This document shows positions 1 through 64,000 of a stretch of 64,000 nucleotides of DNA, in pieces. The notes beneath the pieces are model-generated. The model worked only from the letters and a program-made list of their open reading frames with translations, was not told where the DNA came from and did no database searches. The DNA is taken from assembly GCA_945861245.1 (NCBI GenBank), contig CAMAUE010000007.1, positions 1 to 64,000 on the forward strand, in the 5' to 3' direction. Every line of letters starts with the position of its first letter. Positions within the stretch are counted from its first letter, which is position 1. Both the position numbers and the translations under genes were made by a program. The stretch comes from Singulisphaera sp. GP187 (GTDB lineage Bacteria; Planctomycetota; Planctomycetia; Gemmatales; Gemmataceae).

Positions 1-1100
1 GGCGCCGGCGTGCCGAACACGCGATCATAGTAAAGTTGCAGGCCGTGTACCGCATGATACAAGGCGCCGCTTTCGATCGGCTCGGCTTTCATCTCCAGCA
101 TCATCTGCACGAGCGCGTTGACCGCATCTTGCATCCACGGTTCGCGCAATTCCTCGTCCGTCAACGCCAGCGCCAACCATTCCACGATGTGGCCCGTCGT
201 GCTGATGCGCACCTGTGGGTCGGGATTCTTGCCCGGACCTTTGAAGTATTCCGTGGACAACGAGCCATCGACTCGGCTCTGATACTTCTTCGCGAGTTCT
301 TTGTATTCCTCGATCTTCGCGGCGGTGTCGGCCCAGACGCCTGTCTTGGCCCCGCCTTTCTTCGTGTGCAGATGATATGCCCAGGTGAAGCCAAACAGCC
401 GATGCGTCCCGCCGCACGCAGCCGGGTCGGTTGGGGCATTGATCTCGTAGCGAACGACATCCTCAAACCGCAGCTTTTCGCCGTGGCTGTTGGTCCAGGC
501 ATAGTCGGTGCCATGAAATTGGGAGATGATGATAATCGCCCAGCTCAGCTCCTGATTCTTGGTCACGCTTGCGCGCATCGTACTGTGACGGATGAAGTCG
601 TCGAACGTGAAGTCCTTGCCTGCGACTTTGAATTTGCGCGTGCTCGGCATGCCCCACTGGGCCATCTCGGCGATGAACTGATCCTGATGCCCCTGCGCGA
701 CGCCTTCGAGGCTCTGCATGTTTGCGGTCATGACATCGAGGCCATGCGGCGTTGGCAGAAACTGCAGCCCGCGGACTTCGCCGCCGTCGCAGATGTAATC
801 GATGGCGTTGACCTTGGTGCCGGTCTTGAGGTCTTTGAGTGTAGCCTTTTCAAGCCCCATGCCGAGGATGCCGTGAAAGACCGTCCAGAACGCATTGGTG
901 GTGTAGAGTTCGCGGGCATGCACCTGCTCGATCGCTGCCTTGACGCGCGTGCGGAGATGCTCAAACGAATCGAGTTTTGGCGGCGGCTGAATGAGGACTT
1001 TGACGTCATCTTTCTTGTCCGTCACATCCTTCGGCGCAGGCGGGCAGCCGACGATCGAAAGCGTCAACACGATCACAAAAATGCTTAGGAGCCGTCGCAT
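1..1100 (-). CDS. Planctomycete lipoprotein of unknown function, 3'-truncated by the window edge
   Basis: Manual reverse-strand translation from ATG at 1100: MRRLLSIFVIVLTLSIVGCPPAPKD..., open to base 1. Lipobox-like LSIVGC. Missing from the ORF track because no stop lies inside the window. Confidence 0.8.
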   Translation of the reverse strand, partial: MRRLLSIFVIVLTLSIVGCPPAPKDVTDKKDDVKVLIQPPPKLDSFEHLRTRVKAAIEQVHARELYTTNAFWTVFHGILGMGLEKATLKDLKTGTKVNAIDYICDGGEVRGLQFLPTPHGLDVMTANMQSLEGVAQGHQDQFIAEMAQWGMPSTRKFKVAGKDFTFDDFIRHSTMRASVTKNQELSWAIIIISQFHGTDYAWTNSHGEKLRFEDVVRYEINAPTDPAACGGTHRLFGFTWAYHLHTKKGGAKTGVWADTAAKIEEYKELAKKYQSRVDGSLSTEYFKGPGKNPDPQVRISTTGHIVEWLALALTDEELREPWMQDAVNALVQMMLEMKAEPIESGALYHAVHGLQLYYDRVFGTPA

Positions 1101-1148
1101 GGGGTCATCCAGGGATTCACCGTTGACGTCATCTTCAAATGTCGCCCA

Positions 1149-1206
1149 CGAGCCGGAAGCGTATGCGACGGATTGGTGATACCCGTCGCTTACGCTTCCG
1201 GCTCGT
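1149..1206. repeat. Inverted repeat with GAGCCGGAAGCGTAAGCGACGG-type arms
   Basis: acgagccggaagcgtatgcgacgg ... ccgtcgcttacgcttccggctcgt; arms complementary with one mismatch. Confidence 0.85.
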
Positions 1207-1231
1207 TAACATTGCTAGCGAGTCAGCACGG

Positions 1232-2338
1232 TCACTTCCTGATCGTGTCCTTGTTCGCCAGGGCGGCGGGCTTCTTCGCCTCGACCTGGGCTTTCGTAAT
1301 CACGGGTGTTTCGCGTTGCATCCGCTTTGATGCGCGATCCACGACGTACGCCCATTCCTCCGGCCGCAAAAAGCTCAGGCAGCCGATGACCACGAACGGG
1401 CCGAACAACGGCAGCCCAAACACAAATACGACGCCCAGCCAATACGCCACCGCGCCACCAAGCAGGATGACGCGAGGCCAACCCGGTTTCCACGCGAACG
1501 CCGGGAACCCGATCTGCCAGGCGAGCGCGATATATTGAGCCACGCTCAGCCAAAACAGCGTGAACGTCGCCGACGGCCGCTCGCGCAAGATGCTCTCCGC
1601 CGTCGTCTGAAACGGCGGATGCAGCGGGTACCATAGCGCTACGCCGGCCCACCAATCGGCGATCTGGAACTTGTGCAGCCCGTTGGCGAGCATGATGATG
1701 ACGAAGTGAATCTGCAACAACCGCAGCATCCAGTTCGCCGACATGCTCGGCGCGGGAAGATCGGTCTCCGGACCGAACGCGATATTGGCGAAAACGAAGT
1801 CGCGTTTGGACCCAAGGATTTTTTCACTCAGCGACAAATCGCCATTCCATAAGCCCGCGAAGAGATGGCCGAGCATCATGTAAAACGCGAGGATGCCCAG
1901 CATGTAATCGCCTTCATAGCTCGTGGCTGGGTTGTAGAGGAACGAGGTGACGATGACCCACGTGCCAATACCTGTCAGCCGGGTTGCCGCGCCGAGAGTG
2001 AAGAGCAAGACGATGACGATCGATGTCCAGTAGATCGCTTCAAAGGCGGCCAGGTTGCCATTCGCGAAATACAGGATCGACCAGCCGATGGGACCGACGC
2101 CTTCGTACTCGGGGCCTTGCAGTTGACTGTGGGCGTCGAAGCCGACCAAGCCATTGACGCTGAGCAGCGCGCGGTGGTGGCCGACAAACGACAACAGCCA
2201 ACCGAGAATCACCAGACCCACGAGTACGCGCAGCAGGCGCATGCCCGTTGGCGGAATCGCGGCGAACCAAAAGCGCGTCCATGCGTTTCCCGATAGGAGG
2301 CCCTCATTGGCATCCACGGCGGAACGATCATTTTTCAC
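1232..2338 (-). CDS. HTTM-like (vitamin K-dependent carboxylase-related) polytopic membrane protein
   Basis: 368 aa, many hydrophobic segments, HTTM-like pattern (MRLLRVLVGLVILGWLL...). Confidence 0.6.
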   Translation of the reverse strand: MKNDRSAVDANEGLLSGNAWTRFWFAAIPPTGMRLLRVLVGLVILGWLLSFVGHHRALLSVNGLVGFDAHSQLQGPEYEGVGPIGWSILYFANGNLAAFEAIYWTSIVIVLLFTLGAATRLTGIGTWVIVTSFLYNPATSYEGDYMLGILAFYMMLGHLFAGLWNGDLSLSEKILGSKRDFVFANIAFGPETDLPAPSMSANWMLRLLQIHFVIIMLANGLHKFQIADWWAGVALWYPLHPPFQTTAESILRERPSATFTLFWLSVAQYIALAWQIGFPAFAWKPGWPRVILLGGAVAYWLGVVFVFGLPLFGPFVVIGCLSFLRPEEWAYVVDRASKRMQRETPVITKAQVEAKKPAALANKDTIRK

Positions 2339-3080
2339 GTCGATATTCTCCGAAATTACTTTCCAGTTCGTGGAATGCCTGCGGATCCGGCGCGTCGGGC
2401 ATGAATAAGATCATCGGCATGACTGCCTGCCGGCTGTGGCGCACAAGCTCCGCCGAAACCGCCATATGCTCGTTGCATAAGAAACGCAGATACGACTGCG
2501 CCAGAACCTTTGCGGAAGGCGATGGCCGAAATACGTCGCGATCCGCCGGCACACGTTCGACGTGTTTGAGATGAAGCACGCCAGCCGCATCGGGTTCCCA
2601 GATTTCCTTGGTCGGCAAGCGTTTGACGACGTTGCCCGCCGGCCCGATGCGCTCCGTGCCTTCGGTTTGCGCGGGCTGATCTTCGCCCAGCGCCTGGGCG
2701 AGCAGCTTATGGCGATGGCGGACCCAGAAATTGGCTTTGTCGTCAGGAAACCTGAGCGTCTTGGTGACAGTGCCGAACTCGTCCTTGAGGCGCACTTCGA
2801 GATAGATTCCAGTGAGAGCAACGTTGTTCGTCTGAAAGCGGTAGTTGTGCGTCATGCGCAGCGGACTGAGGTAGTACGGATAGCAGACGTTGATCGTCGC
2901 CGCCTTGGCAAACTGCGGTCCCTCGGCAAACGACGCGCCGCCGTTGAAAGGCCAAGGCCCGCTCGGCGCCGCCATCGCCAGCATCGCCACGGCTGACAGG
3001 TGGGCAATCGCCGCCAGGCCACCGATGCCGCTCAATATCCCCGGCAATGGCCGAGGCGTACGTGTTTGAATTGCAGACAT
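2328..3080 (-). CDS. Hypothetical protein, overlaps and is probably co-transcribed with the HTTM-like gene
   Basis: 250 aa ORF, N-terminal hydrophobic segment, 11-bp overlap with the next gene. Confidence 0.7.
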   Translation of the reverse strand: MSAIQTRTPRPLPGILSGIGGLAAIAHLSAVAMLAMAAPSGPWPFNGGASFAEGPQFAKAATINVCYPYYLSPLRMTHNYRFQTNNVALTGIYLEVRLKDEFGTVTKTLRFPDDKANFWVRHRHKLLAQALGEDQPAQTEGTERIGPAGNVVKRLPTKEIWEPDAAGVLHLKHVERVPADRDVFRPSPSAKVLAQSYLRFLCNEHMAVSAELVRHSRQAVMPMILFMPDAPDPQAFHELESNFGEYRREK

Positions 3081-3130
3081 GAACGGAGTCCCCGGATCAC
3101 AAAACTATACCGTGAACGGTTGGATCTAAC

Positions 3131-3222
3131 GCTTTTCCGGGCCGCGACCGTCAGGGAGCGGCCGAATGGGTACCGTGTGCACATTGTCGGCCGCTCCCTG
3201 ACGGTCGCGGCTCGGAAAAGCG
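3131..3222. repeat. Inverted repeat, CTTTTCCGAGCCGCGACCGTMAGGGAGCGGCCGA family
   Basis: cgcttttccgggccgcgaccgtcagggagcggccga ... tcggccgctccctgacggtcgcggctcggaaaagcg. Confidence 0.9.
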
Positions 3223-3851
3223 ATAATCCCTCTCGCGCGGAGTATAGCTTAGCGAATCGCACAGCAAACTTGAATCGCTTTTACTTGCTTTCGCAAATTA
3301 CCCAGCCTGGCAAGCCTAGCGCAGTGGGCATGATCGGGAAAATCGGCCCACTCCAGCGGTAACCAGAGAGAGGACCGGGACGCGACTTGGTTTCTAGAAA
3401 TTTTACCACGGATAACGCGACGCGGGCAAGCCGCAACAAATACAGTATCACGAAAACCCGAAAGTACGAAATCACGAAAGATACTTTTTTAAGTTCCTCT
3501 TTCGTGTTTTCGTTCTTTCGTGATTCGTATTGGTATGGGCTCGGCCGCGCTGTCTATCCGTGGTTGTATTCGGCTCTCTGAAAACCGTGTCGAATCCGTA
3601 AATCGCGAAATTACAAAAAGTCGCGAAAATGCTCTTGCAATATTTGAAAATACCGTTTAAGGTAAGTAATTGTTGGGTTTGTGCAGAACGGTTAATGGAA
3701 GAGATCACCGCGTCGGTATCCCCATTTTTTGTTTCGTCTCCTGCTAATCCCGTTTTTAACTTAAGCGACGTCTTTTCATGCGACCGAGTCAGCCTATGTC
3801 GGGTTCCGTCCGTGTTGCGTGAGTTATTTCCCTAGGAGGCCATCCGTGGCT

Positions 3852-4259
<408 letters not shown>

Positions 4260-4269
4260 TGCAAAATCA

Positions 4270-4302
4270 AAATCCTCGCGAATCTCCGATTCGCGAGGAT
4301 TT
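4270..4302 (+). terminator. Probable intrinsic terminator of the RRM gene
   Basis: Perfect 15-bp stem aaatcctcgcgaatc/gattcgcgaggattt with 3-nt loop, 10 bp after the stop; only a short T run follows. Confidence 0.7.
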
Positions 4303-4338
4303 CTCGTTTGGCGTCCGTTTCCATTCCAATCGGCGAAC

Positions 4339-5361
4339 CTACAGCACCGGCCCCCATTCTCCGGGTCCGAGGAACAGCCCCGCGATTTCGCTCAGCCCTA
4401 ACCCCAACTGCGTTCGCGCCGCCTCTTCGCCGCAGTCGTCGTGCTTCGCTTCACGAAGAAACGCGATCAACTTTCGGCGTGGTTCCAGGTTCCAGCCGAA
4501 CCAGGTTGGTCGATATTCCTCGATCAGCAGTCGCACGAGAACCTCGGCCAACTGATAGCTCTGCTGCTGGGCCTTTCCGGGCATCGAAAATCCTTCGCCT
4601 CGCCAAAAGATATCGAGTCCGTTGGTGCCCCAGAACCGCTTGGCCGTCTGTACTGCTTTCTCATCCAGCATTAAAGATTGGCGAATAACGTCGCGCTCAA
4701 TGAGTTGTGCCAGCCCTTCATCGATCCAGGCAGGCAGCGACAAGTACATCAGAGCGGCATGCGTCATCTCGTGGGCGATCGTCATCTCCACCCGCGTGAT
4801 GTTCGCCTGCGCGATCACGATATGCGGCATGCCCACGCGAATGTGCATCCCCGACGAACCGCCGAGTTGCCCTTCCGGCTGAAACGGCTCCACGTAACGG
4901 TAGTAGTCGTCCGGATAATCCAGCACGAGCATCGTCTGCTTGCCCGGAAAGGAATGCTCGATCAGGTCGTGAAACGAACGAAAGATATGCTCCATACTCG
5001 CTTCGGCGCTGCGAAGGAACGTCGATGCGATCGCCTCATGATTCGGCGCGAGCATCAAGATGCGATCCGATTCCCATACCGCGAGCGAACCAGCAAACAC
5101 ATCCGCGAGCATGCCCAGCCATTGCCGAGAGATGTCGGTCCACGCCTCGTCGTGCATTTCGGTCGGCACGCGCGTATCGATCCAAGCGTCGATGAGGTCC
5201 CAGTGAGGCCGAGGGATGCCGTCATCCCACGTGACGGAATCCGAGATATCGAGCGAATCGGGTTGCATGAGCACGTGGTTCCAGATGGTGCGCGAGTGCC
5301 GCACACCGCCTGGCCTCGCGGCAAAACGCCTGATCGTCCGGTGCGCCAGCGCCGACGTCAT
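4339..5361 (-). CDS. Zincin-like (peptidase-MA/DUF1570-like) metallopeptidase domain protein
   Basis: HEMTH motif followed by WIDEGLAQ (gluzincin-type spacing). Confidence 0.7.
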   Translation of the reverse strand: MTSALAHRTIRRFAARPGGVRHSRTIWNHVLMQPDSLDISDSVTWDDGIPRPHWDLIDAWIDTRVPTEMHDEAWTDISRQWLGMLADVFAGSLAVWESDRILMLAPNHEAIASTFLRSAEASMEHIFRSFHDLIEHSFPGKQTMLVLDYPDDYYRYVEPFQPEGQLGGSSGMHIRVGMPHIVIAQANITRVEMTIAHEMTHAALMYLSLPAWIDEGLAQLIERDVIRQSLMLDEKAVQTAKRFWGTNGLDIFWRGEGFSMPGKAQQQSYQLAEVLVRLLIEEYRPTWFGWNLEPRRKLIAFLREAKHDDCGEEAARTQLGLGLSEIAGLFLGPGEWGPVL

Positions 5362-5702
5362 TCGGTTGGTTTCACGAACGGCGTCTCCCGCCGATCCAGA
5401 TCATCGGGACGCGGAGGCCGACGATTATCCTTTCGCCACAGGTGCTGGTTGTGGTTGCCGATCTCGTAGGCCACATAGTCAGCCACGATGAAAAGGGACA
5501 CACAGAACACAAGGGTCACGAAGCGCCATAACGGTTGGGCCCGACGTGCCACCACCAAGAACAACGTGATCAGCGACGCCGACAATGCGCACGGGACGAT
5601 CACAGAAGCCGGCCAGCCGAGCATATACCAATCGGCACAATACGTGAGTAGCGGTGGTACATCTGCGAACATCTCGGCCTCCAACGAAAAAAATCGCGGC
5701 AC
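5358..5702 (-). CDS. Small membrane protein, hypothetical
   Basis: 114 aa with two or three hydrophobic stretches; 4-bp overlap with the metallopeptidase gene. Confidence 0.6.
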   Translation of the reverse strand: MPRFFSLEAEMFADVPPLLTYCADWYMLGWPASVIVPCALSASLITLFLVVARRAQPLWRFVTLVFCVSLFIVADYVAYEIGNHNQHLWRKDNRRPPRPDDLDRRETPFVKPTE

Positions 5703-5762
5703 GCTTTGCCAATCGCCCGCGTGGACGCACCAGAGGCTCGCGGGGCTTCATAAGTCGGAACG

Positions 5763-5948
5763 CTAAAGAGCTGGCTCCGGCTGCTGCAACAGCTGGCTCG
5801 GCGATGGTGGGCGGGTCACTACTTTGCGTCCACCAGCCGCCTGCCGTTCTCTGGTATCCTGGATTATCGCTCGCAGGTCATAGTTGAAGCGTTTCGCCAA
5901 CTCATCGCGAGCCTGTCGCACTTCGGTGATGATGCTATCTAAGGCCAT
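5763..5948 (-). CDS. Small protein (61 aa) directly downstream of the PIN gene, probable antitoxin-like partner
   Basis: MALDSIITEVRQARDELAKRFNYDLRAIIQDTRERQ...; begins 4 bp after the restored PIN stop at 5952. Confidence 0.6.
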   Translation of the reverse strand: MALDSIITEVRQARDELAKRFNYDLRAIIQDTRERQAAGGRKVVTRPPSPSQLLQQPEPAL

Positions 5949-5951
5949 CAG

Positions 5952-6535
5952 TCACTCCTTCAGCAATTCTCCGGGTGTGCAAATCACGGGCGGTTCATAG
6001 CCATTCTCTCGACAGATCGCTTCAATGCTGACGCCGCCGCCGACAAAAGTACGAGCCGGAAGCGTAAGCGACGGATTTCTCCAGTCCGTCGCTTACGCTT
6101 CCGGCTCGTAAAGCGACTTTTGTCGGTGGCGTCAATGCTGGGGCGAAGTGCGGCATTGGCGATGTGGGCGCAATTCCAGGTCAGGAGAAAATCCATACCG
6201 TGGATCGTAGCGATCGCTATGTGCAGCGCGTCAGTCGCAGCCTTGGGCGGCAGCGGAACACGTTTCAGCAACTCGTCGGCGAGAGCGTGAACCTTATCGC
6301 CAGGATCGAGAAGCGGCATATTCTCCAAAATCTCCAACCGGCGTCGAGCGGCATCGGGATCGCCAGCGCCGGCCTCATCAATGACGAATTGCGAAACGAA
6401 CAACTCGAAATCCTCGCGCCGTGTATCCCACCATTCTCTCGCCGTCTGCTGGTGGCCGGCCATGACGAGATCGCGGCTAACCCATGCGGTCAAGTAACTC
6501 GGAATCGTCGTCTCAAGATACACACGCAGTTTCAT
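5952..6535 (-). pseudogene. PIN-domain (VapC-like) toxin gene interrupted near its 3' end by a MITE-like element
   Basis: MKLRVYLETTIPSYL...ATDALHIAIATIHGMDFLLTWNCAHIANAALRPSI; ORF track end is 5984 through the element. Excising 6031..6131 plus one 9-bp repeat restores ...RPSIEAICRENGYEPPVICTPGELLKE* ending at 5952. Confidence 0.88.
6031..6131. mobile_element. MITE-like element, about 101 bp, flanked by 9-bp direct repeat TCAATGCTG (6022-6030 and 6132-6140)
   Basis: Outer arms ACGCCgCCgCCGACAAAAGT / ACTTTTGTCGGTGGCG; inner stem GAGCCGGAAGCGTAAGCGACGG. Confidence 0.85.
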
Positions 6536-6590
6536 TGAAGGCGCCTACACCCATATTTTACCCATCGGCAGAATCTTACGGTAGCCGCTA

Positions 6591-6702
6591 TGACGCGCCC
6601 ATCAAAAGTCGATTTTCCGTCGGAGGCTGAAGCGTAAGCGAGGCATTCAGGCCGCCTCGCTTACGCTTCAGCCTCGGAAATCGACTTTTGAGGGTGGCGT
6701 CA
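6591..6702. mobile_element. MITE-like element, second copy (different inner stem)
   Basis: TGACGCGCCCATCAAAAGTCGATTTTCCG...CGACTTTTGAGGGTGGCGTCA; inner stem GAGGCTGAAGCGTAAGCGAGGC. Confidence 0.82.
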
Positions 6703-6938
6703 GGTATGGTGCCCGCAGCGAGCTTTTTTTCATCATCGTAACACGCCCGCAATTAGCCTGTCAAAGTCGGTAGTGCTTTTTTTTATCTTTTCTCCATCTG
6801 CCTTGATTCTTGGCGCCCCCTCTTTCCCCCGGCTTCGTGGCCAATACGCCTAGAACGTGCGGAAAAGACCGAAAAAGTTCAGGATCGCTTGGCCAAGACC
6901 CCCACCAAACGCTGCGCTCATGGTGGGGCTTGGTTCAC

Positions 6939-9900
6939 TCACTTCAACGTGCTTAGGTATTCGACCAGGTCGATGAACTCAGCCGGCGCCATCGTGATGA
7001 CCTGGCCTTCGGGCATGCTGCTTTGTTTTAGTTGGGCCCGGCTGTCGATGTCGGTCACCTTCAGCGTGATTTTCTGTTTGCCGTCGAACAGAACGACTTC
7101 GGTTTTGGTGTCCGAGATGACTAGGCCGTTGAGCACTTTGCCGGACACGGTCTCGATGCGCGTGATGAGGTACTTTTTGTCAACCTCGGCATTCGGATCG
7201 ATGATCGACTCGACGATTTTGTAGCGGGTCAAGCGCATGGCGACTTTGTCCAGATTCGGGCCGAACTCGGCGCCTTCGCCGGCGCCGACTTTGTGGCAGG
7301 CGACGCAGGCACGTTGGAAGACTTCGCGGCCCTTGGTGGGATTGCCTTTGATGCCGACCAAGGCGGTCATGGCGCGGAAGCGTTCTTCCTTCGACTTCAT
7401 CTCCTGGCTTACTAGAAGTTGCAGGAAGGGTGCGGCCACGGCGCCGACTTTGTTGTTTTTGAGGATGCCGTCCATGATCTTCGCCGCCTCCGGGCTGCGA
7501 ATGGCGACTTTGCCGGTCAGGTAATCGGGCCGCCAGGCCGCTTCATTGGCGGAGAGCGAGGCTTCCACGGTATAGCGGGTCCAGTAATCCATCGGCTTTT
7601 TGGCGATGTCGGCGACGGCGGCCATCGCGTCGGCAGTCGGGAAAAAGCTGAGTGCGCGAGCGGCCTCCGCTTGCACGCGGGGATGTTCGTCGTCGGCGGC
7701 CTTCTTCAGGCGTGACAGCGCGTCGGGAAGCCGATCGCGTTCGTCAGCCAACACGTGCACAGCCGCTGCGCGAGCCTGAAACGTTTTCGATGCCAGCACG
7801 GCGTCGACCAGGGCGAGGTCCACGGCGTGATGGCCTTGCTGAATCCACAACGCTTCGCAGCGCAGTCGATCGTAATCCGCGTCCTTGGGATCAAGTTTCG
7901 CAACCCACGCAGCCACCGCGGGCAGCACATCGTTGGCTGGGCGAGCGCGGAGGTCACGCCGAGCGCGGTAGCGAGTGCGCCATTCGTACTCGCGAAATTG
8001 CTCGAGAATTTCGACCACGCTCTTACCGTGCTGGGTTACGGGCGTGACTAATTTCTTACCGACGCCGACGAGGCGGTACATTCGCCCATGGGAATGGCCG
8101 CGGTTCGGGTCGCGTTGCGAGTATTGCATGTGGCCGATGAGTGCGTTGGCCCAATCGCCGACCCAGAGGGCGCCGTCGGGGCCAATCTGCGGGTCGCAGG
8201 GTCGGAAGTGTTTGTCGGGCGAGCGGATCAGGTCGTCGTACCCGCCTTCCTTCGCCTTGATGCGTTCGCCTTGGAAGCCGGCGCCGTCATCCTTGAGCGA
8301 ATAACGCGTCAGACCGTTCATCTGGATGACACAGGCGTAGGTAAACTGCCCCTGCACATCGTCAGGCAAGGCGCGGCCGACGAGCCATTCGTTGCCCAGA
8401 TTCGGGCGAACGCCGTTGGGTAGGACGAAGTTCAAGCCCTTGCGGCCCTGAAATTGTTTGCCCGAGAGTGGCACATCCCAGGTCTGGTTCGGCGTAGTGC
8501 CATCGCCGACGATGCCCTGGCCCCATTGATCGAACACGTAGCACCACATGTTGTACATGCCGGGCAGAGCGAACTGTTGAATCTTGAGGGTGCGCGGGTC
8601 GAGGACATAGCAGCCGCCGGAACCGGAACTGCGATGCGGCCCCCACGGTGTTTCGAGCGTCGTGCTGGTGGCGATGCCCTCGAGCATGTGCAGGAGTCCG
8701 CCGTGGCTCCACTCGAAGGCGCCGCAGCTGTGGTGCGTGTCGTCGGTCGCCCAGCCGTCCATGAAGTAGCTGACTTCATCGGCCTTGTCGTCGCCGTCGG
8801 TGTCTTTGAGGAACAGCATGCGCGGCTGATCGACGACGAGTACACCGCCGTTGTAGAATTCGAATCCGGTCGGGCATTGCAGCTTGTCGTAGAAGACGGT
8901 GCACTTGTCGGCTTTGCCGTCGCCGTCGATGTCTTCGAGAATGATGAGTTTGTCGGCTGGCTTCGGATCGCCAGGCCGCCATTGCGGGTAGCTTGGCATG
9001 CATGCAACCCACAGCCGGCCTTTGCTGTCGAAGTTGATTTGTACCGGATTGGCGATCTCGGGGAATTTCGTTTCATCCGCGAACAGCTTGAGTTCGAACC
9101 CAGCCGGCACGCGTGCGCCCTTGATGAAGTCATTGGGCTTCTGGTAGGTGAGCGTCTTGTTCTCGGAATAATCTCGGCCCGGGGCGCCGAAGCGGGTCGG
9201 CGGCACGATCAACTCGCCAGTCTTGGAGTCATCGGGAGCCTCCGGAACCTGTCGATTGTTGGCGAGATCCCAGACGTATTGATCGCGCACGGCCGTCATC
9301 TTGCGTAGCTTGGCGTACTCACGCGGAAAGGTCTCGGTGTCGAAGGTCCGCCTGCCGCCGTACACGTACCAGCCGTTGACCATGCGGTAGTCCTGGTGAT
9401 GGATCCAGGATTTGTCGATGACGGCGGCCCGTACGCGTTCGAAATCGGTCGTACCTGGCTTGGCCTCGGTGTACGGGCCGAACAGAGCAGTGTCGAGCGC
9501 TTCGCCGAGCACTTTGTCACCGGCCTCGTTCATCTGAAACCCAGCGACGGTGAGCTTGCCTCCGCCAGCCGCGAACGCTTTCGCCGTCGGCGAATAGACA
9601 TCGATGAACGCCAGCTTTCGCTTGTCGGCAACGGCCTTGACGGCAGCGGCGTAGAGCTTCAGGTTGGCGTTCTCGGTCACGCCGTTTGGCAGGAACTTGT
9701 CGCCCGTGTTCTCGAAAGCGATGGGCGATACCAGCACAAACCGCGGCGGGCTTTTGGCATCATCGCGCGGGTACTTCGCCGTGTACTCGTCGATGAACTT
9801 CTCGTACTGTTGTTTGAAGGCTTCGATCCCGGCCTCGCCCTTGAACGACTCGTTCCAGCCGAAGAAGCAGAAAAACGTGTCGGGGTTGAAGGCGTAGAGC

Positions 9901-10304
9901 GGATCGTCGAGTTTGGTGTAGTCGTTGGAGCGCTGGCGAACGCCGACTTCGTCTGCCGGGAAGCCGAAGTTGCGGACGATCAAACCTTTGGCTTTGTGGC
10001 GTAGGTGCAGCATCGTCTCGAAATGGCCGTACAGGCTCATACGTTCCGCCGTGGTGTTGCCGACGAACGCGATCCGTTCACCCTTGACGACTTCGAGCGG
10101 GAGTTGGCTTGGTGGCAGCGGGGCTTTCTTCGGTCGAGGTCCGGGTTTAAGGATATCCGCGGCGACGTTGTCCTTGGGTTTGCCGTTGGGCGTTTTCTTG
10201 CCTTGGGAATGCACGAAGCCATCGGGCAAAAAGTACCACACCGTTGCTGAGACGGTGAGGGCAAGCGTAGCCGCGCGAACCGCATGGGATAGTGAGAGCT
10301 GCAT
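6939..10304 (-). CDS. Large multidomain protein: SGNH-like N-terminus, PVC-type membrane-bound dehydrogenase propeller, HEAT-like repeats, C-terminal cytochrome c domain
   Basis: Heme motif CVACHKVGAGEGAEFGPNL; VWDQWGQ.../ALWVGDWANALIGHMQYSQRDPNRGHSHGR region typical of the planctomycete family. The ORF track begins at 10346, but a signal-like MQLSLSHAVRAATLAL begins at 10304. Confidence 0.9.
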   Translation of the reverse strand: MQLSLSHAVRAATLALTVSATVWYFLPDGFVHSQGKKTPNGKPKDNVAADILKPGPRPKKAPLPPSQLPLEVVKGERIAFVGNTTAERMSLYGHFETMLHLRHKAKGLIVRNFGFPADEVGVRQRSNDYTKLDDPLYAFNPDTFFCFFGWNESFKGEAGIEAFKQQYEKFIDEYTAKYPRDDAKSPPRFVLVSPIAFENTGDKFLPNGVTENANLKLYAAAVKAVADKRKLAFIDVYSPTAKAFAAGGGKLTVAGFQMNEAGDKVLGEALDTALFGPYTEAKPGTTDFERVRAAVIDKSWIHHQDYRMVNGWYVYGGRRTFDTETFPREYAKLRKMTAVRDQYVWDLANNRQVPEAPDDSKTGELIVPPTRFGAPGRDYSENKTLTYQKPNDFIKGARVPAGFELKLFADETKFPEIANPVQINFDSKGRLWVACMPSYPQWRPGDPKPADKLIILEDIDGDGKADKCTVFYDKLQCPTGFEFYNGGVLVVDQPRMLFLKDTDGDDKADEVSYFMDGWATDDTHHSCGAFEWSHGGLLHMLEGIATSTTLETPWGPHRSSGSGGCYVLDPRTLKIQQFALPGMYNMWCYVFDQWGQGIVGDGTTPNQTWDVPLSGKQFQGRKGLNFVLPNGVRPNLGNEWLVGRALPDDVQGQFTYACVIQMNGLTRYSLKDDGAGFQGERIKAKEGGYDDLIRSPDKHFRPCDPQIGPDGALWVGDWANALIGHMQYSQRDPNRGHSHGRMYRLVGVGKKLVTPVTQHGKSVVEILEQFREYEWRTRYRARRDLRARPANDVLPAVAAWVAKLDPKDADYDRLRCEALWIQQGHHAVDLALVDAVLASKTFQARAAAVHVLADERDRLPDALSRLKKAADDEHPRVQAEAARALSFFPTADAMAAVADIAKKPMDYWTRYTVEASLSANEAAWRPDYLTGKVAIRSPEAAKIMDGILKNNKVGAVAAPFLQLLVSQEMKSKEERFRAMTALVGIKGNPTKGREVFQRACVACHKVGAGEGAEFGPNLDKVAMRLTRYKIVESIIDPNAEVDKKYLITRIETVSGKVLNGLVISDTKTEVVLFDGKQKITLKVTDIDSRAQLKQSSMPEGQVITMAPAEFIDLVEYLSTLK

Positions 10305-10534
10305 CGAAAACCCCTCGGAAAACTTGGGAATAGACAGCGAGACCACGTTCGGTCCAGTGGATGGCGATTATACTTGCACGCCGCGGGGAAAGCTAGATGC
10401 GACCCCTGGGCATGCCGTTCTGTGCAGGTGTGGATCTCAATACCGCGAACGCGTGGACCTGATAGAATGAGGATGTAGAAATGCGATTGAATGACGCGAC
10501 GAAAGCACGGAGATTCAGCTTATACTGCCCCCGG

Positions 10535-10615
10535 CTGGATATGTCTGATCTGGGCCTGAGCGCCAGCAAAGGGCAAAAGCGGCCCTTCGCTGGCGCTCAG
10601 GCTCGGAAAACACGA
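10535..10615. repeat. Inverted repeat, GCCTGAGCGCCAGCGAAGGGCCGC family
   Basis: ctgggcctgagcgccagcaaagggcaaaagcggcccttcgctggcgctcaggctcgg. Confidence 0.85.
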
Positions 10616-10713
10616 CAAGCTGACCCAATCTGGTTAATTCCCACAACAAAGTGCGAATAACAAAGTGCGACAAAGGTGCATTGCCTTCGTATACCCTTGA
10701 CGGGTGAATTAGA

Positions 10714-10804
10714 CGCTTCTTCGAGCCGCGACTGTAAGGGAGCGGTCGAAGGGATGCCGTGCGGTTTATGTCGGCCGCTCCCTTATGGTCGCGGCTCGGA
10801 AATG
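10714..10804. repeat. Inverted repeat, TTTTCCGAGCCGCGACCGTMAGGGAGCGGCCGA family
   Basis: cttcttcgagccgcgactgtaagggagcggtcga...tcggccgctcccttatggtcgcggctcggaaat. Confidence 0.85.
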
Positions 10805-10875
10805 TTTTTTTCGATTCGGAAAAGCGACAATTTCTACCGTGCGAATTATAACTCGTTGAATCTGAAAGAAGTAGA

Positions 10876-12426
10876 ATGTCCCACCGCATCATTATCGGTC
10901 TCGAAGTTCATGTGCAGCTTCTCACCAAGACAAAGCTGTTCTGCGGGTGCTCCACGCAGTTTGGCTTGCCGCCGAACTCGGCGACGTGCCCGGTCTGCTG
11001 CGGTATGCCGGGGACGCTGCCCGTCATGAATCGGCAAGCGTTTCGACTCTCGATTGAGGCTGCCGTTGCTCTTAACTGCACGATCGCGCCGTTCACGAAG
11101 TGGGATCGCAAAAACTACTTCTATCCCGATCTGCCCAAGAACTATCAGATCAGCCAGTACGATTTGCCGTTCAGCTCGAATGGCTCGCTCGAAATCGAAA
11201 CGTCCGCCGGCTCGCGCACGATCGGCATTATCCGTGCCCATCTCGAAGAGGATGCGGGCAAGATGCTGCACGACGAAAACGCTGGCCGAAACGATTCGCT
11301 CGTCGATCTCAATCGCACCGGCACGCCGCTTCTCGAAATCGTCTCGCAGCCCGAAATGGAAACCGCCGAGGAGGCCAAGGCGTACCTCGAAGCAATCCGG
11401 CTGTTGCTGCGCGAGATCGGCGTCTCCGATTGCGAGATGCAGGAGGGCAGCCTACGCTGTGACGCCAACGTCAACCTGCACGTCGCTCAGCCCGATGGCA
11501 GCTTCGTCGCCACGCCGATCATCGAAGTGAAAAACCTCAACACCATTCGCGGCGTCGAGCGAGCGCTGAACTACGAAGTCGATCGCCAGGCCGCGGAACT
11601 CGAACGCAATCTTGAAAGCGGCTACTGGCAGATCGACACATCGCGCCCGGGCAAGTTTCGCGACTACAACATCGTTCCCATCGCCGAGCGCCGAGCCGAT
11701 GGCACGTTACGGCCCGTCAGCAAGGCGACGGCGGGCTGGGATGAACGCATTGGCCGAACCGAGGTGCAACGGCGAAAGGAAGAGGCGTCGGACTATCGCT
11801 ACTTCCCGGAACCCGACCTCGTGCCCGTGACGGTCGATGAGACGCTGCTTGCTCAGATACGCCAGGAGTTGGGCGAGCTGCCGGCAGCGCAAAACGCACG
11901 TCTGCAATCGCAATATGGGCTGACCGCATATGACGCCGGCGTGCTGTCGCGCCAGGGGCGAGCGTTTGTCGCCTACTTCGAGATCGTCGCCAACCGCTGC
12001 GGCGACGCCAAGGAAGCGTGCAACTGGATCATCAACGATCTGTTGTCAACCCTGAACGAACGCAAGCTCGACATCAAATTATGCCCGCTGCCTGCTGAGA
12101 GTCTCGGTGATTTGATTCGCGAGATCAAAGCCATCGGCCTGAACAAACAGCGAGCCCGCGAGGTCTATGCCGACATGATCGACACCGGCGAGTCGGTCAA
12201 GCAAGTGATCGACCGCAAAGGCTTCAAGCCGGTGACCGACGACAATCAACTATTGGAGCTAGTTCGCAAGGCGATTGCCGCCAACTCCAAGGCGGTTGCC
12301 GATTTCAAGAAGGGCAAGACGAAAGCCGCCGACGCGATCAAAGGCTTCGTGATGCGCGAGACGAAAGGCATGGCCAACACGGAAACCGTGCAACGGCTGC
12401 TGCTTGAGGAGTTGGCGAAAGTCTAA
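10876..12426 (+). CDS. gatB: Aspartyl/glutamyl-tRNA(Asn/Gln) amidotransferase subunit B
   Basis: MSHRIIIGLEVHVQLLTKTKLFCGCSTQFG..., full-length GatB pattern with C-terminal YqeY-like tail. Confidence 0.97.
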   Translation: MSHRIIIGLEVHVQLLTKTKLFCGCSTQFGLPPNSATCPVCCGMPGTLPVMNRQAFRLSIEAAVALNCTIAPFTKWDRKNYFYPDLPKNYQISQYDLPFSSNGSLEIETSAGSRTIGIIRAHLEEDAGKMLHDENAGRNDSLVDLNRTGTPLLEIVSQPEMETAEEAKAYLEAIRLLLREIGVSDCEMQEGSLRCDANVNLHVAQPDGSFVATPIIEVKNLNTIRGVERALNYEVDRQAAELERNLESGYWQIDTSRPGKFRDYNIVPIAERRADGTLRPVSKATAGWDERIGRTEVQRRKEEASDYRYFPEPDLVPVTVDETLLAQIRQELGELPAAQNARLQSQYGLTAYDAGVLSRQGRAFVAYFEIVANRCGDAKEACNWIINDLLSTLNERKLDIKLCPLPAESLGDLIREIKAIGLNKQRAREVYADMIDTGESVKQVIDRKGFKPVTDDNQLLELVRKAIAANSKAVADFKKGKTKAADAIKGFVMRETKGMANTETVQRLLLEELAKV

Positions 12427-12557
12427 AGCAATACGGATTTGCCGCGACGGCCAACGCCGACTCGCGCACCTTCGCAAGGCCAATCGGTTCGGGGTTGATT
12501 TTGACCTGGAAATGTCCTCTGCGTGGTAAAGCAATCACGCCCAAGGTTTCCTGAATT

Positions 12558-15542
12558 TTACTTTTTCTCCACAGTCGCCGTCGGCACGCTCACGACTTGG
12601 CGGATTGGACCGAGGTGCGGATGGTGTTTGGTGAAATCGTCGATGAGCTTGCGGATCGATTCGTCCTGGCCCTTCGGGACAAACGGTACGACGACGTAGC
12701 AGCCGCCCTTCGAATCGAAACCGATCTGCGTGAAGACCGCGCCGGCGATACCCGTGTCGTTCGCCTGCTTCTGCATGTCGCCGGCGGGATTCTTCTTGCG
12801 ATCCACACCAGCCACATTGATCTCGAATCCTTCGACCTCATGCGACTGCAAACGCTTCTTCAGCACCTCGGTGATGGCAACGGCTTGTTCGTCCTCCGCT
12901 AGCGTCTTGCCGGCGAAGATGCAAATGCCCTGAACGTGGACGATCGGCTTCATTTTGACGTCGTCGATCGTGTAGAACACGCGATCGATACGCGTTTGGC
13001 GGAACAGTGCGTTCTTGTCGCCTGCGAAATTCGCACGCACGTCGGCCAGGAGCGGCAGCCACGGCGTCGGCTTCATACGCTCAAAGCCTGCGAGCCCCGC
13101 ATGCGCGATCGGCTTGCGGTCCTTGTCATTGACGACGCGCTCGATCATCATGCCGATCGACTTTAACTGTTCGTCGTTGCCGCGCATGCCGTCGAAAACA
13201 AGCTTGCCGCCTTTATCGAACGACGCCTCGAGGAAGAGCATGCCATCGTGTTTCTGTGCGACGGCTAATTGTTGCAGCTCGTAGACTGGCGATTCGACGA
13301 CCGCGACCTCGCCTTCCACGAATGCCATCGCCGACTCCGGCAACATGCGCTTGCACGCTGCGCTGATCGTACGAGAGAGCATGCTCGGATCAACTTTCTG
13401 GGCACGTTTCGCAAGGTACGTGCCATGCCACCGAAGCGTGAGTCGCCGTTTGGCGTCGCCTTCCTCGCCCTCGAAACGGAAATAAGAACGCTGCACGGAC
13501 ACTCGCCGTAGCGACAGATTCTGCGCCTCGGCGAAATCCGTTTGCAACGCACGCAAGAAATCGGGCCAGGCGAGCGTGGCTTTCGCGAGTGGATACGACG
13601 TTACGCCATCGAGCGACCAGCCGGATTTGGCGTTGGCGTCATCACTGAGGCGGATTGCGCCAGGCATATTGACGAGGCGGTCGGCGATCAGCGTCGTCAG
13701 CTTGGCTTTCTGGTTTGGCTCGCCGAGAAAGCCGTCGAATCGAAGGTCGCCGGCAGCCGAGTAGCTGACGTGGGTGAGACGCACACCGTCCAGATCGCCG
13801 CGTTCGGTGGTGCGGTTTTGGATTTCAAGGAGCGGGTTGGCGAAGGTTTTGATTTTGCCAGTATCCACGGCTATCATGTCGCGTGAAACGATCGTGCCAT
13901 CGATAGCAGCGAGCAGTGCCAGCGTAGGCGATTCCTGCGGTCGGTCCACGACGAATGCGCCAACGGCGTGCAACATCAACTTGCGGTTGACATACTGGAA
14001 GTACAGCCGATCGAGCCGAACGCGGCAGGCCTCGGATTTGGTGTCCGCGAGTTTCTGTTGCGTGGCAACGATGACCTCGGACCAGGCAGGCGCTGCCGGC
14101 TTGGACAGCTTCCATTCGTGCGGCGTTATCGTCTCGACGGTCCACCTTGGCACGTCCGCGAGAACATCCTTCGCCACCGCATCGAGGGCTCTCGTCGCTT
14201 CAGGCATCGGCGCATGCAGTCGGCCGAGCAGTTCGAGGCGACCGGATTCATCGTGGCGCACGTCGGTGACGACTGCGCCGTCCAGACCGCGCTCGACGAT
14301 TTTCGCTTGCAATGCCGGCATCGGCGGATCGTTTACCGTCGCGATCAGGCGCACAGCCATCGGTGTGAGATTCGTATCGATGACGCTGGGCAAAACCGTT
14401 GGCAGCCAGATCGCGAGGTCGGTCTCGATTGCCGTGCGTTCACTGGCAGTCGCAAACATGCGGATCGCGACCCGGTAAACATGGCTCGCGCCACCGGCGT
14501 CGGTGGCATCGCCGCCGTCCTTACGGAGGACGACTTTCGGGGCAACGTCGTGAATAACCGCGCGACGCAAGAGCGGTTTGTTTTCCTTGACCGCGTACTG
14601 CACGAGTTGCTTCTGCAATGCAATCGTCTTCTCGGCTGGGTCAAACAGCGTCAATCGAAGCAAGACGTTCGGTTTGGCGTCCTTGTCGCCGGAATTCGCC
14701 ACGATTTCGCGCGTCAACGGATCCTTGGCGAGCGCCAATACGGCGGCCTCGACTGGCTTGCGTTGCTCCTCTTTCGCGATGAATCCGTCGAGTCTCAGCG
14801 TGCCTTTGTTGTCGAACCAGGCGCTGACGATGCGAGCGTCGCGCAGCGTGTCGTCCTGCGCGAGCGCTTTCATGATCGGGCGGATCGGATGGTCGTGGAC
14901 GGCGGCAGCGACGGCGATCTCCGGCAAGTCGGCAAACTTCATCTCGGCTGACTGCAGCCGCGTGCGAAGTACAACGACGAGCTTCGGCGCGATCGCTCCC
15001 GACTTCTCGTTAACCCCCACGCTGACGACGCGAAACGTTAGCTTCGCCTGGTCATCAAACGTCCCCGCATCGATGCGAGTGTGACGCAGCAGTAGGCGAA
15101 GTTCGGCGTCATGCTCAAACCCACGCCCCGCATCGAAGTCGCTTTGCAGTTTCGGAACCTGGTCGGCAATCGACAGCACTTTGACTGTGTCAAGTATGAG
15201 GCCGGCATCGCACTCGCGCTTCAATTCGGGCGACGTTTCGATAAGCGAGCGAGCCTTCGTCTCCAGCAGGGCGAGTTGTTCCTTGCGTGCGACCCAGCCG
15301 CGAATCTGAAGCTGGCGCTTGTCGTCGTCGATGCTCACCGAGTGGATGGCGGAACCCTTCAGCGCATCGTCACCGGAGCATGCTTTGCGGAGTTCCGTCG
15401 TAGCGTCGGTGACGGCTAACTCAATCGCTTCGATGTTTTTGAACGATTTGAATCGCTTCCAGTTCGAACCGACATACAGCCCAGCAGCGCCGAGTCCGGC
15501 GCCGAGGGTTAACACGAAGCAGAAAAGCACGAAGCGTTTCAT
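12558..15542 (-). CDS. Large exported protein with divergent internal repeats (BON-like)
   Basis: 994 aa; N-terminal hydrophobic segment; recurring pattern such as FDNKGTLRLDGFIAKEEQ, YSAAGDLRFDGFLGEPNQ, FDKGGKLVFDGMRGNDEQ, FDSKGGCYVVVPFVPKGQDE. Confidence 0.75.
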   Translation of the reverse strand: MKRFVLFCFVLTLGAGLGAAGLYVGSNWKRFKSFKNIEAIELAVTDATTELRKACSGDDALKGSAIHSVSIDDDKRQLQIRGWVARKEQLALLETKARSLIETSPELKRECDAGLILDTVKVLSIADQVPKLQSDFDAGRGFEHDAELRLLLRHTRIDAGTFDDQAKLTFRVVSVGVNEKSGAIAPKLVVVLRTRLQSAEMKFADLPEIAVAAAVHDHPIRPIMKALAQDDTLRDARIVSAWFDNKGTLRLDGFIAKEEQRKPVEAAVLALAKDPLTREIVANSGDKDAKPNVLLRLTLFDPAEKTIALQKQLVQYAVKENKPLLRRAVIHDVAPKVVLRKDGGDATDAGGASHVYRVAIRMFATASERTAIETDLAIWLPTVLPSVIDTNLTPMAVRLIATVNDPPMPALQAKIVERGLDGAVVTDVRHDESGRLELLGRLHAPMPEATRALDAVAKDVLADVPRWTVETITPHEWKLSKPAAPAWSEVIVATQQKLADTKSEACRVRLDRLYFQYVNRKLMLHAVGAFVVDRPQESPTLALLAAIDGTIVSRDMIAVDTGKIKTFANPLLEIQNRTTERGDLDGVRLTHVSYSAAGDLRFDGFLGEPNQKAKLTTLIADRLVNMPGAIRLSDDANAKSGWSLDGVTSYPLAKATLAWPDFLRALQTDFAEAQNLSLRRVSVQRSYFRFEGEEGDAKRRLTLRWHGTYLAKRAQKVDPSMLSRTISAACKRMLPESAMAFVEGEVAVVESPVYELQQLAVAQKHDGMLFLEASFDKGGKLVFDGMRGNDEQLKSIGMMIERVVNDKDRKPIAHAGLAGFERMKPTPWLPLLADVRANFAGDKNALFRQTRIDRVFYTIDDVKMKPIVHVQGICIFAGKTLAEDEQAVAITEVLKKRLQSHEVEGFEINVAGVDRKKNPAGDMQKQANDTGIAGAVFTQIGFDSKGGCYVVVPFVPKGQDESIRKLIDDFTKHHPHLGPIRQVVSVPTATVEKK

Positions 15543-15562
15543 GGGGTCAATACTCCGCTGTT

Positions 15563-15633
15563 GAGCCGCTCGCCTGTGACGAGTGCAATCGCCGCGATTG
15601 CGCCCGCGCTCGCCACAGGCGAGCGGCTAAACG
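15563..15633. repeat. Inverted repeat, TTTAGCCGCTCGCC-nnn-GGCGAGCG family (CTGTG variant)
   Basis: gagccgctcgcctgtgacgag...gctcgccacaggcgagcggctaaac. Confidence 0.88.
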
Positions 15634-15641
15634 GAATCGTG

Positions 15642-16895
15642 CTACTTTTCGCCGATACAGTAAATCGCGCGATCCGAGCGCAGATAAATACGGCCATCGA
15701 CAATCGCCGGGCTGGCGTTGAAGACGCTGCGGTCCGCGGCGAAAGTGTTATGCGCCAGCTGCTTGAAGGTCGGACTGGCTTCGATGACGTAGGTTCCGTT
15801 TTCGCGCGTTACATAGTAGATCTTTCCGTCCGCCAGCGTGGCCGACGCGTAGATTCGACCTGGCTCGGGGCTAAGCCTTTTTTCGTATACCACGTCGCCG
15901 GTCTTGGCGTTGAGGCAATAGACCGTACCGCTAGCATCATGCGCCCAGTAGATGTGCCCGTTGTAGTAGAGGGGCGATGAGACGTTGGAGCCTTTCTTCG
16001 CGCTCCAGAGTTGGTTGGCCGCCGTGACGTCGCCCGAGCCGCCGAGTTTGAAGGCGATGGCGGTATTGGAGCGGCCGCCGATGGCGAAGGCGACACCGTC
16101 GTTGACGACGACACTCGGGCAGACGTAATCCTGCACGCCGTTGCAAGTCCAGGCGACCTTGCCGGTCTTGAGGTTAATCCCGGTGACAGCGTTTCTGGCG
16201 GAAGAAACGAGTTCCGTACCGTTGGTTGTTTTGGCGAGGATCGGCGTGCTCCAGGTCCAATCGGTGCCGGATTGTTGCGACCAGGCTTTTTTGCCATCGG
16301 CTTTGTAGAGAGCGACGATTTCGCCCGACTCGACGCCGGCGTTGACGATGACGAGGTCGTCGTGGAGAACGACGGAGGAGCCGGAACCCCAGCGGTGAGT
16401 CTGCTTGCCAACGCTGCTGCGCCAGATTTGCTTGCCGTCGAGATCAAAAGCGACGACGCCGGCGATGCCGAAGAAGCAATAGACGTGCTTGCCATCCGAA
16501 GCGGGCGTGCTTGACGCATAACCGTGCAGAGCCTGGAAACCGCGATAGGCATCGTCGGCAGCATCGGCAGCGATGTCGCGCGTCCACTGGATTTTGCCGG
16601 CCCGATTCAGGCAGACGAGGTGTCTCTTGAGGCCCTCCGCGCTCGGGTTGTCCTTGCCGGCGCCGGTGTAGTAGGTGACGAATATTTGCTCGCCGACGAG
16701 AATCGGGCTGGACGAACCGTGGCCGGGCAAATCGGTTTTCCAGAGCAGGTTCTTGGTGTCGCTCCATTCTGCCGAGGCTTTGGTGGCCTTGGCGACGCCC
16801 GACCCATCGGGGCCACGGAATTGCAGCCAATCGGTGGCGGTGGCGGTTGTCGCGGAAAGGCAGATGGCGACCAATGAGGAGAGCATGTGGCGCAT
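15642..16895 (-). CDS. PQQ-binding-like beta-propeller repeat protein
   Basis: WLQFRGPDGSGVA...; repeated GxVVAFDLDGKQIWRS / GEIVALYKADGKKAWSQ blades; signal sequence. Confidence 0.92.
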   Translation of the reverse strand: MRHMLSSLVAICLSATTATATDWLQFRGPDGSGVAKATKASAEWSDTKNLLWKTDLPGHGSSSPILVGEQIFVTYYTGAGKDNPSAEGLKRHLVCLNRAGKIQWTRDIAADAADDAYRGFQALHGYASSTPASDGKHVYCFFGIAGVVAFDLDGKQIWRSSVGKQTHRWGSGSSVVLHDDLVIVNAGVESGEIVALYKADGKKAWSQQSGTDWTWSTPILAKTTNGTELVSSARNAVTGINLKTGKVAWTCNGVQDYVCPSVVVNDGVAFAIGGRSNTAIAFKLGGSGDVTAANQLWSAKKGSNVSSPLYYNGHIYWAHDASGTVYCLNAKTGDVVYEKRLSPEPGRIYASATLADGKIYYVTRENGTYVIEASPTFKQLAHNTFAADRSVFNASPAIVDGRIYLRSDRAIYCIGEK

Positions 16896-16986
16896 GGGTT
16901 GAATTCTCTTGGGTTGTAGAATCGCAGCATCGACGGCGGCTCATTGGCAACCGCGAGCGACATATACTTCGCATGGTAGATGTTGT

Positions 16987-17105
16987 CGCTTTTCCGAACC
17001 GATAAAAACATTTTCGAGCCGATCAAAACATTTCCGAGCCGCGACCGTAAGGGAGCGGCCGACAGAATGCCGAGCACTCCCTTACGGTCGCGGCTCGGAA
17101 AAGCG
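16987..17105. repeat. Inverted repeat, CCGAGCCGCGACCGTAAGGGAGCGGCCGA family, with reiterated left-arm fragments
   Basis: cgcttttccgaaccgataaaaacattttcgagccgatcaaaacatttccgagccgcgaccg...cggtcgcggctcggaaaagcg. Confidence 0.88.
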
Positions 17106-17137
17106 TCAAACTCAGCCGTCAAAGGTATACATGCAGT

Positions 17138-18256
17138 CTATCCAACTGGGCCAATCGGTTCAACGCCGCGACGGTAGCGCAGGTAGATGTCGTCGTCGCA
17201 GCGTTCGACGGCATCGAGCCGTAAGCGAGGACACGCGGCAATGCGGTCCCATCCCAGTCCGGCGATCGGCGATTTGGCGTCGCCCTGGCCGATCAGCAGC
17301 GGTGCGACGAAGACATGGGCCTCATCAACGGCAGAAGCGTCGAACAGCGAGCCGAGCAACACGCCGCCGCCTTCCACGAGCACATTCGTCCAGCCGCGAG
17401 CACCGAGTTCTTTCAACAGTGCCAAAACATCGACACGTCCCGACACGTCCTGTCGAAGTTGGACAATTTCGCAGCCGGCGGTTCGCAGTGGATCGAGTAC
17501 GGCGGCGTGCGTCGCACAAGTGGCAACCAACGTGGGGACCAACTTCGCGGTTTGCACGAGTTGCGATGTGGCGGGCAGCCTTGCATGCGTATCGACGATG
17601 ACGCGAGTCGGCGTGCGCGGGCCGGGCGGTCGCGCGGTGAGCAGTGGGTCGTCGGTGAGTGCCGTGCCGACGCCGATGACGATGCCGTCCATGCATCCGC
17701 GCAGAGTGTGAACGCGTTGGCGTGAGGTTTCGCCGCTGATCCAGCGTGAGTTGCCGGTGCGAGTCGCGATTTTTCCATCGAGCGTCATGGCCCATTTCGC
17801 ATGGACCCAAGGCAAACCCGCGGCGAGGCGTTTGAGATACGGCGCGTTCTGCCGACGCGCCTCGGCTTCGCCGACGCCTAACTCGACGCTCACTCCGGCG
17901 GCTCGTAAGATCGCCGCGCCTTGGCCGGCGACTTTGGGAAAGGGATCCTGCAACGCGGCCACGACATTTGCAATGCCCGATCGCAGTACGGCGTCGGTGC
18001 ACGGCGGCGTCTTCCCCTGATGGCAGCACGGCTCCAGCGTCACATAAAGCGTCGCGCCACGTGCAGCCTCGCCAGCGTGCGCCAGCGCATTGACTTCGGC
18101 ATGCGCCTGGCCAAACCGTTCATGCCAACCTTCGCCAACGCACACGCCGTCGCGCACCACGATGGCCCCGACCAGCGGGTTCGGCTCGACGTAACCCCGC
18201 CCGCGCTCCGCGAGCGCGATCGCTCGGCTCATCCAGACTTCAGCGTCGTGCGTCAT
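17138..18256 (-). CDS. ribD: Bifunctional riboflavin biosynthesis deaminase/reductase
   Basis: Deaminase motifs HAEVNAL and PCCHQGKTPPC; reductase part MTLDGKIATRTGNSRWIS. Confidence 0.97.
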   Translation of the reverse strand: MTHDAEVWMSRAIALAERGRGYVEPNPLVGAIVVRDGVCVGEGWHERFGQAHAEVNALAHAGEAARGATLYVTLEPCCHQGKTPPCTDAVLRSGIANVVAALQDPFPKVAGQGAAILRAAGVSVELGVGEAEARRQNAPYLKRLAAGLPWVHAKWAMTLDGKIATRTGNSRWISGETSRQRVHTLRGCMDGIVIGVGTALTDDPLLTARPPGPRTPTRVIVDTHARLPATSQLVQTAKLVPTLVATCATHAAVLDPLRTAGCEIVQLRQDVSGRVDVLALLKELGARGWTNVLVEGGGVLLGSLFDASAVDEAHVFVAPLLIGQGDAKSPIAGLGWDRIAACPRLRLDAVERCDDDIYLRYRRGVEPIGPVG

Positions 18257-18289
18257 GGCGTGTCCGGCTTGCTTGAATTACTCACCTAA

Positions 18290-18425
18290 CCACAGAGACA
18301 CAGAGAACACAGAGAAAATCAAGATAGGTAGAAAATACTATGAAAAACTATTCGCGATCGAAACGCTGCCCGAACTCGTGATTCCCATTGCATTTCTCTG
18401 TGTTCTCTGTGTCTCTGTGGTTAGT
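18290..18425. repeat. Inverted repeat, CCACAGAGACACAGAGAACACAGAGAAA family
   Basis: ccacagagacacagagaacacagagaaa ... tttctctgtgttctctgtgtctctgtgg. Confidence 0.9.
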
Positions 18426-18433
18426 TTTTTTTG

Positions 18434-19384
18434 TTAAAGACGTTCAATCGTCAACGTGTTCTCGCGCAGGAATTGATCGCATTCGGATCGTGTGAAGACG
18501 CCCGGCGTCGTGCCCACTGCGCGCACGCAGCTTGCGCCCAGGGCACTGGCGATGCGGAGACACTCCTCCGGTCCCTTGTTTTGCAGGAGTCCGCAGATGT
18601 AGCCGGCGTCGAACGCGTCCCCGCCGCCGCTACCGTCTATGAATGGAACCGAATAGGCACCCGCTCGCAAACGCAAATCGCCGCTCGCCAGTACCGAACC
18701 GCCGCCGCCCAGCGTAATCACGCACGTCGCCGCGCCCATGCGCAGAAACGTCTCGGCCTGTTTGAGTGGATCGCTTTCGCCCAGGATGAGTTCGCCTTCG
18801 TCGCGATTCGGTAGGAACAGATCAACGTAAGGCAGCAATCGATCGAATCGGCTGCGACATTCGCTATTCGCCGGCACGACGATGTCGAGCACCGTCTTTA
18901 CGCCCTTCGCCCGCGCTTTCGCAAAGAGCGTCGTGAGATCATCCTGGGTCACCGTCGGCATGAGCAGGTAGCCGCCGAGGTAGAGAATCTTGACCTTGTC
19001 GAGCAGCGAGAGCGGAATATCGGTGGCTTGAAATGCGGTATTGGCGCCGAACGTGTGCACGAAACGCCGATCTTCACCCTTGACGTTGACGATGAGCGTT
19101 TGACTGGTGTCGAACCCTGGCGTCGACTGGATCGCGGAGACATCGACTTTGGCGTCGCGCAAAATATCCGTCACGACACGGCCAAAGACATCGGCACCGA
19201 CGCGCCCGGCGATGGTGACGCGCACGTCCATCTTTGCGAGGTCCACGGCCGCATTCGCTGCGCAACCGCCGATCGTCAGCAACATGCCATCCGTCGTCAC
19301 CAGTTCGCCGGCGGCGGGCAGATGCGAAATCGGTTGGCAGACATGATCCGCGACAATGATCCCAGCACATAGAACTTCTGGCAT
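18434..19384 (-). CDS. PfkB-family carbohydrate kinase
   Basis: GGCAANAAVDLAKMDVRVTIAGRVGADVFG and FIDGSGGGDAFDAGYICGLL motifs. Confidence 0.92.
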   Translation of the reverse strand: MPEVLCAGIIVADHVCQPISHLPAAGELVTTDGMLLTIGGCAANAAVDLAKMDVRVTIAGRVGADVFGRVVTDILRDAKVDVSAIQSTPGFDTSQTLIVNVKGEDRRFVHTFGANTAFQATDIPLSLLDKVKILYLGGYLLMPTVTQDDLTTLFAKARAKGVKTVLDIVVPANSECRSRFDRLLPYVDLFLPNRDEGELILGESDPLKQAETFLRMGAATCVITLGGGGSVLASGDLRLRAGAYSVPFIDGSGGGDAFDAGYICGLLQNKGPEECLRIASALGASCVRAVGTTPGVFTRSECDQFLRENTLTIERL

Positions 19385-19385
19385 A

Positions 19386-19465
19386 AATCGTCCTTGGTCC
19401 TTGGTCCGTAGTTCGTTGTACCCGGATTTCTTGCCACTGACTACGGACTAAGGACCACGGACGCA
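19386..19465. repeat. Inverted repeat, CCGTGGTCCTTAGTCCGTAG family
   Basis: cgtccttggtccttggtccgtag...ctacggactaaggaccacggacg. Confidence 0.8.
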
Positions 19466-19466
19466 T

Positions 19467-20312
19467 TTATGCTGCCCGCCGCATGCGTAGGGTGGCGATT
19501 TCATAGCGGATCAGTTCGTACACGAGCTTATCGGCGCGTGGTCGATCCTCCGGTTTGCGTGCCAACATCGCGTCGATGACTTCCGTCAAACCAGCTGGCG
19601 CATCGCGCACATGGTCTGTTAAAAGCTGCGGATTGTCGGAACTGTGGCGGCGCATCGTCTCTATCTGATCGCCCTGGGGATAGGGCAATTGCCCGGTCAA
19701 CAATTCAAACAACGTCACGCCGAGACTGAAGATGTCGGATCGTGCTTCATCGGTCGGTTCCTCGCCGCACAACTCCGGTGCGAGATAGTTGGCGGTGCCG
19801 AGAACGTAGCCTTTTTCTTGAAAGGATGCGTTCTCGCCGGGCCGATGCGCGAAGCCAAGGTCGAGCAGCACGGCCTTGCCGGCATCGATAAGACGGATGT
19901 TCTCGGGTTTCACGTCGGCGTGGATGAAGCCTTTGCGGTGCAGCGCCGCCAGCGCCTCTGCGGTTTGTCGGGCGATCCAGATGGCCGTCGGCATCGACAC
20001 CTGGTAGTCGCGCCGCAGCCGGCGCCGGAGTGATTCGCCCGGGAGAAAATCCATCACCAAGTAGTGCGGCGGCGTCATCACGTGGGCTTCACGCAGGCAC
20101 ACCAGGTGCGGATGCTTAACCGCCAGGCACGCTCGGGCCTCGCGCTGCAATAATTTTACCGCAACGGGTTGATCCTCCCAATCGGGCCGCAGAGTCTTCA
20201 CCGCGCATGGCAAATCACTTTGACAATCTCGCGCGGAGTAAACCGAAGTAATTACCCCGCCGCCGAGGCATGTCAACAGTTCGTACCCAGGTATTTTGGG
20301 GAGTGCCTTCAT
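19467..20312 (-). CDS. Ser/Thr protein kinase (non-RD type), soluble
   Basis: GGGVITSVYSARD, VKTLRPD, HADVKPENIRLID, DLGFAHRPG, APELCGE. Likely start MKALPKIPGYELL at 20312 (ORF track start 20384). Confidence 0.9.
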   Translation of the reverse strand: MKALPKIPGYELLTCLGGGVITSVYSARDCQSDLPCAVKTLRPDWEDQPVAVKLLQREARACLAVKHPHLVCLREAHVMTPPHYLVMDFLPGESLRRRLRRDYQVSMPTAIWIARQTAEALAALHRKGFIHADVKPENIRLIDAGKAVLLDLGFAHRPGENASFQEKGYVLGTANYLAPELCGEEPTDEARSDIFSLGVTLFELLTGQLPYPQGDQIETMRRHSSDNPQLLTDHVRDAPAGLTEVIDAMLARKPEDRPRADKLVYELIRYEIATLRMRRAA

Positions 20313-20570
20313 GGCTTTACGCGGTTCCGTATCGAAGAGATGGGGTGACTCCGCAAACCACGTTATCGGCATTCGGATAGGCAAAGCTTGAGCGATACTT
20401 CGTACGGGTCGATCTGATATTATTCCTGGCTACGTGGAGTGGAGCTCTCGCGGTTGGATTCGATTTTCCGTCAACCGTGTCCTGCTGACGCCAATCGATA
20501 ATCTTTGCCGACTCTCCTGGCATGGTTCACTCCTGAACCACCGACGAGCAAACCGACGACAATCAAGGAT

Positions 20571-20680
20571 GATGCGCCCATCAAAAGTCGATTTTCCGTC
20601 GGAGGCTGAAGCGTAAGCCAGGCATTCAGGCCGCCTCGCTTACGCTTCAGCCTCGGAAATCGACTTTTGAGGGTGGCGTC
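20571..20680. mobile_element. MITE-like element, third copy, flanked by 7-bp direct repeat AGGATGA (20566-20572 and 20682-20688)
   Basis: GATGCGCCCATCAAAAGTCGATTTTCCG...CGACTTTTGAGGGTGGCGTC; one internal difference from the 6591 copy seen by eye (gcgagg versus gccagg). Confidence 0.85.
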
Positions 20681-20834
20681 TAGGATGAACTCAAAGACAT
20701 GAACCCGCGCATATTCACGAACCTCCTCGATGAGATTGCGTTCCCAAGCATGAGGCTGGGAACGAGGGAAAATCGACGATCGAAATACACCGTTGCTTAC
20801 GCTTTCGGCTCCGACGTTTTGTCGGCATGAAGTT

Positions 20835-21545
20835 CTACGATACGGGTGTGATCGGTAAGCGAAGCGTGAATTTGGTTCCTTTGCCGAGTTCGCTCTGTAC
20901 GTCGATTGTGCCGCCGTGCGCTGCGATGATCTTGCGCGTCGTTGGGAGGCCCAGCCCGGAACCGCCGGATTTGGATTTGGTTGAGTAAAACGGCTTGAAG
21001 ATTTTCGGTAGCACTTCCAGCTCAATGCCCATGCCGGTGTCGATCAGGCTGAGCGCGACCTGGCTGTTTTCGACGGTTGCTTGAAAGGTCAGTTCACCGC
21101 CGTTGGGCATCGCCTGGGCGGCGTTCAGCATCAGATTCAAGAGGGCTTGGCGAAGCATCTCGGTGTTCAGCTTGAGGGTTGGCAGATCAGCGGACAGGAA
21201 GGTTTTGATGTCGATATTCGCCGCCCGCGCCGTTGGCGTGAAGAAATCGACCATGTCTTCGATGAGTCTGCGCAGATCGCCGGGTTCGAGCGGCAGGTCG
21301 GTGATGCGTGCGAAACGCAAAAAATCGTTGGAGAGATCGACGAGCCGTTGGCATTCGCCTTGGAGTTTTTGCACGCGCGTCAACGCTCGGCGTTCGCGTT
21401 GATTTTCCGGATTCTCAAAATCTTCCGCCAGCAGCTGCAAGTTGAGATTGAGCGTGTTGAGGTGGTTTTTGATTTCGTGGATGAAGCCGCCTGCCAACTC
21501 GGCGAGGGCGGCATAGTCTTCGGTGGCGGAATGAATCGCGGACAT
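20835..21545 (-). CDS. Sensor histidine kinase (HisKA + HATPase)
   Basis: H-box GGFIHEIKNHLNTLNLNLQ; G-box GSGLGLPTTRKIIAAHGGTIDVQSELGKGTKFTLRLP. Start set to MSAIHSATEDY at 21545 because the upstream part of the ORF lies in an inverted repeat. Confidence 0.9.
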   Translation of the reverse strand: MSAIHSATEDYAALAELAGGFIHEIKNHLNTLNLNLQLLAEDFENPENQRERRALTRVQKLQGECQRLVDLSNDFLRFARITDLPLEPGDLRRLIEDMVDFFTPTARAANIDIKTFLSADLPTLKLNTEMLRQALLNLMLNAAQAMPNGGELTFQATVENSQVALSLIDTGMGIELEVLPKIFKPFYSTKSKSGGSGLGLPTTRKIIAAHGGTIDVQSELGKGTKFTLRLPITPVS

Positions 21546-21561
21546 GGAACGTACCGAGAAA

Positions 21562-21632
21562 GCCCCACCATGAGCGCAGCGATTGGTGGGGGTGTATCCC
21601 CAGGAATCGCTGCGCTCATCCTGGGGCTTAAG
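21562..21632. repeat. Inverted repeat, CCCCACCATGAGCGCAGCGATTGGTGGGG / CCCCAGGAATCGCTGCGCTCATCCTGGGG
   Basis: Read directly; a related half-copy lies at about 6897-6932 (cccccaccaaacgctgcgctcatggtgggg). Confidence 0.75.
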
Positions 21633-21642
21633 GAATGCCGAC

Positions 21643-23808
21643 CTAGCGCCGATCGCCGCGTGGACGATCGCCTTGCGGCGGACGATCACCGCCGCCTTGC
21701 GGAGCCGCCGGGTCGAGGCCCTTGGCCTCGCGAAGCAGTACTTTGCGCGACAGCTTCACGCGGTCTTGATCGTCGATGGCGATGACTTTGACCTTGAGGA
21801 TGTCGCCGACCTTGCAGACGGCATCGACGCGATCCAGGTATTTGTCATCCAGTTCGCTGATATGGCACAACCCATCGCGACCGGGGAGGATTTCGATGAA
21901 CGCGCCGAAGTCCTTGATCGAGGTCACTTTGCCTTCGTAGACTTTGCCGACCTTCACTTCTTCGCAGAGCGATTCGACGCGGCGTTTGGCGGCTTCGGCG
22001 CCTTCGCCGTTGGCGTGCGAGATTTCGACGGTTCCGTCTTCGCGAACGTCGATTTTCGCGCCGGTAATTTCCTGCATGCCGCGGATCGTTTTGCCTCCCG
22101 GTCCGATCAATAGGCCGATCTTTTCCGGATGGATCTTGGTGACGAGCATGCGCGGGGCGTGCTTGCTTGTGTCGGGCCGTGGGAAGCGGAGCGTCGAGAC
22201 GATCGCCCGGAGGATTTCGCGGCGAGCATCGCGGGCCTGGTCGAGCGTGGCGCGGATGATTTCTTCGTTGATGCCGTCGATCTTGAGATCGAGTTGGATG
22301 CCGGTGATACCGCGAACTGTACCCGCGACTTTGAAGTCCATGTCGCCGAAATGATCTTCGTCGCCCATGATGTCGGTGAGCAGCGTCCAGCCGGACGGTT
22401 CTTTGACGAGACCGATGGAGATGCCGGCGACGGGATCGGAGATCGGGACGCCGGCGTCCATGAGGGCCAGCGTACCGCCGCACACCGAGGCCATGCTGCT
22501 AGAGCCGTTCGATTCCGTGATATCGGAGACGAGGCGGATGGTGTAGGGGAACTTTTCTGAAGGCGGAATGACGGGTTTGAGGCTGCGTTCGGCTAACGCC
22601 CCATGGCCGATTTCGCGTCGTCCGGGGCCACGCATCGGCTTGCATTCGCCGACGCTGAACGGCGGGAAGTTGTAATCGAGCATGAACTTCTTGGAAACCT
22701 CGTCGGCCAAGCCATCGACGCGTTGTTCGTCGGCGGAAGTGCCGAGGACAATCGTGACGAGTGCTTGCGTTTCGCCGCGAGTGAAGAGCGCGGATCCGTG
22801 CACGCGGGGCAGGACGCCAACTTCGCAAGCGAGCGCGCGAATTTCCTTGTTGGTGCGTCCGTCGATGCGTTTGCCTTCGAGAATGAGCGTGCGGACGATC
22901 TGTTCTTCGAGCCAATCAATTGCTTGGGCAACTTGCTCCGGGGCGAATTGACCCGCGCCTTCCGCAGGCACAAACGCGGCGAGGATGCGGTCGCGCAGTG
23001 CGCTGATGGCATCAGCGCGGGCGGCCTTGCCTTTGGTCTGTTTCAATTCGCGGAACTCGGCACCGAACTTCGCTTTCACCGCTTCCTTGGCGGGATTCAC
23101 GGGTGCGGGCGGCGGCGCTTCCTTGACGCCGAGTCCGGCCTTGGTACGAAATTCCTCAATCAGGTCGATGAGCTTGCGAATTTCGCCGTGGGCGAGCATA
23201 ATCGCCTGGGCCATCGTTTCTTCGGGCATTTCGCGAGAGAAGCCTTCGATCATGGTGACGGCATCGCGGGTGCCGGAGACGATAAGGTCGAGATCACTTT
23301 GCTCCATCTGCGTGGCGGTCGGCATGACGATGAATTCGGTGCCGATGCGACCGACGCGAACCGAACCGGTGCGTTTCAGGAACGGAATCTGCGACAGGTG
23401 CAGAGCAGCGCTGGCGCCGATCATGCACAGGATGTCGGGATCGTTCTCCTTGTCATAGGAGAGCGGCGAGCAGATGATCTGAACTTCGTTGAGATAGTTG
23501 GCCGGGAATAGCGGACGAATGGGACGGTCGATGAGGCGCGACGTCAGGATTTCCTTGGTAGTCGGACGTCCTTCGCGTTTGATGAAGCCGCCGGGGAATT
23601 TGCCCGCAGCATAGGTTTTCTCGCGGTAATCGACGGTGAGAGGGAAGAAGTCACGCCCTTGGATGGGGCTGCCCTCACACACCGTGGTGATGGTCCAGGT
23701 TTCGCCGAGGCCGACGATGACCGCACCATGCGCCTGTTTGGCGATTTTACCGGTTTCGAGGAATAGTTTTTGGCCGCCTAGCTGAATTTCTACACGACAG
23801 ACCTGCAC
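21643..23808 (-). CDS. pnp: Polyribonucleotide nucleotidyltransferase
   Basis: RNase PH repeats, KH (IGPGGKTIRGMQEITGAKIDV) and S1 (GKVYEGKVTSIKDFGAFIEILPGRDGLCHISEL). Confidence 0.98.
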   Translation of the reverse strand: MQVCRVEIQLGGQKLFLETGKIAKQAHGAVIVGLGETWTITTVCEGSPIQGRDFFPLTVDYREKTYAAGKFPGGFIKREGRPTTKEILTSRLIDRPIRPLFPANYLNEVQIICSPLSYDKENDPDILCMIGASAALHLSQIPFLKRTGSVRVGRIGTEFIVMPTATQMEQSDLDLIVSGTRDAVTMIEGFSREMPEETMAQAIMLAHGEIRKLIDLIEEFRTKAGLGVKEAPPPAPVNPAKEAVKAKFGAEFRELKQTKGKAARADAISALRDRILAAFVPAEGAGQFAPEQVAQAIDWLEEQIVRTLILEGKRIDGRTNKEIRALACEVGVLPRVHGSALFTRGETQALVTIVLGTSADEQRVDGLADEVSKKFMLDYNFPPFSVGECKPMRGPGRREIGHGALAERSLKPVIPPSEKFPYTIRLVSDITESNGSSSMASVCGGTLALMDAGVPISDPVAGISIGLVKEPSGWTLLTDIMGDEDHFGDMDFKVAGTVRGITGIQLDLKIDGINEEIIRATLDQARDARREILRAIVSTLRFPRPDTSKHAPRMLVTKIHPEKIGLLIGPGGKTIRGMQEITGAKIDVREDGTVEISHANGEGAEAAKRRVESLCEEVKVGKVYEGKVTSIKDFGAFIEILPGRDGLCHISELDDKYLDRVDAVCKVGDILKVKVIAIDDQDRVKLSRKVLLREAKGLDPAAPQGGGDRPPQGDRPRGDRR

Positions 23809-23904
23809 GGAGTACCTCTTGCTTAGATCGGCAGGAAAGTCGAAGCGGAATCGGCTGGTCGGAGCGAGAAAAAAAACATAAGCCGACGGATGTCAGCTGT
23901 CTGA

Positions 23905-24174
23905 TTATTTTCGCAGGCCGAGTTTACTGATGACAACCAGGTAGCGATTACGATCGGTGTTGCGCAGATAGCTGAGCAATCCGGATCGTTTGCTGACCAT
24001 CATCAACAAGCCGCGCCGGCTCGCGTGGTCTTTTTTGTGCGTGCGCAGATGCCCGGTCAGATACGTAATACGTTCTGTGAGCAATGCGATTTGCACCTCG
24101 GCCGAGCCGGTGTCGTCGGCCTTGCGCCGATAAGTGTCAATCAATTCCGTTTTGCGGTCTTTAGTGATTGCCAT
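23905..24174 (-). CDS. rpsO: Ribosomal protein uS15
   Basis: [63 protein letters not shown]; upstream of pnp as usual. Confidence 0.97.
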
Positions 24175-24467
24175 ATCGGTCCTCACCAACCTCCATCGCC
24201 AGCGACTCTACTGCCTTGGACAAACTGTGATATCAATTTACACTATTGTCCAGACTAAACTACGAACCGCTGGAAGGATTGCCAAGTAGCTTGTGATGTT
24301 TTGTTTTTCCCAAACGAACATTCGTATGGGAAGCGAGTTTTATACCACGATGCGGAGAGGTTGGCAAGGCCTCCGGCTGCAATCTTTTCAATTAAGCCCA
24401 GAGGTGAGGTGCTCCGAATCTCTGGGATCATTCCAAGCATTATGCTGCACGCAGGTCGGTTTGAATG

Positions 24468-24535
24468 ACCCGAGCCTTAATCGCCAGCGAAGGGCACCAA
24501 GCGGCCCTTCGCTGGCGATTAAGGCTCGGAAAAAA
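24468..24535. repeat. Inverted repeat, GAGCCTTAATCGCCAGCGAAGGGC family
   Basis: cccgagccttaatcgccagcgaagggcaccaagcggcccttcgctggcgattaaggctcgg. Confidence 0.85.
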
Positions 24536-24582
24536 CGACAATCCTGCTCGCGTGTGGTATGTCCGCAAGGGTTCGGATTACC

Positions 24583-25797
24583 TCACCCTTGGGCTTGCTT
24601 GAGAACGCGCTCTCGCAGCAAGTTCGCCAGCTGGCCGGTCAAGTGTTCACGCGTAAATTTCGTCAACGTTGGCTGCGTTGCGTTCGGCGATACTATTTCC
24701 GCCGCCAGTTCACGCAACGCCTGGGCGATTCGCACCGGATCGTTCAGTGGCACGACTCGGCACGGCAGGCCGCTCTCGCGCAGTATCAGCGCCGTATCGC
24801 TGTAATCCTCCGCCATCGCCAGGATCGCTCGGCCCGTGCCCATGTATTCGTAGAGTTTGGCGGGCACGCCGATGCGTCGGCCGCGGCTGTCGAGCAAGAG
24901 CAGGATGTCAGCACTCGACATCTCCTGCAGACTGTCGCGATAGGCGACCTGGCGACCGTATTGGACACTCGCTTCCAATCCGCGTGCTTGGGTTTCCTTC
25001 GCCAAATCGATGCCGCCGCCAGTCGTTCGGCCAAAAAATGTCGTGCGGAATCGATGCACGCCGGACTCGGCTCTAAGCATGTTGAGCGCATCAAAAAAGC
25101 CCGCAGGATTTCGGCCGCAATACAATTCGCCGGCGTGCATGACATGCAACGGTAGGATCGCATCCGTCTTCGGCAAAGTTTCTGGGAAGTTTTCCGGGTC
25201 GAATCCGTTGGTAAGCGTCATGACCTTGTGGGCATATTCGGGATAAGCTGACTGATAGCACGCACACGCTTGGGGGGCATTGGCGAGAATCAGGTCGGCG
25301 TGTTTGAAATCGCGGCGTTCCCAGAATCGAGGCCACGACGGCTCCCATGTCGGCTGCGATTTGCCGTCGCTGATCCAGGGATCGCGAAAATCCGCCACCC
25401 ATGGCAAGCCGTGCCATCGCTTCAGATACCAACCAAGCGTGTGCACCCAATGCGGCGGCCCGGAGGTCAACACGGCGCGTGGCGCGGTCTCGCTTAGCGC
25501 ACGTCGACTTGCCGACCACGCACGTGGCAGCCAAATGCCGTTTGGCCAGGCCCAGCGAAGCACTTCCGACGCATGGCGAGGGTAAGGCGTCTCGTAAATC
25601 CTCGTCGTGGCCGGAACTCGCTGGAGCAAATCGCGATCCACAGGCTCCCACGGCATCTCTGGCGGTGCGACAACGGTCGTCCGCCAGCCGAACTTCGGCA
25701 AGTGCCGCGCGAACCCGAGCAAGCGAATCGTCCCGCTCGCCGCCGACGGCGCGAAGAGATAGGTCACCATTATCAAATTGTCGAGTTCAATCGGCAT
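24583..25797 (-). CDS. Glycosyltransferase, GT4-like
   Basis: YLFAPSAASGTIRLLGFARHL...; C-terminal region with PAKLYEYMGTGRAILAMAEDYSDTALILRESGLP. Confidence 0.85.
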   Translation of the reverse strand: MPIELDNLIMVTYLFAPSAASGTIRLLGFARHLPKFGWRTTVVAPPEMPWEPVDRDLLQRVPATTRIYETPYPRHASEVLRWAWPNGIWLPRAWSASRRALSETAPRAVLTSGPPHWVHTLGWYLKRWHGLPWVADFRDPWISDGKSQPTWEPSWPRFWERRDFKHADLILANAPQACACYQSAYPEYAHKVMTLTNGFDPENFPETLPKTDAILPLHVMHAGELYCGRNPAGFFDALNMLRAESGVHRFRTTFFGRTTGGGIDLAKETQARGLEASVQYGRQVAYRDSLQEMSSADILLLLDSRGRRIGVPAKLYEYMGTGRAILAMAEDYSDTALILRESGLPCRVVPLNDPVRIAQALRELAAEIVSPNATQPTLTKFTREHLTGQLANLLRERVLKQAQG

Positions 25798-25819
25798 GGA
25801 AGAAATTTACGTAGTTCCT

Positions 25820-25916
25820 GTTTAGCCGCTCGCCTTTGGCGAGCGCGGGCGTGGCGAACGTTGGGAACATCGGAAAAATGCCCTGTCCGCGCTCGCCAAA
25901 GGCGAGCGGCTAAACA
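25820..25916. repeat. Inverted repeat, GTTTAGCCGCTCGCCTTTGGCGAGCGCGG family
   Basis: gtttagccgctcgcctttggcgagcgcggg ... ccgcgctcgccaaaggcgagcggctaaac. Confidence 0.92.
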
Positions 25917-25989
25917 GAAGCTGCGCCGTCTTGTTTTGAAAATATGCTATGGTTAATGGAAAAAACGCGTCCAAGTCGAGGATTTTCTC

Positions 25990-27283
25990 ATGGCGGAAGT
26001 AACGGTTCTCGGTCTCGGCTACGTCGGGTTGCCGACGGCAAGTCTGTTGGCCAATGCCGGTTTTTACGTGCAAGGCGTGGACATCGACACCACCATCGTC
26101 GAAATGTTGCGGTCCGGCAAGACCCGGCTCGAAGAGGCCGGCCTCGCCACACTCGTCTCCGCAGCGTTCAACAGCGGCAACCTCGTCACCGCAACTAACC
26201 GGAGCCCTCCGATACCTTCATGATCTGCGTGCCCACGCCGGTCACGCCAGGCAAAGGCGCCGACCTCTCCATGGTCGAAAGCGCAACGCGAACCATCCTC
26301 CAGGCTCTCAAACCAGGCGACCTCGTCATTCTCGAATCAACCTCACCCGTCGGTACAAACCGCAACCTCGTCGGGAAAATCCTCAGAGAGTCCGGCCTCG
26401 AACCAGGGCGGGATTTCGATCTCGCTTACTGCCCCGAACGCGTTCTCCCAAGCAATACTGTCGCCGAACTCATGAACAACGACCGCATCCTCGGTGGCGT
26501 CACTCCGCAGTCCGCCAAACGTGCCCAGGAGATGTATCAACGCTTCTGTCAAGGCAAGACCACGCTCACCGACGATCGCACGGCTGAGATGTGCAAGCTC
26601 ATGGAAAACACTTATCGCGACGTGAACATCGCGCTCGCCAACGTATTCGCCCGCATCGCCGAGGACGCGGGCATCGACGTTTGGGAAGCGATCGATCTCG
26701 CCAATCTCCATCCGCGCGTCAAGATTCTCAAGCCGGGGCTGGGCGTCGGCGGGCATTGTATCCCGCCGATCCATGGTACCTGGTGCAAGCCTATCCGCAG
26801 CACACCGACCTTCTGCGTTGCGCCCGCGAAATCAACGATGGGCAAGGCGCACGCTTTCTCGAACAACTTCAAGCATCTGGTCAGTTGAAGGCTGGTCAAA
26901 AACTCGCGATTCTCGGCGCGACATACAAAGCCGACATTGACGATGCCCGCGAAAGTCCGGCCGGTTTGCTGGTCGAAGCGGCAAAGAAGCAAGGCATCGA
27001 AACCGCCGTCCACGATCCGCTCGTCAAAGCCGGCAATCACCACGGCCTAATCGTCAGCAACGACATGCCCGGCGTACTCAAAGGTGCGGCGGCGGCCGCG
27101 CTGCTCGTCGAACATTGCGCGTATCGCTCGCTGTCGGCCAAATTCTTCGGCGATCACATGACCGGCCGACTCATCGGCGACTCACGCTATTGGCTCAACC
27201 ATGCCTCGCTACGCCGGTCGGGCTTCACCGTAGTCGTGCTTGGCCAAAGCCCGGAGGCACAGACGCGAATCGCGCAGACTTAA
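25990..27283 (+). pseudogene. Nucleotide-sugar dehydrogenase (WecC/UDP-ManNAc dehydrogenase-like), two frameshifts
   Basis: Three ORF pieces in three frames: MAEVTVLGLGYVGLPTASLLAN... / MICVPTPVTPGKGADLSMV...CPERVLP...GVGGHCIP / YLVQAYPQHTDLLR...LGATYKADIDDARESPA. Confidence 0.92.
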
Positions 27284-27289
27284 CAGGCT

Positions 27290-27358
27290 CCTGTGGTTTC
27301 CGCTTGCGGCTTGGCGCTCGGAAAATCCCGTGCGACCGCTAAGCCACAGGCGGAAACT
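27290..27358. repeat. Inverted repeat, TTTCCGCTTGCGGCTTAGCGCTCGG family
   Basis: gtggtttccgcttgcggcttggcgctcgg...gaccgctaagccacaggcggaaac. Confidence 0.75.
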
Positions 27359-27505
27359 AGACAGGGTCGCTGGCCCAATCGCTACAATCGGCAAGGTTTA
27401 ACACCGGGTGGGGACAATTAAACTGAAAACATGGCTTTGCGCTAACGTTCCGCGTTTTCCGCGACCTACAATCGTAGTGAAGAAACCGAAGGTTGGAGGT
27501 GCGCT

Positions 27506-28360
27506 ATGAGCAGAGCAACGATTTGGGTTACGGTTGGGATATTGTTGGTGACATTGACCGGATGTCGGCAGACAAGTGGTTGGCGTTGCCATGGGAACAA
27601 CGCGACACAGGCGAAGCCGATGTTCGTGCCCCCGCCGCCACCTACGGCGATCCAGACAGTGCCGGTGCAACCGATTCCGCTGGGCGGGTTCCCAGTGGTC
27701 CCGCCGCCGCCATCGCCCGGGGCACGCATCGACCCTCTCGCGCCGCCGTTGATCACGAATTCGCCGCCGCCCGCCGAGGCGCCTTGGCAACCTACCGAAC
27801 GCGCCGATCCGACACCACCGATCGTGCAACCGCGGGTTCAACTTTACGCACCCGAGGTTCTCGAAAAGCCCGCCGACGCGAAAAGCGATCCGTTGAAACA
27901 GCCGAACGCAAACGCGCCCGCGAATTTCACTGCCGTGCAAAAGGGCGTTCGCGCGGGTACTCGGCCATCACTCGACGAACTCGATTGGCTGCGCGACAAC
28001 GCCGCCGCGAGCGTCATCCATATCCGCCTGCCGGGCGAGGACGATACCGCCGATCGCAAGCAGATCGAATCGCGTGGCATGCGATACATCAGCTTCGAGG
28101 TCTCGCCGCAAACGGTGACGAAACAACAGATCGACGCCTTCATCGCACTGGTGCGCGATCACGCTCGGCTCGGCATGTTCGTCTACGATCGCGACGGTTC
28201 ACTGGCCGGTCCAATGTGGTACGCCTTCTTCCGCCGCGGCGATTTCGACAGCGCCGACGCCGCCCTACTCCGCGCCTATCCGCTCGGCCTGCAAACCGAA
28301 CGAGCGGGGCAGCATCGCGACATGTGGCAGGCCATTCAGTCCGTAGTCAGTGGTCAGTAG
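27506..28360 (+). CDS. Lipoprotein with proline-rich linker and a tyrosine-phosphatase-like domain lacking the catalytic Cys
   Basis: Lipobox LVTLTGC; P-rich region; C-terminal MFVYDRDGSLAGPMWYAFF where a CX5R loop would be expected. Confidence 0.65.
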   Translation: MSRATIWVTVGILLVTLTGCRQTSGWRCHGNNATQAKPMFVPPPPPTAIQTVPVQPIPLGGFPVVPPPPSPGARIDPLAPPLITNSPPPAEAPWQPTERADPTPPIVQPRVQLYAPEVLEKPADAKSDPLKQPNANAPANFTAVQKGVRAGTRPSLDELDWLRDNAAASVIHIRLPGEDDTADRKQIESRGMRYISFEVSPQTVTKQQIDAFIALVRDHARLGMFVYDRDGSLAGPMWYAFFRRGDFDSADAALLRAYPLGLQTERAGQHRDMWQAIQSVVSGQ

Positions 28361-28414
28361 TCCGTGATGATACATCGCACGGCTGGAAATGTCGTGTTCT
28401 CGGACGAATCAAAC

Positions 28415-28490
28415 CTTTTCCGAGCCGCGGCCGACAGGATGCCGTGCGCTCGTTGTCGGCCGCTCCCTGACGGGCGCGGCTCAGAAAGGC
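28415..28490. repeat. Inverted repeat, TTTTCCGAGCCGCG family, shortened arms
   Basis: ccttttccgagccgcggccgaca...tgtcggccgctccctgacgggcgcggctcagaaagg. Confidence 0.75.
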
Positions 28491-28656
28491 GACAATCCCA
28501 CCCGTCGACGGTACAAGATGCACGAGAGCGATTCGACGGCGTTTCGAATCGCTTTTTCTTTGCGCGGGCTTGACGCGCTCGTCCGGATTCCTGAATCCTG
28601 ACTCAGGACCTGATACGCTGCATTCCCGCTTTGCTACGGACCACGGACTAAGGCAA

Positions 28657-29814
28657 ATGACTACTCCAAAGAAAAAGACGAAGGTATCCCTTGGCACAAC
28701 GAATCCGTTAGTGCCGCCGATTTATCAGTCGTCGGTTTATACGATTCCCGATCTTGATGCGCTCGACGCCATCATGAACGATGGCGAGCCGGGCTACATC
28801 TATGCTCGCGATGCACACCCGAACGCTCGTCGGCTCGCGCAGATGCTGGCGAAGGAATCGGCCTCGGCCTGGGGCGTCGTCACCGGGTCGGGCATGGCGG
28901 CGATCAGTGCTATCGTTCTTGCCACCGTCTCGCAGGGGCAACGCATTCTCGCGGGCAATCGCTTGTATGGCCGAACCGTGCAACTCTTCTCGCAGGAGCT
29001 GCCGCGGTTCGGCGTCAACACCGACTATGTCGATGCGAATGATCTCGATGCCGTCGAGAAGGCCCTCAAAAAAAGTCCCCGGCTGCTTTTTGTCGAGACG
29101 GTCTCGAATCCCCTGTTGCGCGTCGTCGATGTCAAAGCACTGGCAGACTTGGCCCACAATCATGGCGCGTTGCTCGTCGTCGATAACACGTTCGCGACGC
29201 CTGTGCTGACTAAGCCAACGAAGCTCGGCGCCGATTTCGTGATGGAAAGCCTGACGAAGATGATCGCGGGCCACAGCGACGTGACGCTCGGCTTCGTCGG
29301 CGGGACGGACGACGACATGCTGCCCGCCATCAACGCCGCTAGCAGCATCTGGGGCCTGGCGTCGAATCCGTTCGATTGCTGGCTGGCGGAGCGCGGCCTG
29401 GCGACGATGGACCTCCGCACCAATGCCGCCTGCGTGAATGCCGGCAAGCTCGCCGACTGGTTGGCGGAGCAATCGGGCGTTGCCGGCGTGTGGTATCCGG
29501 GCCGCGCGGACCATCCCGACCATGCGTTGGCGAAGCGCGTGCTCAAAGGCGGGTTCGGGCATATGGTCTGCTTTGAACTCGACGGCGGGCGCGATGCCGT
29601 CAATCGCTTCCTGCATGCCGCGCCGGGGATTCCGTTCAGCCCGTCGCTTGGCCATTTTTCGACGACGTTAAGCCATCCCGCGACCACATCGCACCGCTAC
29701 GTCAGCCCGAAGGAGCGCGAACGCCAGGGTATCACCGATGGCCTGATCCGCCTCTCCGTGGGCATCGAATCGTTGGAGGCGATCCAGGAAGAGATGGCGA
29801 AGGGGTTGGAATAG
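28657..29814 (+). CDS. Cys/Met metabolism PLP-dependent enzyme (cystathionine gamma-synthase-like)
   Basis: VTGSGMAAISAIVLATVSQGQRILAGNRLYGRT, VVDNTFATPVLTKPTKLGADFVMESLTKMIAGHSDVTLG; start at MTTPKKKTKVS. Confidence 0.92.
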   Translation: MTTPKKKTKVSLGTTNPLVPPIYQSSVYTIPDLDALDAIMNDGEPGYIYARDAHPNARRLAQMLAKESASAWGVVTGSGMAAISAIVLATVSQGQRILAGNRLYGRTVQLFSQELPRFGVNTDYVDANDLDAVEKALKKSPRLLFVETVSNPLLRVVDVKALADLAHNHGALLVVDNTFATPVLTKPTKLGADFVMESLTKMIAGHSDVTLGFVGGTDDDMLPAINAASSIWGLASNPFDCWLAERGLATMDLRTNAACVNAGKLADWLAEQSGVAGVWYPGRADHPDHALAKRVLKGGFGHMVCFELDGGRDAVNRFLHAAPGIPFSPSLGHFSTTLSHPATTSHRYVSPKERERQGITDGLIRLSVGIESLEAIQEEMAKGLE

Positions 29815-29907
29815 TTTAGCCGATCGCCTTTGGCGAGCGCGGAATCGGCACGCTGCGATTAGTGTAAAAATAGGGCGTCAGCGCTCGCCAAAGGCGAGCG
29901 GCTAAAC
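29815..29907. repeat. Inverted repeat, TTTAGCCGCTCGCCTTTGGCGAGCGCGG family
   Basis: tttagccgatcgcctttggcgagcgcgg ... gcgctcgccaaaggcgagcggctaaac. Confidence 0.9.
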
Positions 29908-29996
29908 AATCAGGTCACGACCGTTTCATCCCGATATAATAGTGCTCCCAGGAAAACAACATCACCCTCAGCAGGACATCAATCCAACCACCGACC

Positions 29997-30887
29997 ATGA
30001 CACAACAACTTCGACTTGGCATCCCCGCGGGCAGCTTGCAAGAAGCGACCGCGGAACTCTTTCGCAACGCCGGCTTCAAGATCACGTTCGCGAACCGAAG
30101 CTACTATCCCACCATTGACGACCCCGAAATCCACTGCACGTTGATCCGCGCGCAAGAGATGCCTCGCTACGTCGAGGCCGGCTCGCTCGATTGCGGGTTG
30201 ACCGGGCATGACTGGGTGCTCGAGAATGAAGCCGAGGTGACCGAACTCGCCGAACTCGTGTTCTCCAAGGTCAGTCGGGGACCCGTACGCTGGGTACTGG
30301 CTGTGCCCAATGATTCGCCGATCATGATGGTGACCGATCTCAACGGCAAGCGGATCGCGACGGAGTTGGTCGGCGTGACGAAGCGTTACTTGAAGGAGCA
30401 TGGCGTCAGCGCTCAGGTCGAGTTCAGCTGGGGCGCGACGGAGGTCAAGCCGCCGCGATTCGCGGACGCGATCGTCGATGTGACGGAGACGGGGAGCTCG
30501 CTGAAGGCCAACAATTTGCGCATCGTCGCCGAGTTGATGCAGAGCACGACACGCTTCATCGCCAACGAGAAGGCTTATGCGGATCCGTGGAAAAAGCAGA
30601 AGATGGACGACATCCTCCTAATGCTTCGCGGCGCCTTGGCCGCCGAGGGGATGGTTGGCCTGAAGTTCAATACGCTCGCCACGAACAAGGACCGCGTGCT
30701 GGCGTTTTTGAAGAAGCACCCGCGCACGGCTCTGAACAGCCCGACGCTCTCGCCGCTTGCCGACACGGCTTGGTTGGCGATGGAGATCGTCATCGACGAG
30801 GACATCGTGCGTCACATCATGCCGCAGCTTTACGCCGTTGGCGCGCGTGGGATCGTGGAGTATCCGATTAGCAAGATCATCTTGTGA
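29997..30887 (+). CDS. hisG: ATP phosphoribosyltransferase (long form)
   Basis: [23 protein letters not shown]...; [23 protein letters not shown]-terminal regulatory domain [14 protein letters not shown]. Confidence 0.97.
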
Positions 30888-31215
30888 TTGCTTGCCGTTT
30901 AACGGCCGCCCGGCGCCGAGCGGCCGCTAAACGAAATACAACAATACAATCCACCTTCCAACTCCTCGAATTGGATCGCTACGCGGTTGCGTGTTGATCG
31001 CTTTCATCCGCAAATAATGACAACTGCGAATTGTGATGTGGTAGTGGACGCCGTAAAGCGAATTTGGTTTGGCAGCACGCTTATTCTACCTCATCGATAG
31101 CAATGTCCAGCGTTTCTGTTCGTCAATCGACATGCCCTTGCTTGCCCTCGTCGTGGCACCTATAAAGACTAACGGAACCTTTTTCGCCAACGCAACAAAA
31201 GCGACGGACCTTCGC

Positions 31216-31806
31216 ATGAAAGCCTGGTTTCGCAATATCATCGTGGCCATTCAGACCGTGGCCCAGGGGTTGTGGATTACCCTTTGGTACTTCTTGCAGA
31301 CGTACAAACGCAAGGCGTTCACGCAGCATTTCGAGTATCCCGAACTGCCCGTGCCGGTGAAGCCGCGCTATCGCGGGTTCCATCGCTTCGATTTGACGAC
31401 GTGCATTGGCTGCGACAAATGCGCGAAGGCCTGTCCGGTCGATTGCATCTACATCGACAAGGTCAAGAATCCCGTGGGCAAGGGGTTCCGCGTCAATGGC
31501 TTCACCATTGATTACACAAAATGCATGTTCTGTGCGTTGTGCGTAGATCCCTGCCCCGTCGACTGCATCTTTATGGGTTCGACGCACGATCAAAGCTGTT
31601 ACACACGCGATGGTTGCATGGTCGATTTCGCCAAGCTGCCTGTTGAAATCGCCTGGGGACAAGCGACGCTGAACCCGACGGCGATCGCGGCTTCCAAGCT
31701 TGTGGCGGAACCGGTGTGGACGAAACCGCCCGACCCACCGCCGCCGCCGAAGCCCGCGCCTCCCGCAGCGGTGCCGGCGCCTCCCGCGCCGACGGCGGCC
31801 AGCTGA
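31216..31806 (+). CDS. nuoI: NADH-quinone oxidoreductase subunit I with Pro-rich C-terminal tail
   Basis: Two 4Fe-4S motifs [15 protein letters not shown] and [15 protein letters not shown]; start [12 protein letters not shown]; tail [27 protein letters not shown]. Confidence 0.95.
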
Positions 31807-31885
31807 ATTTCACCTGTTTGTCGTTTAGCGCTCGCATGATGTTTTGCAATCGCCATACGACAAGCGGATCATAATTAGGACTTCC

Positions 31886-32323
31886 ATGAACGCCACCAAA
31901 AGTCGAAAGCCTAAACGAAAGCTCTATTCCGTCGCTGAGGCGAACGCGATGCTGCCGCTGTTGCGTTCCATCCTGCGCGACGTCACCACGCTCGCCAACG
32001 ACTTGCGCGATCGCTACGAGCGTTTGTCACGCTTGCAGAGCACGAAGGGCCTCGATCGCGCCCACGAAGAAGAAGTACAGCAGCTGGCCGAGGAGTTCGA
32101 ACGCGGGCAAGACAAAATGCACGAGTTTGAACACGAGTTGACGAAGCTCGGCGTCGAACTCAAGGACCACTTCAGCGGCCTAATCGACTTCCGCCACATG
32201 CACGATGATCGCGAGGTCTACCTCTGCTGGCGCATGGGTGAAGCGGAAGTCACGCATTGGCATGAACTCGATTCCGGTTTTTCGGGACGCAAAAAACTCC
32301 AACTCGCTGCCACGAACGGATAA
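31886..32323 (+). CDS. DUF2203 family protein
   Basis: KLYSVAEANAMLPLLRSILRDV ... GVELKDHFSGLIDFRHMHDDREVYLCWRMGEAEVTHWHELDSGFSGRK. Confidence 0.85.
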   Translation: MNATKSRKPKRKLYSVAEANAMLPLLRSILRDVTTLANDLRDRYERLSRLQSTKGLDRAHEEEVQQLAEEFERGQDKMHEFEHELTKLGVELKDHFSGLIDFRHMHDDREVYLCWRMGEAEVTHWHELDSGFSGRKKLQLAATNG

Positions 32324-32329
32324 CACCGC

Positions 32330-32968
32330 ATGCAACAGCTATTCGCCAATACGTTGTTCCCCGCGCCGAGCGACCCGGTGGCGGCGATGGTGTTCTTCAT
32401 CGTCGTCTTCGCAGCCGTCGGCGTGGTCTTTCTGTTCATCCATCTCGTGATGGGCAGCGTCATCCGCCCTAACGTCCCCGACCCCGAAAAGCTCACGATC
32501 TACGAGTGCGGCGAACCGACCGTCGGCAGTGCGTGGGTGCAGTTCGACCTGCGCTACTATGTCGTCGCGCTGTTGTTCGTCATTTTCGACGTTGAAGTCG
32601 CGTTCTTCTTTCCCTGGGCGACGGTGTTCGGCAAGGCGAATCAGCTGGCGAATCCTGCGTTGGATGATGCGGCTCGGCAAGCAATCTCCAAGCAGCTTGT
32701 GCCGTCCGAGCTAAGCTCCGAAACCAAACGCCGTCTTGGATTAACCAAGGCGGTAACAGGTGGAGACGATCGCGTAGTAAACATTAGCGCCGCCGAGGCT
32801 TCGACGTGGGCGAAAATCGCTTTCTTCGACATCGCCATATTCTTCAGCGTGCTGATGGTCGGCTTCGCCTACGTCTGGCGGCGCGGCGATATCGATTGGG
32901 TCCGCGCGTTTGCGTTGCACAAGGAACCCGCACTCGATCCCGAAAAGCCGCTGGAGCAGCATAAATAA
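32330..32968 (+). CDS. nuoA: NADH-quinone oxidoreductase subunit A with extended insert
   Basis: YECGEPTVGSAWVQFDLRYYVVALLFVIFDVEVAFFFPWATVF. Confidence 0.95.
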   Translation: MQQLFANTLFPAPSDPVAAMVFFIVVFAAVGVVFLFIHLVMGSVIRPNVPDPEKLTIYECGEPTVGSAWVQFDLRYYVVALLFVIFDVEVAFFFPWATVFGKANQLANPALDDAARQAISKQLVPSELSSETKRRLGLTKAVTGGDDRVVNISAAEASTWAKIAFFDIAIFFSVLMVGFAYVWRRGDIDWVRAFALHKEPALDPEKPLEQHK

Positions 32969-32970
32969 CT

Positions 32971-33033
32971 ATCTTCCGCTTGCGGCTTAGCGCTCGGATT
33001 GGCCCATGCGAGCGCTAAGTCGCAAGCGGAAAT
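32971..33033. repeat. Inverted repeat, CTTCCGCTTGCGGCTTAGCGCTCGG family
   Basis: cttccgcttgcggcttagcgctcgg...cgagcgctaagtcgcaagcggaa. Confidence 0.85.
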
Positions 33034-33060
33034 ACCTCGACGTTTATCAAGGAGCACCCC

Positions 33061-33693
33061 ATGGGTTGGCTCGAAGGCCGATTTGAAGAATATGTCGCCG
33101 TCGCAACGCTCGAACAGGGCATCGCGTGGGCGCGCGAGTCGAGCATGTGGCCGATGACGTTCGGGCTGGCGTGCTGCGCGATCGAGATGATGGCGGTAGG
33201 CGGTCCACGCTACGACATCGACCGCTTCGGTGCCGGTGCGTTCCGAGCCTCGCCTCGGCAGGCCGACCTCATGATCGTCGCGGGAACCGTCAACTACAAG
33301 ATGGCCTCGCGCGTCCGCCGACTCTACAACCAGATGCCCGATCCGAAGTTCGTCATCGCGATGGGTGCCTGCACCTGCGGCGGCGGGCCGTATTACAAGT
33401 ACGGCTACAACGTCGTCAAAGGCGTGGACCTCGTCGTGCCGGTTGACGTGTACGTCCCCGGTTGCCCGCCGCGACCGGAGGCGCTGCTCGAAGGCCTGAT
33501 GCGCATCCAGGACAAAGTTCGCGGCATGCGGTATCTGACAAAGGGCCAAAACATCGAAATCCCAATCCCCGCCCGCACCGGCTACGTCCAACTGCCGCCG
33601 GAGTTCGAGGACGCCGACCCGACGAAAGCATTGGAGAAACAGATCGCCTGGGCGAAGCTGACCAAGGAAAAAGCAACGCCGACGAAGGCGTGA
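33061..33693 (+). CDS. nuoB: NADH-quinone oxidoreductase subunit B
   Basis: [55 protein letters not shown]...[41 protein letters not shown]. Confidence 0.98.
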
Positions 33694-33717
33694 TAGAATG
33701 TGGAGAGGAGGCGTGCA

Positions 33718-34184
33718 TGGCCATCGAAGAACGCGCACCGATTTCAAGCCGTTTCCCCATCTCAATCGATGGCAATGGCATGACGCATTATCCTATTGCG
33801 AAAACGGATACTCAAATAGGCCGAATTCCAAACGCTCAGATAGAAAGCCTGTTCGCAGCGATCGACGGTCTTGCTCGCCTGCGGAAAAATTGGAACACCT
33901 ACGGCGCGGAACCTCCCAATGCGGCGGCCATAAGCAATGCGAAGAATGTACTTGAGCGATGTATTTTTATGGGTATCGTCCCTACCAAAGTGCTTGCGTC
34001 CGCAGAGGAGGGAGTAGCCGTTATTTTTGACGATGGCGAAAAATACGCCGACATCGAGAGCTTCAACACAGGCGAAATATTGGCGATTATCTCCAATCGC
34101 CACAGCGAGCCAGTTGTTTGGACCATCGATTCCGATACGACCGACAGCGCATTGGAGCGAATTCGTGAGTTCCTCAGCATTTGA
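33718..34184 (+). CDS. Hypothetical protein, first gene of the two-gene insert between nuoB and nuoC
   Basis: 155 codons from ATG 33718 with strong SD gagaggagg; MAIEERAPISSRFPISIDGNG...LRKNWNTYGAEPPNAAAI...DDGEKYADIESFNTGEILAI. Confidence 0.75.
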
Positions 34185-34521
34185 GTACGAACCGATCGCC
34201 GTGAATGTTGCACTGTCCGCTCAACATCTGATGATTGAATTGGCTGACGGACGTCGCATGGCGATTCCGTTGGAGTGGTTCCCACGATTGATGAATGCCA
34301 CGAGGTCCGAGCGAAAAAACTGGCGACTTCTTGGCGGCGGCTATGCCATCGAATGGCCGGATTTGGACGAACATATCGGAGTAGAGAGCGTAATAGCCGG
34401 TCATCGCAGCGGCGAGAGTACGCGGTCCTTGAATAATTGGCTGGCAACGCGGGCCGTGCAAAAAAAACCCAAGATTCACGCCAAAGCCCTGCAAACCAAA
34501 AAGAAGGCAAAATCCTCATGA
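34165..34521 (+). CDS. DUF2442-like protein, second gene of the insert
   Basis: GTG start 34165: SSSAFEYEPIAVNVALSAQHLMIELADGRRMAIPLEWFPRLMNATRSERKNWRLLGGGYAIEWPDLDEHIGVESVIAG; overlaps the upstream gene and nuoC. Confidence 0.8.
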   Translation: MSSSAFEYEPIAVNVALSAQHLMIELADGRRMAIPLEWFPRLMNATRSERKNWRLLGGGYAIEWPDLDEHIGVESVIAGHRSGESTRSLNNWLATRAVQKKPKIHAKALQTKKKAKSS

Positions 34522-35048
34522 TCGGAGCCGAAATTATCGCCACGCTCGAAGCCGAGTGTGGCACGAAGATCAAGAGCACGAAAGCCGACGCGATCGATCC
34601 GTTCGTGTTCGTCGAACCGGGTGATCTCGTCGCGGTCGCTACAGTGCTGCGCGATCATGCGAAACTCAAGTTCGAGATGCTCAACTGCATTTCGGGCGTC
34701 GATTACCTAGAGCTTGATCCAAAGAAAATCGCGAAGGCCGGGTTTGAACCGCACGTCGAAGTCGTGTATCATTTTTCGAGCTTCACGCACAAACATCGCT
34801 TCGTGGTGAAGGTATCGTTGCCGCGCTGGAAGGACAACAAGCCCGGCGAACTGCCCGAAGTCCCAACGCTGTCGGCGTTGTTCCCCGCCGCCGATTGGCA
34901 TGAGCGTGAGGCGTTCGATCTCGTCGGCGTGAACTTCGTCGGCCACCCGGACCTGTGCCGCATCCTGCTCGCCGACGACTGGGTCGGCCACCCGCTGCGT
35001 AAAGACTACGAGTTCCCGCTGGAGTATCACGGGATACGGGGGCGTTAA
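34518..35048 (+). CDS. nuoC: NADH-quinone oxidoreductase subunit C
   Basis: HKHRFVVKVSLPRWKDN...PTLSALFPAADWHEREAFDLVGVNFVGHPDLCRILLADDWVGHPLRKDYEFPLEYHGIRGR. Confidence 0.94.
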   Translation: MIGAEIIATLEAECGTKIKSTKADAIDPFVFVEPGDLVAVATVLRDHAKLKFEMLNCISGVDYLELDPKKIAKAGFEPHVEVVYHFSSFTHKHRFVVKVSLPRWKDNKPGELPEVPTLSALFPAADWHEREAFDLVGVNFVGHPDLCRILLADDWVGHPLRKDYEFPLEYHGIRGR

Positions 35049-35049
35049 A

Positions 35050-35160
35050 TAGTGGCTAGTGGTTAGTGGCTAGTGGCTAGTTCATACGACGACCACGGAC
35101 ATTAATCGCTGGCCTCGACCGATTGTTATTTTCTAGCCACTAACCACTAACCACTAGTTA
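35050..35160. repeat. Inverted repeat built of TAGTGGTTAGTGGCTAG units
   Basis: tagtggctagtggttagtggctagtggctag ... ctagccactaaccactaaccactag. Confidence 0.85.
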
Positions 35161-35166
35161 CTATCT

Positions 35167-36363
35167 ATGGTCACCGCTTCCCTCGTACCGCAAGATCAAA
35201 CCATCGTCGAGTTCGACGTGCGCACCGACGAGATGCTCGTCAACATGGGGCCTCAGCACCCCAGTACGCATGGTGTGCTTCGCCTCGTCCTTCGCACCGA
35301 CGGCGAGATCATCTCCGAAGCCGTGCCTCACCTCGGCTATCTGCATCGCTGTGCGGAGAAGATCGGCGAGAACCTGCTGCCGATCCAGTTTATCCCGTAC
35401 ACCGATCGCATGGACTACCTCGCGGGCATGAACATGAACCTCGGCTACTCGCTCGCCGTCGAGAAGCTGTGCAACATGAAGATCCCGGAAAAAGCAAGCG
35501 TCATCCGCGTCATCGTCAGCGAGCTGAACCGCATCGCCAGCCATCTCGTCGCCATGGGCACGTACGGCCTCGACCTCGGCACATTCAGCCCGTTCCTTTA
35601 CGCCTTCCGCGAACGGGAGATGATCCTCGACCTCTTCGAGGAAGTCTGCGGCGCCCGCCTCACCTACAGCTACCTGACGATCGGCGGCGCGCACGACGAC
35701 CTGCCCGACGGCTGGATCGATCACTGCCGACAGTTCCTCGATTACTTCGAGCCGCGTATACCCGAATATCACACGCTGCTGACAACGAACCACATTTTCG
35801 TCAATCGCACGGCGAACATCGGCGTATGTTCCAAGGAACTCGCCATCGAGCACGCCTGCTCCGGCCCGATGCTCCGCGGTTCGCTCGATGCACGCAAGAA
35901 CGACACAGCGTGGGATCTTCGCAAAATTGAGCCGTACAGCGATTACGACAAGTACGACTTCAAGGCCGTCATCCCGCCTTTTGACATGGCCCCACCCGAA
36001 GCCGTGGTGGGCGATTGCTGGCATCGTTACATGGTGCGCATGCTGGAAGTCGTGGAAAGCATCAAAATCCTCCGCCAGGCGCTCGACCGCTACCCGAAAG
36101 CCGCGGGATCGCATCGCGTCGAAGTGCCGAAACACCTGGCGGCCGGCGATGCCTATGTCGAGACCGAATGCCCGCGAGGCCAAATGGGCTTCTACGTCGT
36201 CGGCAGCAACGCCAAGGGCCAAGTCCCGCTGCGTGTCCGCGCCCGCTCGTCCAGCATGGCGAACCTGAGCCTTGCCAGCAAACTCTGCGAAGGCTGTCTG
36301 ATTGCCGACATCCCCGCGATCATCGGCTCGATCGACATCGTGATGGGTGAGATAGACAGGTAA
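35167..36363 (+). CDS. nuoD: NADH-quinone oxidoreductase subunit D
   Basis: MGPQHPSTHGVLRLVLRTDGEIISEAVPHLGYLHRCAEKI...; SSSMANLSLASKLCEGCLIADIPAIIGSIDIVMGEIDR. Confidence 0.98.
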   Translation: MVTASLVPQDQTIVEFDVRTDEMLVNMGPQHPSTHGVLRLVLRTDGEIISEAVPHLGYLHRCAEKIGENLLPIQFIPYTDRMDYLAGMNMNLGYSLAVEKLCNMKIPEKASVIRVIVSELNRIASHLVAMGTYGLDLGTFSPFLYAFREREMILDLFEEVCGARLTYSYLTIGGAHDDLPDGWIDHCRQFLDYFEPRIPEYHTLLTTNHIFVNRTANIGVCSKELAIEHACSGPMLRGSLDARKNDTAWDLRKIEPYSDYDKYDFKAVIPPFDMAPPEAVVGDCWHRYMVRMLEVVESIKILRQALDRYPKAAGSHRVEVPKHLAAGDAYVETECPRGQMGFYVVGSNAKGQVPLRVRARSSSMANLSLASKLCEGCLIADIPAIIGSIDIVMGEIDR

Positions 36364-36424
36364 GGCAAGATGCCGCACTTTCATCAGATGGATACCTATA
36401 TGGTGCGAAAAGGCAGTGTTGGCA

Positions 36425-36481
36425 GGTCCGTGGGGCCAAGCTTTCCACAGCCTGGCCAGGCTGGAAAGCCTGGCCCCACCT
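36425..36481. repeat. Inverted repeat, GTGGGGCCAAGCTTTCCACAGCCTGG family
   Basis: gtggggccaagctttccacagcctggccaggctggaaagcctggccccac. Confidence 0.8.
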
Positions 36482-36734
36482 GTTAAATCAAGCCAGCCCT
36501 CCCGCCGCCGAAGCAGGGCCATTGTGGTCAAGCCGAAGTTGGAGGAGCAGGCCAGTCGCTTGGCATGGTTGACGTGGGGATTCACCACCTTTTCGCAAAA
36601 TAGCTTTTTTTTGATTATTTCTCTTGTGCCCTCCGTCAGAAACATTAGAATGGTGATGAATTGTCCGGTAGTTCGTTTCCCGCCGATTTGTTGCCTCTTT
36701 TATTCCTTGCATGCGATTCCAAGGGGGCTATCAC

Positions 36735-37040
36735 ATGGAACAACGTTTTGAAGGCAGGCCCGAAGCCACCGTTCGGCTCGAAGGTCGCCGACTCACCCGC
36801 ACCGACGTGACCAATGATTGGGGTCTGCGTCTGCAATGGGAAATCCGCCGCAATGGGCAGGTGATCGCCACCGTCAATGCGAGACCGGATCAGGCCTACG
36901 AGCATGCCGATACGGCTCCGGGTGAATACTCGGTCGTGTTGCAAATGTGGCATTACATCAACTATGCCAAGAACCCGCAGGGCGAGTTCACACAGAGCCG
37001 ATTCATCAACGTATCGAACGTTGTCACCTACCGCATCTAA
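36735..37040 (+). CDS. Hypothetical protein (about 101 aa)
   Basis: MEQRFEGRPEATVRLEGRRLTRTDVTNDWGLRLQWEIRRNGQVIATVNARPDQAYEH.... Confidence 0.7.
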   Translation: MEQRFEGRPEATVRLEGRRLTRTDVTNDWGLRLQWEIRRNGQVIATVNARPDQAYEHADTAPGEYSVVLQMWHYINYAKNPQGEFTQSRFINVSNVVTYRI

Positions 37041-37048
37041 TAATACTG

Positions 37049-37128
37049 TTTAGCCGCTCGCCTTGGGCGAGCGCGATCTGCTTGGCGTGACGAACACGTC
37101 CGCGCTCGCCCAAGGCGAGCGGCTAAAC
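37049..37128. repeat. Inverted repeat, GTTTAGCCGCTCGCCTTGGGCGAGCGCG variant
   Basis: gtttagccgctcgccttgggcgagcgcg ... cgcgctcgcccaaggcgagcggctaaac. Confidence 0.92.
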
Positions 37129-37151
37129 CAATTTCGTATTGGAGATCACAC

Positions 37152-38528
37152 ATGCTGAACGTTGGCAACGAAAAGGTGTCGCTCTGTTCCGGAGTTTCGC
37201 GGCGCGGGTTTCTGACGGTCGGTGCCACGGCGCTGGCGGGTCTGAACCTGCCGAACCTGATGAAACTTCAGGCCGACGACGCTATCGACGGCACCCGGGC
37301 GCGGATCAAAAACTGCATCACGATCTTTTTGGTCGGGTCGCCCGGCCATCTTGATACCTGGGATATGAAGCCAGATGCCCCGTCGGAAGTGCGTGGCAAA
37401 TATCGGCCGATCCGCACGAATGTCAATGGCGTGCAGATTTGCGAGCACTTCCCGCTGATGGCGAGGATGATGGACAAAGTCTCGCTGATACGCAGTCTGC
37501 ATCATCGCACCGGCGCGACGCACGAAAACGGCCAACGCTGGATGATGACCGGGCACGACTTCAACGCCGACAGCATCAAGCCGTGCATGGGCAGCGTCAT
37601 CTCTCGCACATTCGGCCAGCGCAGCGAACTGCCGGCGAACGTGATCCTGCCCGGTCCGATCGGCAACACAGGCGCGGGCAACCTGCATGGCCAAACCGCA
37701 GGACAACTGGGTAGCGCCCACGAGCCGTTCTTTCTCGGCGCCGATCCGGCTTCGGCAAACTTCCGCGTCGCCGATCTCGAAGTCCCAACGGGCATGTCCG
37801 GGTCACGCCTGGACGCCCGGCGTGAGTTGCTCGGCCAGCTCGATCAGCTGCAACGCCGAACCGAATCGCGCACGACGAACATGCACGATAGCTCGTATGA
37901 TCGGGCCTTCCGCCTGTTGACCTCGCAGCGAGCGAAAGAGGCGTTCGACCTCAACCTCGAAACCGCGAGGATGCGCGATCGCTATGGTCGCAACACGCTC
38001 GGACAAAGCTGCTTGATGGCGCGGCGAATGATTGAGGCGGGCGTGCGGTTCGTCACCGTGAACCATTTCGACACCGTGTTCGGCCAAACCTGCTGGGACA
38101 TGCACGCCGACGGCGGCGGACTGAACAACACCTACTTCGACTACGAGCGCCACCTCTGCCCGCAGTTCGACTGGGCGTTCACCGCGCTCCTCGAAGACCT
38201 CGAACAACGCGGCATGCTTCAAGATACCGTAATCGCCGTGCTCAGCGAATTTGGTCGCACGCCCCGACTGAACGGTCGCGGCGGACGCGATCACTATCCG
38301 CAGGCGTGGACGAATTTCTTGGCCGGCGGCAACATCCGCGGCGGGCAGGTCATCGGTTCGACCGATCGCATCGGCTCCCGGCCTCACGACAACCCGATCG
38401 AACCGCCACAAATCCTGGCCTCGATCTACCATGGCATGGGCATCAACCTCGACAACGTCACCATGCCTGGCCCCGGCGATCGGCCTGTGCGCCTGGTTGA
38501 AGCAATGCCGATTCCGCAGCTGTTTTAG
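37152..38528 (+). CDS. DUF1501 domain protein
   Basis: CSGVSRRGFLTVGATALAGLNLPNLMKLQA...NCITIFLVGSPGHLDTWDMKPDAPSEVRG...LSEFGRTPRLNGRGGRDHYPQAWTNFLAGGNIRGG. Confidence 0.95.
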   Translation: MLNVGNEKVSLCSGVSRRGFLTVGATALAGLNLPNLMKLQADDAIDGTRARIKNCITIFLVGSPGHLDTWDMKPDAPSEVRGKYRPIRTNVNGVQICEHFPLMARMMDKVSLIRSLHHRTGATHENGQRWMMTGHDFNADSIKPCMGSVISRTFGQRSELPANVILPGPIGNTGAGNLHGQTAGQLGSAHEPFFLGADPASANFRVADLEVPTGMSGSRLDARRELLGQLDQLQRRTESRTTNMHDSSYDRAFRLLTSQRAKEAFDLNLETARMRDRYGRNTLGQSCLMARRMIEAGVRFVTVNHFDTVFGQTCWDMHADGGGLNNTYFDYERHLCPQFDWAFTALLEDLEQRGMLQDTVIAVLSEFGRTPRLNGRGGRDHYPQAWTNFLAGGNIRGGQVIGSTDRIGSRPHDNPIEPPQILASIYHGMGINLDNVTMPGPGDRPVRLVEAMPIPQLF

Positions 38529-38645
38529 GGAAGTGGGCCAAGGGCGTTTTCCGTTTGGGGTATTAGCGATCGCGTGGGATATCGCGAGCGCTAAGCCGCA
38601 AGCGGATTATGCAATTGGGTTCGCAGTCCCATATTGGTATTCGCG

Positions 38646-39674
38646 ATGGCGAAGCGCAAACCGACTGCTGACGAATTCGACAGTCCATGGAAGGACGCGC
38701 TGCATTGTTTTTTGCCGGCCTTCCTCGCATTTTTCTATCCCGATATTTACGCCGACATCGATTGGAATCGGGGCTACGTCGCCCTGGACAAAGAGTTTCA
38801 GCGCATCAGTCGGCGGGCGAAGGTCGGCAAACGGCTTGCGGACAAGCTATTCAAAGTCTGGCTGAACGACGGATCGGAACGCTGGCTGTTGATCCACGTT
38901 GAAATCCAGGGCGACTACGAAAAAGATTTTCCGCAGCGAATGTTCGACTACCACATTGCCGCTCGACAGCTGTACAATCAACATGTAGTCAGCCTCGCCG
39001 TTCTATCCGACGATAATGCGTCGTGGAGACCGACGAATTTCGCCTACTCCAACTGGGGCAGCGGTATCGATTTGACATTCCGCATTGTGAAACTTCTCGA
39101 CTGGAACGACAAGTTTGAGGTGCTGGAGAAATCGTCGAGTCCGTTTGGCGCGGTGGTACTGGCGCATCTGCAAGCAATCCGTACTCGAGGTCTACCGACC
39201 GAGCGAAAGCAGTGGAAACTTCGGCTCGTGCGAGACCTATATCATCGCGGCTTGTCGGCCGATGACGTGCGAAGGCTCTTTTTTCTGATCGACTGGATGC
39301 TTGCATTGCCCGAAGAACTCGAAGAGAAATTCTGGGAAGAACTCGCGGAAACGGAAGGAGGCGAAGATATGCGTTACATCAGCAGCGTCGAACGTATTGG
39401 CATGCGAAAAGGCCACGAGCAAGGCGTTCGGGAAGGCATGGAAATAGGAATCGAGAAAGGAATCGAGAAAGGTATCGAGAAAGGCATCGAGAAAGGTGTT
39501 CGCCAAGGATTGTTTGAGGGGATCGAATTTGATTTGGATGCAAAATTTGGTTCGGAAGGATGTCAATTGCTTCAAGAAACGCGTGATCTCGACCTATTCA
39601 GTCTTCGAGAGTTTGCACGCTGGCTCAAAAAAGCGACGACTCTCGATGAAGTCCGCAATTATCTCGAACGTTAG
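38646..39674 (+). CDS. Rpn/YhgA-like (PD-(D/E)XK nuclease/transposase-related) protein
   Basis: FYPDIYADIDWNRGYVALDKEFQRISR...DKLFKVWLNDGSERWLLIHVEIQGDYEKDFPQRMFDYHIAARQLY; C-terminal EKGIEKGIEKG heptad-like tail. Confidence 0.8.
   Translation: MAKRKPTADEFDSPWKDALHCFLPAFLAFFYPDIYADIDWNRGYVALDKEFQRISRRAKVGKRLADKLFKVWLNDGSERWLLIHVEIQGDYEKDFPQRMFDYHIAARQLYNQHVVSLAVLSDDNASWRPTNFAYSNWGSGIDLTFRIVKLLDWNDKFEVLEKSSSPFGAVVLAHLQAIRTRGLPTERKQWKLRLVRDLYHRGLSADDVRRLFFLIDWMLALPEELEEKFWEELAETEGGEDMRYISSVERIGMRKGHEQGVREGMEIGIEKGIEKGIEKGIEKGVRQGLFEGIEFDLDAKFGSEGCQLLQETRDLDLFSLREFARWLKKATTLDEVRNYLER
39449..39498. repeat. In-frame 12-bp tandem repeat (ATCGAGAAAGGN, about four copies)
   Basis: ggaatcgagaaaggaatcgagaaaggtatcgagaaaggcatcgagaaaggtgtt, encoding IEKG repeats. 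Confidence 0.9.
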
Positions 39675-39789
39675 AAGCGGGATTTTCGTTCGCTCGCGCG
39701 GCAGTGTCCGCGAATACGTTGGACAGGACGTGTAACATCCGCCTGAATTGCTATCCCACCACCCTATCACATTGCCTCCAGGGAACCTC

Positions 39790-42084
39790 ATGAAAACCGG
39801 GCAATTCCTGTTGCCGATCGTCGCGGCCTGTTTACTGGCGTCCCACGTCCACGCCGTCGAACCCACGCTGCGCACGCTCGACATTCGTGGCCTGCGCGTC
39901 GGCGGAACGACAACGCTGACCATCGACGGCGACGACCTCGGCAAAGCGCCGCGCCTCGTGCTGCCGTTTCCCGCCAAGCAGATTTTGAAGCCAGGCGCCA
40001 CCGACAAGAAAGCCGTCTTCGACGTGTCGCTCAGCGACGACGTCGAACCGGGGCTGCACCACCTCCGCATCGCCAGCGAAGGCGGCGTGAGCTTGCCAGT
40101 CGTCATCGGCGTCGATCGCATGGCTCACCTTCCCATCACCGCTCTGATCGCTGAATTGCCTGCGTCCCTGCATGGTTCGGTTGCCGGCGGCAGCATCGTT
40201 GAAACGAAGTTCGTCGGCAAAGTGAAGCAACGCATCCAGGTCGAGGTCGAGGCCCAACGGCTCGGCTCCAAATTGCGTCCGATCATTCACCTCTACAACA
40301 GCCGCAAGCTGCAACTCGCCTGGGCCTGGGCGACCCCGGTGTTGCTTGGCGACGCCCGGCTCGAAGCAGTTCTGCCCGAAGACGGGACGTACTTCGTAAC
40401 GCTTCACGATGCGGAATACGCTGCGGTGGCACCCTCGTTCTTTCGGCTCAAGTTAGGGACATGGTCGACAGCCGATTGGGTCTTTCCTCCGGTCGCTGGG
40501 CGTGGTCAAACGCTCAAAGTGATTGCCGACGGATTCTCCGCTGACGTGAAAACGCCGAACGCGCAGGGATATGTTCCGCTGACTTTTCCCAAGCAAGGCA
40601 TCTGGAGCGGACCGCGACCTTTCGTGAGCGTCAGTGCGAATGCCGAATTTGTCGAAGCACCGGTCACGGGAAAGTTGCAAGAGATTCCGGTTGGACCAGC
40701 GGGCGTGAGCGGAAAGCTAATCGCTCCATTCGAGGAAGATCGATATCGCGTCGCTGTCGCGCCTGGGAAAAAGGTCAAGCTCGAAGTCTTCGCTGAGCGC
40801 ATCGGTTCCGCCATCGACGTTGCCGTGGTCGTGCGCGATGAAAAAGGCACGCAGCTCGCGCGTGGCGAAGATTCGCCTGGCTCGCTCGATCCCGTGCTTG
40901 AATACAGCGTGCCCGAGAAGGTTGCTTCGATCATCGTCGGCGTCGTCGATGCCCAAGGGCGTGGCCATCCGAACGCCATCTATCGCCTGGTGATTACGCC
41001 GCAGTCCGCGTCCGCCGTTGGCGACGCCTTCGCACTGACAACCTCGCTTCAGCGTCTATCGCTGCCGGTCGGCGGTCGCGCCGTTTTGCCTGTCATCGCC
41101 GATCGACGCGGCGGATTCATGGGCAAGATCGACCTTCTCGCGGCAGAGTCGCAATCGAGCGTCAAATTCGCGGGCACTACGATTCCCGATGGTGCCGATG
41201 GCACGCTGCTCACCGTCGAGAAGACCGCCGCTGGAGTCGACGCGGTCATCACGAGTTTCAAGGGCAAAACCGCCGACGGCGTCGAGCAAATCGTCACGAT
41301 CAAGAATCATCCGCTTGAGAAGCTGCAGCCCTGGCTCGCCTCGGAGATCGCGATTGCGCCGACGACCGATGTCGCCGCCGAGTTCGCTGTCGATTGGCGT
41401 GACCTGCCCGATGCCACTGTGCTCTCGCCGGCGAGCCGACTGCTTCTGCCAGTCAAAATAATTCGCCCGGTCGGCAAGACAACGGTAAAACTTACGTTAC
41501 TCACCAGCCAAAATACGCCGCTCTTGAACAACGTACCTGACCCAATCAAAGCCATCCGCCAAGATAAGACCGGCGAAATCGCTGCCGGCGTTTCGACAGG
41601 CGATGTGACGGCAATCGTGCCGGCGGAGTTGACATCGCCCGTGTACGACGTCACTGTCCAGGCCGAACTGCTCGATCCCGCCAAGAAGGTGCTGGCGACG
41701 GCGTATGCTCCCGTTCGCCGAATGCCGGTGGTGCTGCCGATCGCTGTCAAGCTCGATGGCCCAAATCGCGTGGAGACGGCGTTCGACGCCAAGAAAGGCG
41801 CCACACTGAAGCTGCAAGGAAAACTCGAGCGCCGCGAAGGTTTGAAGGTAGACGTACTCTTGGCCATCGCCGGGCTGCCCGTCGGCGCCAAGACGGAAGC
41901 CATGACGGTCAAGGCCGACGCTTCGACGTTCACGATCAACGTGACCTTCCCGCCGACGGTTCCATCGGGCGAGATTTCGGGCGTCAAGCTGTCCGGCTCC
42001 TACGTGCCAGACGCCAAGCAGCCGAACGCGCGGGTGCGTAGCCGAGACGTGGACCTGACGATCGTGCTCAAGGCGATGCCTTGA
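39790..42084 (+). CDS. Exported protein with pre-peptidase C-terminal (PPC)-like domains
   Basis: MKTGQFLLPIVAACLLASHVHAVEPTLRTLDIRGLRVGGTTTLTIDGDDL...; EDRYRVAVAPGKKVKLEVFAERIGSAIDVAVVVRDEKGTQLA. Confidence 0.8.
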   Translation: MKTGQFLLPIVAACLLASHVHAVEPTLRTLDIRGLRVGGTTTLTIDGDDLGKAPRLVLPFPAKQILKPGATDKKAVFDVSLSDDVEPGLHHLRIASEGGVSLPVVIGVDRMAHLPITALIAELPASLHGSVAGGSIVETKFVGKVKQRIQVEVEAQRLGSKLRPIIHLYNSRKLQLAWAWATPVLLGDARLEAVLPEDGTYFVTLHDAEYAAVAPSFFRLKLGTWSTADWVFPPVAGRGQTLKVIADGFSADVKTPNAQGYVPLTFPKQGIWSGPRPFVSVSANAEFVEAPVTGKLQEIPVGPAGVSGKLIAPFEEDRYRVAVAPGKKVKLEVFAERIGSAIDVAVVVRDEKGTQLARGEDSPGSLDPVLEYSVPEKVASIIVGVVDAQGRGHPNAIYRLVITPQSASAVGDAFALTTSLQRLSLPVGGRAVLPVIADRRGGFMGKIDLLAAESQSSVKFAGTTIPDGADGTLLTVEKTAAGVDAVITSFKGKTADGVEQIVTIKNHPLEKLQPWLASEIAIAPTTDVAAEFAVDWRDLPDATVLSPASRLLLPVKIIRPVGKTTVKLTLLTSQNTPLLNNVPDPIKAIRQDKTGEIAAGVSTGDVTAIVPAELTSPVYDVTVQAELLDPAKKVLATAYAPVRRMPVVLPIAVKLDGPNRVETAFDAKKGATLKLQGKLERREGLKVDVLLAIAGLPVGAKTEAMTVKADASTFTINVTFPPTVPSGEISGVKLSGSYVPDAKQPNARVRSRDVDLTIVLKAMP

Positions 42085-42145
42085 ATATGAGTTCTCGTGA
42101 AGTATGAGCCATCAATCGCTTGGTACACAAGCTGAGGAAAATACC

Positions 42146-44617
42146 ATGAAGTTTCTTCCGTATCGGATTCTCATCCTAGGACTACTTCACGTTGGGTGCT
42201 TCAACGCCAGCGGATGGGCGCAAGACCCCAGCAAGCCGGTCCCCGCATCGATTCGCGTTGAACCGACAGCGGTGACGATCAAGCATCAGCGCGAGCCAGT
42301 TTCGCTGCTGGTGCTTGGCGAGTCCGCTGACGGTTTTTCGCTTGACTTACGCAGCCAGGCGAAGTTCGTCGTCGCCGATCCGAAGATCGCCGCGGTCGAT
42401 GCCAACGGTTGGCTGCAACCGATGAGCAACGGGCAAACGAACGTCAGCGTGACGATCGCCGGCGTTGTGAAGACCGTTGCCGTCAAGGTCGAGCTACCGG
42501 CGAAGGAATCGGCTATCAGCTTTCGCCATGAAGTCATGCCCGTGCTCTCGCGCGGGGCCTGCAACAGCGGCGGATGCCATGGCTTTTCGCTGGGCAAGAA
42601 CGGCTTCAAGTTGTCGCTCCGCGGCTCCGATCCGGATCCTGACTTCCTTGCCGCCACCAAGGACTCGCTCAGCCGTCGCCTGAACTTTCAAAATCCCGAC
42701 CTCAGCCTGCTCGTCACCAAGCCGTTGAGCGAGGTGCCTCACGAAGGCGGAGCACGCTTCTCACGCAAGAGCCTGTCGTTTGAAATCCTGACGAAGTGGA
42801 TCGAGCAAGGCGCTCCCGGCGACCTTACCGACACGGCCGAGGTCGTCAGCGTTCGGCTGTTCCCCGATAAATTGATTCTCGTGCCCGGACAGAAGCATCG
42901 TGTCCAGCTTCTCGCCACCTATTCCACGGGGGCCGTCCGCGATGTCACTCGGCTCGGCATTATCAATGCGAACAATACGCAGTATGCCGATGTCGCCGAT
43001 GAGGGCATTGTTGTTGGCGGCGATCCGGGCGAGACGGCAGTCGTGGGCCGATTTGAACGCGTGTTCGCAGCAACCAACGTCGTCGTCCTCAAGCCAGACC
43101 TGAAGTTCACGCCGACGCCTGTTCCGCAAGATCATCTGATCGATCGCTTCGTGATCGAGAAGCTCAATCGCATGAAGATCAAGCCGTCCGCGTTGGCAAG
43201 CGACGAAGAGTTCTTGCGACGCATATCTCTCGACATGATCGGCATTCAGCCGAAACCGGACGAGATACTGGCATTCCTCGCGGACAAAAACCCAAAGAAG
43301 CGCGAAGTGCTGATCGATTCGCTGTTTGAACGTCCTGAATTCGTCGATCAATGGTCGTTGAAGTGGGGCGATCTCCTGCAAAATTCACGTACCAACGCCA
43401 GCTCGAATTCGGTCTACCTCTTCCGCGAATGGCTCCGTAGCGCCGTCGCTTCAAACATGCCGATCGATGCCTTCGCACGCAAAATGCTCACCTCCCGCGG
43501 CGGTGCTGTGGACGACCCGGCATCGGTCTATTTCAACCCGAGCAAAGACGCTAACGATACGCTCGAACGGGCCACGCAAGTCTTCTGCGGCATTCGCATG
43601 CTCTGCGCTCGCTGCCATAGCCATCCCATGGAGAACTGGACCCAGGCCGACTATTATGGCCTGGCGAGTTTCTTCAACCAAGTCTCCGTTCGGGCCGACA
43701 CCCGCGCTCCGCAAGGCGTGCAGAATATGAAGTTCATTCAGATCAATCTGGCCACGGGGAACGCCGGCAACCCGCGATCCGGCAAGGCCCAGCCGCCGCG
43801 TTTCCTTGGCGGCGATGAGCCAAGCCTCGCGCTGAACACCGACCGTCGTCAGGCCTACGCCGATTGGCTGACGTCGCCGAAAAATCCGTTCTTCGCTCGC
43901 AGCATCGTCAATCGCTGGTGGAGCTATTTCTTCCATCGCGGCATCATCGATCCGGTGGACGATATTCGCAGCACCAATCCGCCGATCAATCCCGAATTGC
44001 TCGATGCGCTGACAAAGGACTTCATCGACCACAAGTTCGATCTGCGTCATCTGATGAAACGCATCGTCACCTCGCAGACGTATCAGCGTTCGAGCATCGC
44101 CAACGAATCGAACAAACACGACGAACAGAATTTTTCACGCACGATTCCGCGCCGCATCCCCGCCGAGGCGCTGTTGGACTCGCTGATCCAGGCCACGGGC
44201 GTTGCCGAGAATTTCCCGGGCGTCCCCGGCGGCTTCCGAGCGGCGCAACTGCCAGACGCCAATAGCGAGAACGCGTTCCTTCGGCTCTTCGGCCGGGCCC
44301 AGCGCATGGAGGCGTGCGAATGCGAGCGCGACAACGGCTCGAACATGCTCCAGGCGCTGCACTTCCTCAACAGCAAGAGCATCCAGGGGCGCGTCGTCAA
44401 CGCCAATGGCCGGGCGGCGTTGCTTACTCGGCTGAAAATATCGGACGCTGAGGTCGTTACGGAATTGTACTTATGGTCAATCGCCCGTCGACCGAGCGCC
44501 GCCGAATCGAAGCTGGCGACCGACTACCTCAAGAACCATGCCGAGCGTCGCGCGGAAGCCGTACAAGATCTGTTCTGGGCGCTGCTGAATAGCCGGGAGT
44601 TTCTGCTGGTGCATTAG
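42146..44617 (+). CDS. DUF1549/DUF1553 (PSD1-type) protein with N-terminal Ig-like region
   Basis: CNSGGCHGFSLGKNGFKLSLRGSDP; RSIVNRWWSYFFHRGIIDPVDDIRSTNPPINPELLDALTKDFIDHKFDLRHLMKRI. Confidence 0.93.
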   Translation: MKFLPYRILILGLLHVGCFNASGWAQDPSKPVPASIRVEPTAVTIKHQREPVSLLVLGESADGFSLDLRSQAKFVVADPKIAAVDANGWLQPMSNGQTNVSVTIAGVVKTVAVKVELPAKESAISFRHEVMPVLSRGACNSGGCHGFSLGKNGFKLSLRGSDPDPDFLAATKDSLSRRLNFQNPDLSLLVTKPLSEVPHEGGARFSRKSLSFEILTKWIEQGAPGDLTDTAEVVSVRLFPDKLILVPGQKHRVQLLATYSTGAVRDVTRLGIINANNTQYADVADEGIVVGGDPGETAVVGRFERVFAATNVVVLKPDLKFTPTPVPQDHLIDRFVIEKLNRMKIKPSALASDEEFLRRISLDMIGIQPKPDEILAFLADKNPKKREVLIDSLFERPEFVDQWSLKWGDLLQNSRTNASSNSVYLFREWLRSAVASNMPIDAFARKMLTSRGGAVDDPASVYFNPSKDANDTLERATQVFCGIRMLCARCHSHPMENWTQADYYGLASFFNQVSVRADTRAPQGVQNMKFIQINLATGNAGNPRSGKAQPPRFLGGDEPSLALNTDRRQAYADWLTSPKNPFFARSIVNRWWSYFFHRGIIDPVDDIRSTNPPINPELLDALTKDFIDHKFDLRHLMKRIVTSQTYQRSSIANESNKHDEQNFSRTIPRRIPAEALLDSLIQATGVAENFPGVPGGFRAAQLPDANSENAFLRLFGRAQRMEACECERDNGSNMLQALHFLNSKSIQGRVVNANGRAALLTRLKISDAEVVTELYLWSIARRPSAAESKLATDYLKNHAERRAEAVQDLFWALLNSREFLLVH

Positions 44618-44625
44618 TTGCAACA

Positions 44626-44701
44626 GTTTTGCCGCTCGCCTTTGGCGAGCGCGGATGCCGTGCCACCCAATTCCGCGCTCGCCGAAAGCGAGCGGCTAAA
44701 C
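44626..44701. repeat. Inverted repeat, TTTGCCGCTCGCCTTTGGCGAGCGCGG family
   Basis: gttttgccgctcgcctttggcgagcgcgg ... ccgcgctcgccgaaagcgagcggctaaac. Confidence 0.88.
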
Positions 44702-44778
44702 CTTGTTCCACCACGCACTCTCGATAGCATACCCCAACGTGGGAAACTCCTATCGCTTGGCAATAACCGGTCGCTTTC

Positions 44779-46020
44779 ATGGAACACAAAGTCCACATCA
44801 TTGGCATCGGCACGGACGGCATCGGCGGGCTCGCGGGAAAGCCGCGCGAGTTGCTGCAAGCCGCCGAGCTGATCCTTGGCGCCAAGGCGGCGCTTGCTCT
44901 CATTCCCGAACTCACAGCCGAGCGATTAGTGCTTTCGGGCAACCTGCACGATGCCGTGCGGAAGCTTGAAGCGTCAGGCCATCGGCGTACCGTCGTTCTC
45001 GCGGGCGGCGATCCGCTCTTTTACGGCGTCGCTCGTTATCTGTGCGAAAAGCTTGGCAGCGATCGCTTCGAGGTTTGGCCCCACGTCAGCACGATGCAGC
45101 TTGCCTTCGCACGTATCAAGGAATCGTGGGAGGAGGCTTACCTCACCAATCTCGCCACGCATTCGCTTGACAGCGTGCTCGATCGCGTTCGCACAGCTGA
45201 GACAGTCGGCATCTTCACGAGCGACGAAGAAACGCCGCCGATTGTCGCCAGGCAGCTGCTCGCGCGTGGCATCGATTACTTCCACGCCTTTGTGTGCGAA
45301 AATCTCGGCGCTCCCAACGAGCGCGTCACGCAGGGAGAGCTTGAAGAAATTCAGGAGATGGATTTCGACGCGCTCAACGTGATGATCCTGAAACGCAAGC
45401 CCGATCGGCCCGACCTTCAGAAGACGCCGAGCCGATTCCGCCGATTCGGCAATCTGGATGATGCATTTATCCAAAGCCGACCGAAGAGCGGTCTGATCAC
45501 CGGCGCCGAGGTAAGAGCGATTGCGTTGGCCAAACTTGATGTGCAGCATAGCTCGGTGATCTGGGATATCGGCGCCGGCGCCGGCGCGGTCGCCATCGAA
45601 GCCGCCCAGCTCGCCACCAGTGGAATGGTCTACGCGATCGAGCAGGATGTCGCCGACTATCACTTGATCGTCGCCAACGCTCAGACGTTCGGCATCAAGA
45701 ATCTCACAGCGGTGCATGGCACGGCCCCGGCGGTCTTCGACGGCCTGCCCGCGCCGGACGCCGTCTTCGTCGGCGGTATTCGGCGCGAAGTCGCAAGACT
45801 GCTCGAATCGGTCTTCCGTGTGCTGCGTCCCGGCGGGCGGTTGGTCGTGAACGTCGCATCGCTCGAAGCGCTCAGCGCGACCTATGCAGCGATGAAATTG
45901 CTCGCGCCGACAATCGACGGCCTGCTCGTCAATATCGCGCGCGGCAACGAGCAACTCGAAACCATGCGCTTCGAGGCGCTGAATCCGACGTTTCTGCTCA
46001 CGATCGTGAAACCAATCTGA
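44779..46020 (+). CDS. cobL: Precorrin-6Y C5,15-methyltransferase (fused CbiE-CbiT)
   Basis: VHIIGIGTDGIGGLAGKPRELLQAAELILGAKAAL; second half SGLITGAEVRAIALAKLDVQHSSVIWDIGAGAGAVAIEAAQL. Confidence 0.94.
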   Translation: MEHKVHIIGIGTDGIGGLAGKPRELLQAAELILGAKAALALIPELTAERLVLSGNLHDAVRKLEASGHRRTVVLAGGDPLFYGVARYLCEKLGSDRFEVWPHVSTMQLAFARIKESWEEAYLTNLATHSLDSVLDRVRTAETVGIFTSDEETPPIVARQLLARGIDYFHAFVCENLGAPNERVTQGELEEIQEMDFDALNVMILKRKPDRPDLQKTPSRFRRFGNLDDAFIQSRPKSGLITGAEVRAIALAKLDVQHSSVIWDIGAGAGAVAIEAAQLATSGMVYAIEQDVADYHLIVANAQTFGIKNLTAVHGTAPAVFDGLPAPDAVFVGGIRREVARLLESVFRVLRPGGRLVVNVASLEALSATYAAMKLLAPTIDGLLVNIARGNEQLETMRFEALNPTFLLTIVKPI

Positions 46021-46028
46021 TTCACAAC

Positions 46029-46472
46029 ATGAACGAACCGCATCCACGCCGAAAGCCCTGGGCGGCACGCATTTTGGTCGTGCTCTTCTTCGCGGTCGTC
46101 GTCCCGATTAGTTCGAGCATCCTCTACACCTACTCGCCGAAGCAGCATTCCTACATCCCGTGCCCTTTCAATTGGCTCACCGACCTGCACTGCCCTGGCT
46201 GCGGCGCGACACGCTGTACGCACGCACTTCTGCATGGCGACATCCGCCAGGCGCTCGCTTACAATTCACTATTCGTAATCATGTTGCCCTTGATCGGCTA
46301 TGTCACCGTTCGCATGGTGATTGAACTGTGGACGGACAAGACCGCGCCGGGCATCGATTTCCCGATATGGTTGCAACGTGGGTTGATCGTGGTGGTGGTC
46401 GTCTACTGGATCGCGCGCAATATCGATGTGGTTCCGCTGTCGCTACTGGCGCCGCATGACCTTCCCGTTTAG
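46029..46472 (+). CDS. DUF2752 membrane protein
   Basis: CPFNWLTDLHCPGCGATRCTHALLHGDIRQALAYNSLFVIMLP; stop codon supplied by the adjacent repeat. Confidence 0.88.
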   Translation: MNEPHPRRKPWAARILVVLFFAVVVPISSSILYTYSPKQHSYIPCPFNWLTDLHCPGCGATRCTHALLHGDIRQALAYNSLFVIMLPLIGYVTVRMVIELWTDKTAPGIDFPIWLQRGLIVVVVVYWIARNIDVVPLSLLAPHDLPV

Positions 46473-46531
46473 CCGCTCGCCTCGGGCGAGCGCGGGGGCC
46501 GCGCTCGCCCGAGGCGAGCGGCCAAACGGGA
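46465..46531. repeat. Inverted repeat, GTTTAGCCGCTCGCCTCGGGCGAGCGCGG variant
   Basis: cccgtttagccgctcgcctcgggcgagcgcgg...gcgctcgcccgaggcgagcggccaaacggg. Confidence 0.92.
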
Positions 46532-46540
46532 AGGTGTGCA

Positions 46541-49500
46541 TCAGCGATTGAACAAAAACGCCGGGCTGTTCATCAACGCCCAGGCCAGATCCTGTGCACC
46601 AAGCACGCGAGCGGACGACGGCACAGCGGAGTCCGTGACGGCTCGCTGCAATCGCGCTAACTCCTGATCGAGCAACCGCACGTGGTTGACGATCATCGCC
46701 ACTTCTTGCGGCGTGCGTTTGTCGCGTGGAATCTCAATCAACTTGGCGATGTTCGCGGGCGTGGTGCCTTGCATCTGCACCGGCGGCTTGCCGTTGGTAA
46801 ACGACACGCGGAACTTGCCGATGGCGTGTTGCATACCGAAGCTCTGCTGCATCGTCATGTTGAGCGTGATGCCCTCGGTGCTGCCGAGCTTGCCTTGCAC
46901 TTCAAACACAGCCACCTGCGGCTTGCCATACTGCGGCGCGATCGCCCAGCCCGATTGCGGATTGTTGTCCACGGCATTGGCGACGGGAAACGCGTCTTGC
47001 GAGAAGGTCGCCTGCGGACGGATCAACTTCACTTGCTTCGCTTTGCCCTTTTCTCCGGTCTTGATGTAGTCAAGCTTCAATTCATTCAGCACGAAGTTCC
47101 CATTCGCCGATCGGCCTGGACCTTGCGCTGGCAAGCTGGGATCGGGCAGCACTTCGAGACGGATGCCCGTGATGTCCGGCACTTTCGTTTCAAAGGTGAG
47201 CGTATAGGTTTCCGTTACGGGGTTCGGTCCGCCGACGAGAATCGAGCCGTCCTTCTGTTTGGTGAATGTTACTTTGCCGAGCGACTTCATCGTGGTCGGA
47301 TCGAGCGGGAACCAGACCGGCGTGCGCGTGGCGGATTCCTCAAATTGCTTGACGATCTGCGGCAAATTCTTCTCATAGGCGAATACCGCCTCCTCGCGCT
47401 TCTTGCGTTCGACAAGCAAGTCGGCGTGCTCGGCCTCCGCGGCGCGAATCGCCTTGATGCCTAGCTCGATCTCCTTCGCGTTCGGACGTCGACTCAAGAT
47501 CGCGACGAATAATTCCTCCACGACTTTCACATCGTCCTTCTGGGCGGCAACGATTTTGGCGATGCGATTTGCTGGGTCTTTGATCGCATCGTTGATGACT
47601 GGCCCAGTCACTAAGCTCAAGATCGGGCCAAGCTGCATCGCGTTGCTGCGTTCGCATTCGCAAGCGCTTTCGCGCGGCGGACGCCCCAACAACTCCAGGA
47701 ACTCGCCGGGAACTTTCACGCTCGAATCGATCGTCTGCACCGCGCGTGCCCCCGGTGGTAGGCCTGGAATCTTGGAAAGCGATCCCGTCACACGATGAAT
47801 CGAATCGAACAACACCTCAGCCGACAACCGGCGGGCGATGGCGTGAGAATAGTTGGTGTCGTCGTCCTTGTTCCATTGGTTGGTGGCAATGGAATGTTGA
47901 TAAGTGCGCGATTTGCAGATCGTCTTGATCAACTTTTGCACGTCAAATCCGCTGTCGATGAAGTCGGCGGATAGCTTATCGAGCAACTCTGGATTCGTCG
48001 GCGGATTGCCCGCGCGAATGTCGTCGATCGGCTCGATGATGCCCGTGCCGAGCAGGTAGCTCCAGACGCGATTCACGTAGCTCTTGGCGAAATACGGGTT
48101 GTCCTTGGTCGTGATCCATTTGGCGAGTTGTTCGCGGCGAGCGCCGGTTTGGGGCGGCGTGCTGGCGTGCGTAAACGGGAACTTGGTGATCGCGGGCAGG
48201 CCGGTGCGTTCGTTCTTGAAATCGCCCGTTTTGGCGTCTTCGATGATCTCGACTAACGGCAAGGCGCCGCGCACTGCGGTCCCTTCGGTCTTTCGGCCCT
48301 TGAACTTCGGATCCTCGCGACGATTGATCTGCGCGAAGAACGACGTCAGTTCGTAATACTGATTCTGCGTCCAGCGCTCGAACGGGTGATCGTGGCATTT
48401 GTTGCAATTAAACCGCACGGCGAGGAAGAGGTGCGTCGTGTTCTCCATCGCCAAATCCGGATCGCGAAGAATCTTGAAGTATGCCGCCGCCGGGTTCGCG
48501 ACATTGGAACCGCTGGCCGTCAGAAGCTTGTAGCAAAACTGATCGTATGGCACGTTGCTCGCGACCGATTCACGGATGAATTTGCGAAACGCCTCGGCAC
48601 CTTCGACGCCGAGAAATTTGCGATTGACCTGAAGCAGGTCGGCCCATTTGTTCGCCCAGTGATCGACAAACTCGCCGCCGCCGACCAGGTCATCAATGAG
48701 CTTTTCGCGTTTCTGTCGGCTTGGCGTTTTGTCGTCGAGAAACTTGGCGACGACTTCAGGTTCGGGCGGCAGGCCAGTTAGGTCGAGGTACAATCGACGA
48801 ACGAAATCGCTCTCTGAGCACACGTCGCTCGGCTGAATCTTCATCGCCTTGAGCTTGTTGTAAACCGCATCGTCGATGTAATTGTAGGTCGGCGTGTCTT
48901 TCCATGCAAAGCCGGTGCGGTCGCCCATGATGATGATTGTCGCCGCGGCGTAGCTGCCCTCGTAGCGTGCCAGCACGGCGATTTCGCCTCGACGCACGGC
49001 GGTGACGATGCCGGCCCTGTCCATCGTCGCCACTTCGATATTGCTGCTTTCGAGAAACGCCTCGGCACTGACATCGCGCTTCGAGCCATCGGTGTACGTC
49101 GCCCACACCGTGAGTTGCTGCTTCATACCAGGCAGCGCGATGACGGCATAGGCGGGCGAAACTTCGACTTTCGTCACCTTCGGTGCATTCGTATCAAACT
49201 TGACGCCTTGTGTGATCCAAAGGCGGAGCAACTCGTAGTTCGGCTCGCCCGGTTGTGTGAGGACACCGCCGACGTGCGGGACAACACCGGTGGCCTTGAG
49301 AAGCATTAAGCTTCGCTCTGGCGCGGCGCGGTTAAAGCGGCGGGCGCCGTGATCGTCAATGAGCGTGCGATGATCGTAGAGCGGGTCATAGCCACGAAGC
49401 GAGAGCTGAAAGCCGTTTTTGCCCTGGGCCGAGCCATGGCATGTGCCTGCGTTGCAGCCCATGCGTGAGAGGGTCGGCATGACATCGCGGGTGAAGCTGA

Positions 49501-49855
49501 CGTCAACGGTTGTCGTTTGGCCGATGACGTTGACGGCAATGCTGCCGGTCTGGCCTTCGACGGTGAACTTCAGCTCACCCTGGCCGTCTTGCAATGGCCT
49601 GACCTGGCCGCGTTCGGAGACTTTGACGCTCGCCGGCACCGTGAATTTGGCGAGCCGAGTGACATCGACGCGATCGCCGTTGTCGAGCACGCCGGTAAGG
49701 AGAAGCTGGCGATACTCGAACGGCGTCTTGAGCTCGATGCTCGTCGGCGCAACTTCGACCTTGGTTAGCTTCGCCCCCGGCGGCAGCTTCTCCTGGGCGT
49801 AGATGCTGAACGTAGCCAGGGCGAAAGTGGCGATGGAGAGGATGAAGCGTTTCAT
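46541..49855 (-). CDS. DUF1549/DUF1553 (PSD1-type) protein with extra C-terminal region
   Basis: CNAGTCHGSAQGKNGFQLSLRGYDP; KSYVNRVWSYLLGTGIIEPIDDIRAGNPPTNPELLDKLSADFIDSGFDVQKLIKTI; signal MKRFILSIATFALATFSIYA. Confidence 0.93.
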   Translation of the reverse strand: MKRFILSIATFALATFSIYAQEKLPPGAKLTKVEVAPTSIELKTPFEYRQLLLTGVLDNGDRVDVTRLAKFTVPASVKVSERGQVRPLQDGQGELKFTVEGQTGSIAVNVIGQTTTVDVSFTRDVMPTLSRMGCNAGTCHGSAQGKNGFQLSLRGYDPLYDHRTLIDDHGARRFNRAAPERSLMLLKATGVVPHVGGVLTQPGEPNYELLRLWITQGVKFDTNAPKVTKVEVSPAYAVIALPGMKQQLTVWATYTDGSKRDVSAEAFLESSNIEVATMDRAGIVTAVRRGEIAVLARYEGSYAAATIIIMGDRTGFAWKDTPTYNYIDDAVYNKLKAMKIQPSDVCSESDFVRRLYLDLTGLPPEPEVVAKFLDDKTPSRQKREKLIDDLVGGGEFVDHWANKWADLLQVNRKFLGVEGAEAFRKFIRESVASNVPYDQFCYKLLTASGSNVANPAAAYFKILRDPDLAMENTTHLFLAVRFNCNKCHDHPFERWTQNQYYELTSFFAQINRREDPKFKGRKTEGTAVRGALPLVEIIEDAKTGDFKNERTGLPAITKFPFTHASTPPQTGARREQLAKWITTKDNPYFAKSYVNRVWSYLLGTGIIEPIDDIRAGNPPTNPELLDKLSADFIDSGFDVQKLIKTICKSRTYQHSIATNQWNKDDDTNYSHAIARRLSAEVLFDSIHRVTGSLSKIPGLPPGARAVQTIDSSVKVPGEFLELLGRPPRESACECERSNAMQLGPILSLVTGPVINDAIKDPANRIAKIVAAQKDDVKVVEELFVAILSRRPNAKEIELGIKAIRAAEAEHADLLVERKKREEAVFAYEKNLPQIVKQFEESATRTPVWFPLDPTTMKSLGKVTFTKQKDGSILVGGPNPVTETYTLTFETKVPDITGIRLEVLPDPSLPAQGPGRSANGNFVLNELKLDYIKTGEKGKAKQVKLIRPQATFSQDAFPVANAVDNNPQSGWAIAPQYGKPQVAVFEVQGKLGSTEGITLNMTMQQSFGMQHAIGKFRVSFTNGKPPVQMQGTTPANIAKLIEIPRDKRTPQEVAMIVNHVRLLDQELARLQRAVTDSAVPSSARVLGAQDLAWALMNSPAFLFNR

Positions 49856-49939
49856 GTATTGAGTTCCCGTTTGGGTGATTCGTTGATCTATGGTCGAGGT
49901 TATCCGTACGATCCGAGGGTTCTGTCGTTGCCGATCGTT

Positions 49940-50167
49940 CTATTTGGCAGGCGAGGCCGCCTTCTTCGCTGGGGCCGGCACTAATTCGATCTCGTCCGCG
50001 CGCATCTCGAAGAACTCTGGATCGCTGTAGGTTATCGGGACGAGAACTTGGTAGACTCGGCACCCTCCTGTGCCCAGCGGACCCCGGTCTTCCGTTATCG
50101 TGCCCGCAAAACGTGTGATGCCGTCGCGGTATCGGACGCGGTCACCAATTTTGTATTGTGGTCGCAT
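49940..50167 (-). CDS. Small SH3/Tudor-like hypothetical protein (75 aa), last gene of the toxin-like operon
   Basis: MRPQYKIGDRVRYRDGITRFAGTITEDRGPLGTGGCRVYQVLVPITYSDPEFFEMRADEIELVPAPAKK. Confidence 0.65.
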   Translation of the reverse strand: MRPQYKIGDRVRYRDGITRFAGTITEDRGPLGTGGCRVYQVLVPITYSDPEFFEMRADEIELVPAPAKKAASPAK

Positions 50168-50182
50168 GTAAACCTGCCTTTC

Positions 50183-50755
50183 TTACCAAGGATCAACACC
50201 GTTCAATTGGCGAAGGTGATCGAACATTGTTTCATCAATTGAAATCGCCAGCTTTTCACATGCGTTGCGCCATGTCGTCACGCGCCGCAGGTGCAACGCT
50301 CCGCCAGCAGTGGTTTGAGAGAAATCATCGTGGGCGATGGCGTTTCGTCATTCGTTGAGGTCCTCAAGGTGCCGTTTCCGACTACTTGTTCGTGGATGGC
50401 ACTTGGAAAGGTCGTCCCAGAGCACCAATCCAAATCGACTGAAATCCGATCCTATGTTTCCCGGATTCGGATTGCCACGATCCAGCTTCCTATCTCGCAC
50501 GAGGCTCGCGTGGAGATAGCGCCTCAAATTGGCATTTCCCATGCTTGCAACCATCTGCCCTGCGCATTCAGTATGCAGATCGCGGCAGAACGCCTGGAAC
50601 TGCGACGGCTGCAACATCGCATACGCACAGTTGACCTGCAACGTCGCAAACCGTCGGCCTCGACCGCTGCCGCCGATGCTATGGTGGGCGCATTCGATTT
50701 CGTCGAGCACCCGGCATCGTTTTCCGGTCCATATTGTTAATGATACCGAGGGCAT
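50183..50755 (-). pseudogene. HEPN-domain protein interrupted by an in-frame TGA at 50348-50350
   Basis: 135-aa ORF ...SRKRHLEDLNE*; reading through TGA gives RNAIAHDDFSQTTAGGALHLRRVTTWRNACEKLAISIDETMFDHLRQLNGVDPW* in the same frame, ending at 50183. RNAIAH fits the HEPN Rx4H motif. Confidence 0.82.
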
Positions 50756-50764
50756 GCGGTTTGT

Positions 50765-51167
50765 TCATCCGCTTTTGTTTGATGACATCTTCGATATGTG
50801 GGTTCGAACCCACATGGTAAATGTTTCCCTGTCCAATTCACCTGCGGCAAGTTGGAGAATCGTCTTTTCTTGGTCGTCGGTATCCGCCAATAGTTCATAG
50901 CCGTTTAGTACCAAGAACGTTTCCATCGCCGCATGCCCGATTCGTTTGTTCCCATCCATGAAAGGGTGATTCATTACGAGCGAAAAACCGAGAGCCGCTG
51001 CTTTCTCAACAATGGTTAGATACAATTCGACACCGCCAAATGCCATCCGGGGTTGCGCAATTGCCGAATCGAGAGCCCCAGCATCTCGCAACCCCTGAAG
51101 CCCAGCGGATTGCTGAAGAATCATCTCGTGCAGTTTGACGATCTCGTTCACGGTACAAGTAACGCAT
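50765..51167 (-). pseudogene. doc: Doc/Fic-family toxin with a 1-bp frameshift just after the overlapping ATG (alternatively an intact GTG-start gene from 51151)
   Basis: Doc motif HPFMDGNKRIGHAAMETFLVLNGYEL. ATG at 51167 overlaps the antitoxin TGA but is out of frame with the body; dropping one T gives MRYLTVNEIVKLHEMI. Confidence 0.8.
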
Positions 51168-51364
51168 CACGCCAGCCGTTTGTAGAGGTCCTCATTTTTC
51201 CGTAGCACATACTGGGCGGCTTTCAGAAAATCGTCCGGTGGAGCCGACAACCAGTCCTCAACCCGAGCACGCAATAGCTGGTCGGGTGCTACTTGTGCTG
51301 CTTCCGCGAGCCTATTTAGCTGTTTCATGCGATCATCGGTTAGTTCGATCGTTATTGCATTCAT
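51167..51364 (-). CDS. Antitoxin-like small protein partner of Doc
   Basis: 65 aa MNAITIELTDDRMKQLNRLAEAAQVAPDQLLRARVEDWLSAPPDDFLKAAQYVLRKNEDLYKRLA; TGATG overlap with doc. Confidence 0.75.
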   Translation of the reverse strand: MNAITIELTDDRMKQLNRLAEAAQVAPDQLLRARVEDWLSAPPDDFLKAAQYVLRKNEDLYKRLA

Positions 51365-51406
51365 GTTTGGTGCCCACAGTTTGGTCGCTTGCGCGTCCGG
51401 CTGACG

Positions 51407-52828
51407 TCATTTCTTACTACCCTTCACCGGCACGGGCACAAAGTCGCGGACCAGCGCCCCGGTTATCGCGTCGTTGAGGTGCACGATGCCCTCGAAGCCG
51501 GCTGATGCTACGACCGATTCCTTCGGGTGATGGGCGACGGCGTAGATCGGGCCGTTCACGCCTTTCGCGGTTGACAAGAGTTTTCCCGTATTCGTCTCAT
51601 ACACGCGGACTTCGCCTTTGCCGTCGTAGCTCGTCCCGGCCACGACTCGGCTGCCGTCGGCGTTGAACTTGACGGCGAAGATTCGGCCCGGCATGGTTCC
51701 GTAGTTGCGGATGTTGTTGAAGTCGTCGCCGATCTTGCGGTCCTTTGTGCGGAACATTTGATAGAGTTTCGGCGTGCCATCGGCGCCGCCGATGAGCAAC
51801 TCGTCCTTCGTCGGATGGCGATCGACTGCTTGTAAGCCGCCCTTGAGGGCGCCGGGCGTGATGCTAGTGATGTTGTCCTCGAGCCGTTCGGTGGCGATTT
51901 CCGTTAGCTTCATCGAGCGATCCCGGCTCACGCTCACAAGATGCGTGCCTTTGACAGAGAAGACAGTGTCGAGCACCCAATCGCCATGCCCGCCCTGGAA
52001 CAGCACTTGCTTGCCGGTCTCCGCGCTGATTGCACGCAGGGAATTGTCGGCACAGCCGAAGGCGATGAGTTTGGAGTCCGGCGACCAGCTGGCACCGTAG
52101 ACGGTGTCAAAGGTGATTGGGATCGACATCTTGAGCGTGCGCTTTTCGACATTCCAGATTTGCACTTCGCCGAAGCGCCCCGGGTTGCCGCCGGTAACCG
52201 CAAGCCATTGGCCGTCGAGCGAAAACGCCAGCGATTGGATGCGTTCGGACATGCCAATGAGCCTGGCGACGAGAGCCGTGCCGTCGGCCTTGTGCAACAG
52301 CACTTCGTGATACCCAGCAACCGCGAGCAACGTGCCGTCGCGGCTATAGGCGATGGCGTTGATGACCGGTGGTTGCGAGTAAACCGGCGGATGGTCGGCG
52401 TCCACGGTTGGCAGTTTTGCGCTCGCTGGCGTGTCGTCCTTCGCGCCCTGTTCGATCCATTGCTTGATGATCGTGACATCGCGATCGGTCAGCGGATCCT
52501 TGCCCCGAGGCATCGCCGGCTTCTTGCCATCGTGTGCGGTTATCTGTTTGACCAACTCGCTGTCGGCCGGCTTGCCAGCGACGACGCCGATGGCTTCCTT
52601 TTCGGTCTTCTTGAAGAGGTTCGGGTAATCGGTCATTACATAACCGCCTTGCGCCTTGGCGGGTTGATGACACCCCTGGCAGTGCTGCTGGAGGATAGGC
52701 CGCACGTCTTTGTAATAGCTGATGGCTGTATTCGCTTTGTCGTCTTTCTTCACGCCGTCTTGCGCACGGATTGCAGGCGTGAACAAAGCGATCGCCAAAA
52801 CGAAGCTGAATGGTCGAATAATCTTCAT
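51407..52828 (-). CDS. PSCyt1-type cytochrome c plus WD40-like repeat protein
   Basis: CQGCHQPAKAQGGYVMTDYPNLFK; blades such as GHGDWVLDTVFSVKGTHLVSVSRDRSMKL; start MKIIRPFSFVLAIALFTPAIRA. Confidence 0.92.
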   Translation of the reverse strand: MKIIRPFSFVLAIALFTPAIRAQDGVKKDDKANTAISYYKDVRPILQQHCQGCHQPAKAQGGYVMTDYPNLFKKTEKEAIGVVAGKPADSELVKQITAHDGKKPAMPRGKDPLTDRDVTIIKQWIEQGAKDDTPASAKLPTVDADHPPVYSQPPVINAIAYSRDGTLLAVAGYHEVLLHKADGTALVARLIGMSERIQSLAFSLDGQWLAVTGGNPGRFGEVQIWNVEKRTLKMSIPITFDTVYGASWSPDSKLIAFGCADNSLRAISAETGKQVLFQGGHGDWVLDTVFSVKGTHLVSVSRDRSMKLTEIATERLEDNITSITPGALKGGLQAVDRHPTKDELLIGGADGTPKLYQMFRTKDRKIGDDFNNIRNYGTMPGRIFAVKFNADGSRVVAGTSYDGKGEVRVYETNTGKLLSTAKGVNGPIYAVAHHPKESVVASAGFEGIVHLNDAITGALVRDFVPVPVKGSKK

Positions 52829-52969
52829 GGTTGTGAACTCCAGACCAGCGCAAACAACAGGCGCGACGCACAAAGTGTTCGCGGTCGGTAGGTGGGGTTA
52901 TTCTATCATTTTTGTAGAGTGATAAGGTGGGAATTATTAGCCGTTCGATAAGGGATAAGGGAGAGATCC

Positions 52970-53296
52970 ATGGAACCCAATCCGAATCCATCGAGTAAGA
53001 GTCGTGAAAACATGCTCGCCATCGCGCTGGTCATGCTCGTCGGCGGGATGTCGTTGTTCTTTCTGTACATCATCAGTCTGGGCATCGTCGGTAACATCCT
53101 TTCCATCGGCGTCGTTCTCACCATAGTATTCAGCGTGCACTACCTGCTGTGGGGCCGGGCGTTTTCGGCCGAGGTTGCCAACGAACGCGAGAACCTGCGA
53201 CGACAGGATGCACGTGAAGCGGCGCGAAAGACGCCGGACCTGCCGGCAGATGCGATCCAGGATTTGTCGCGGACGCAGGGAATTCAGGAACGGTGA
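52970..53296 (+). CDS. Small membrane protein, hypothetical
   Basis: MEPNPNPSSKSRENMLAIALVMLVGGMSLFFLYIISLGIVGNILSIGVVLTIVFSVHYLLWG. Confidence 0.7.
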   Translation: MEPNPNPSSKSRENMLAIALVMLVGGMSLFFLYIISLGIVGNILSIGVVLTIVFSVHYLLWGRAFSAEVANERENLRRQDAREAARKTPDLPADAIQDLSRTQGIQER

Positions 53297-53304
53297 GGGT
53301 CTGC

Positions 53305-53398
53305 CGTTTAGCCGCTCGCCTTTGGCGAGCGGCTAAACGGGCGAGTTGCAATCGCGTGACGCCCGGTCCGCGCTCGCCAAAGGCGAGCGGCTAAACGA
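53305..53398. repeat. Inverted repeat, GTTTAGCCGCTCGCCTTTGGCGAGCG family, with a complete palindromic unit on the left arm
   Basis: cgtttagccgctcgcctttggcgagcggctaaacggg ... ccgcgctcgccaaaggcgagcggctaaacg. Confidence 0.92.
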
Positions 53399-53407
53399 AA
53401 CACTCGA

Positions 53408-54601
53408 TTACCGCCGACAAAGCGGATGCTTGAGCGATTTCCACGCCCCGCCATCGCTGCTGCTAGCCACCGATTGCGTGATGAAGTTCATGCCGTCAAC
53501 ACCGTCGGCGACATTGGGATAAAGCGCGTTCTGCCCATCGAACTTCTGCCCGGTGGCGCGCTTGATCATGTCGCCATAGGCAGCGGTGTAGACGTTGGCG
53601 AACGCTTCGAGAAACGCCTCCGGATGGCCCGCCGGGATGCGCGATGACGCTCCTGCCATCGCGCCGAGGTACGGCCCGCCGGCGCGTGTGTAAATCTGGT
53701 GCGGCTTGCCGTTGACGCGGCATGTCATCTTGTTCGGCTCCTCCTGATGCCATTCCAGCGCACCCTTCGTGCCATCGACTTCGATCCATAGGTCGTTTTC
53801 GCGACCATGCGAAATCTGCGAAGCCGTGACCGTGCCCAGCGCGCCGTTTGTAAAACGGATGACGGCAGTGCCATAGTCGTCAAGCGATCTACCCTCGACA
53901 AACGACTTCAGCGAGCACGAAATCTGGTCAGGAATCAAACCCGTAACGAATCGACCCAGGTTATAGGCATGCGTGGCGATGTCGCCGAAACAGCCTGCGG
54001 CGCCGGATCGCTTGGGATCCGTGCGCCAGTCGGCCTGCTTTTGGCCCGACGCTTCGAGTTTCGTCCGCAGCCAGCCCTGGATGTAAAATGCCCGCACTGC
54101 GTTGATCTCGCCCAGTTCGCCCGACATCACCATGTCGCGCGCCTGGCGGACGAGCGGGTAGCCCGTGTAGTTGTGCGTGACGCCGAAAACGACGCCCGAT
54201 TGGGCGACGACATTCGCGAGTTCCTCGGCCTGGGCCAGGTCGAACGTCATCGGCTTGTCGCACATGACGTTGAAGCCGGCCTCGGCGAACGCCTTGGCGA
54301 TCTCGAAATGCGTATGGTTCGGCGTGGCGACCGAAACGAAATCGACGCGCTCGCCGACCGGCAGCTTGAGTTCGCTGGCGATCATCTCCTGGACCGAGCC
54401 ATAGGCGCGATCCGGCTTGATGTCGAAATCCGGCGCCGACGCCTTGGCCTTGGCAGGATCGCTGGAAAGCGCGCCGGCCACGAGACAAGCGCGGTTGTCA
54501 AGTATCGCCGCGGTGGCGTGCACACGGCCTATGAACGCGCCTTGCCCGCCGCCGACGAGACCCATGCGCAGTTTCCGTTGAAGAACATCGTTCGTTGGCA
54601 T
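53408..54601 (-). CDS. Gfo/Idh/MocA family oxidoreductase
   Basis: [34 protein letters not shown]...[34 protein letters not shown]. Start set to 54601; the upstream extension in the ORF track is not protein-like. Confidence 0.93.
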
Positions 54602-54995
54602 CGTTGGCTCCTGATATTTCGAGTGTTGTATCAGGTATTTGATAGTGTCTTTTCGCTGACTTTCACCGTAACGTGTTGGGATTTTTATAGTCGGATGCAG
54701 CGATGATCTTTGGGGACAGCGGCAGCAAAAGAGCCGCACACGAAGGAAACGCGGGCGGATTTCTGCGTGAGCCGATGAACCACTTACTCGTGCGCGGCTC
54801 TGTTTATTACAAATCGATTGGAATTTAGGCAAACAGAGCAGACCTTGTGGATTGTCGGGGACTTGGCGATAATATGGGCAATGGCGAGGAAAATTAGTGT
54901 GAGGGTTATGCGAAAGGGTGGAATTGTAGGAGAGAATCCGGCGATGATAGTTATGACATCCGTGCCGCGAATTTTCCAAGCCAGGAAGGCCCTTA

Positions 54996-55985
54996 ATGAA
55001 CAAGAAACTCGCTTATTCCGTGATCGCGTTGTTCTGGGCATTCAATATCTCCTACGGGCAGGACTCGCCCAAAGAAATCTCGAAGACGGAGAACCCGGCC
55101 ATCCTCGGTTCCCCGCTTTCTGGCGAGCCAATTGTGCTCACCGAGGAGATTCCCGCGAACGACATGGTCGTCAATACGGGGATTTCCGTTTACCTGGTGC
55201 GTCCCAGCTTTCGATCGGACCCCGTTTTCGGTGTCAATGTCCCCAACGGACCAAACTTTGACTACGGCCTCGATTATGCGCCGTCCGCCTGGATGGAGTT
55301 GATGCTCCGTGAGGATATTGGGCTTCGCACCCGTTACTTCCAGTACACACAAGCCACGCAACATCGGCAGGATTCCAGCGACGCAAAAATGTCGGGCCAG
55401 GCGAAATTATCGCTAATGACCTGGGACTTTGAAGCCACCAAGCACCTCACCATCGATAACTGGAATTGGAAAATCAGCTTCGGCGGCCGTTACCTTTTTC
55501 TGGATAGCCGATACGAGGGCCGCATTCGCGACATCACCCAGGCGATCAAAACCTTCGTCAGCACGGATACGGACTCGCGCCATCACCTTACCGGCGGAGG
55601 GCCGACGGCGGCGGTCGAATTCTCGCGGCCAGTCGGTACGAGCGGTTGCGGAATCTATGGCTCGGCACGTGCGGCGATTGCTTTCGGCGAAATGTCTCAA
55701 ACCGTCACGAACGTCCTTCAAGCACGAAGCAATGGCCGCGTGGAAACCACCACAACCTTCGCCCAGCGCAGCGACTTCGCGGCAATTCCGACGGGCGAAT
55801 TTGAAATCGGCGGGGAGTCCACCTACAACTTAGGTCGCTATAGGTTGTCCACGCAACTCGGCTACGTCGTCAATGTGTGGGGCGGTGTCGGCAACGCGTC
55901 GCTCAAGAACTCCACCGTGACTCCCGAAGAAAGGCAAACGCTGCTCCTTACTGGCTTGGCGATCCGCTTCGGCGTGAACTATTAA
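54996..55985 (+). CDS. Exported hypothetical protein, possible outer-membrane beta-barrel
   Basis: Signal MNKKLAYSVIALFWAFNISYGQD; alternating aromatic/hydrophobic pattern; C-terminal GLAIRFGVNY. Confidence 0.65.
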   Translation: MNKKLAYSVIALFWAFNISYGQDSPKEISKTENPAILGSPLSGEPIVLTEEIPANDMVVNTGISVYLVRPSFRSDPVFGVNVPNGPNFDYGLDYAPSAWMELMLREDIGLRTRYFQYTQATQHRQDSSDAKMSGQAKLSLMTWDFEATKHLTIDNWNWKISFGGRYLFLDSRYEGRIRDITQAIKTFVSTDTDSRHHLTGGGPTAAVEFSRPVGTSGCGIYGSARAAIAFGEMSQTVTNVLQARSNGRVETTTTFAQRSDFAAIPTGEFEIGGESTYNLGRYRLSTQLGYVVNVWGGVGNASLKNSTVTPEERQTLLLTGLAIRFGVNY

Positions 55986-56009
55986 CGCCATCGGCAAAAC
56001 GGTTCTTCA

Positions 56010-56124
56010 GAGCCGGAAGCGTAAGCGATGGTAGAAATACACCGTCGCTTACGCTTCCGGCTCTGGCATTTTTTGAGGTAGAAACACACCGTCGCTTACG
56101 CTTCCGGCTCTGGCATTTTTTGAG
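56010..56124. repeat. GAGCCGGAAGCGTAAGCGACGG-type inverted repeat whose right arm is tandemly duplicated (47-bp unit at 56031-56077 and 56078-56124)
   Basis: gtagaaa[t/c]acaccgtcgcttacgcttccggctctggcattttttgag twice, one difference. Confidence 0.9.
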
Positions 56125-56258
56125 AACCACTTGCAAAAAACGCTCCTCACATGGATCACAATAATCGGCGAGGTCGTAAAAAAGGAGAACAGGCCGAGTC
56201 CGCGACATCGCCCATCGAGCGAGCGTCGGCAACGCCTTGAAAACCAGAAGGTTCAGCT

Positions 56259-57284
56259 ATGTTCATGCGAATGCTCCTCATTTCCATTCTGTTGAGTCTG
56301 GTCAATAACCCAGCCGACGTTCGCGCACAGGATGAAAAACTCAAAGACATCAAAGGCACCATCCGCGCGATCGATCTCAAGACCGGTTCGCTGCATATGC
56401 AACTGCTCTACGCCGATCGCCAGCAGCCGTTCAACCTCGTCGCCAAGGAACTGCCGGTGTTCGACGCGATCGGCAGGCCGCTGAAATTGGCCGATCTGCG
56501 AACCGAGCTTCGCATTGCCGCCAAGGTGCGTGGCGATGATGAGATTGCCGCCATCCACGTCGATGGTCCGCACCTTCATGGCACGGTGAAGAAAGTCGAT
56601 GTTCCGGGCCGAATTCTAATCGTCAAAGACCCCATCGCGGAAAAGGTCATTTCGGTCCCCGTTGAGGCCAAGGTCGTCGCCCTTGGAGCTGACTATCCCT
56701 TTAAAAAACTCAAAGTTGGCGATCCGGTGCAGGTCACCTATTCCGTGGATGGCAAGATCGTGTTGAAAGTGCAAACAGGAAAAGGCACGCACATGCGCGA
56801 TCCGTTCCTGCGGATCACGCGCTATTTCGGCATCATCACCGAGCTCGACAAGTCAAAGAGCGAAGCGAGCATCATGGTGCAATCGATCGACGCGGGCATC
56901 ATCAAGACCTATCCGATCTCGCCGAGTGCCTACTTGCGCATGATGTACCACACCAAGCCCGTTAAGGAGATTAGCCACGAGCAACTTGGAAAATGGGTGA
57001 AAGCGCATTACTTCGTGAATCGCGATACCGGCTCGATCGTGAATATCGACGCCGAGCTGCCGGTCATGGTTCGCCGCAAGGTCGTCAGCATCGATCGCGA
57101 GGCGAAGACGTTCACCGTGGAGGACGAGTTGAAGGAGAAGAAGCTGAATCTCGCGTCGGACGTGCGCATCTGGACGCCGAAGGGCGAAGGCGGGCTTGCC
57201 GAGATCGCCGCGGGCCGCATCGTAAACTGCGCGTTGACCCTGGACCGCGGGCAGGTGCAGTTGCTTTACCTGTGGGATCGGTGA
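56259..57284 (+). CDS. Exported hypothetical protein
   Basis: Signal MFMRMLLISILLSLVNNPADVRAQD; repeated KKVDVPGRILIVKDP.../RKVVSIDREAKTFTVEDEL segments. Confidence 0.7.
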   Translation: MFMRMLLISILLSLVNNPADVRAQDEKLKDIKGTIRAIDLKTGSLHMQLLYADRQQPFNLVAKELPVFDAIGRPLKLADLRTELRIAAKVRGDDEIAAIHVDGPHLHGTVKKVDVPGRILIVKDPIAEKVISVPVEAKVVALGADYPFKKLKVGDPVQVTYSVDGKIVLKVQTGKGTHMRDPFLRITRYFGIITELDKSKSEASIMVQSIDAGIIKTYPISPSAYLRMMYHTKPVKEISHEQLGKWVKAHYFVNRDTGSIVNIDAELPVMVRRKVVSIDREAKTFTVEDELKEKKLNLASDVRIWTPKGEGGLAEIAAGRIVNCALTLDRGQVQLLYLWDR

Positions 57285-57360
57285 GCGGGGTGGCCAGGGC
57301 GCTCTTGCAGAACGAGTTTCAACGTGCGAGAATAAGTTTGTTCAACTGGCGTCAACGAGG

Positions 57361-57726
57361 TTGTCTCTGATGTCTACTATTTCCGTGTTTGCAACTTCTT
57401 CGATCGACGGTGTTCGGTACTCGGCCGTTGCCACGAACAAGTGTGGCGAAGGCGCGAGTGTCGGTAGCGCGATTGACGCATTGACGCCCCAACTCGAACG
57501 CGAATCAACGACTGTGGTTCTAATTCAAAACCGCTTGCCCGATCAATTTTTCACGGCAACTCAACAAACGCGGTTGGAATCGTTGATGTCGCAGTGGCGT
57601 TCCTACCGTGATTCCGGCGTAGCATTTCCCGTTCTCGATCAGGCGGAATTGGAAACGCTGATCGAGGCCGAAGTCAAGGCGTCTGCATCAAGAGCGACTT
57701 TCGTGGCGGGCGAGATGAAGCGATGA
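57361..57726 (+). CDS. Hypothetical protein (121 aa)
   Basis: MSTISVFATSSIDGVRYSAVATNKCGEGASVGSAIDALTPQLERESTTVVLIQNRLPDQFFTATQQTRLESLMSQWR.... Confidence 0.65.
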   Translation: MSLMSTISVFATSSIDGVRYSAVATNKCGEGASVGSAIDALTPQLERESTTVVLIQNRLPDQFFTATQQTRLESLMSQWRSYRDSGVAFPVLDQAELETLIEAEVKASASRATFVAGEMKR

Positions 57727-57886
57727 ATCCTCGATATCCGCAAGTTGCCGAGCGGATTTGGCACTGCCAGGCGTGTTAGCTAGAGACAAGACGATACTAT
57801 CTTGACCAAGAATCATGTCACCCGAATTCCGTTTAGCACCTAACCACTAGCCACCAACCACTCTTTTCCTGACGGTTACATTCCCC

Positions 57887-58831
57887 ATGCCAACCCATCG
57901 CATCCAGGTCATCGATTCCCATACCGCCGGCGAGCCGACGCGGGTCGTGATCGACGGCGGGCCGGACCTTGGCGTCGGGTCGCTCGTCGAACGCCGCGAG
58001 CGGTTTCGCTCGCACTTTGACCGCTATCGCTCGGCCATCGTCAATGAGCCACGCGGGTCGGACGTGCTCGTCGGCTCGCTGTTGTGTCCGCCGGTCGATC
58101 GGTCGTGCGTCACCGGCGTAATTTTTTTCAACAACGTCGGCACGCTCGGCATGTGTGGGCATGGCACGATCGGCGTCGTCGTCACGCTCGCGCATCTGGG
58201 CCGCATCGGGGCGGGCAAGCATCGGCTCGAAACACCCGTTGGCGTCATCGAAGCGGAATACGATGGCGAACATTCCGTCACGGTTGCCAACGTGCCCAGC
58301 AGACGCACTCGCAAGAACGTAGCCATCAACATCGAAGGCATCGGTCCCATCGTCGGCGACATCGCCTGGGGCGGGAACTGGTTCTTCCTCGTCAACCAAC
58401 ATGGCCAGGATTTGTCGCTCGCTAATGTCGAAACACTAACACGATTCTCCTGGCACATCCGCCAACGACTGCAATCGTTGGGTATCACGGGCGACGACGG
58501 CGGCGAAATCGATCACATCGAACTCTTCGGCCCGCCACGCGATCCCGCCAACCACTCGCGTAACTTCGTGCTCTGTCCCGGCAAAGCCTACGACCGCTCG
58601 CCTTGTGGCACTGGCACGAGCGCCAAGATCGCCTGCCTGATCGCCGACGGCAAGCTCAAACCCGGCGAAGTCTATCGTCAGGAAAGTATCGTCGGCAGCC
58701 TCTTCGAGGCCTGGGGCACGCTTCAGGGCGATGCCATCTTGCCGTTCGTGCGCGGCTCCGCCTACATCATCGGCGAGACGACGCTGTTGCTCGACAAAGC
58801 CGACCCGTTCCAATGGGGGATTGGCACATGA
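57887..58831 (+). CDS. Proline racemase-family protein, probable 4-hydroxyproline 2-epimerase
   Basis: [50 protein letters not shown]. Confidence 0.9.
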
Positions 58832-59952
58832 GTGCCGCGACGTGCGATGTCGCTGTGCTCGGCGCGGGCATCGTCGGGGCGGCCTGTGCTCGCGCTTTGG
58901 CGATGGCAGGGCTGCGCGTCGCCATCGTCGAACGCGCGACGATCGGCGGCGGGGCGACGGCGGCGGGCATGGGGCATGTCGTCGTCATGGATGATTCCGA
59001 CGCCCAGTTCGCGCTCACCCGACGCTCGCAACAACTCTGGAACGAACTCGCGCCGCAGCTGCCTGACGCCGTGGAATATGTCCAAACCGGTACATTGTGG
59101 ATTGCCGTGGACGACGAAGAACTCACTGCCGCTCGCGCCAAATACGCTTACTACACTTCGCGCGGCATCGTCGCTGAGATGCTCGATGCCGATGGCGTCG
59201 CTCGGATTGAACCAAATCTGCGTCCGGGTCTCGCGGGTGGGCTGCGCGTGCCGGGCGAAAGCGTCATCTATCCGCCATGTGCCGCGCTTTGGCTGGTGAA
59301 TCAGGCGCTCGAACGAAACGCCACGCTCCACCGGGCGGAAGCGAAACGATTCGACCGCACGACGATCGAGCTGTCCGATGGTTCAGCGCTCATCGCCGGC
59401 GCGATCGTGCATGCAACGGGAATTGGCGCGACGCGGTTCATGCCGTCGCTGCCGATTCGGCCACGCATCGGGCATCTCGTCATCACCGACCGGTATCCCG
59501 GTTTCGCTCGCCATCAAATCGTTGAGCTTGGCTATATCAAGAGCGCCCACGGCGCGGACAAGGAATCAGTCGCCTTCAACCTGCAGCCGCGCAAGACCGG
59601 CCAAATGCTGCTCGGTTCGTCGCGCCAGTACGATGTGACGGATGGAACCGTTCAACCTCACATGGTCACGCGCATGGTCGCGCGGGCCTTCGAGTACATG
59701 CCGGCGCTGGCGGCGTTGTCGGTCATCCGCACGTGGACGGGCTTCCGCGCGGCGACGCCGGACTCGCTGCCGTTGATCGGCCCGATGCCAGGTTGGCCGG
59801 GCCATTTCGTTGCGACCGGGCATGAGGGGCTGGGTATCACGACATCGCTCGGGACCGCTGAACTAATCGTCGCACATGTGACGGGCCAACGCTCCTCACT
59901 TGACCTCAACGCTTATCTGCCGACACGATTTGCGGAGGTGGCCCATGGATAA
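58828..59952 (+). CDS. FAD-dependent (DadA/sarcosine oxidase beta-like) oxidoreductase
   Basis: [35 protein letters not shown] overlap with the epimerase gene. Confidence 0.9.
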
Positions 59953-61492
59953 ACGCATTGCACTGACGGTGAATGACGAGCAGGTCAACGCACCCGAACA
60001 TTGCACCGTCGCGGCGGTGTTGCTTGCCTCGCCCGGTGTGGCCACTCGTGTTTCCGTAACGGGCGAACCGCGCGGGCCACTGTGCGGCATGGGCGTCTGT
60101 TTCGAGTGCCGAGTGACGATCGATGGCGAAGCGCATCAGCGGTCGTGCCAGATTTCCACGAGCGACGGCATAGTGGTCGCAACGCGCGGCAATGACTCGT
60201 ATCCGCGGGAACACGAACAATATCTGTCAGAAGAAATCGTTAATAAGGCCTACGATGTCCTCGTAATCGGCGCAGGCCCAGCGGGTATTGCGACGGCGGT
60301 GACAGCGGCACAGGCGGGCCAGCGCGTCGCCGTCCTTTCCGACGATCCGCACATCGGCGGGCAGATTTGGCGCCATGACCACGCGAAACCATTGGGGCGA
60401 TTCGCAGCCGACTGGCGCGATCGGCTTTCGCGATCGTCCGCCGAATGGATCGCGTCGGCCAGCGTCTTCGCCTCACCAAAGCCCGGTGTGCTGCTCGCGG
60501 AAACGCCGACAGGGCCGATGCGGATTCGAGCCGATCAGATCGTGCTCGCCTGTGGTGCGCGGGAGCGGTTCGTGCCGTTTCCGGGTTGGACGTTGCCCGG
60601 CGTGTTCGGCGCGGGCGGATTGCAAGCGCTGGTCAAGGCCGGCATGCCGATCGCGGGTCAGCGTGTGATCGTCGCCGGCACGGGGCCGTTGTTGCTTGCC
60701 GTCGCCGATTACCTGCGAAGCCGCGGCGCGAACGTTCGGCTCATTGCGGAGCAAACTTCGCGCGGAAAGCTGGCCCGATTCGCCGGCGGCCTGCTGTTGC
60801 GCGAGCCGGCGAAGATCGCGGAAGCGGCGGGTTTCGCCTGGCGATTGCGCGGCATTCCGTTTCGGCCCAACTGTTGGCCGACCAGCGCCGACGGCGAGGG
60901 TCACCTGCAAAGCGTGACGCTCACCGACGGCTCGCGCCGCTGGACCGAACCGTGTGACGCGCTCGCCTGCGGGTTCGGCCTGGTCGCCAACACCGAGTTG
61001 CCTTGCTTGCTCGGTTGTGCCATCGAGCACGGCTTCGTGCGAGTCGATGCCGACCAGCGCACGAGCGTGCCGAACGTATTCGCGATTGGCGAATTGGCAG
61101 GCATCGGCGGCCTGGACAAAGCCCTGCTCGAAGGCGAGATCGCCGGCCACGTCGTCGCGGGCCGACATGATCTTGCAGCGGCGTTGCAGCGGCGACGCGC
61201 GAAGGCACGCGGTTTCGTGGATCGCCTTGCGGATACCTTTGCCCTGCGCGATGACCTACGCCAACTGCCCGACGCGAAAACAATCGTCTGCCGCTGCGAA
61301 GATGTGACGTTCGAGCAACTGCGGACACAACCCGACATCCGCACGGCCAAACTGCACACACGCATCGGCATGGGCCCCTGCCAGGGCCGAATCTGCGGCA
61401 GCGCGGCCGAGTTCCTGTTCGGCTGGGACGCGGGATCGGTGCGCTCACCGATCTTCCCGGTGGCGATGAAAAGTTTGGCGGGCGGGGAATAA
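59945..61492 (+). CDS. Fusion of 2Fe-2S ferredoxin-like domain, FAD/NAD(P) oxidoreductase and BFD-like 2Fe-2S domain
   Basis: CGMGVCFECRVTIDG...RSC; DVLVIGAGPAGIATAVTAAQAGQRVAVL; CRCEDVTFEQL...MGPCQGRICG. Confidence 0.9.
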   Translation: MDKRIALTVNDEQVNAPEHCTVAAVLLASPGVATRVSVTGEPRGPLCGMGVCFECRVTIDGEAHQRSCQISTSDGIVVATRGNDSYPREHEQYLSEEIVNKAYDVLVIGAGPAGIATAVTAAQAGQRVAVLSDDPHIGGQIWRHDHAKPLGRFAADWRDRLSRSSAEWIASASVFASPKPGVLLAETPTGPMRIRADQIVLACGARERFVPFPGWTLPGVFGAGGLQALVKAGMPIAGQRVIVAGTGPLLLAVADYLRSRGANVRLIAEQTSRGKLARFAGGLLLREPAKIAEAAGFAWRLRGIPFRPNCWPTSADGEGHLQSVTLTDGSRRWTEPCDALACGFGLVANTELPCLLGCAIEHGFVRVDADQRTSVPNVFAIGELAGIGGLDKALLEGEIAGHVVAGRHDLAAALQRRRAKARGFVDRLADTFALRDDLRQLPDAKTIVCRCEDVTFEQLRTQPDIRTAKLHTRIGMGPCQGRICGSAAEFLFGWDAGSVRSPIFPVAMKSLAGGE

Positions 61493-61578
61493 AATCGGGC
61501 ATCAAGCATCCTAAATGAGCAAAGACCAATCACGATCTGCTCGCGGTGATCGCCCGAACTTTTTGCTTTGGTAAAGTA

Positions 61579-62070
61579 ATGAACACGCCTTCAAAAGTTC
61601 TCCTCTGCTTGCACTCAGCGATTTGCCTTGCGGGCGTAGCCGCGATCGGCACGATGATTTTTCGCTACGTATTCCACGCTGCACATAATGGCGAGACATT
61701 TTTCTCGGTTGAAGCGTTGGGTTTTCTGATCGTCCTTCTGGGCCCTTTTTTCTTCATCGCAGTTTCGTTGTACTTTGTTCGTGCCTACGATGGGATATTG
61801 TTCTGCCTTCTCTTTGTTGTTTTGCTAACGACGGTCACTATCGCGTTGGCGTTCGTCACCGATATGGAGGTATCGATCGAAATGATGATGGAAAACCGTC
61901 AGAAGAAAGGCCGAATGAAACAATGCGGCCCTCCTATCGTGACACTTGCAATTCCGGTCGGTTACTTCTTGTCACTTGCTACTCTGTTGGGTTGTGGAAT
62001 TCATGCAATATGCCGTCAACAGAATCTTGAGGTGGAGGGCTCGGCAGAAAATGATGTAACAGGTGACTAA
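61579..62070 (+). CDS. Small polytopic membrane protein, hypothetical
   Basis: MNTPSKVLLCLHSAICLAGVAAIGTMIFRYVFHAAHNGETFF..., about four hydrophobic segments. Confidence 0.65.
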   Translation: MNTPSKVLLCLHSAICLAGVAAIGTMIFRYVFHAAHNGETFFSVEALGFLIVLLGPFFFIAVSLYFVRAYDGILFCLLFVVLLTTVTIALAFVTDMEVSIEMMMENRQKKGRMKQCGPPIVTLAIPVGYFLSLATLLGCGIHAICRQQNLEVEGSAENDVTGD

Positions 62071-62141
62071 GCAAATGGATCGGAAACATCGCAGTTGATC
62101 ATGCCAGCGCCACCCTCGCCCCTTCCACATATCCTCACCTC

Positions 62142-63101
62142 ATGCGGCAATTTCTCGTTAGACAGTGGTTCATCGTCGCGCTCGCATTGGGCTTTGCCGG
62201 CTCGTTGCTATTTCCACGGCCATTTCAGCTTGCCACGCAGTATTGGGAACCTCGCAGCAATATCGCGGCGTCGCTCTTTCTCATCGCCTGGACGATGTCC
62301 ACCGGCTCGTTTCTCGTCGAGCTGCGCCGTCCGTACGCGGCGGCGTGGGCGGTGTTTCTCAGCTACACGCTGCTCCCGCTTGCCGCGTGGGGTTTGGGTC
62401 GGCTGTCGGGCGACGCCAATGTCGAGATCGGCTTGCTGCTCATCGCCTGCGTGCCGTGTACGCTCTCGGCGGCGGTGCTGTGGACCAGGATGGCGGGGGG
62501 CAACGAGGCGACGGCGCTGCTCGCGGTCGTCGGCACGATCCTGCTCGGTTGGCTCCTCACCAGCTTTTGGCTGACGGGTTTGACGGGAACCGCCGTGCCT
62601 CTCGCGGTCGGGCCGATGATGATGAACCTCGTGCTGATCCTCGTGCTTCCCGTGTTGGGTGGCCAAGCCTTGCGCCTCGTGCCACTTTGCGCAAGATTCG
62701 CGGACAAATACCGCACGGCGATTGGCGTCGTCTCTCAATGCCTCGTGCTCCTGATCCTGCTGCGTGCGAGCGCCACCGTCGGCCTGCGCCTGCACGAAGG
62801 TGACGCCGTAGGCATGGCGTGGATCGTCACGGCGAGCGGTGCGTGCGCCGTTGTGCTGCATCTGATCGCGATCGGGGTGAGCTTCGTGTCGTGCCGATGG
62901 CTGGGCTTCGATCGCGGTCGTCAGATTGCCGTGGCGTTTTCGGCCAGTCAGAAGACAATCCAGGTGTCGCTGGCGTTGTACGATCAGTACTATCAAACTG
63001 CGTTTCCGTATGCGATCGTGCCGATGGTTTGCTATCACGTCGGGCAGTTGATTCTGGACACGATCATTGCGAAAAGGCTGCGGGGTCAAGCCCATGGGTG
63101 A
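62142..63101 (+). CDS. Bile acid:sodium symporter (BASS/SBF)-like transporter
   Basis: About 9-10 hydrophobic segments; GLLLIACVPCTLSAAVLWTRMAGGNEATALLAVVGTILLGWLL pattern. Confidence 0.8.
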   Translation: MRQFLVRQWFIVALALGFAGSLLFPRPFQLATQYWEPRSNIAASLFLIAWTMSTGSFLVELRRPYAAAWAVFLSYTLLPLAAWGLGRLSGDANVEIGLLLIACVPCTLSAAVLWTRMAGGNEATALLAVVGTILLGWLLTSFWLTGLTGTAVPLAVGPMMMNLVLILVLPVLGGQALRLVPLCARFADKYRTAIGVVSQCLVLLILLRASATVGLRLHEGDAVGMAWIVTASGACAVVLHLIAIGVSFVSCRWLGFDRGRQIAVAFSASQKTIQVSLALYDQYYQTAFPYAIVPMVCYHVGQLILDTIIAKRLRGQAHG

Positions 63102-63170
63102 GGTACTCCGAACCCTTGGGATGCTTCAAACGTGAACCCAAGGGTTCGGAGTACCTCACCCATGGGCTTG
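63087..63170. repeat. Perfect 34-bp inverted repeat, CAAGCCCATGGGTGAGGTACTCCGAACCCTTGGG
   Basis: Arms 63087-63120 and 63137-63170 are exact reverse complements. Confidence 0.95.
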
Positions 63171-63270
63171 AATTTGAGGTCGTGTCGCACCGCAACCGAC
63201 CGGCTTCATATGTTAACACAATACATTTTTCGCTCTCTTGATCGGTCAATACGAAAAGAAGATTCACGCC

Positions 63271-64000
63271 ATGAATTATGATCCCTACGCTTCGTGCATT
63301 TGCGGTAGCGGCAAGAAATTCAAGTGGTGCTGCCAGCCGGTGCATCAACAACTCCAGAGCGTCTTTGAGCTGGAAAGCCAAGGCCAGCACGAAGCCGCCA
63401 TGCGTGCGCTCGACGCCGTCATCGCGCAGCATCCGACGAACCACGAAGTGTGGGGCCGCAAGGCGATGCTGCTCTACAACACGGGCAAGCCCGAGGAAGC
63501 CGAGGCGGCGCTCGACAAGGCGTTTGAGCTATTCCCGACTTATCCGTTCGGCTACTACCTCAAAGCGAATATGCGGCTGCAAGAAGGCGAACTCGCCGGC
63601 AGTTTGCTCTTGTTGCGCAAGGCGGCAGAGCATTATGACATTGCCGTCACTGATGTGCTCGGCGAGCTTTATGCGCAGATATTCAATTGCGAAATGAAGA
63701 TGAATCGGCCCATCGCGGCGCATGCGGCGCTGGAATTGGCCGTGCGGTTTACGCCCGAGGTACCGGAATATCGCAATGCGCTGAACTCGACCTACGGACC
63801 GGAGAATACGAATCTGCCCGCCAGCGCGAAAGCGAAATATACGTTCAGATCACCAAGCGCGTCGGCCTCGGCGGAACTGCAAGGCAAATGGGACGCGGCG
63901 TTGAAGGCCGCCGGCACCGGGAAACTCGCCGACGCGGCAAGGGCGTTTGAGCCGCTCGCCAAGGCCGATCCCGTCGAACCGGCGGCGGCGTATAACTACG
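63271..64000 (+). CDS. SEC-C motif plus TPR-like protein, 3'-truncated by the window edge
   Basis: Manual translation MNYDPYASCICGSGKKFKWCCQPVHQQLQSVFELESQGQHEAAMRALDAVIAQHPTNHEVWGRKAMLLYNTGKPEEAEAALDKAFELFP...; open to the end. Missing from the ORF track because no stop is reached. Confidence 0.88.
   Translation, partial: MNYDPYASCICGSGKKFKWCCQPVHQQLQSVFELESQGQHEAAMRALDAVIAQHPTNHEVWGRKAMLLYNTGKPEEAEAALDKAFELFPTYPFGYYLKANMRLQEGELAGSLLLLRKAAEHYDIAVTDVLGELYAQIFNCEMKMNRPIAAHAALELAVRFTPEVPEYRNALNSTYGPENTNLPASAKAKYTFRSPSASASAELQGKWDAALKAAGTGKLADAARAFEPLAKADPVEPAAAYNY

What the first reader, a model, noticed from the sequence alone, without database searches (positions are those of the whole stretch)
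5952..6535. MITE-like hairpin inserted in a PIN toxin gene, with 9-bp direct repeat and restorable reading frame
Seen: TCAATGCTG occurs at 6022-6030 and 6132-6140, bracketing a 101-bp inverted-repeat element (outer arms ACGCC..CCGACAAAAGT/ACTTTTGTCGG..GGCGT). Removing the element and one repeat (110 bp, not a multiple of 3) changes the C-terminus from the Arg-rich SRFTSRKRKRRTGEIRRLRFRLV... to RPSIEAICRENGYEPPVICTPGELLKE*. Knowledge: that ending resembles VapC-like PIN proteins (HIANA.. [RK]xI..ICRxxGYEPPVICTPEEL). Inference: a non-autonomous element transposed into the toxin gene and replaced its tail. The restored stop lies 4 bp before the ATG of the 61-aa partner gene.
Basis: partly seen in the sequence, partly recalled or inferred. 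Interest (0 to 1): 0.8.

Follow-up and report, generated by a model that had tools for sequence, protein, structure and literature searches.

The report
Mobile hairpin inside a toxin-like gene

Summary
The finding is real. A non-autonomous palindromic transposable element (MITE) lies at 6029-6134 inside the 3' end of a PIN/VapC-like gene in a Gemmataceae genome. It belongs to a 103/112-bp family (termini TGACGC...GCGTCA; roughly 190 terminal matches genome-wide, about 90 elements). The element boundaries and repeat length need correction. The target duplication is 4 bp (ATGC): 41 of 74 independent copies have a perfect 4-bp repeat, against 0-3 for any other length.

The displaced 3' end, read in one frame only, matches 54 of 73 homologues; all 73 keep the I-x-T-P terminal motif and none carries the Arg-rich tail. 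A 97%-identical sister genome carries the same insertion, so it is not recent. Since then 8 silent and 4 replacement changes have accrued, two of the latter at near-invariant positions. The catalytic residues remain, but the last strand and helix are gone. I think it most likely that toxin activity is lost or impaired.

No empty site and no autonomous transposase were found. It is a new member of a known kind.

The parts
6029..6134 (.). palindromic MITE, family A, 106 bp (TGACGCC...GGCGTCA)
   Evidence: near-identical copies elsewhere in the genome
6029..6050 (+). left terminal inverted repeat TGACGCCGCCGCCGACAAAAGT (with an extra GCC)
6116..6134 (-). right terminal inverted repeat (ACTTTTGTCGGTGGCGTCA on +)
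6050..6110 (.). inner perfect hairpin, 26-bp arms, 9-base loop
6025..6028 (.). target duplication ATGC, left copy
6135..6138 (.). target duplication ATGC, right copy
5984..6535 (-). PIN/VapC-like gene as it now reads, 183 aa with non-native Arg-rich C-terminus
   Evidence: (PF01850, 25.5 bits against cut-off 23.6)
6135..6535 (-). native part of the PIN gene (active-site residues E8, E54, D102, N121 retained)
5952..6029 (-). displaced native 3' end (SIEAICRENGYEPPVICTPGELLKE*), now out of frame
5763..5948 (-). 61-aa partner gene, candidate antitoxin; homologue directly downstream of 67 of 70 PIN relatives
6591..6702 (.). 112-bp sister element (family B), 56 bp upstream of the same PIN gene

Best explanation
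A non-autonomous DNA transposon (MITE) was moved in trans by an unidentified transposase that cuts with a 4-bp stagger. It inserted at TCA|ATGC|TGG near the end of a PIN-domain (VapC-like) gene. Each insertion adds the element plus 4 bp (107 bp ancestrally, 110 bp here), which is never a multiple of three. Translation therefore runs through the hairpin, leaves it out of frame and stops at 5984. The protein keeps residues 1 to about 132 with the PIN active site, loses the last strand and helix (26 native residues), and gains an Arg-rich tail encoded by the transposon. The stop also moves from 3 to 35 bases upstream of the partner gene, which loosens translational coupling. Shown: element, family, 4-bp duplication, frame consequence, shared insertion in a sister genome. 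Inferred: that the toxin is impaired or inactive and that the insertion was tolerated because of that.
For: Copies genome-wide (94 + 97 TIR matches against 10 + 3 in the control). Of 74 non-redundant copies, 41 have a perfect 4-bp repeat, against 0-3 for any other length. The displaced 3' end matches 54 of 73 homologues at E<1e-3 in exactly one of six frames, 0 in the other five. All 73 full-length homologues have the I-x-T-P terminal motif and only L060 shares the Arg-rich tail. The same insertion and duplication occur in the sister genome. Models: intact homologue folds to its end (pLDDT 95, last strand and helix at 146-160), while the window protein drops below 50 from residue 146. After insertion, replacements at T32 (T in 32 of 33 relatives) and H124 (H in 33 of 33).
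Against: No empty site at this locus was found; the nearest uninterrupted relatives are only about 66% identical over the native part. No autonomous copy or transposase with these ends was found. Overall 8 silent to 4 replacement changes after insertion (P 0.002-0.007) argue that the protein was constrained for at least part of the time, which sits uneasily with simple inactivation.
Confidence: 0.9

Rival explanations
1. The insertion created a working chimeric protein: the PIN nuclease with a basic, transposon-encoded tail is expressed and selected (for example for RNA or DNA binding).
For: Reading frame open through the whole element in two genomes; the length difference between them inside the element is exactly 3 bp, keeping the frame; 8 silent to 4 replacement changes in the native part (P 0.002-0.007).
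Against: Two of the four replacements hit near-invariant residues; the tail is predicted unstructured; the tail has no coding-like codon usage (score -11.8 against +21.6); three of six frames of the 103-bp copy examined are open by chance. One 3-bp indel is weak evidence, since it lies in a GCC run.
Confidence: 0.12
2. The hairpin is a REP/CGTC-type palindrome or RNA-level element (terminator, processing site) moved by a Y1 (RAYT) transposase rather than a DDE-moved MITE.
For: GACG/CGTC near the ends; very stable hairpin; five Y1_Tnp genes in the genome; most copies lie outside genes (64 of 74).
Against: A clear 4-bp target duplication is foreign to Y1 transposition (general knowledge); none of the Y1 loci has these repeats nearby; 103-112 bp is far larger than the 20-40 bp REPs with 8-9 bp stems of PMC3733652.
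Confidence: 0.06
3. Assembly artefact: repeat copies joined wrongly by the assembler.
For: Both genomes are short-contig assemblies, and repeats end several contigs (e.g. L006, L009).
Against: Same insertion, same duplication and same flanks over 5 kb in two genomes about 97% identical.
Confidence: 0.02

Closest known systems
Prokaryotic MITEs (review PMC10969869)
   Same: Short, non-coding, terminal inverted repeats, target duplications, many copies, no transposase; intragenic copies make altered or truncated products.
   Different: Here 4-bp duplication, TGACGC ends and a palindromic target resembling the element's own ends; no parent insertion sequence identified; review text holds no mention of planctomycetes.
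Rickettsia palindromic elements (RPE)
   Same: Hairpin element inserted in a protein gene and translated.
   Different: RPEs make in-frame fusions of about 150 bp; this family's standard copies always shift the frame (103 + 4 or 112 + 4 bp added; 106 + 4 here), so an insertion can only replace a C-terminus.
CGTC/GTAG REPs (PMC3733652)
   Same: High-copy palindromes, mostly outside genes; REPs reported in Planctomycetes.
   Different: Longer, with terminal inverted repeats and target duplication; REPs are 20-40 bp.
VapC PIN toxins (PDB 5wz4, 3zvk and others)
   Same: PIN fold, small partner gene adjacent.
   Different: Toxin gene precedes the partner; partner matches no Pfam or NCBIfam family; first catalytic Asp is mostly Glu; last strand lost in this copy.

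Membership tests
MITE | terminal inverted repeats | tested here: met
MITE | target-site duplication of fixed length | tested here: met
   4 bp, 41 of 74 perfect
MITE | multiple near-identical copies, no coding capacity for a transposase | tested here: met
MITE | related autonomous element with same ends | tested here: not met
   not required for the label; none found in a 95%-complete genome
MITE | empty site at this locus | tested here: inconclusive
   sister genome is occupied; no closer relative held; sampling of other loci gave no clean empty site
CGTC REP | 20-40 bp, 8-9 bp stem, one-ended tag, no duplication | tested here: not met
   PMC3733652
PIN/VapC toxin | PIN domain | tested here: met
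   PF01850 26.3 bits against cut-off 23.6; Foldseek matches to VapC toxins
PIN/VapC toxin | complete PIN sheet including C-terminal strand | tested here: not met
   last strand and helix of the intact homologue are absent
PIN/VapC toxin | cognate antitoxin adjacent | tested here: inconclusive
   conserved small partner downstream of 67 of 70 relatives, but no known antitoxin family matched
PIN/VapC toxin | toxicity neutralised by partner | not testable with these tools
   needs expression in a laboratory strain

The most novel reading that the evidence does not exclude
The transposon-encoded basic tail has been domesticated: a frame-shifting hairpin transposon turned a VapC-like toxin into a new nuclease that has been maintained in two lineages, moved there by an undescribed transposase whose palindromic target (GCNTCA-WNNW-TGANGC) copies its own ends.
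Probability: 0.1. Interest if true: 0.6.

Novelty: new member of a known kind. Interest (0 to 1): 0.33.

Why it matters
It documents a planctomycete MITE family, not described in the papers searched here, with a precise 4-bp target duplication and a strongly palindromic target that resembles its own termini. It also gives a clean case of a mobile hairpin rewriting a toxin's C-terminus. The wider PIN family with its unclassified small partner looks like a widespread toxin-antitoxin pair whose partner has no family model in the libraries searched here.

Tried and rejected
A 9-bp or 8-bp target duplication: rejected by the 74-copy statistic, in which several sites break the 8-bp match but keep 4 bp. 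IS3-type parent: suggested by the TGA...TCA ends and 4-bp repeat, but no rve domain in the genome. IS200/RAYT parent: five Y1 genes, none next to the repeats. DDE_Tnp_1 and ISAzo13 genes: their flanks show no paired ends of this family. Solitary ends as edges of a larger autonomous element: all inspected ones are decayed or partial copies. Empty sites from about 1.7 Mb of two genomes: 92 kb aligned, three length differences, none a clean empty site. Two other apparently intragenic copies (L008, L017) look like start-codon over-extension and an antisense frame. Rfam and PADLOC: no match.

Full report
The window lies in a 6.04-Mb, 289-contig genome (G000).

It is a mobile element. A search of its own genome found about 40 near-identical copies and a related 112-bp family, one copy of which sits 56 bp upstream of the same gene. 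The terminal motif occurs 94 + 97 times against 10 + 3 for the backward control, hence roughly 90 elements. From all fetched stretches 74 non-redundant bounded copies were collected, mostly 103 or 112 bp. Of these, 41 have a perfect 4-bp direct repeat just outside TGACGC/GCGTCA, and no other length reaches more than 3. The target is palindromic, roughly GCNTCA-WNNW-TGANGC. The same preference may explain elements lying next to each other separated by only a 4- or 5-bp spacer (for example L028, L169, L238). One copy in another species of the genus (L156) shows the same anatomy, with AGCT on both sides. Elsewhere in the family mostly the central stem is shared, as a plain hairpin.

The host gene is a PIN protein: PF01850 above its cut-off, and a model matching VapC toxins. 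The 3' piece in one frame matches 54 of 73 full-length homologues at E<1e-3 (best 1e-13) and none in the other five frames. All 73 keep an I/V/L-x-T/S-P-like terminal motif, and the Arg-rich tail occurs only in the sister genome, which has the same element.

Consequence. The element plus 4 bp adds 107 bp (110 bp here because of an extra GCC; the sister has 107), not a multiple of three, so the standard copies of this family cannot make in-frame inserts as Rickettsia palindromic elements do (PMC10969869). The active-site residues E8, E54, D102 and N121 are kept (their role is from general knowledge of PIN domains). An intact homologue ends in a strand and helix (146-148, 150-160; pLDDT 95); in the window protein everything after residue 145 is below pLDDT 50. 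The stop-to-start distance to the partner gene goes from 3 to 35 bases.

History. Because both genomes share the insertion, the simplest reading is that all differences between them post-date it, unless the insertion later spread by recombination. In the native 131 codons there are 8 silent and 4 replacement differences, fewer replacements than neutral expectation (P 0.002-0.007). Yet two of the four fall on residues that are T in 32 of 33 and H in 33 of 33 relatives: the window carries A32, and the sister carries R124. The partner gene has also diverged beyond codon 45 between the two. I read this as decay that followed a period of constraint, with loss or impairment of toxin activity the likelier outcome; domestication of the tail is not excluded.

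Limits. No empty site was found at this or other loci in about 1.7 Mb sampled from the two genomes, and no autonomous transposase. Only 10 of 74 copies overlap a coding-like frame, and this is the only convincing case of a gene body interrupted.

It is an instructive but ordinary kind of event, in a MITE family I found no description of among the papers searched.

Noticed in passing
window 5763-5948 and 67 of 70 homologous loci (e.g. L061-L139): Small partner protein (about 55-80 aa, D-x-I-V-x-E-V-R...F-N-Y-D-L) directly downstream of this PIN family across many phyla, without a significant match among the members scanned (window copy: Pfam, NCBIfam and PADLOC; three homologues: Pfam); probably an unclassified antitoxin family.
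   Followed up: partly
window 6591-6702 and 20570-20681: Two 112-bp elements of the sister family (TSD AGGA perfect at the second); the first lies 56 bp upstream of the interrupted gene.
   Followed up: partly
window about 5808-5813 against L060 about 3724-3748: Partner gene's 3' end differs between the two sister genomes (about 24 bp), changing its C-terminus after codon 45.
   Followed up: no
L157-L165 (other genomes of the genus and family): The central stem GAGCCGGAAGCGTAAGCGACGG recurs as a plain hairpin without terminal repeats in related genomes; its own mode of spread is unknown.
   Followed up: no
L059 against L177; L197 against L236: Sister genomes differ by rearrangements whose edges lie at these repeats (apparent chimeric element in L059), suggesting recombination between copies.
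   Followed up: no
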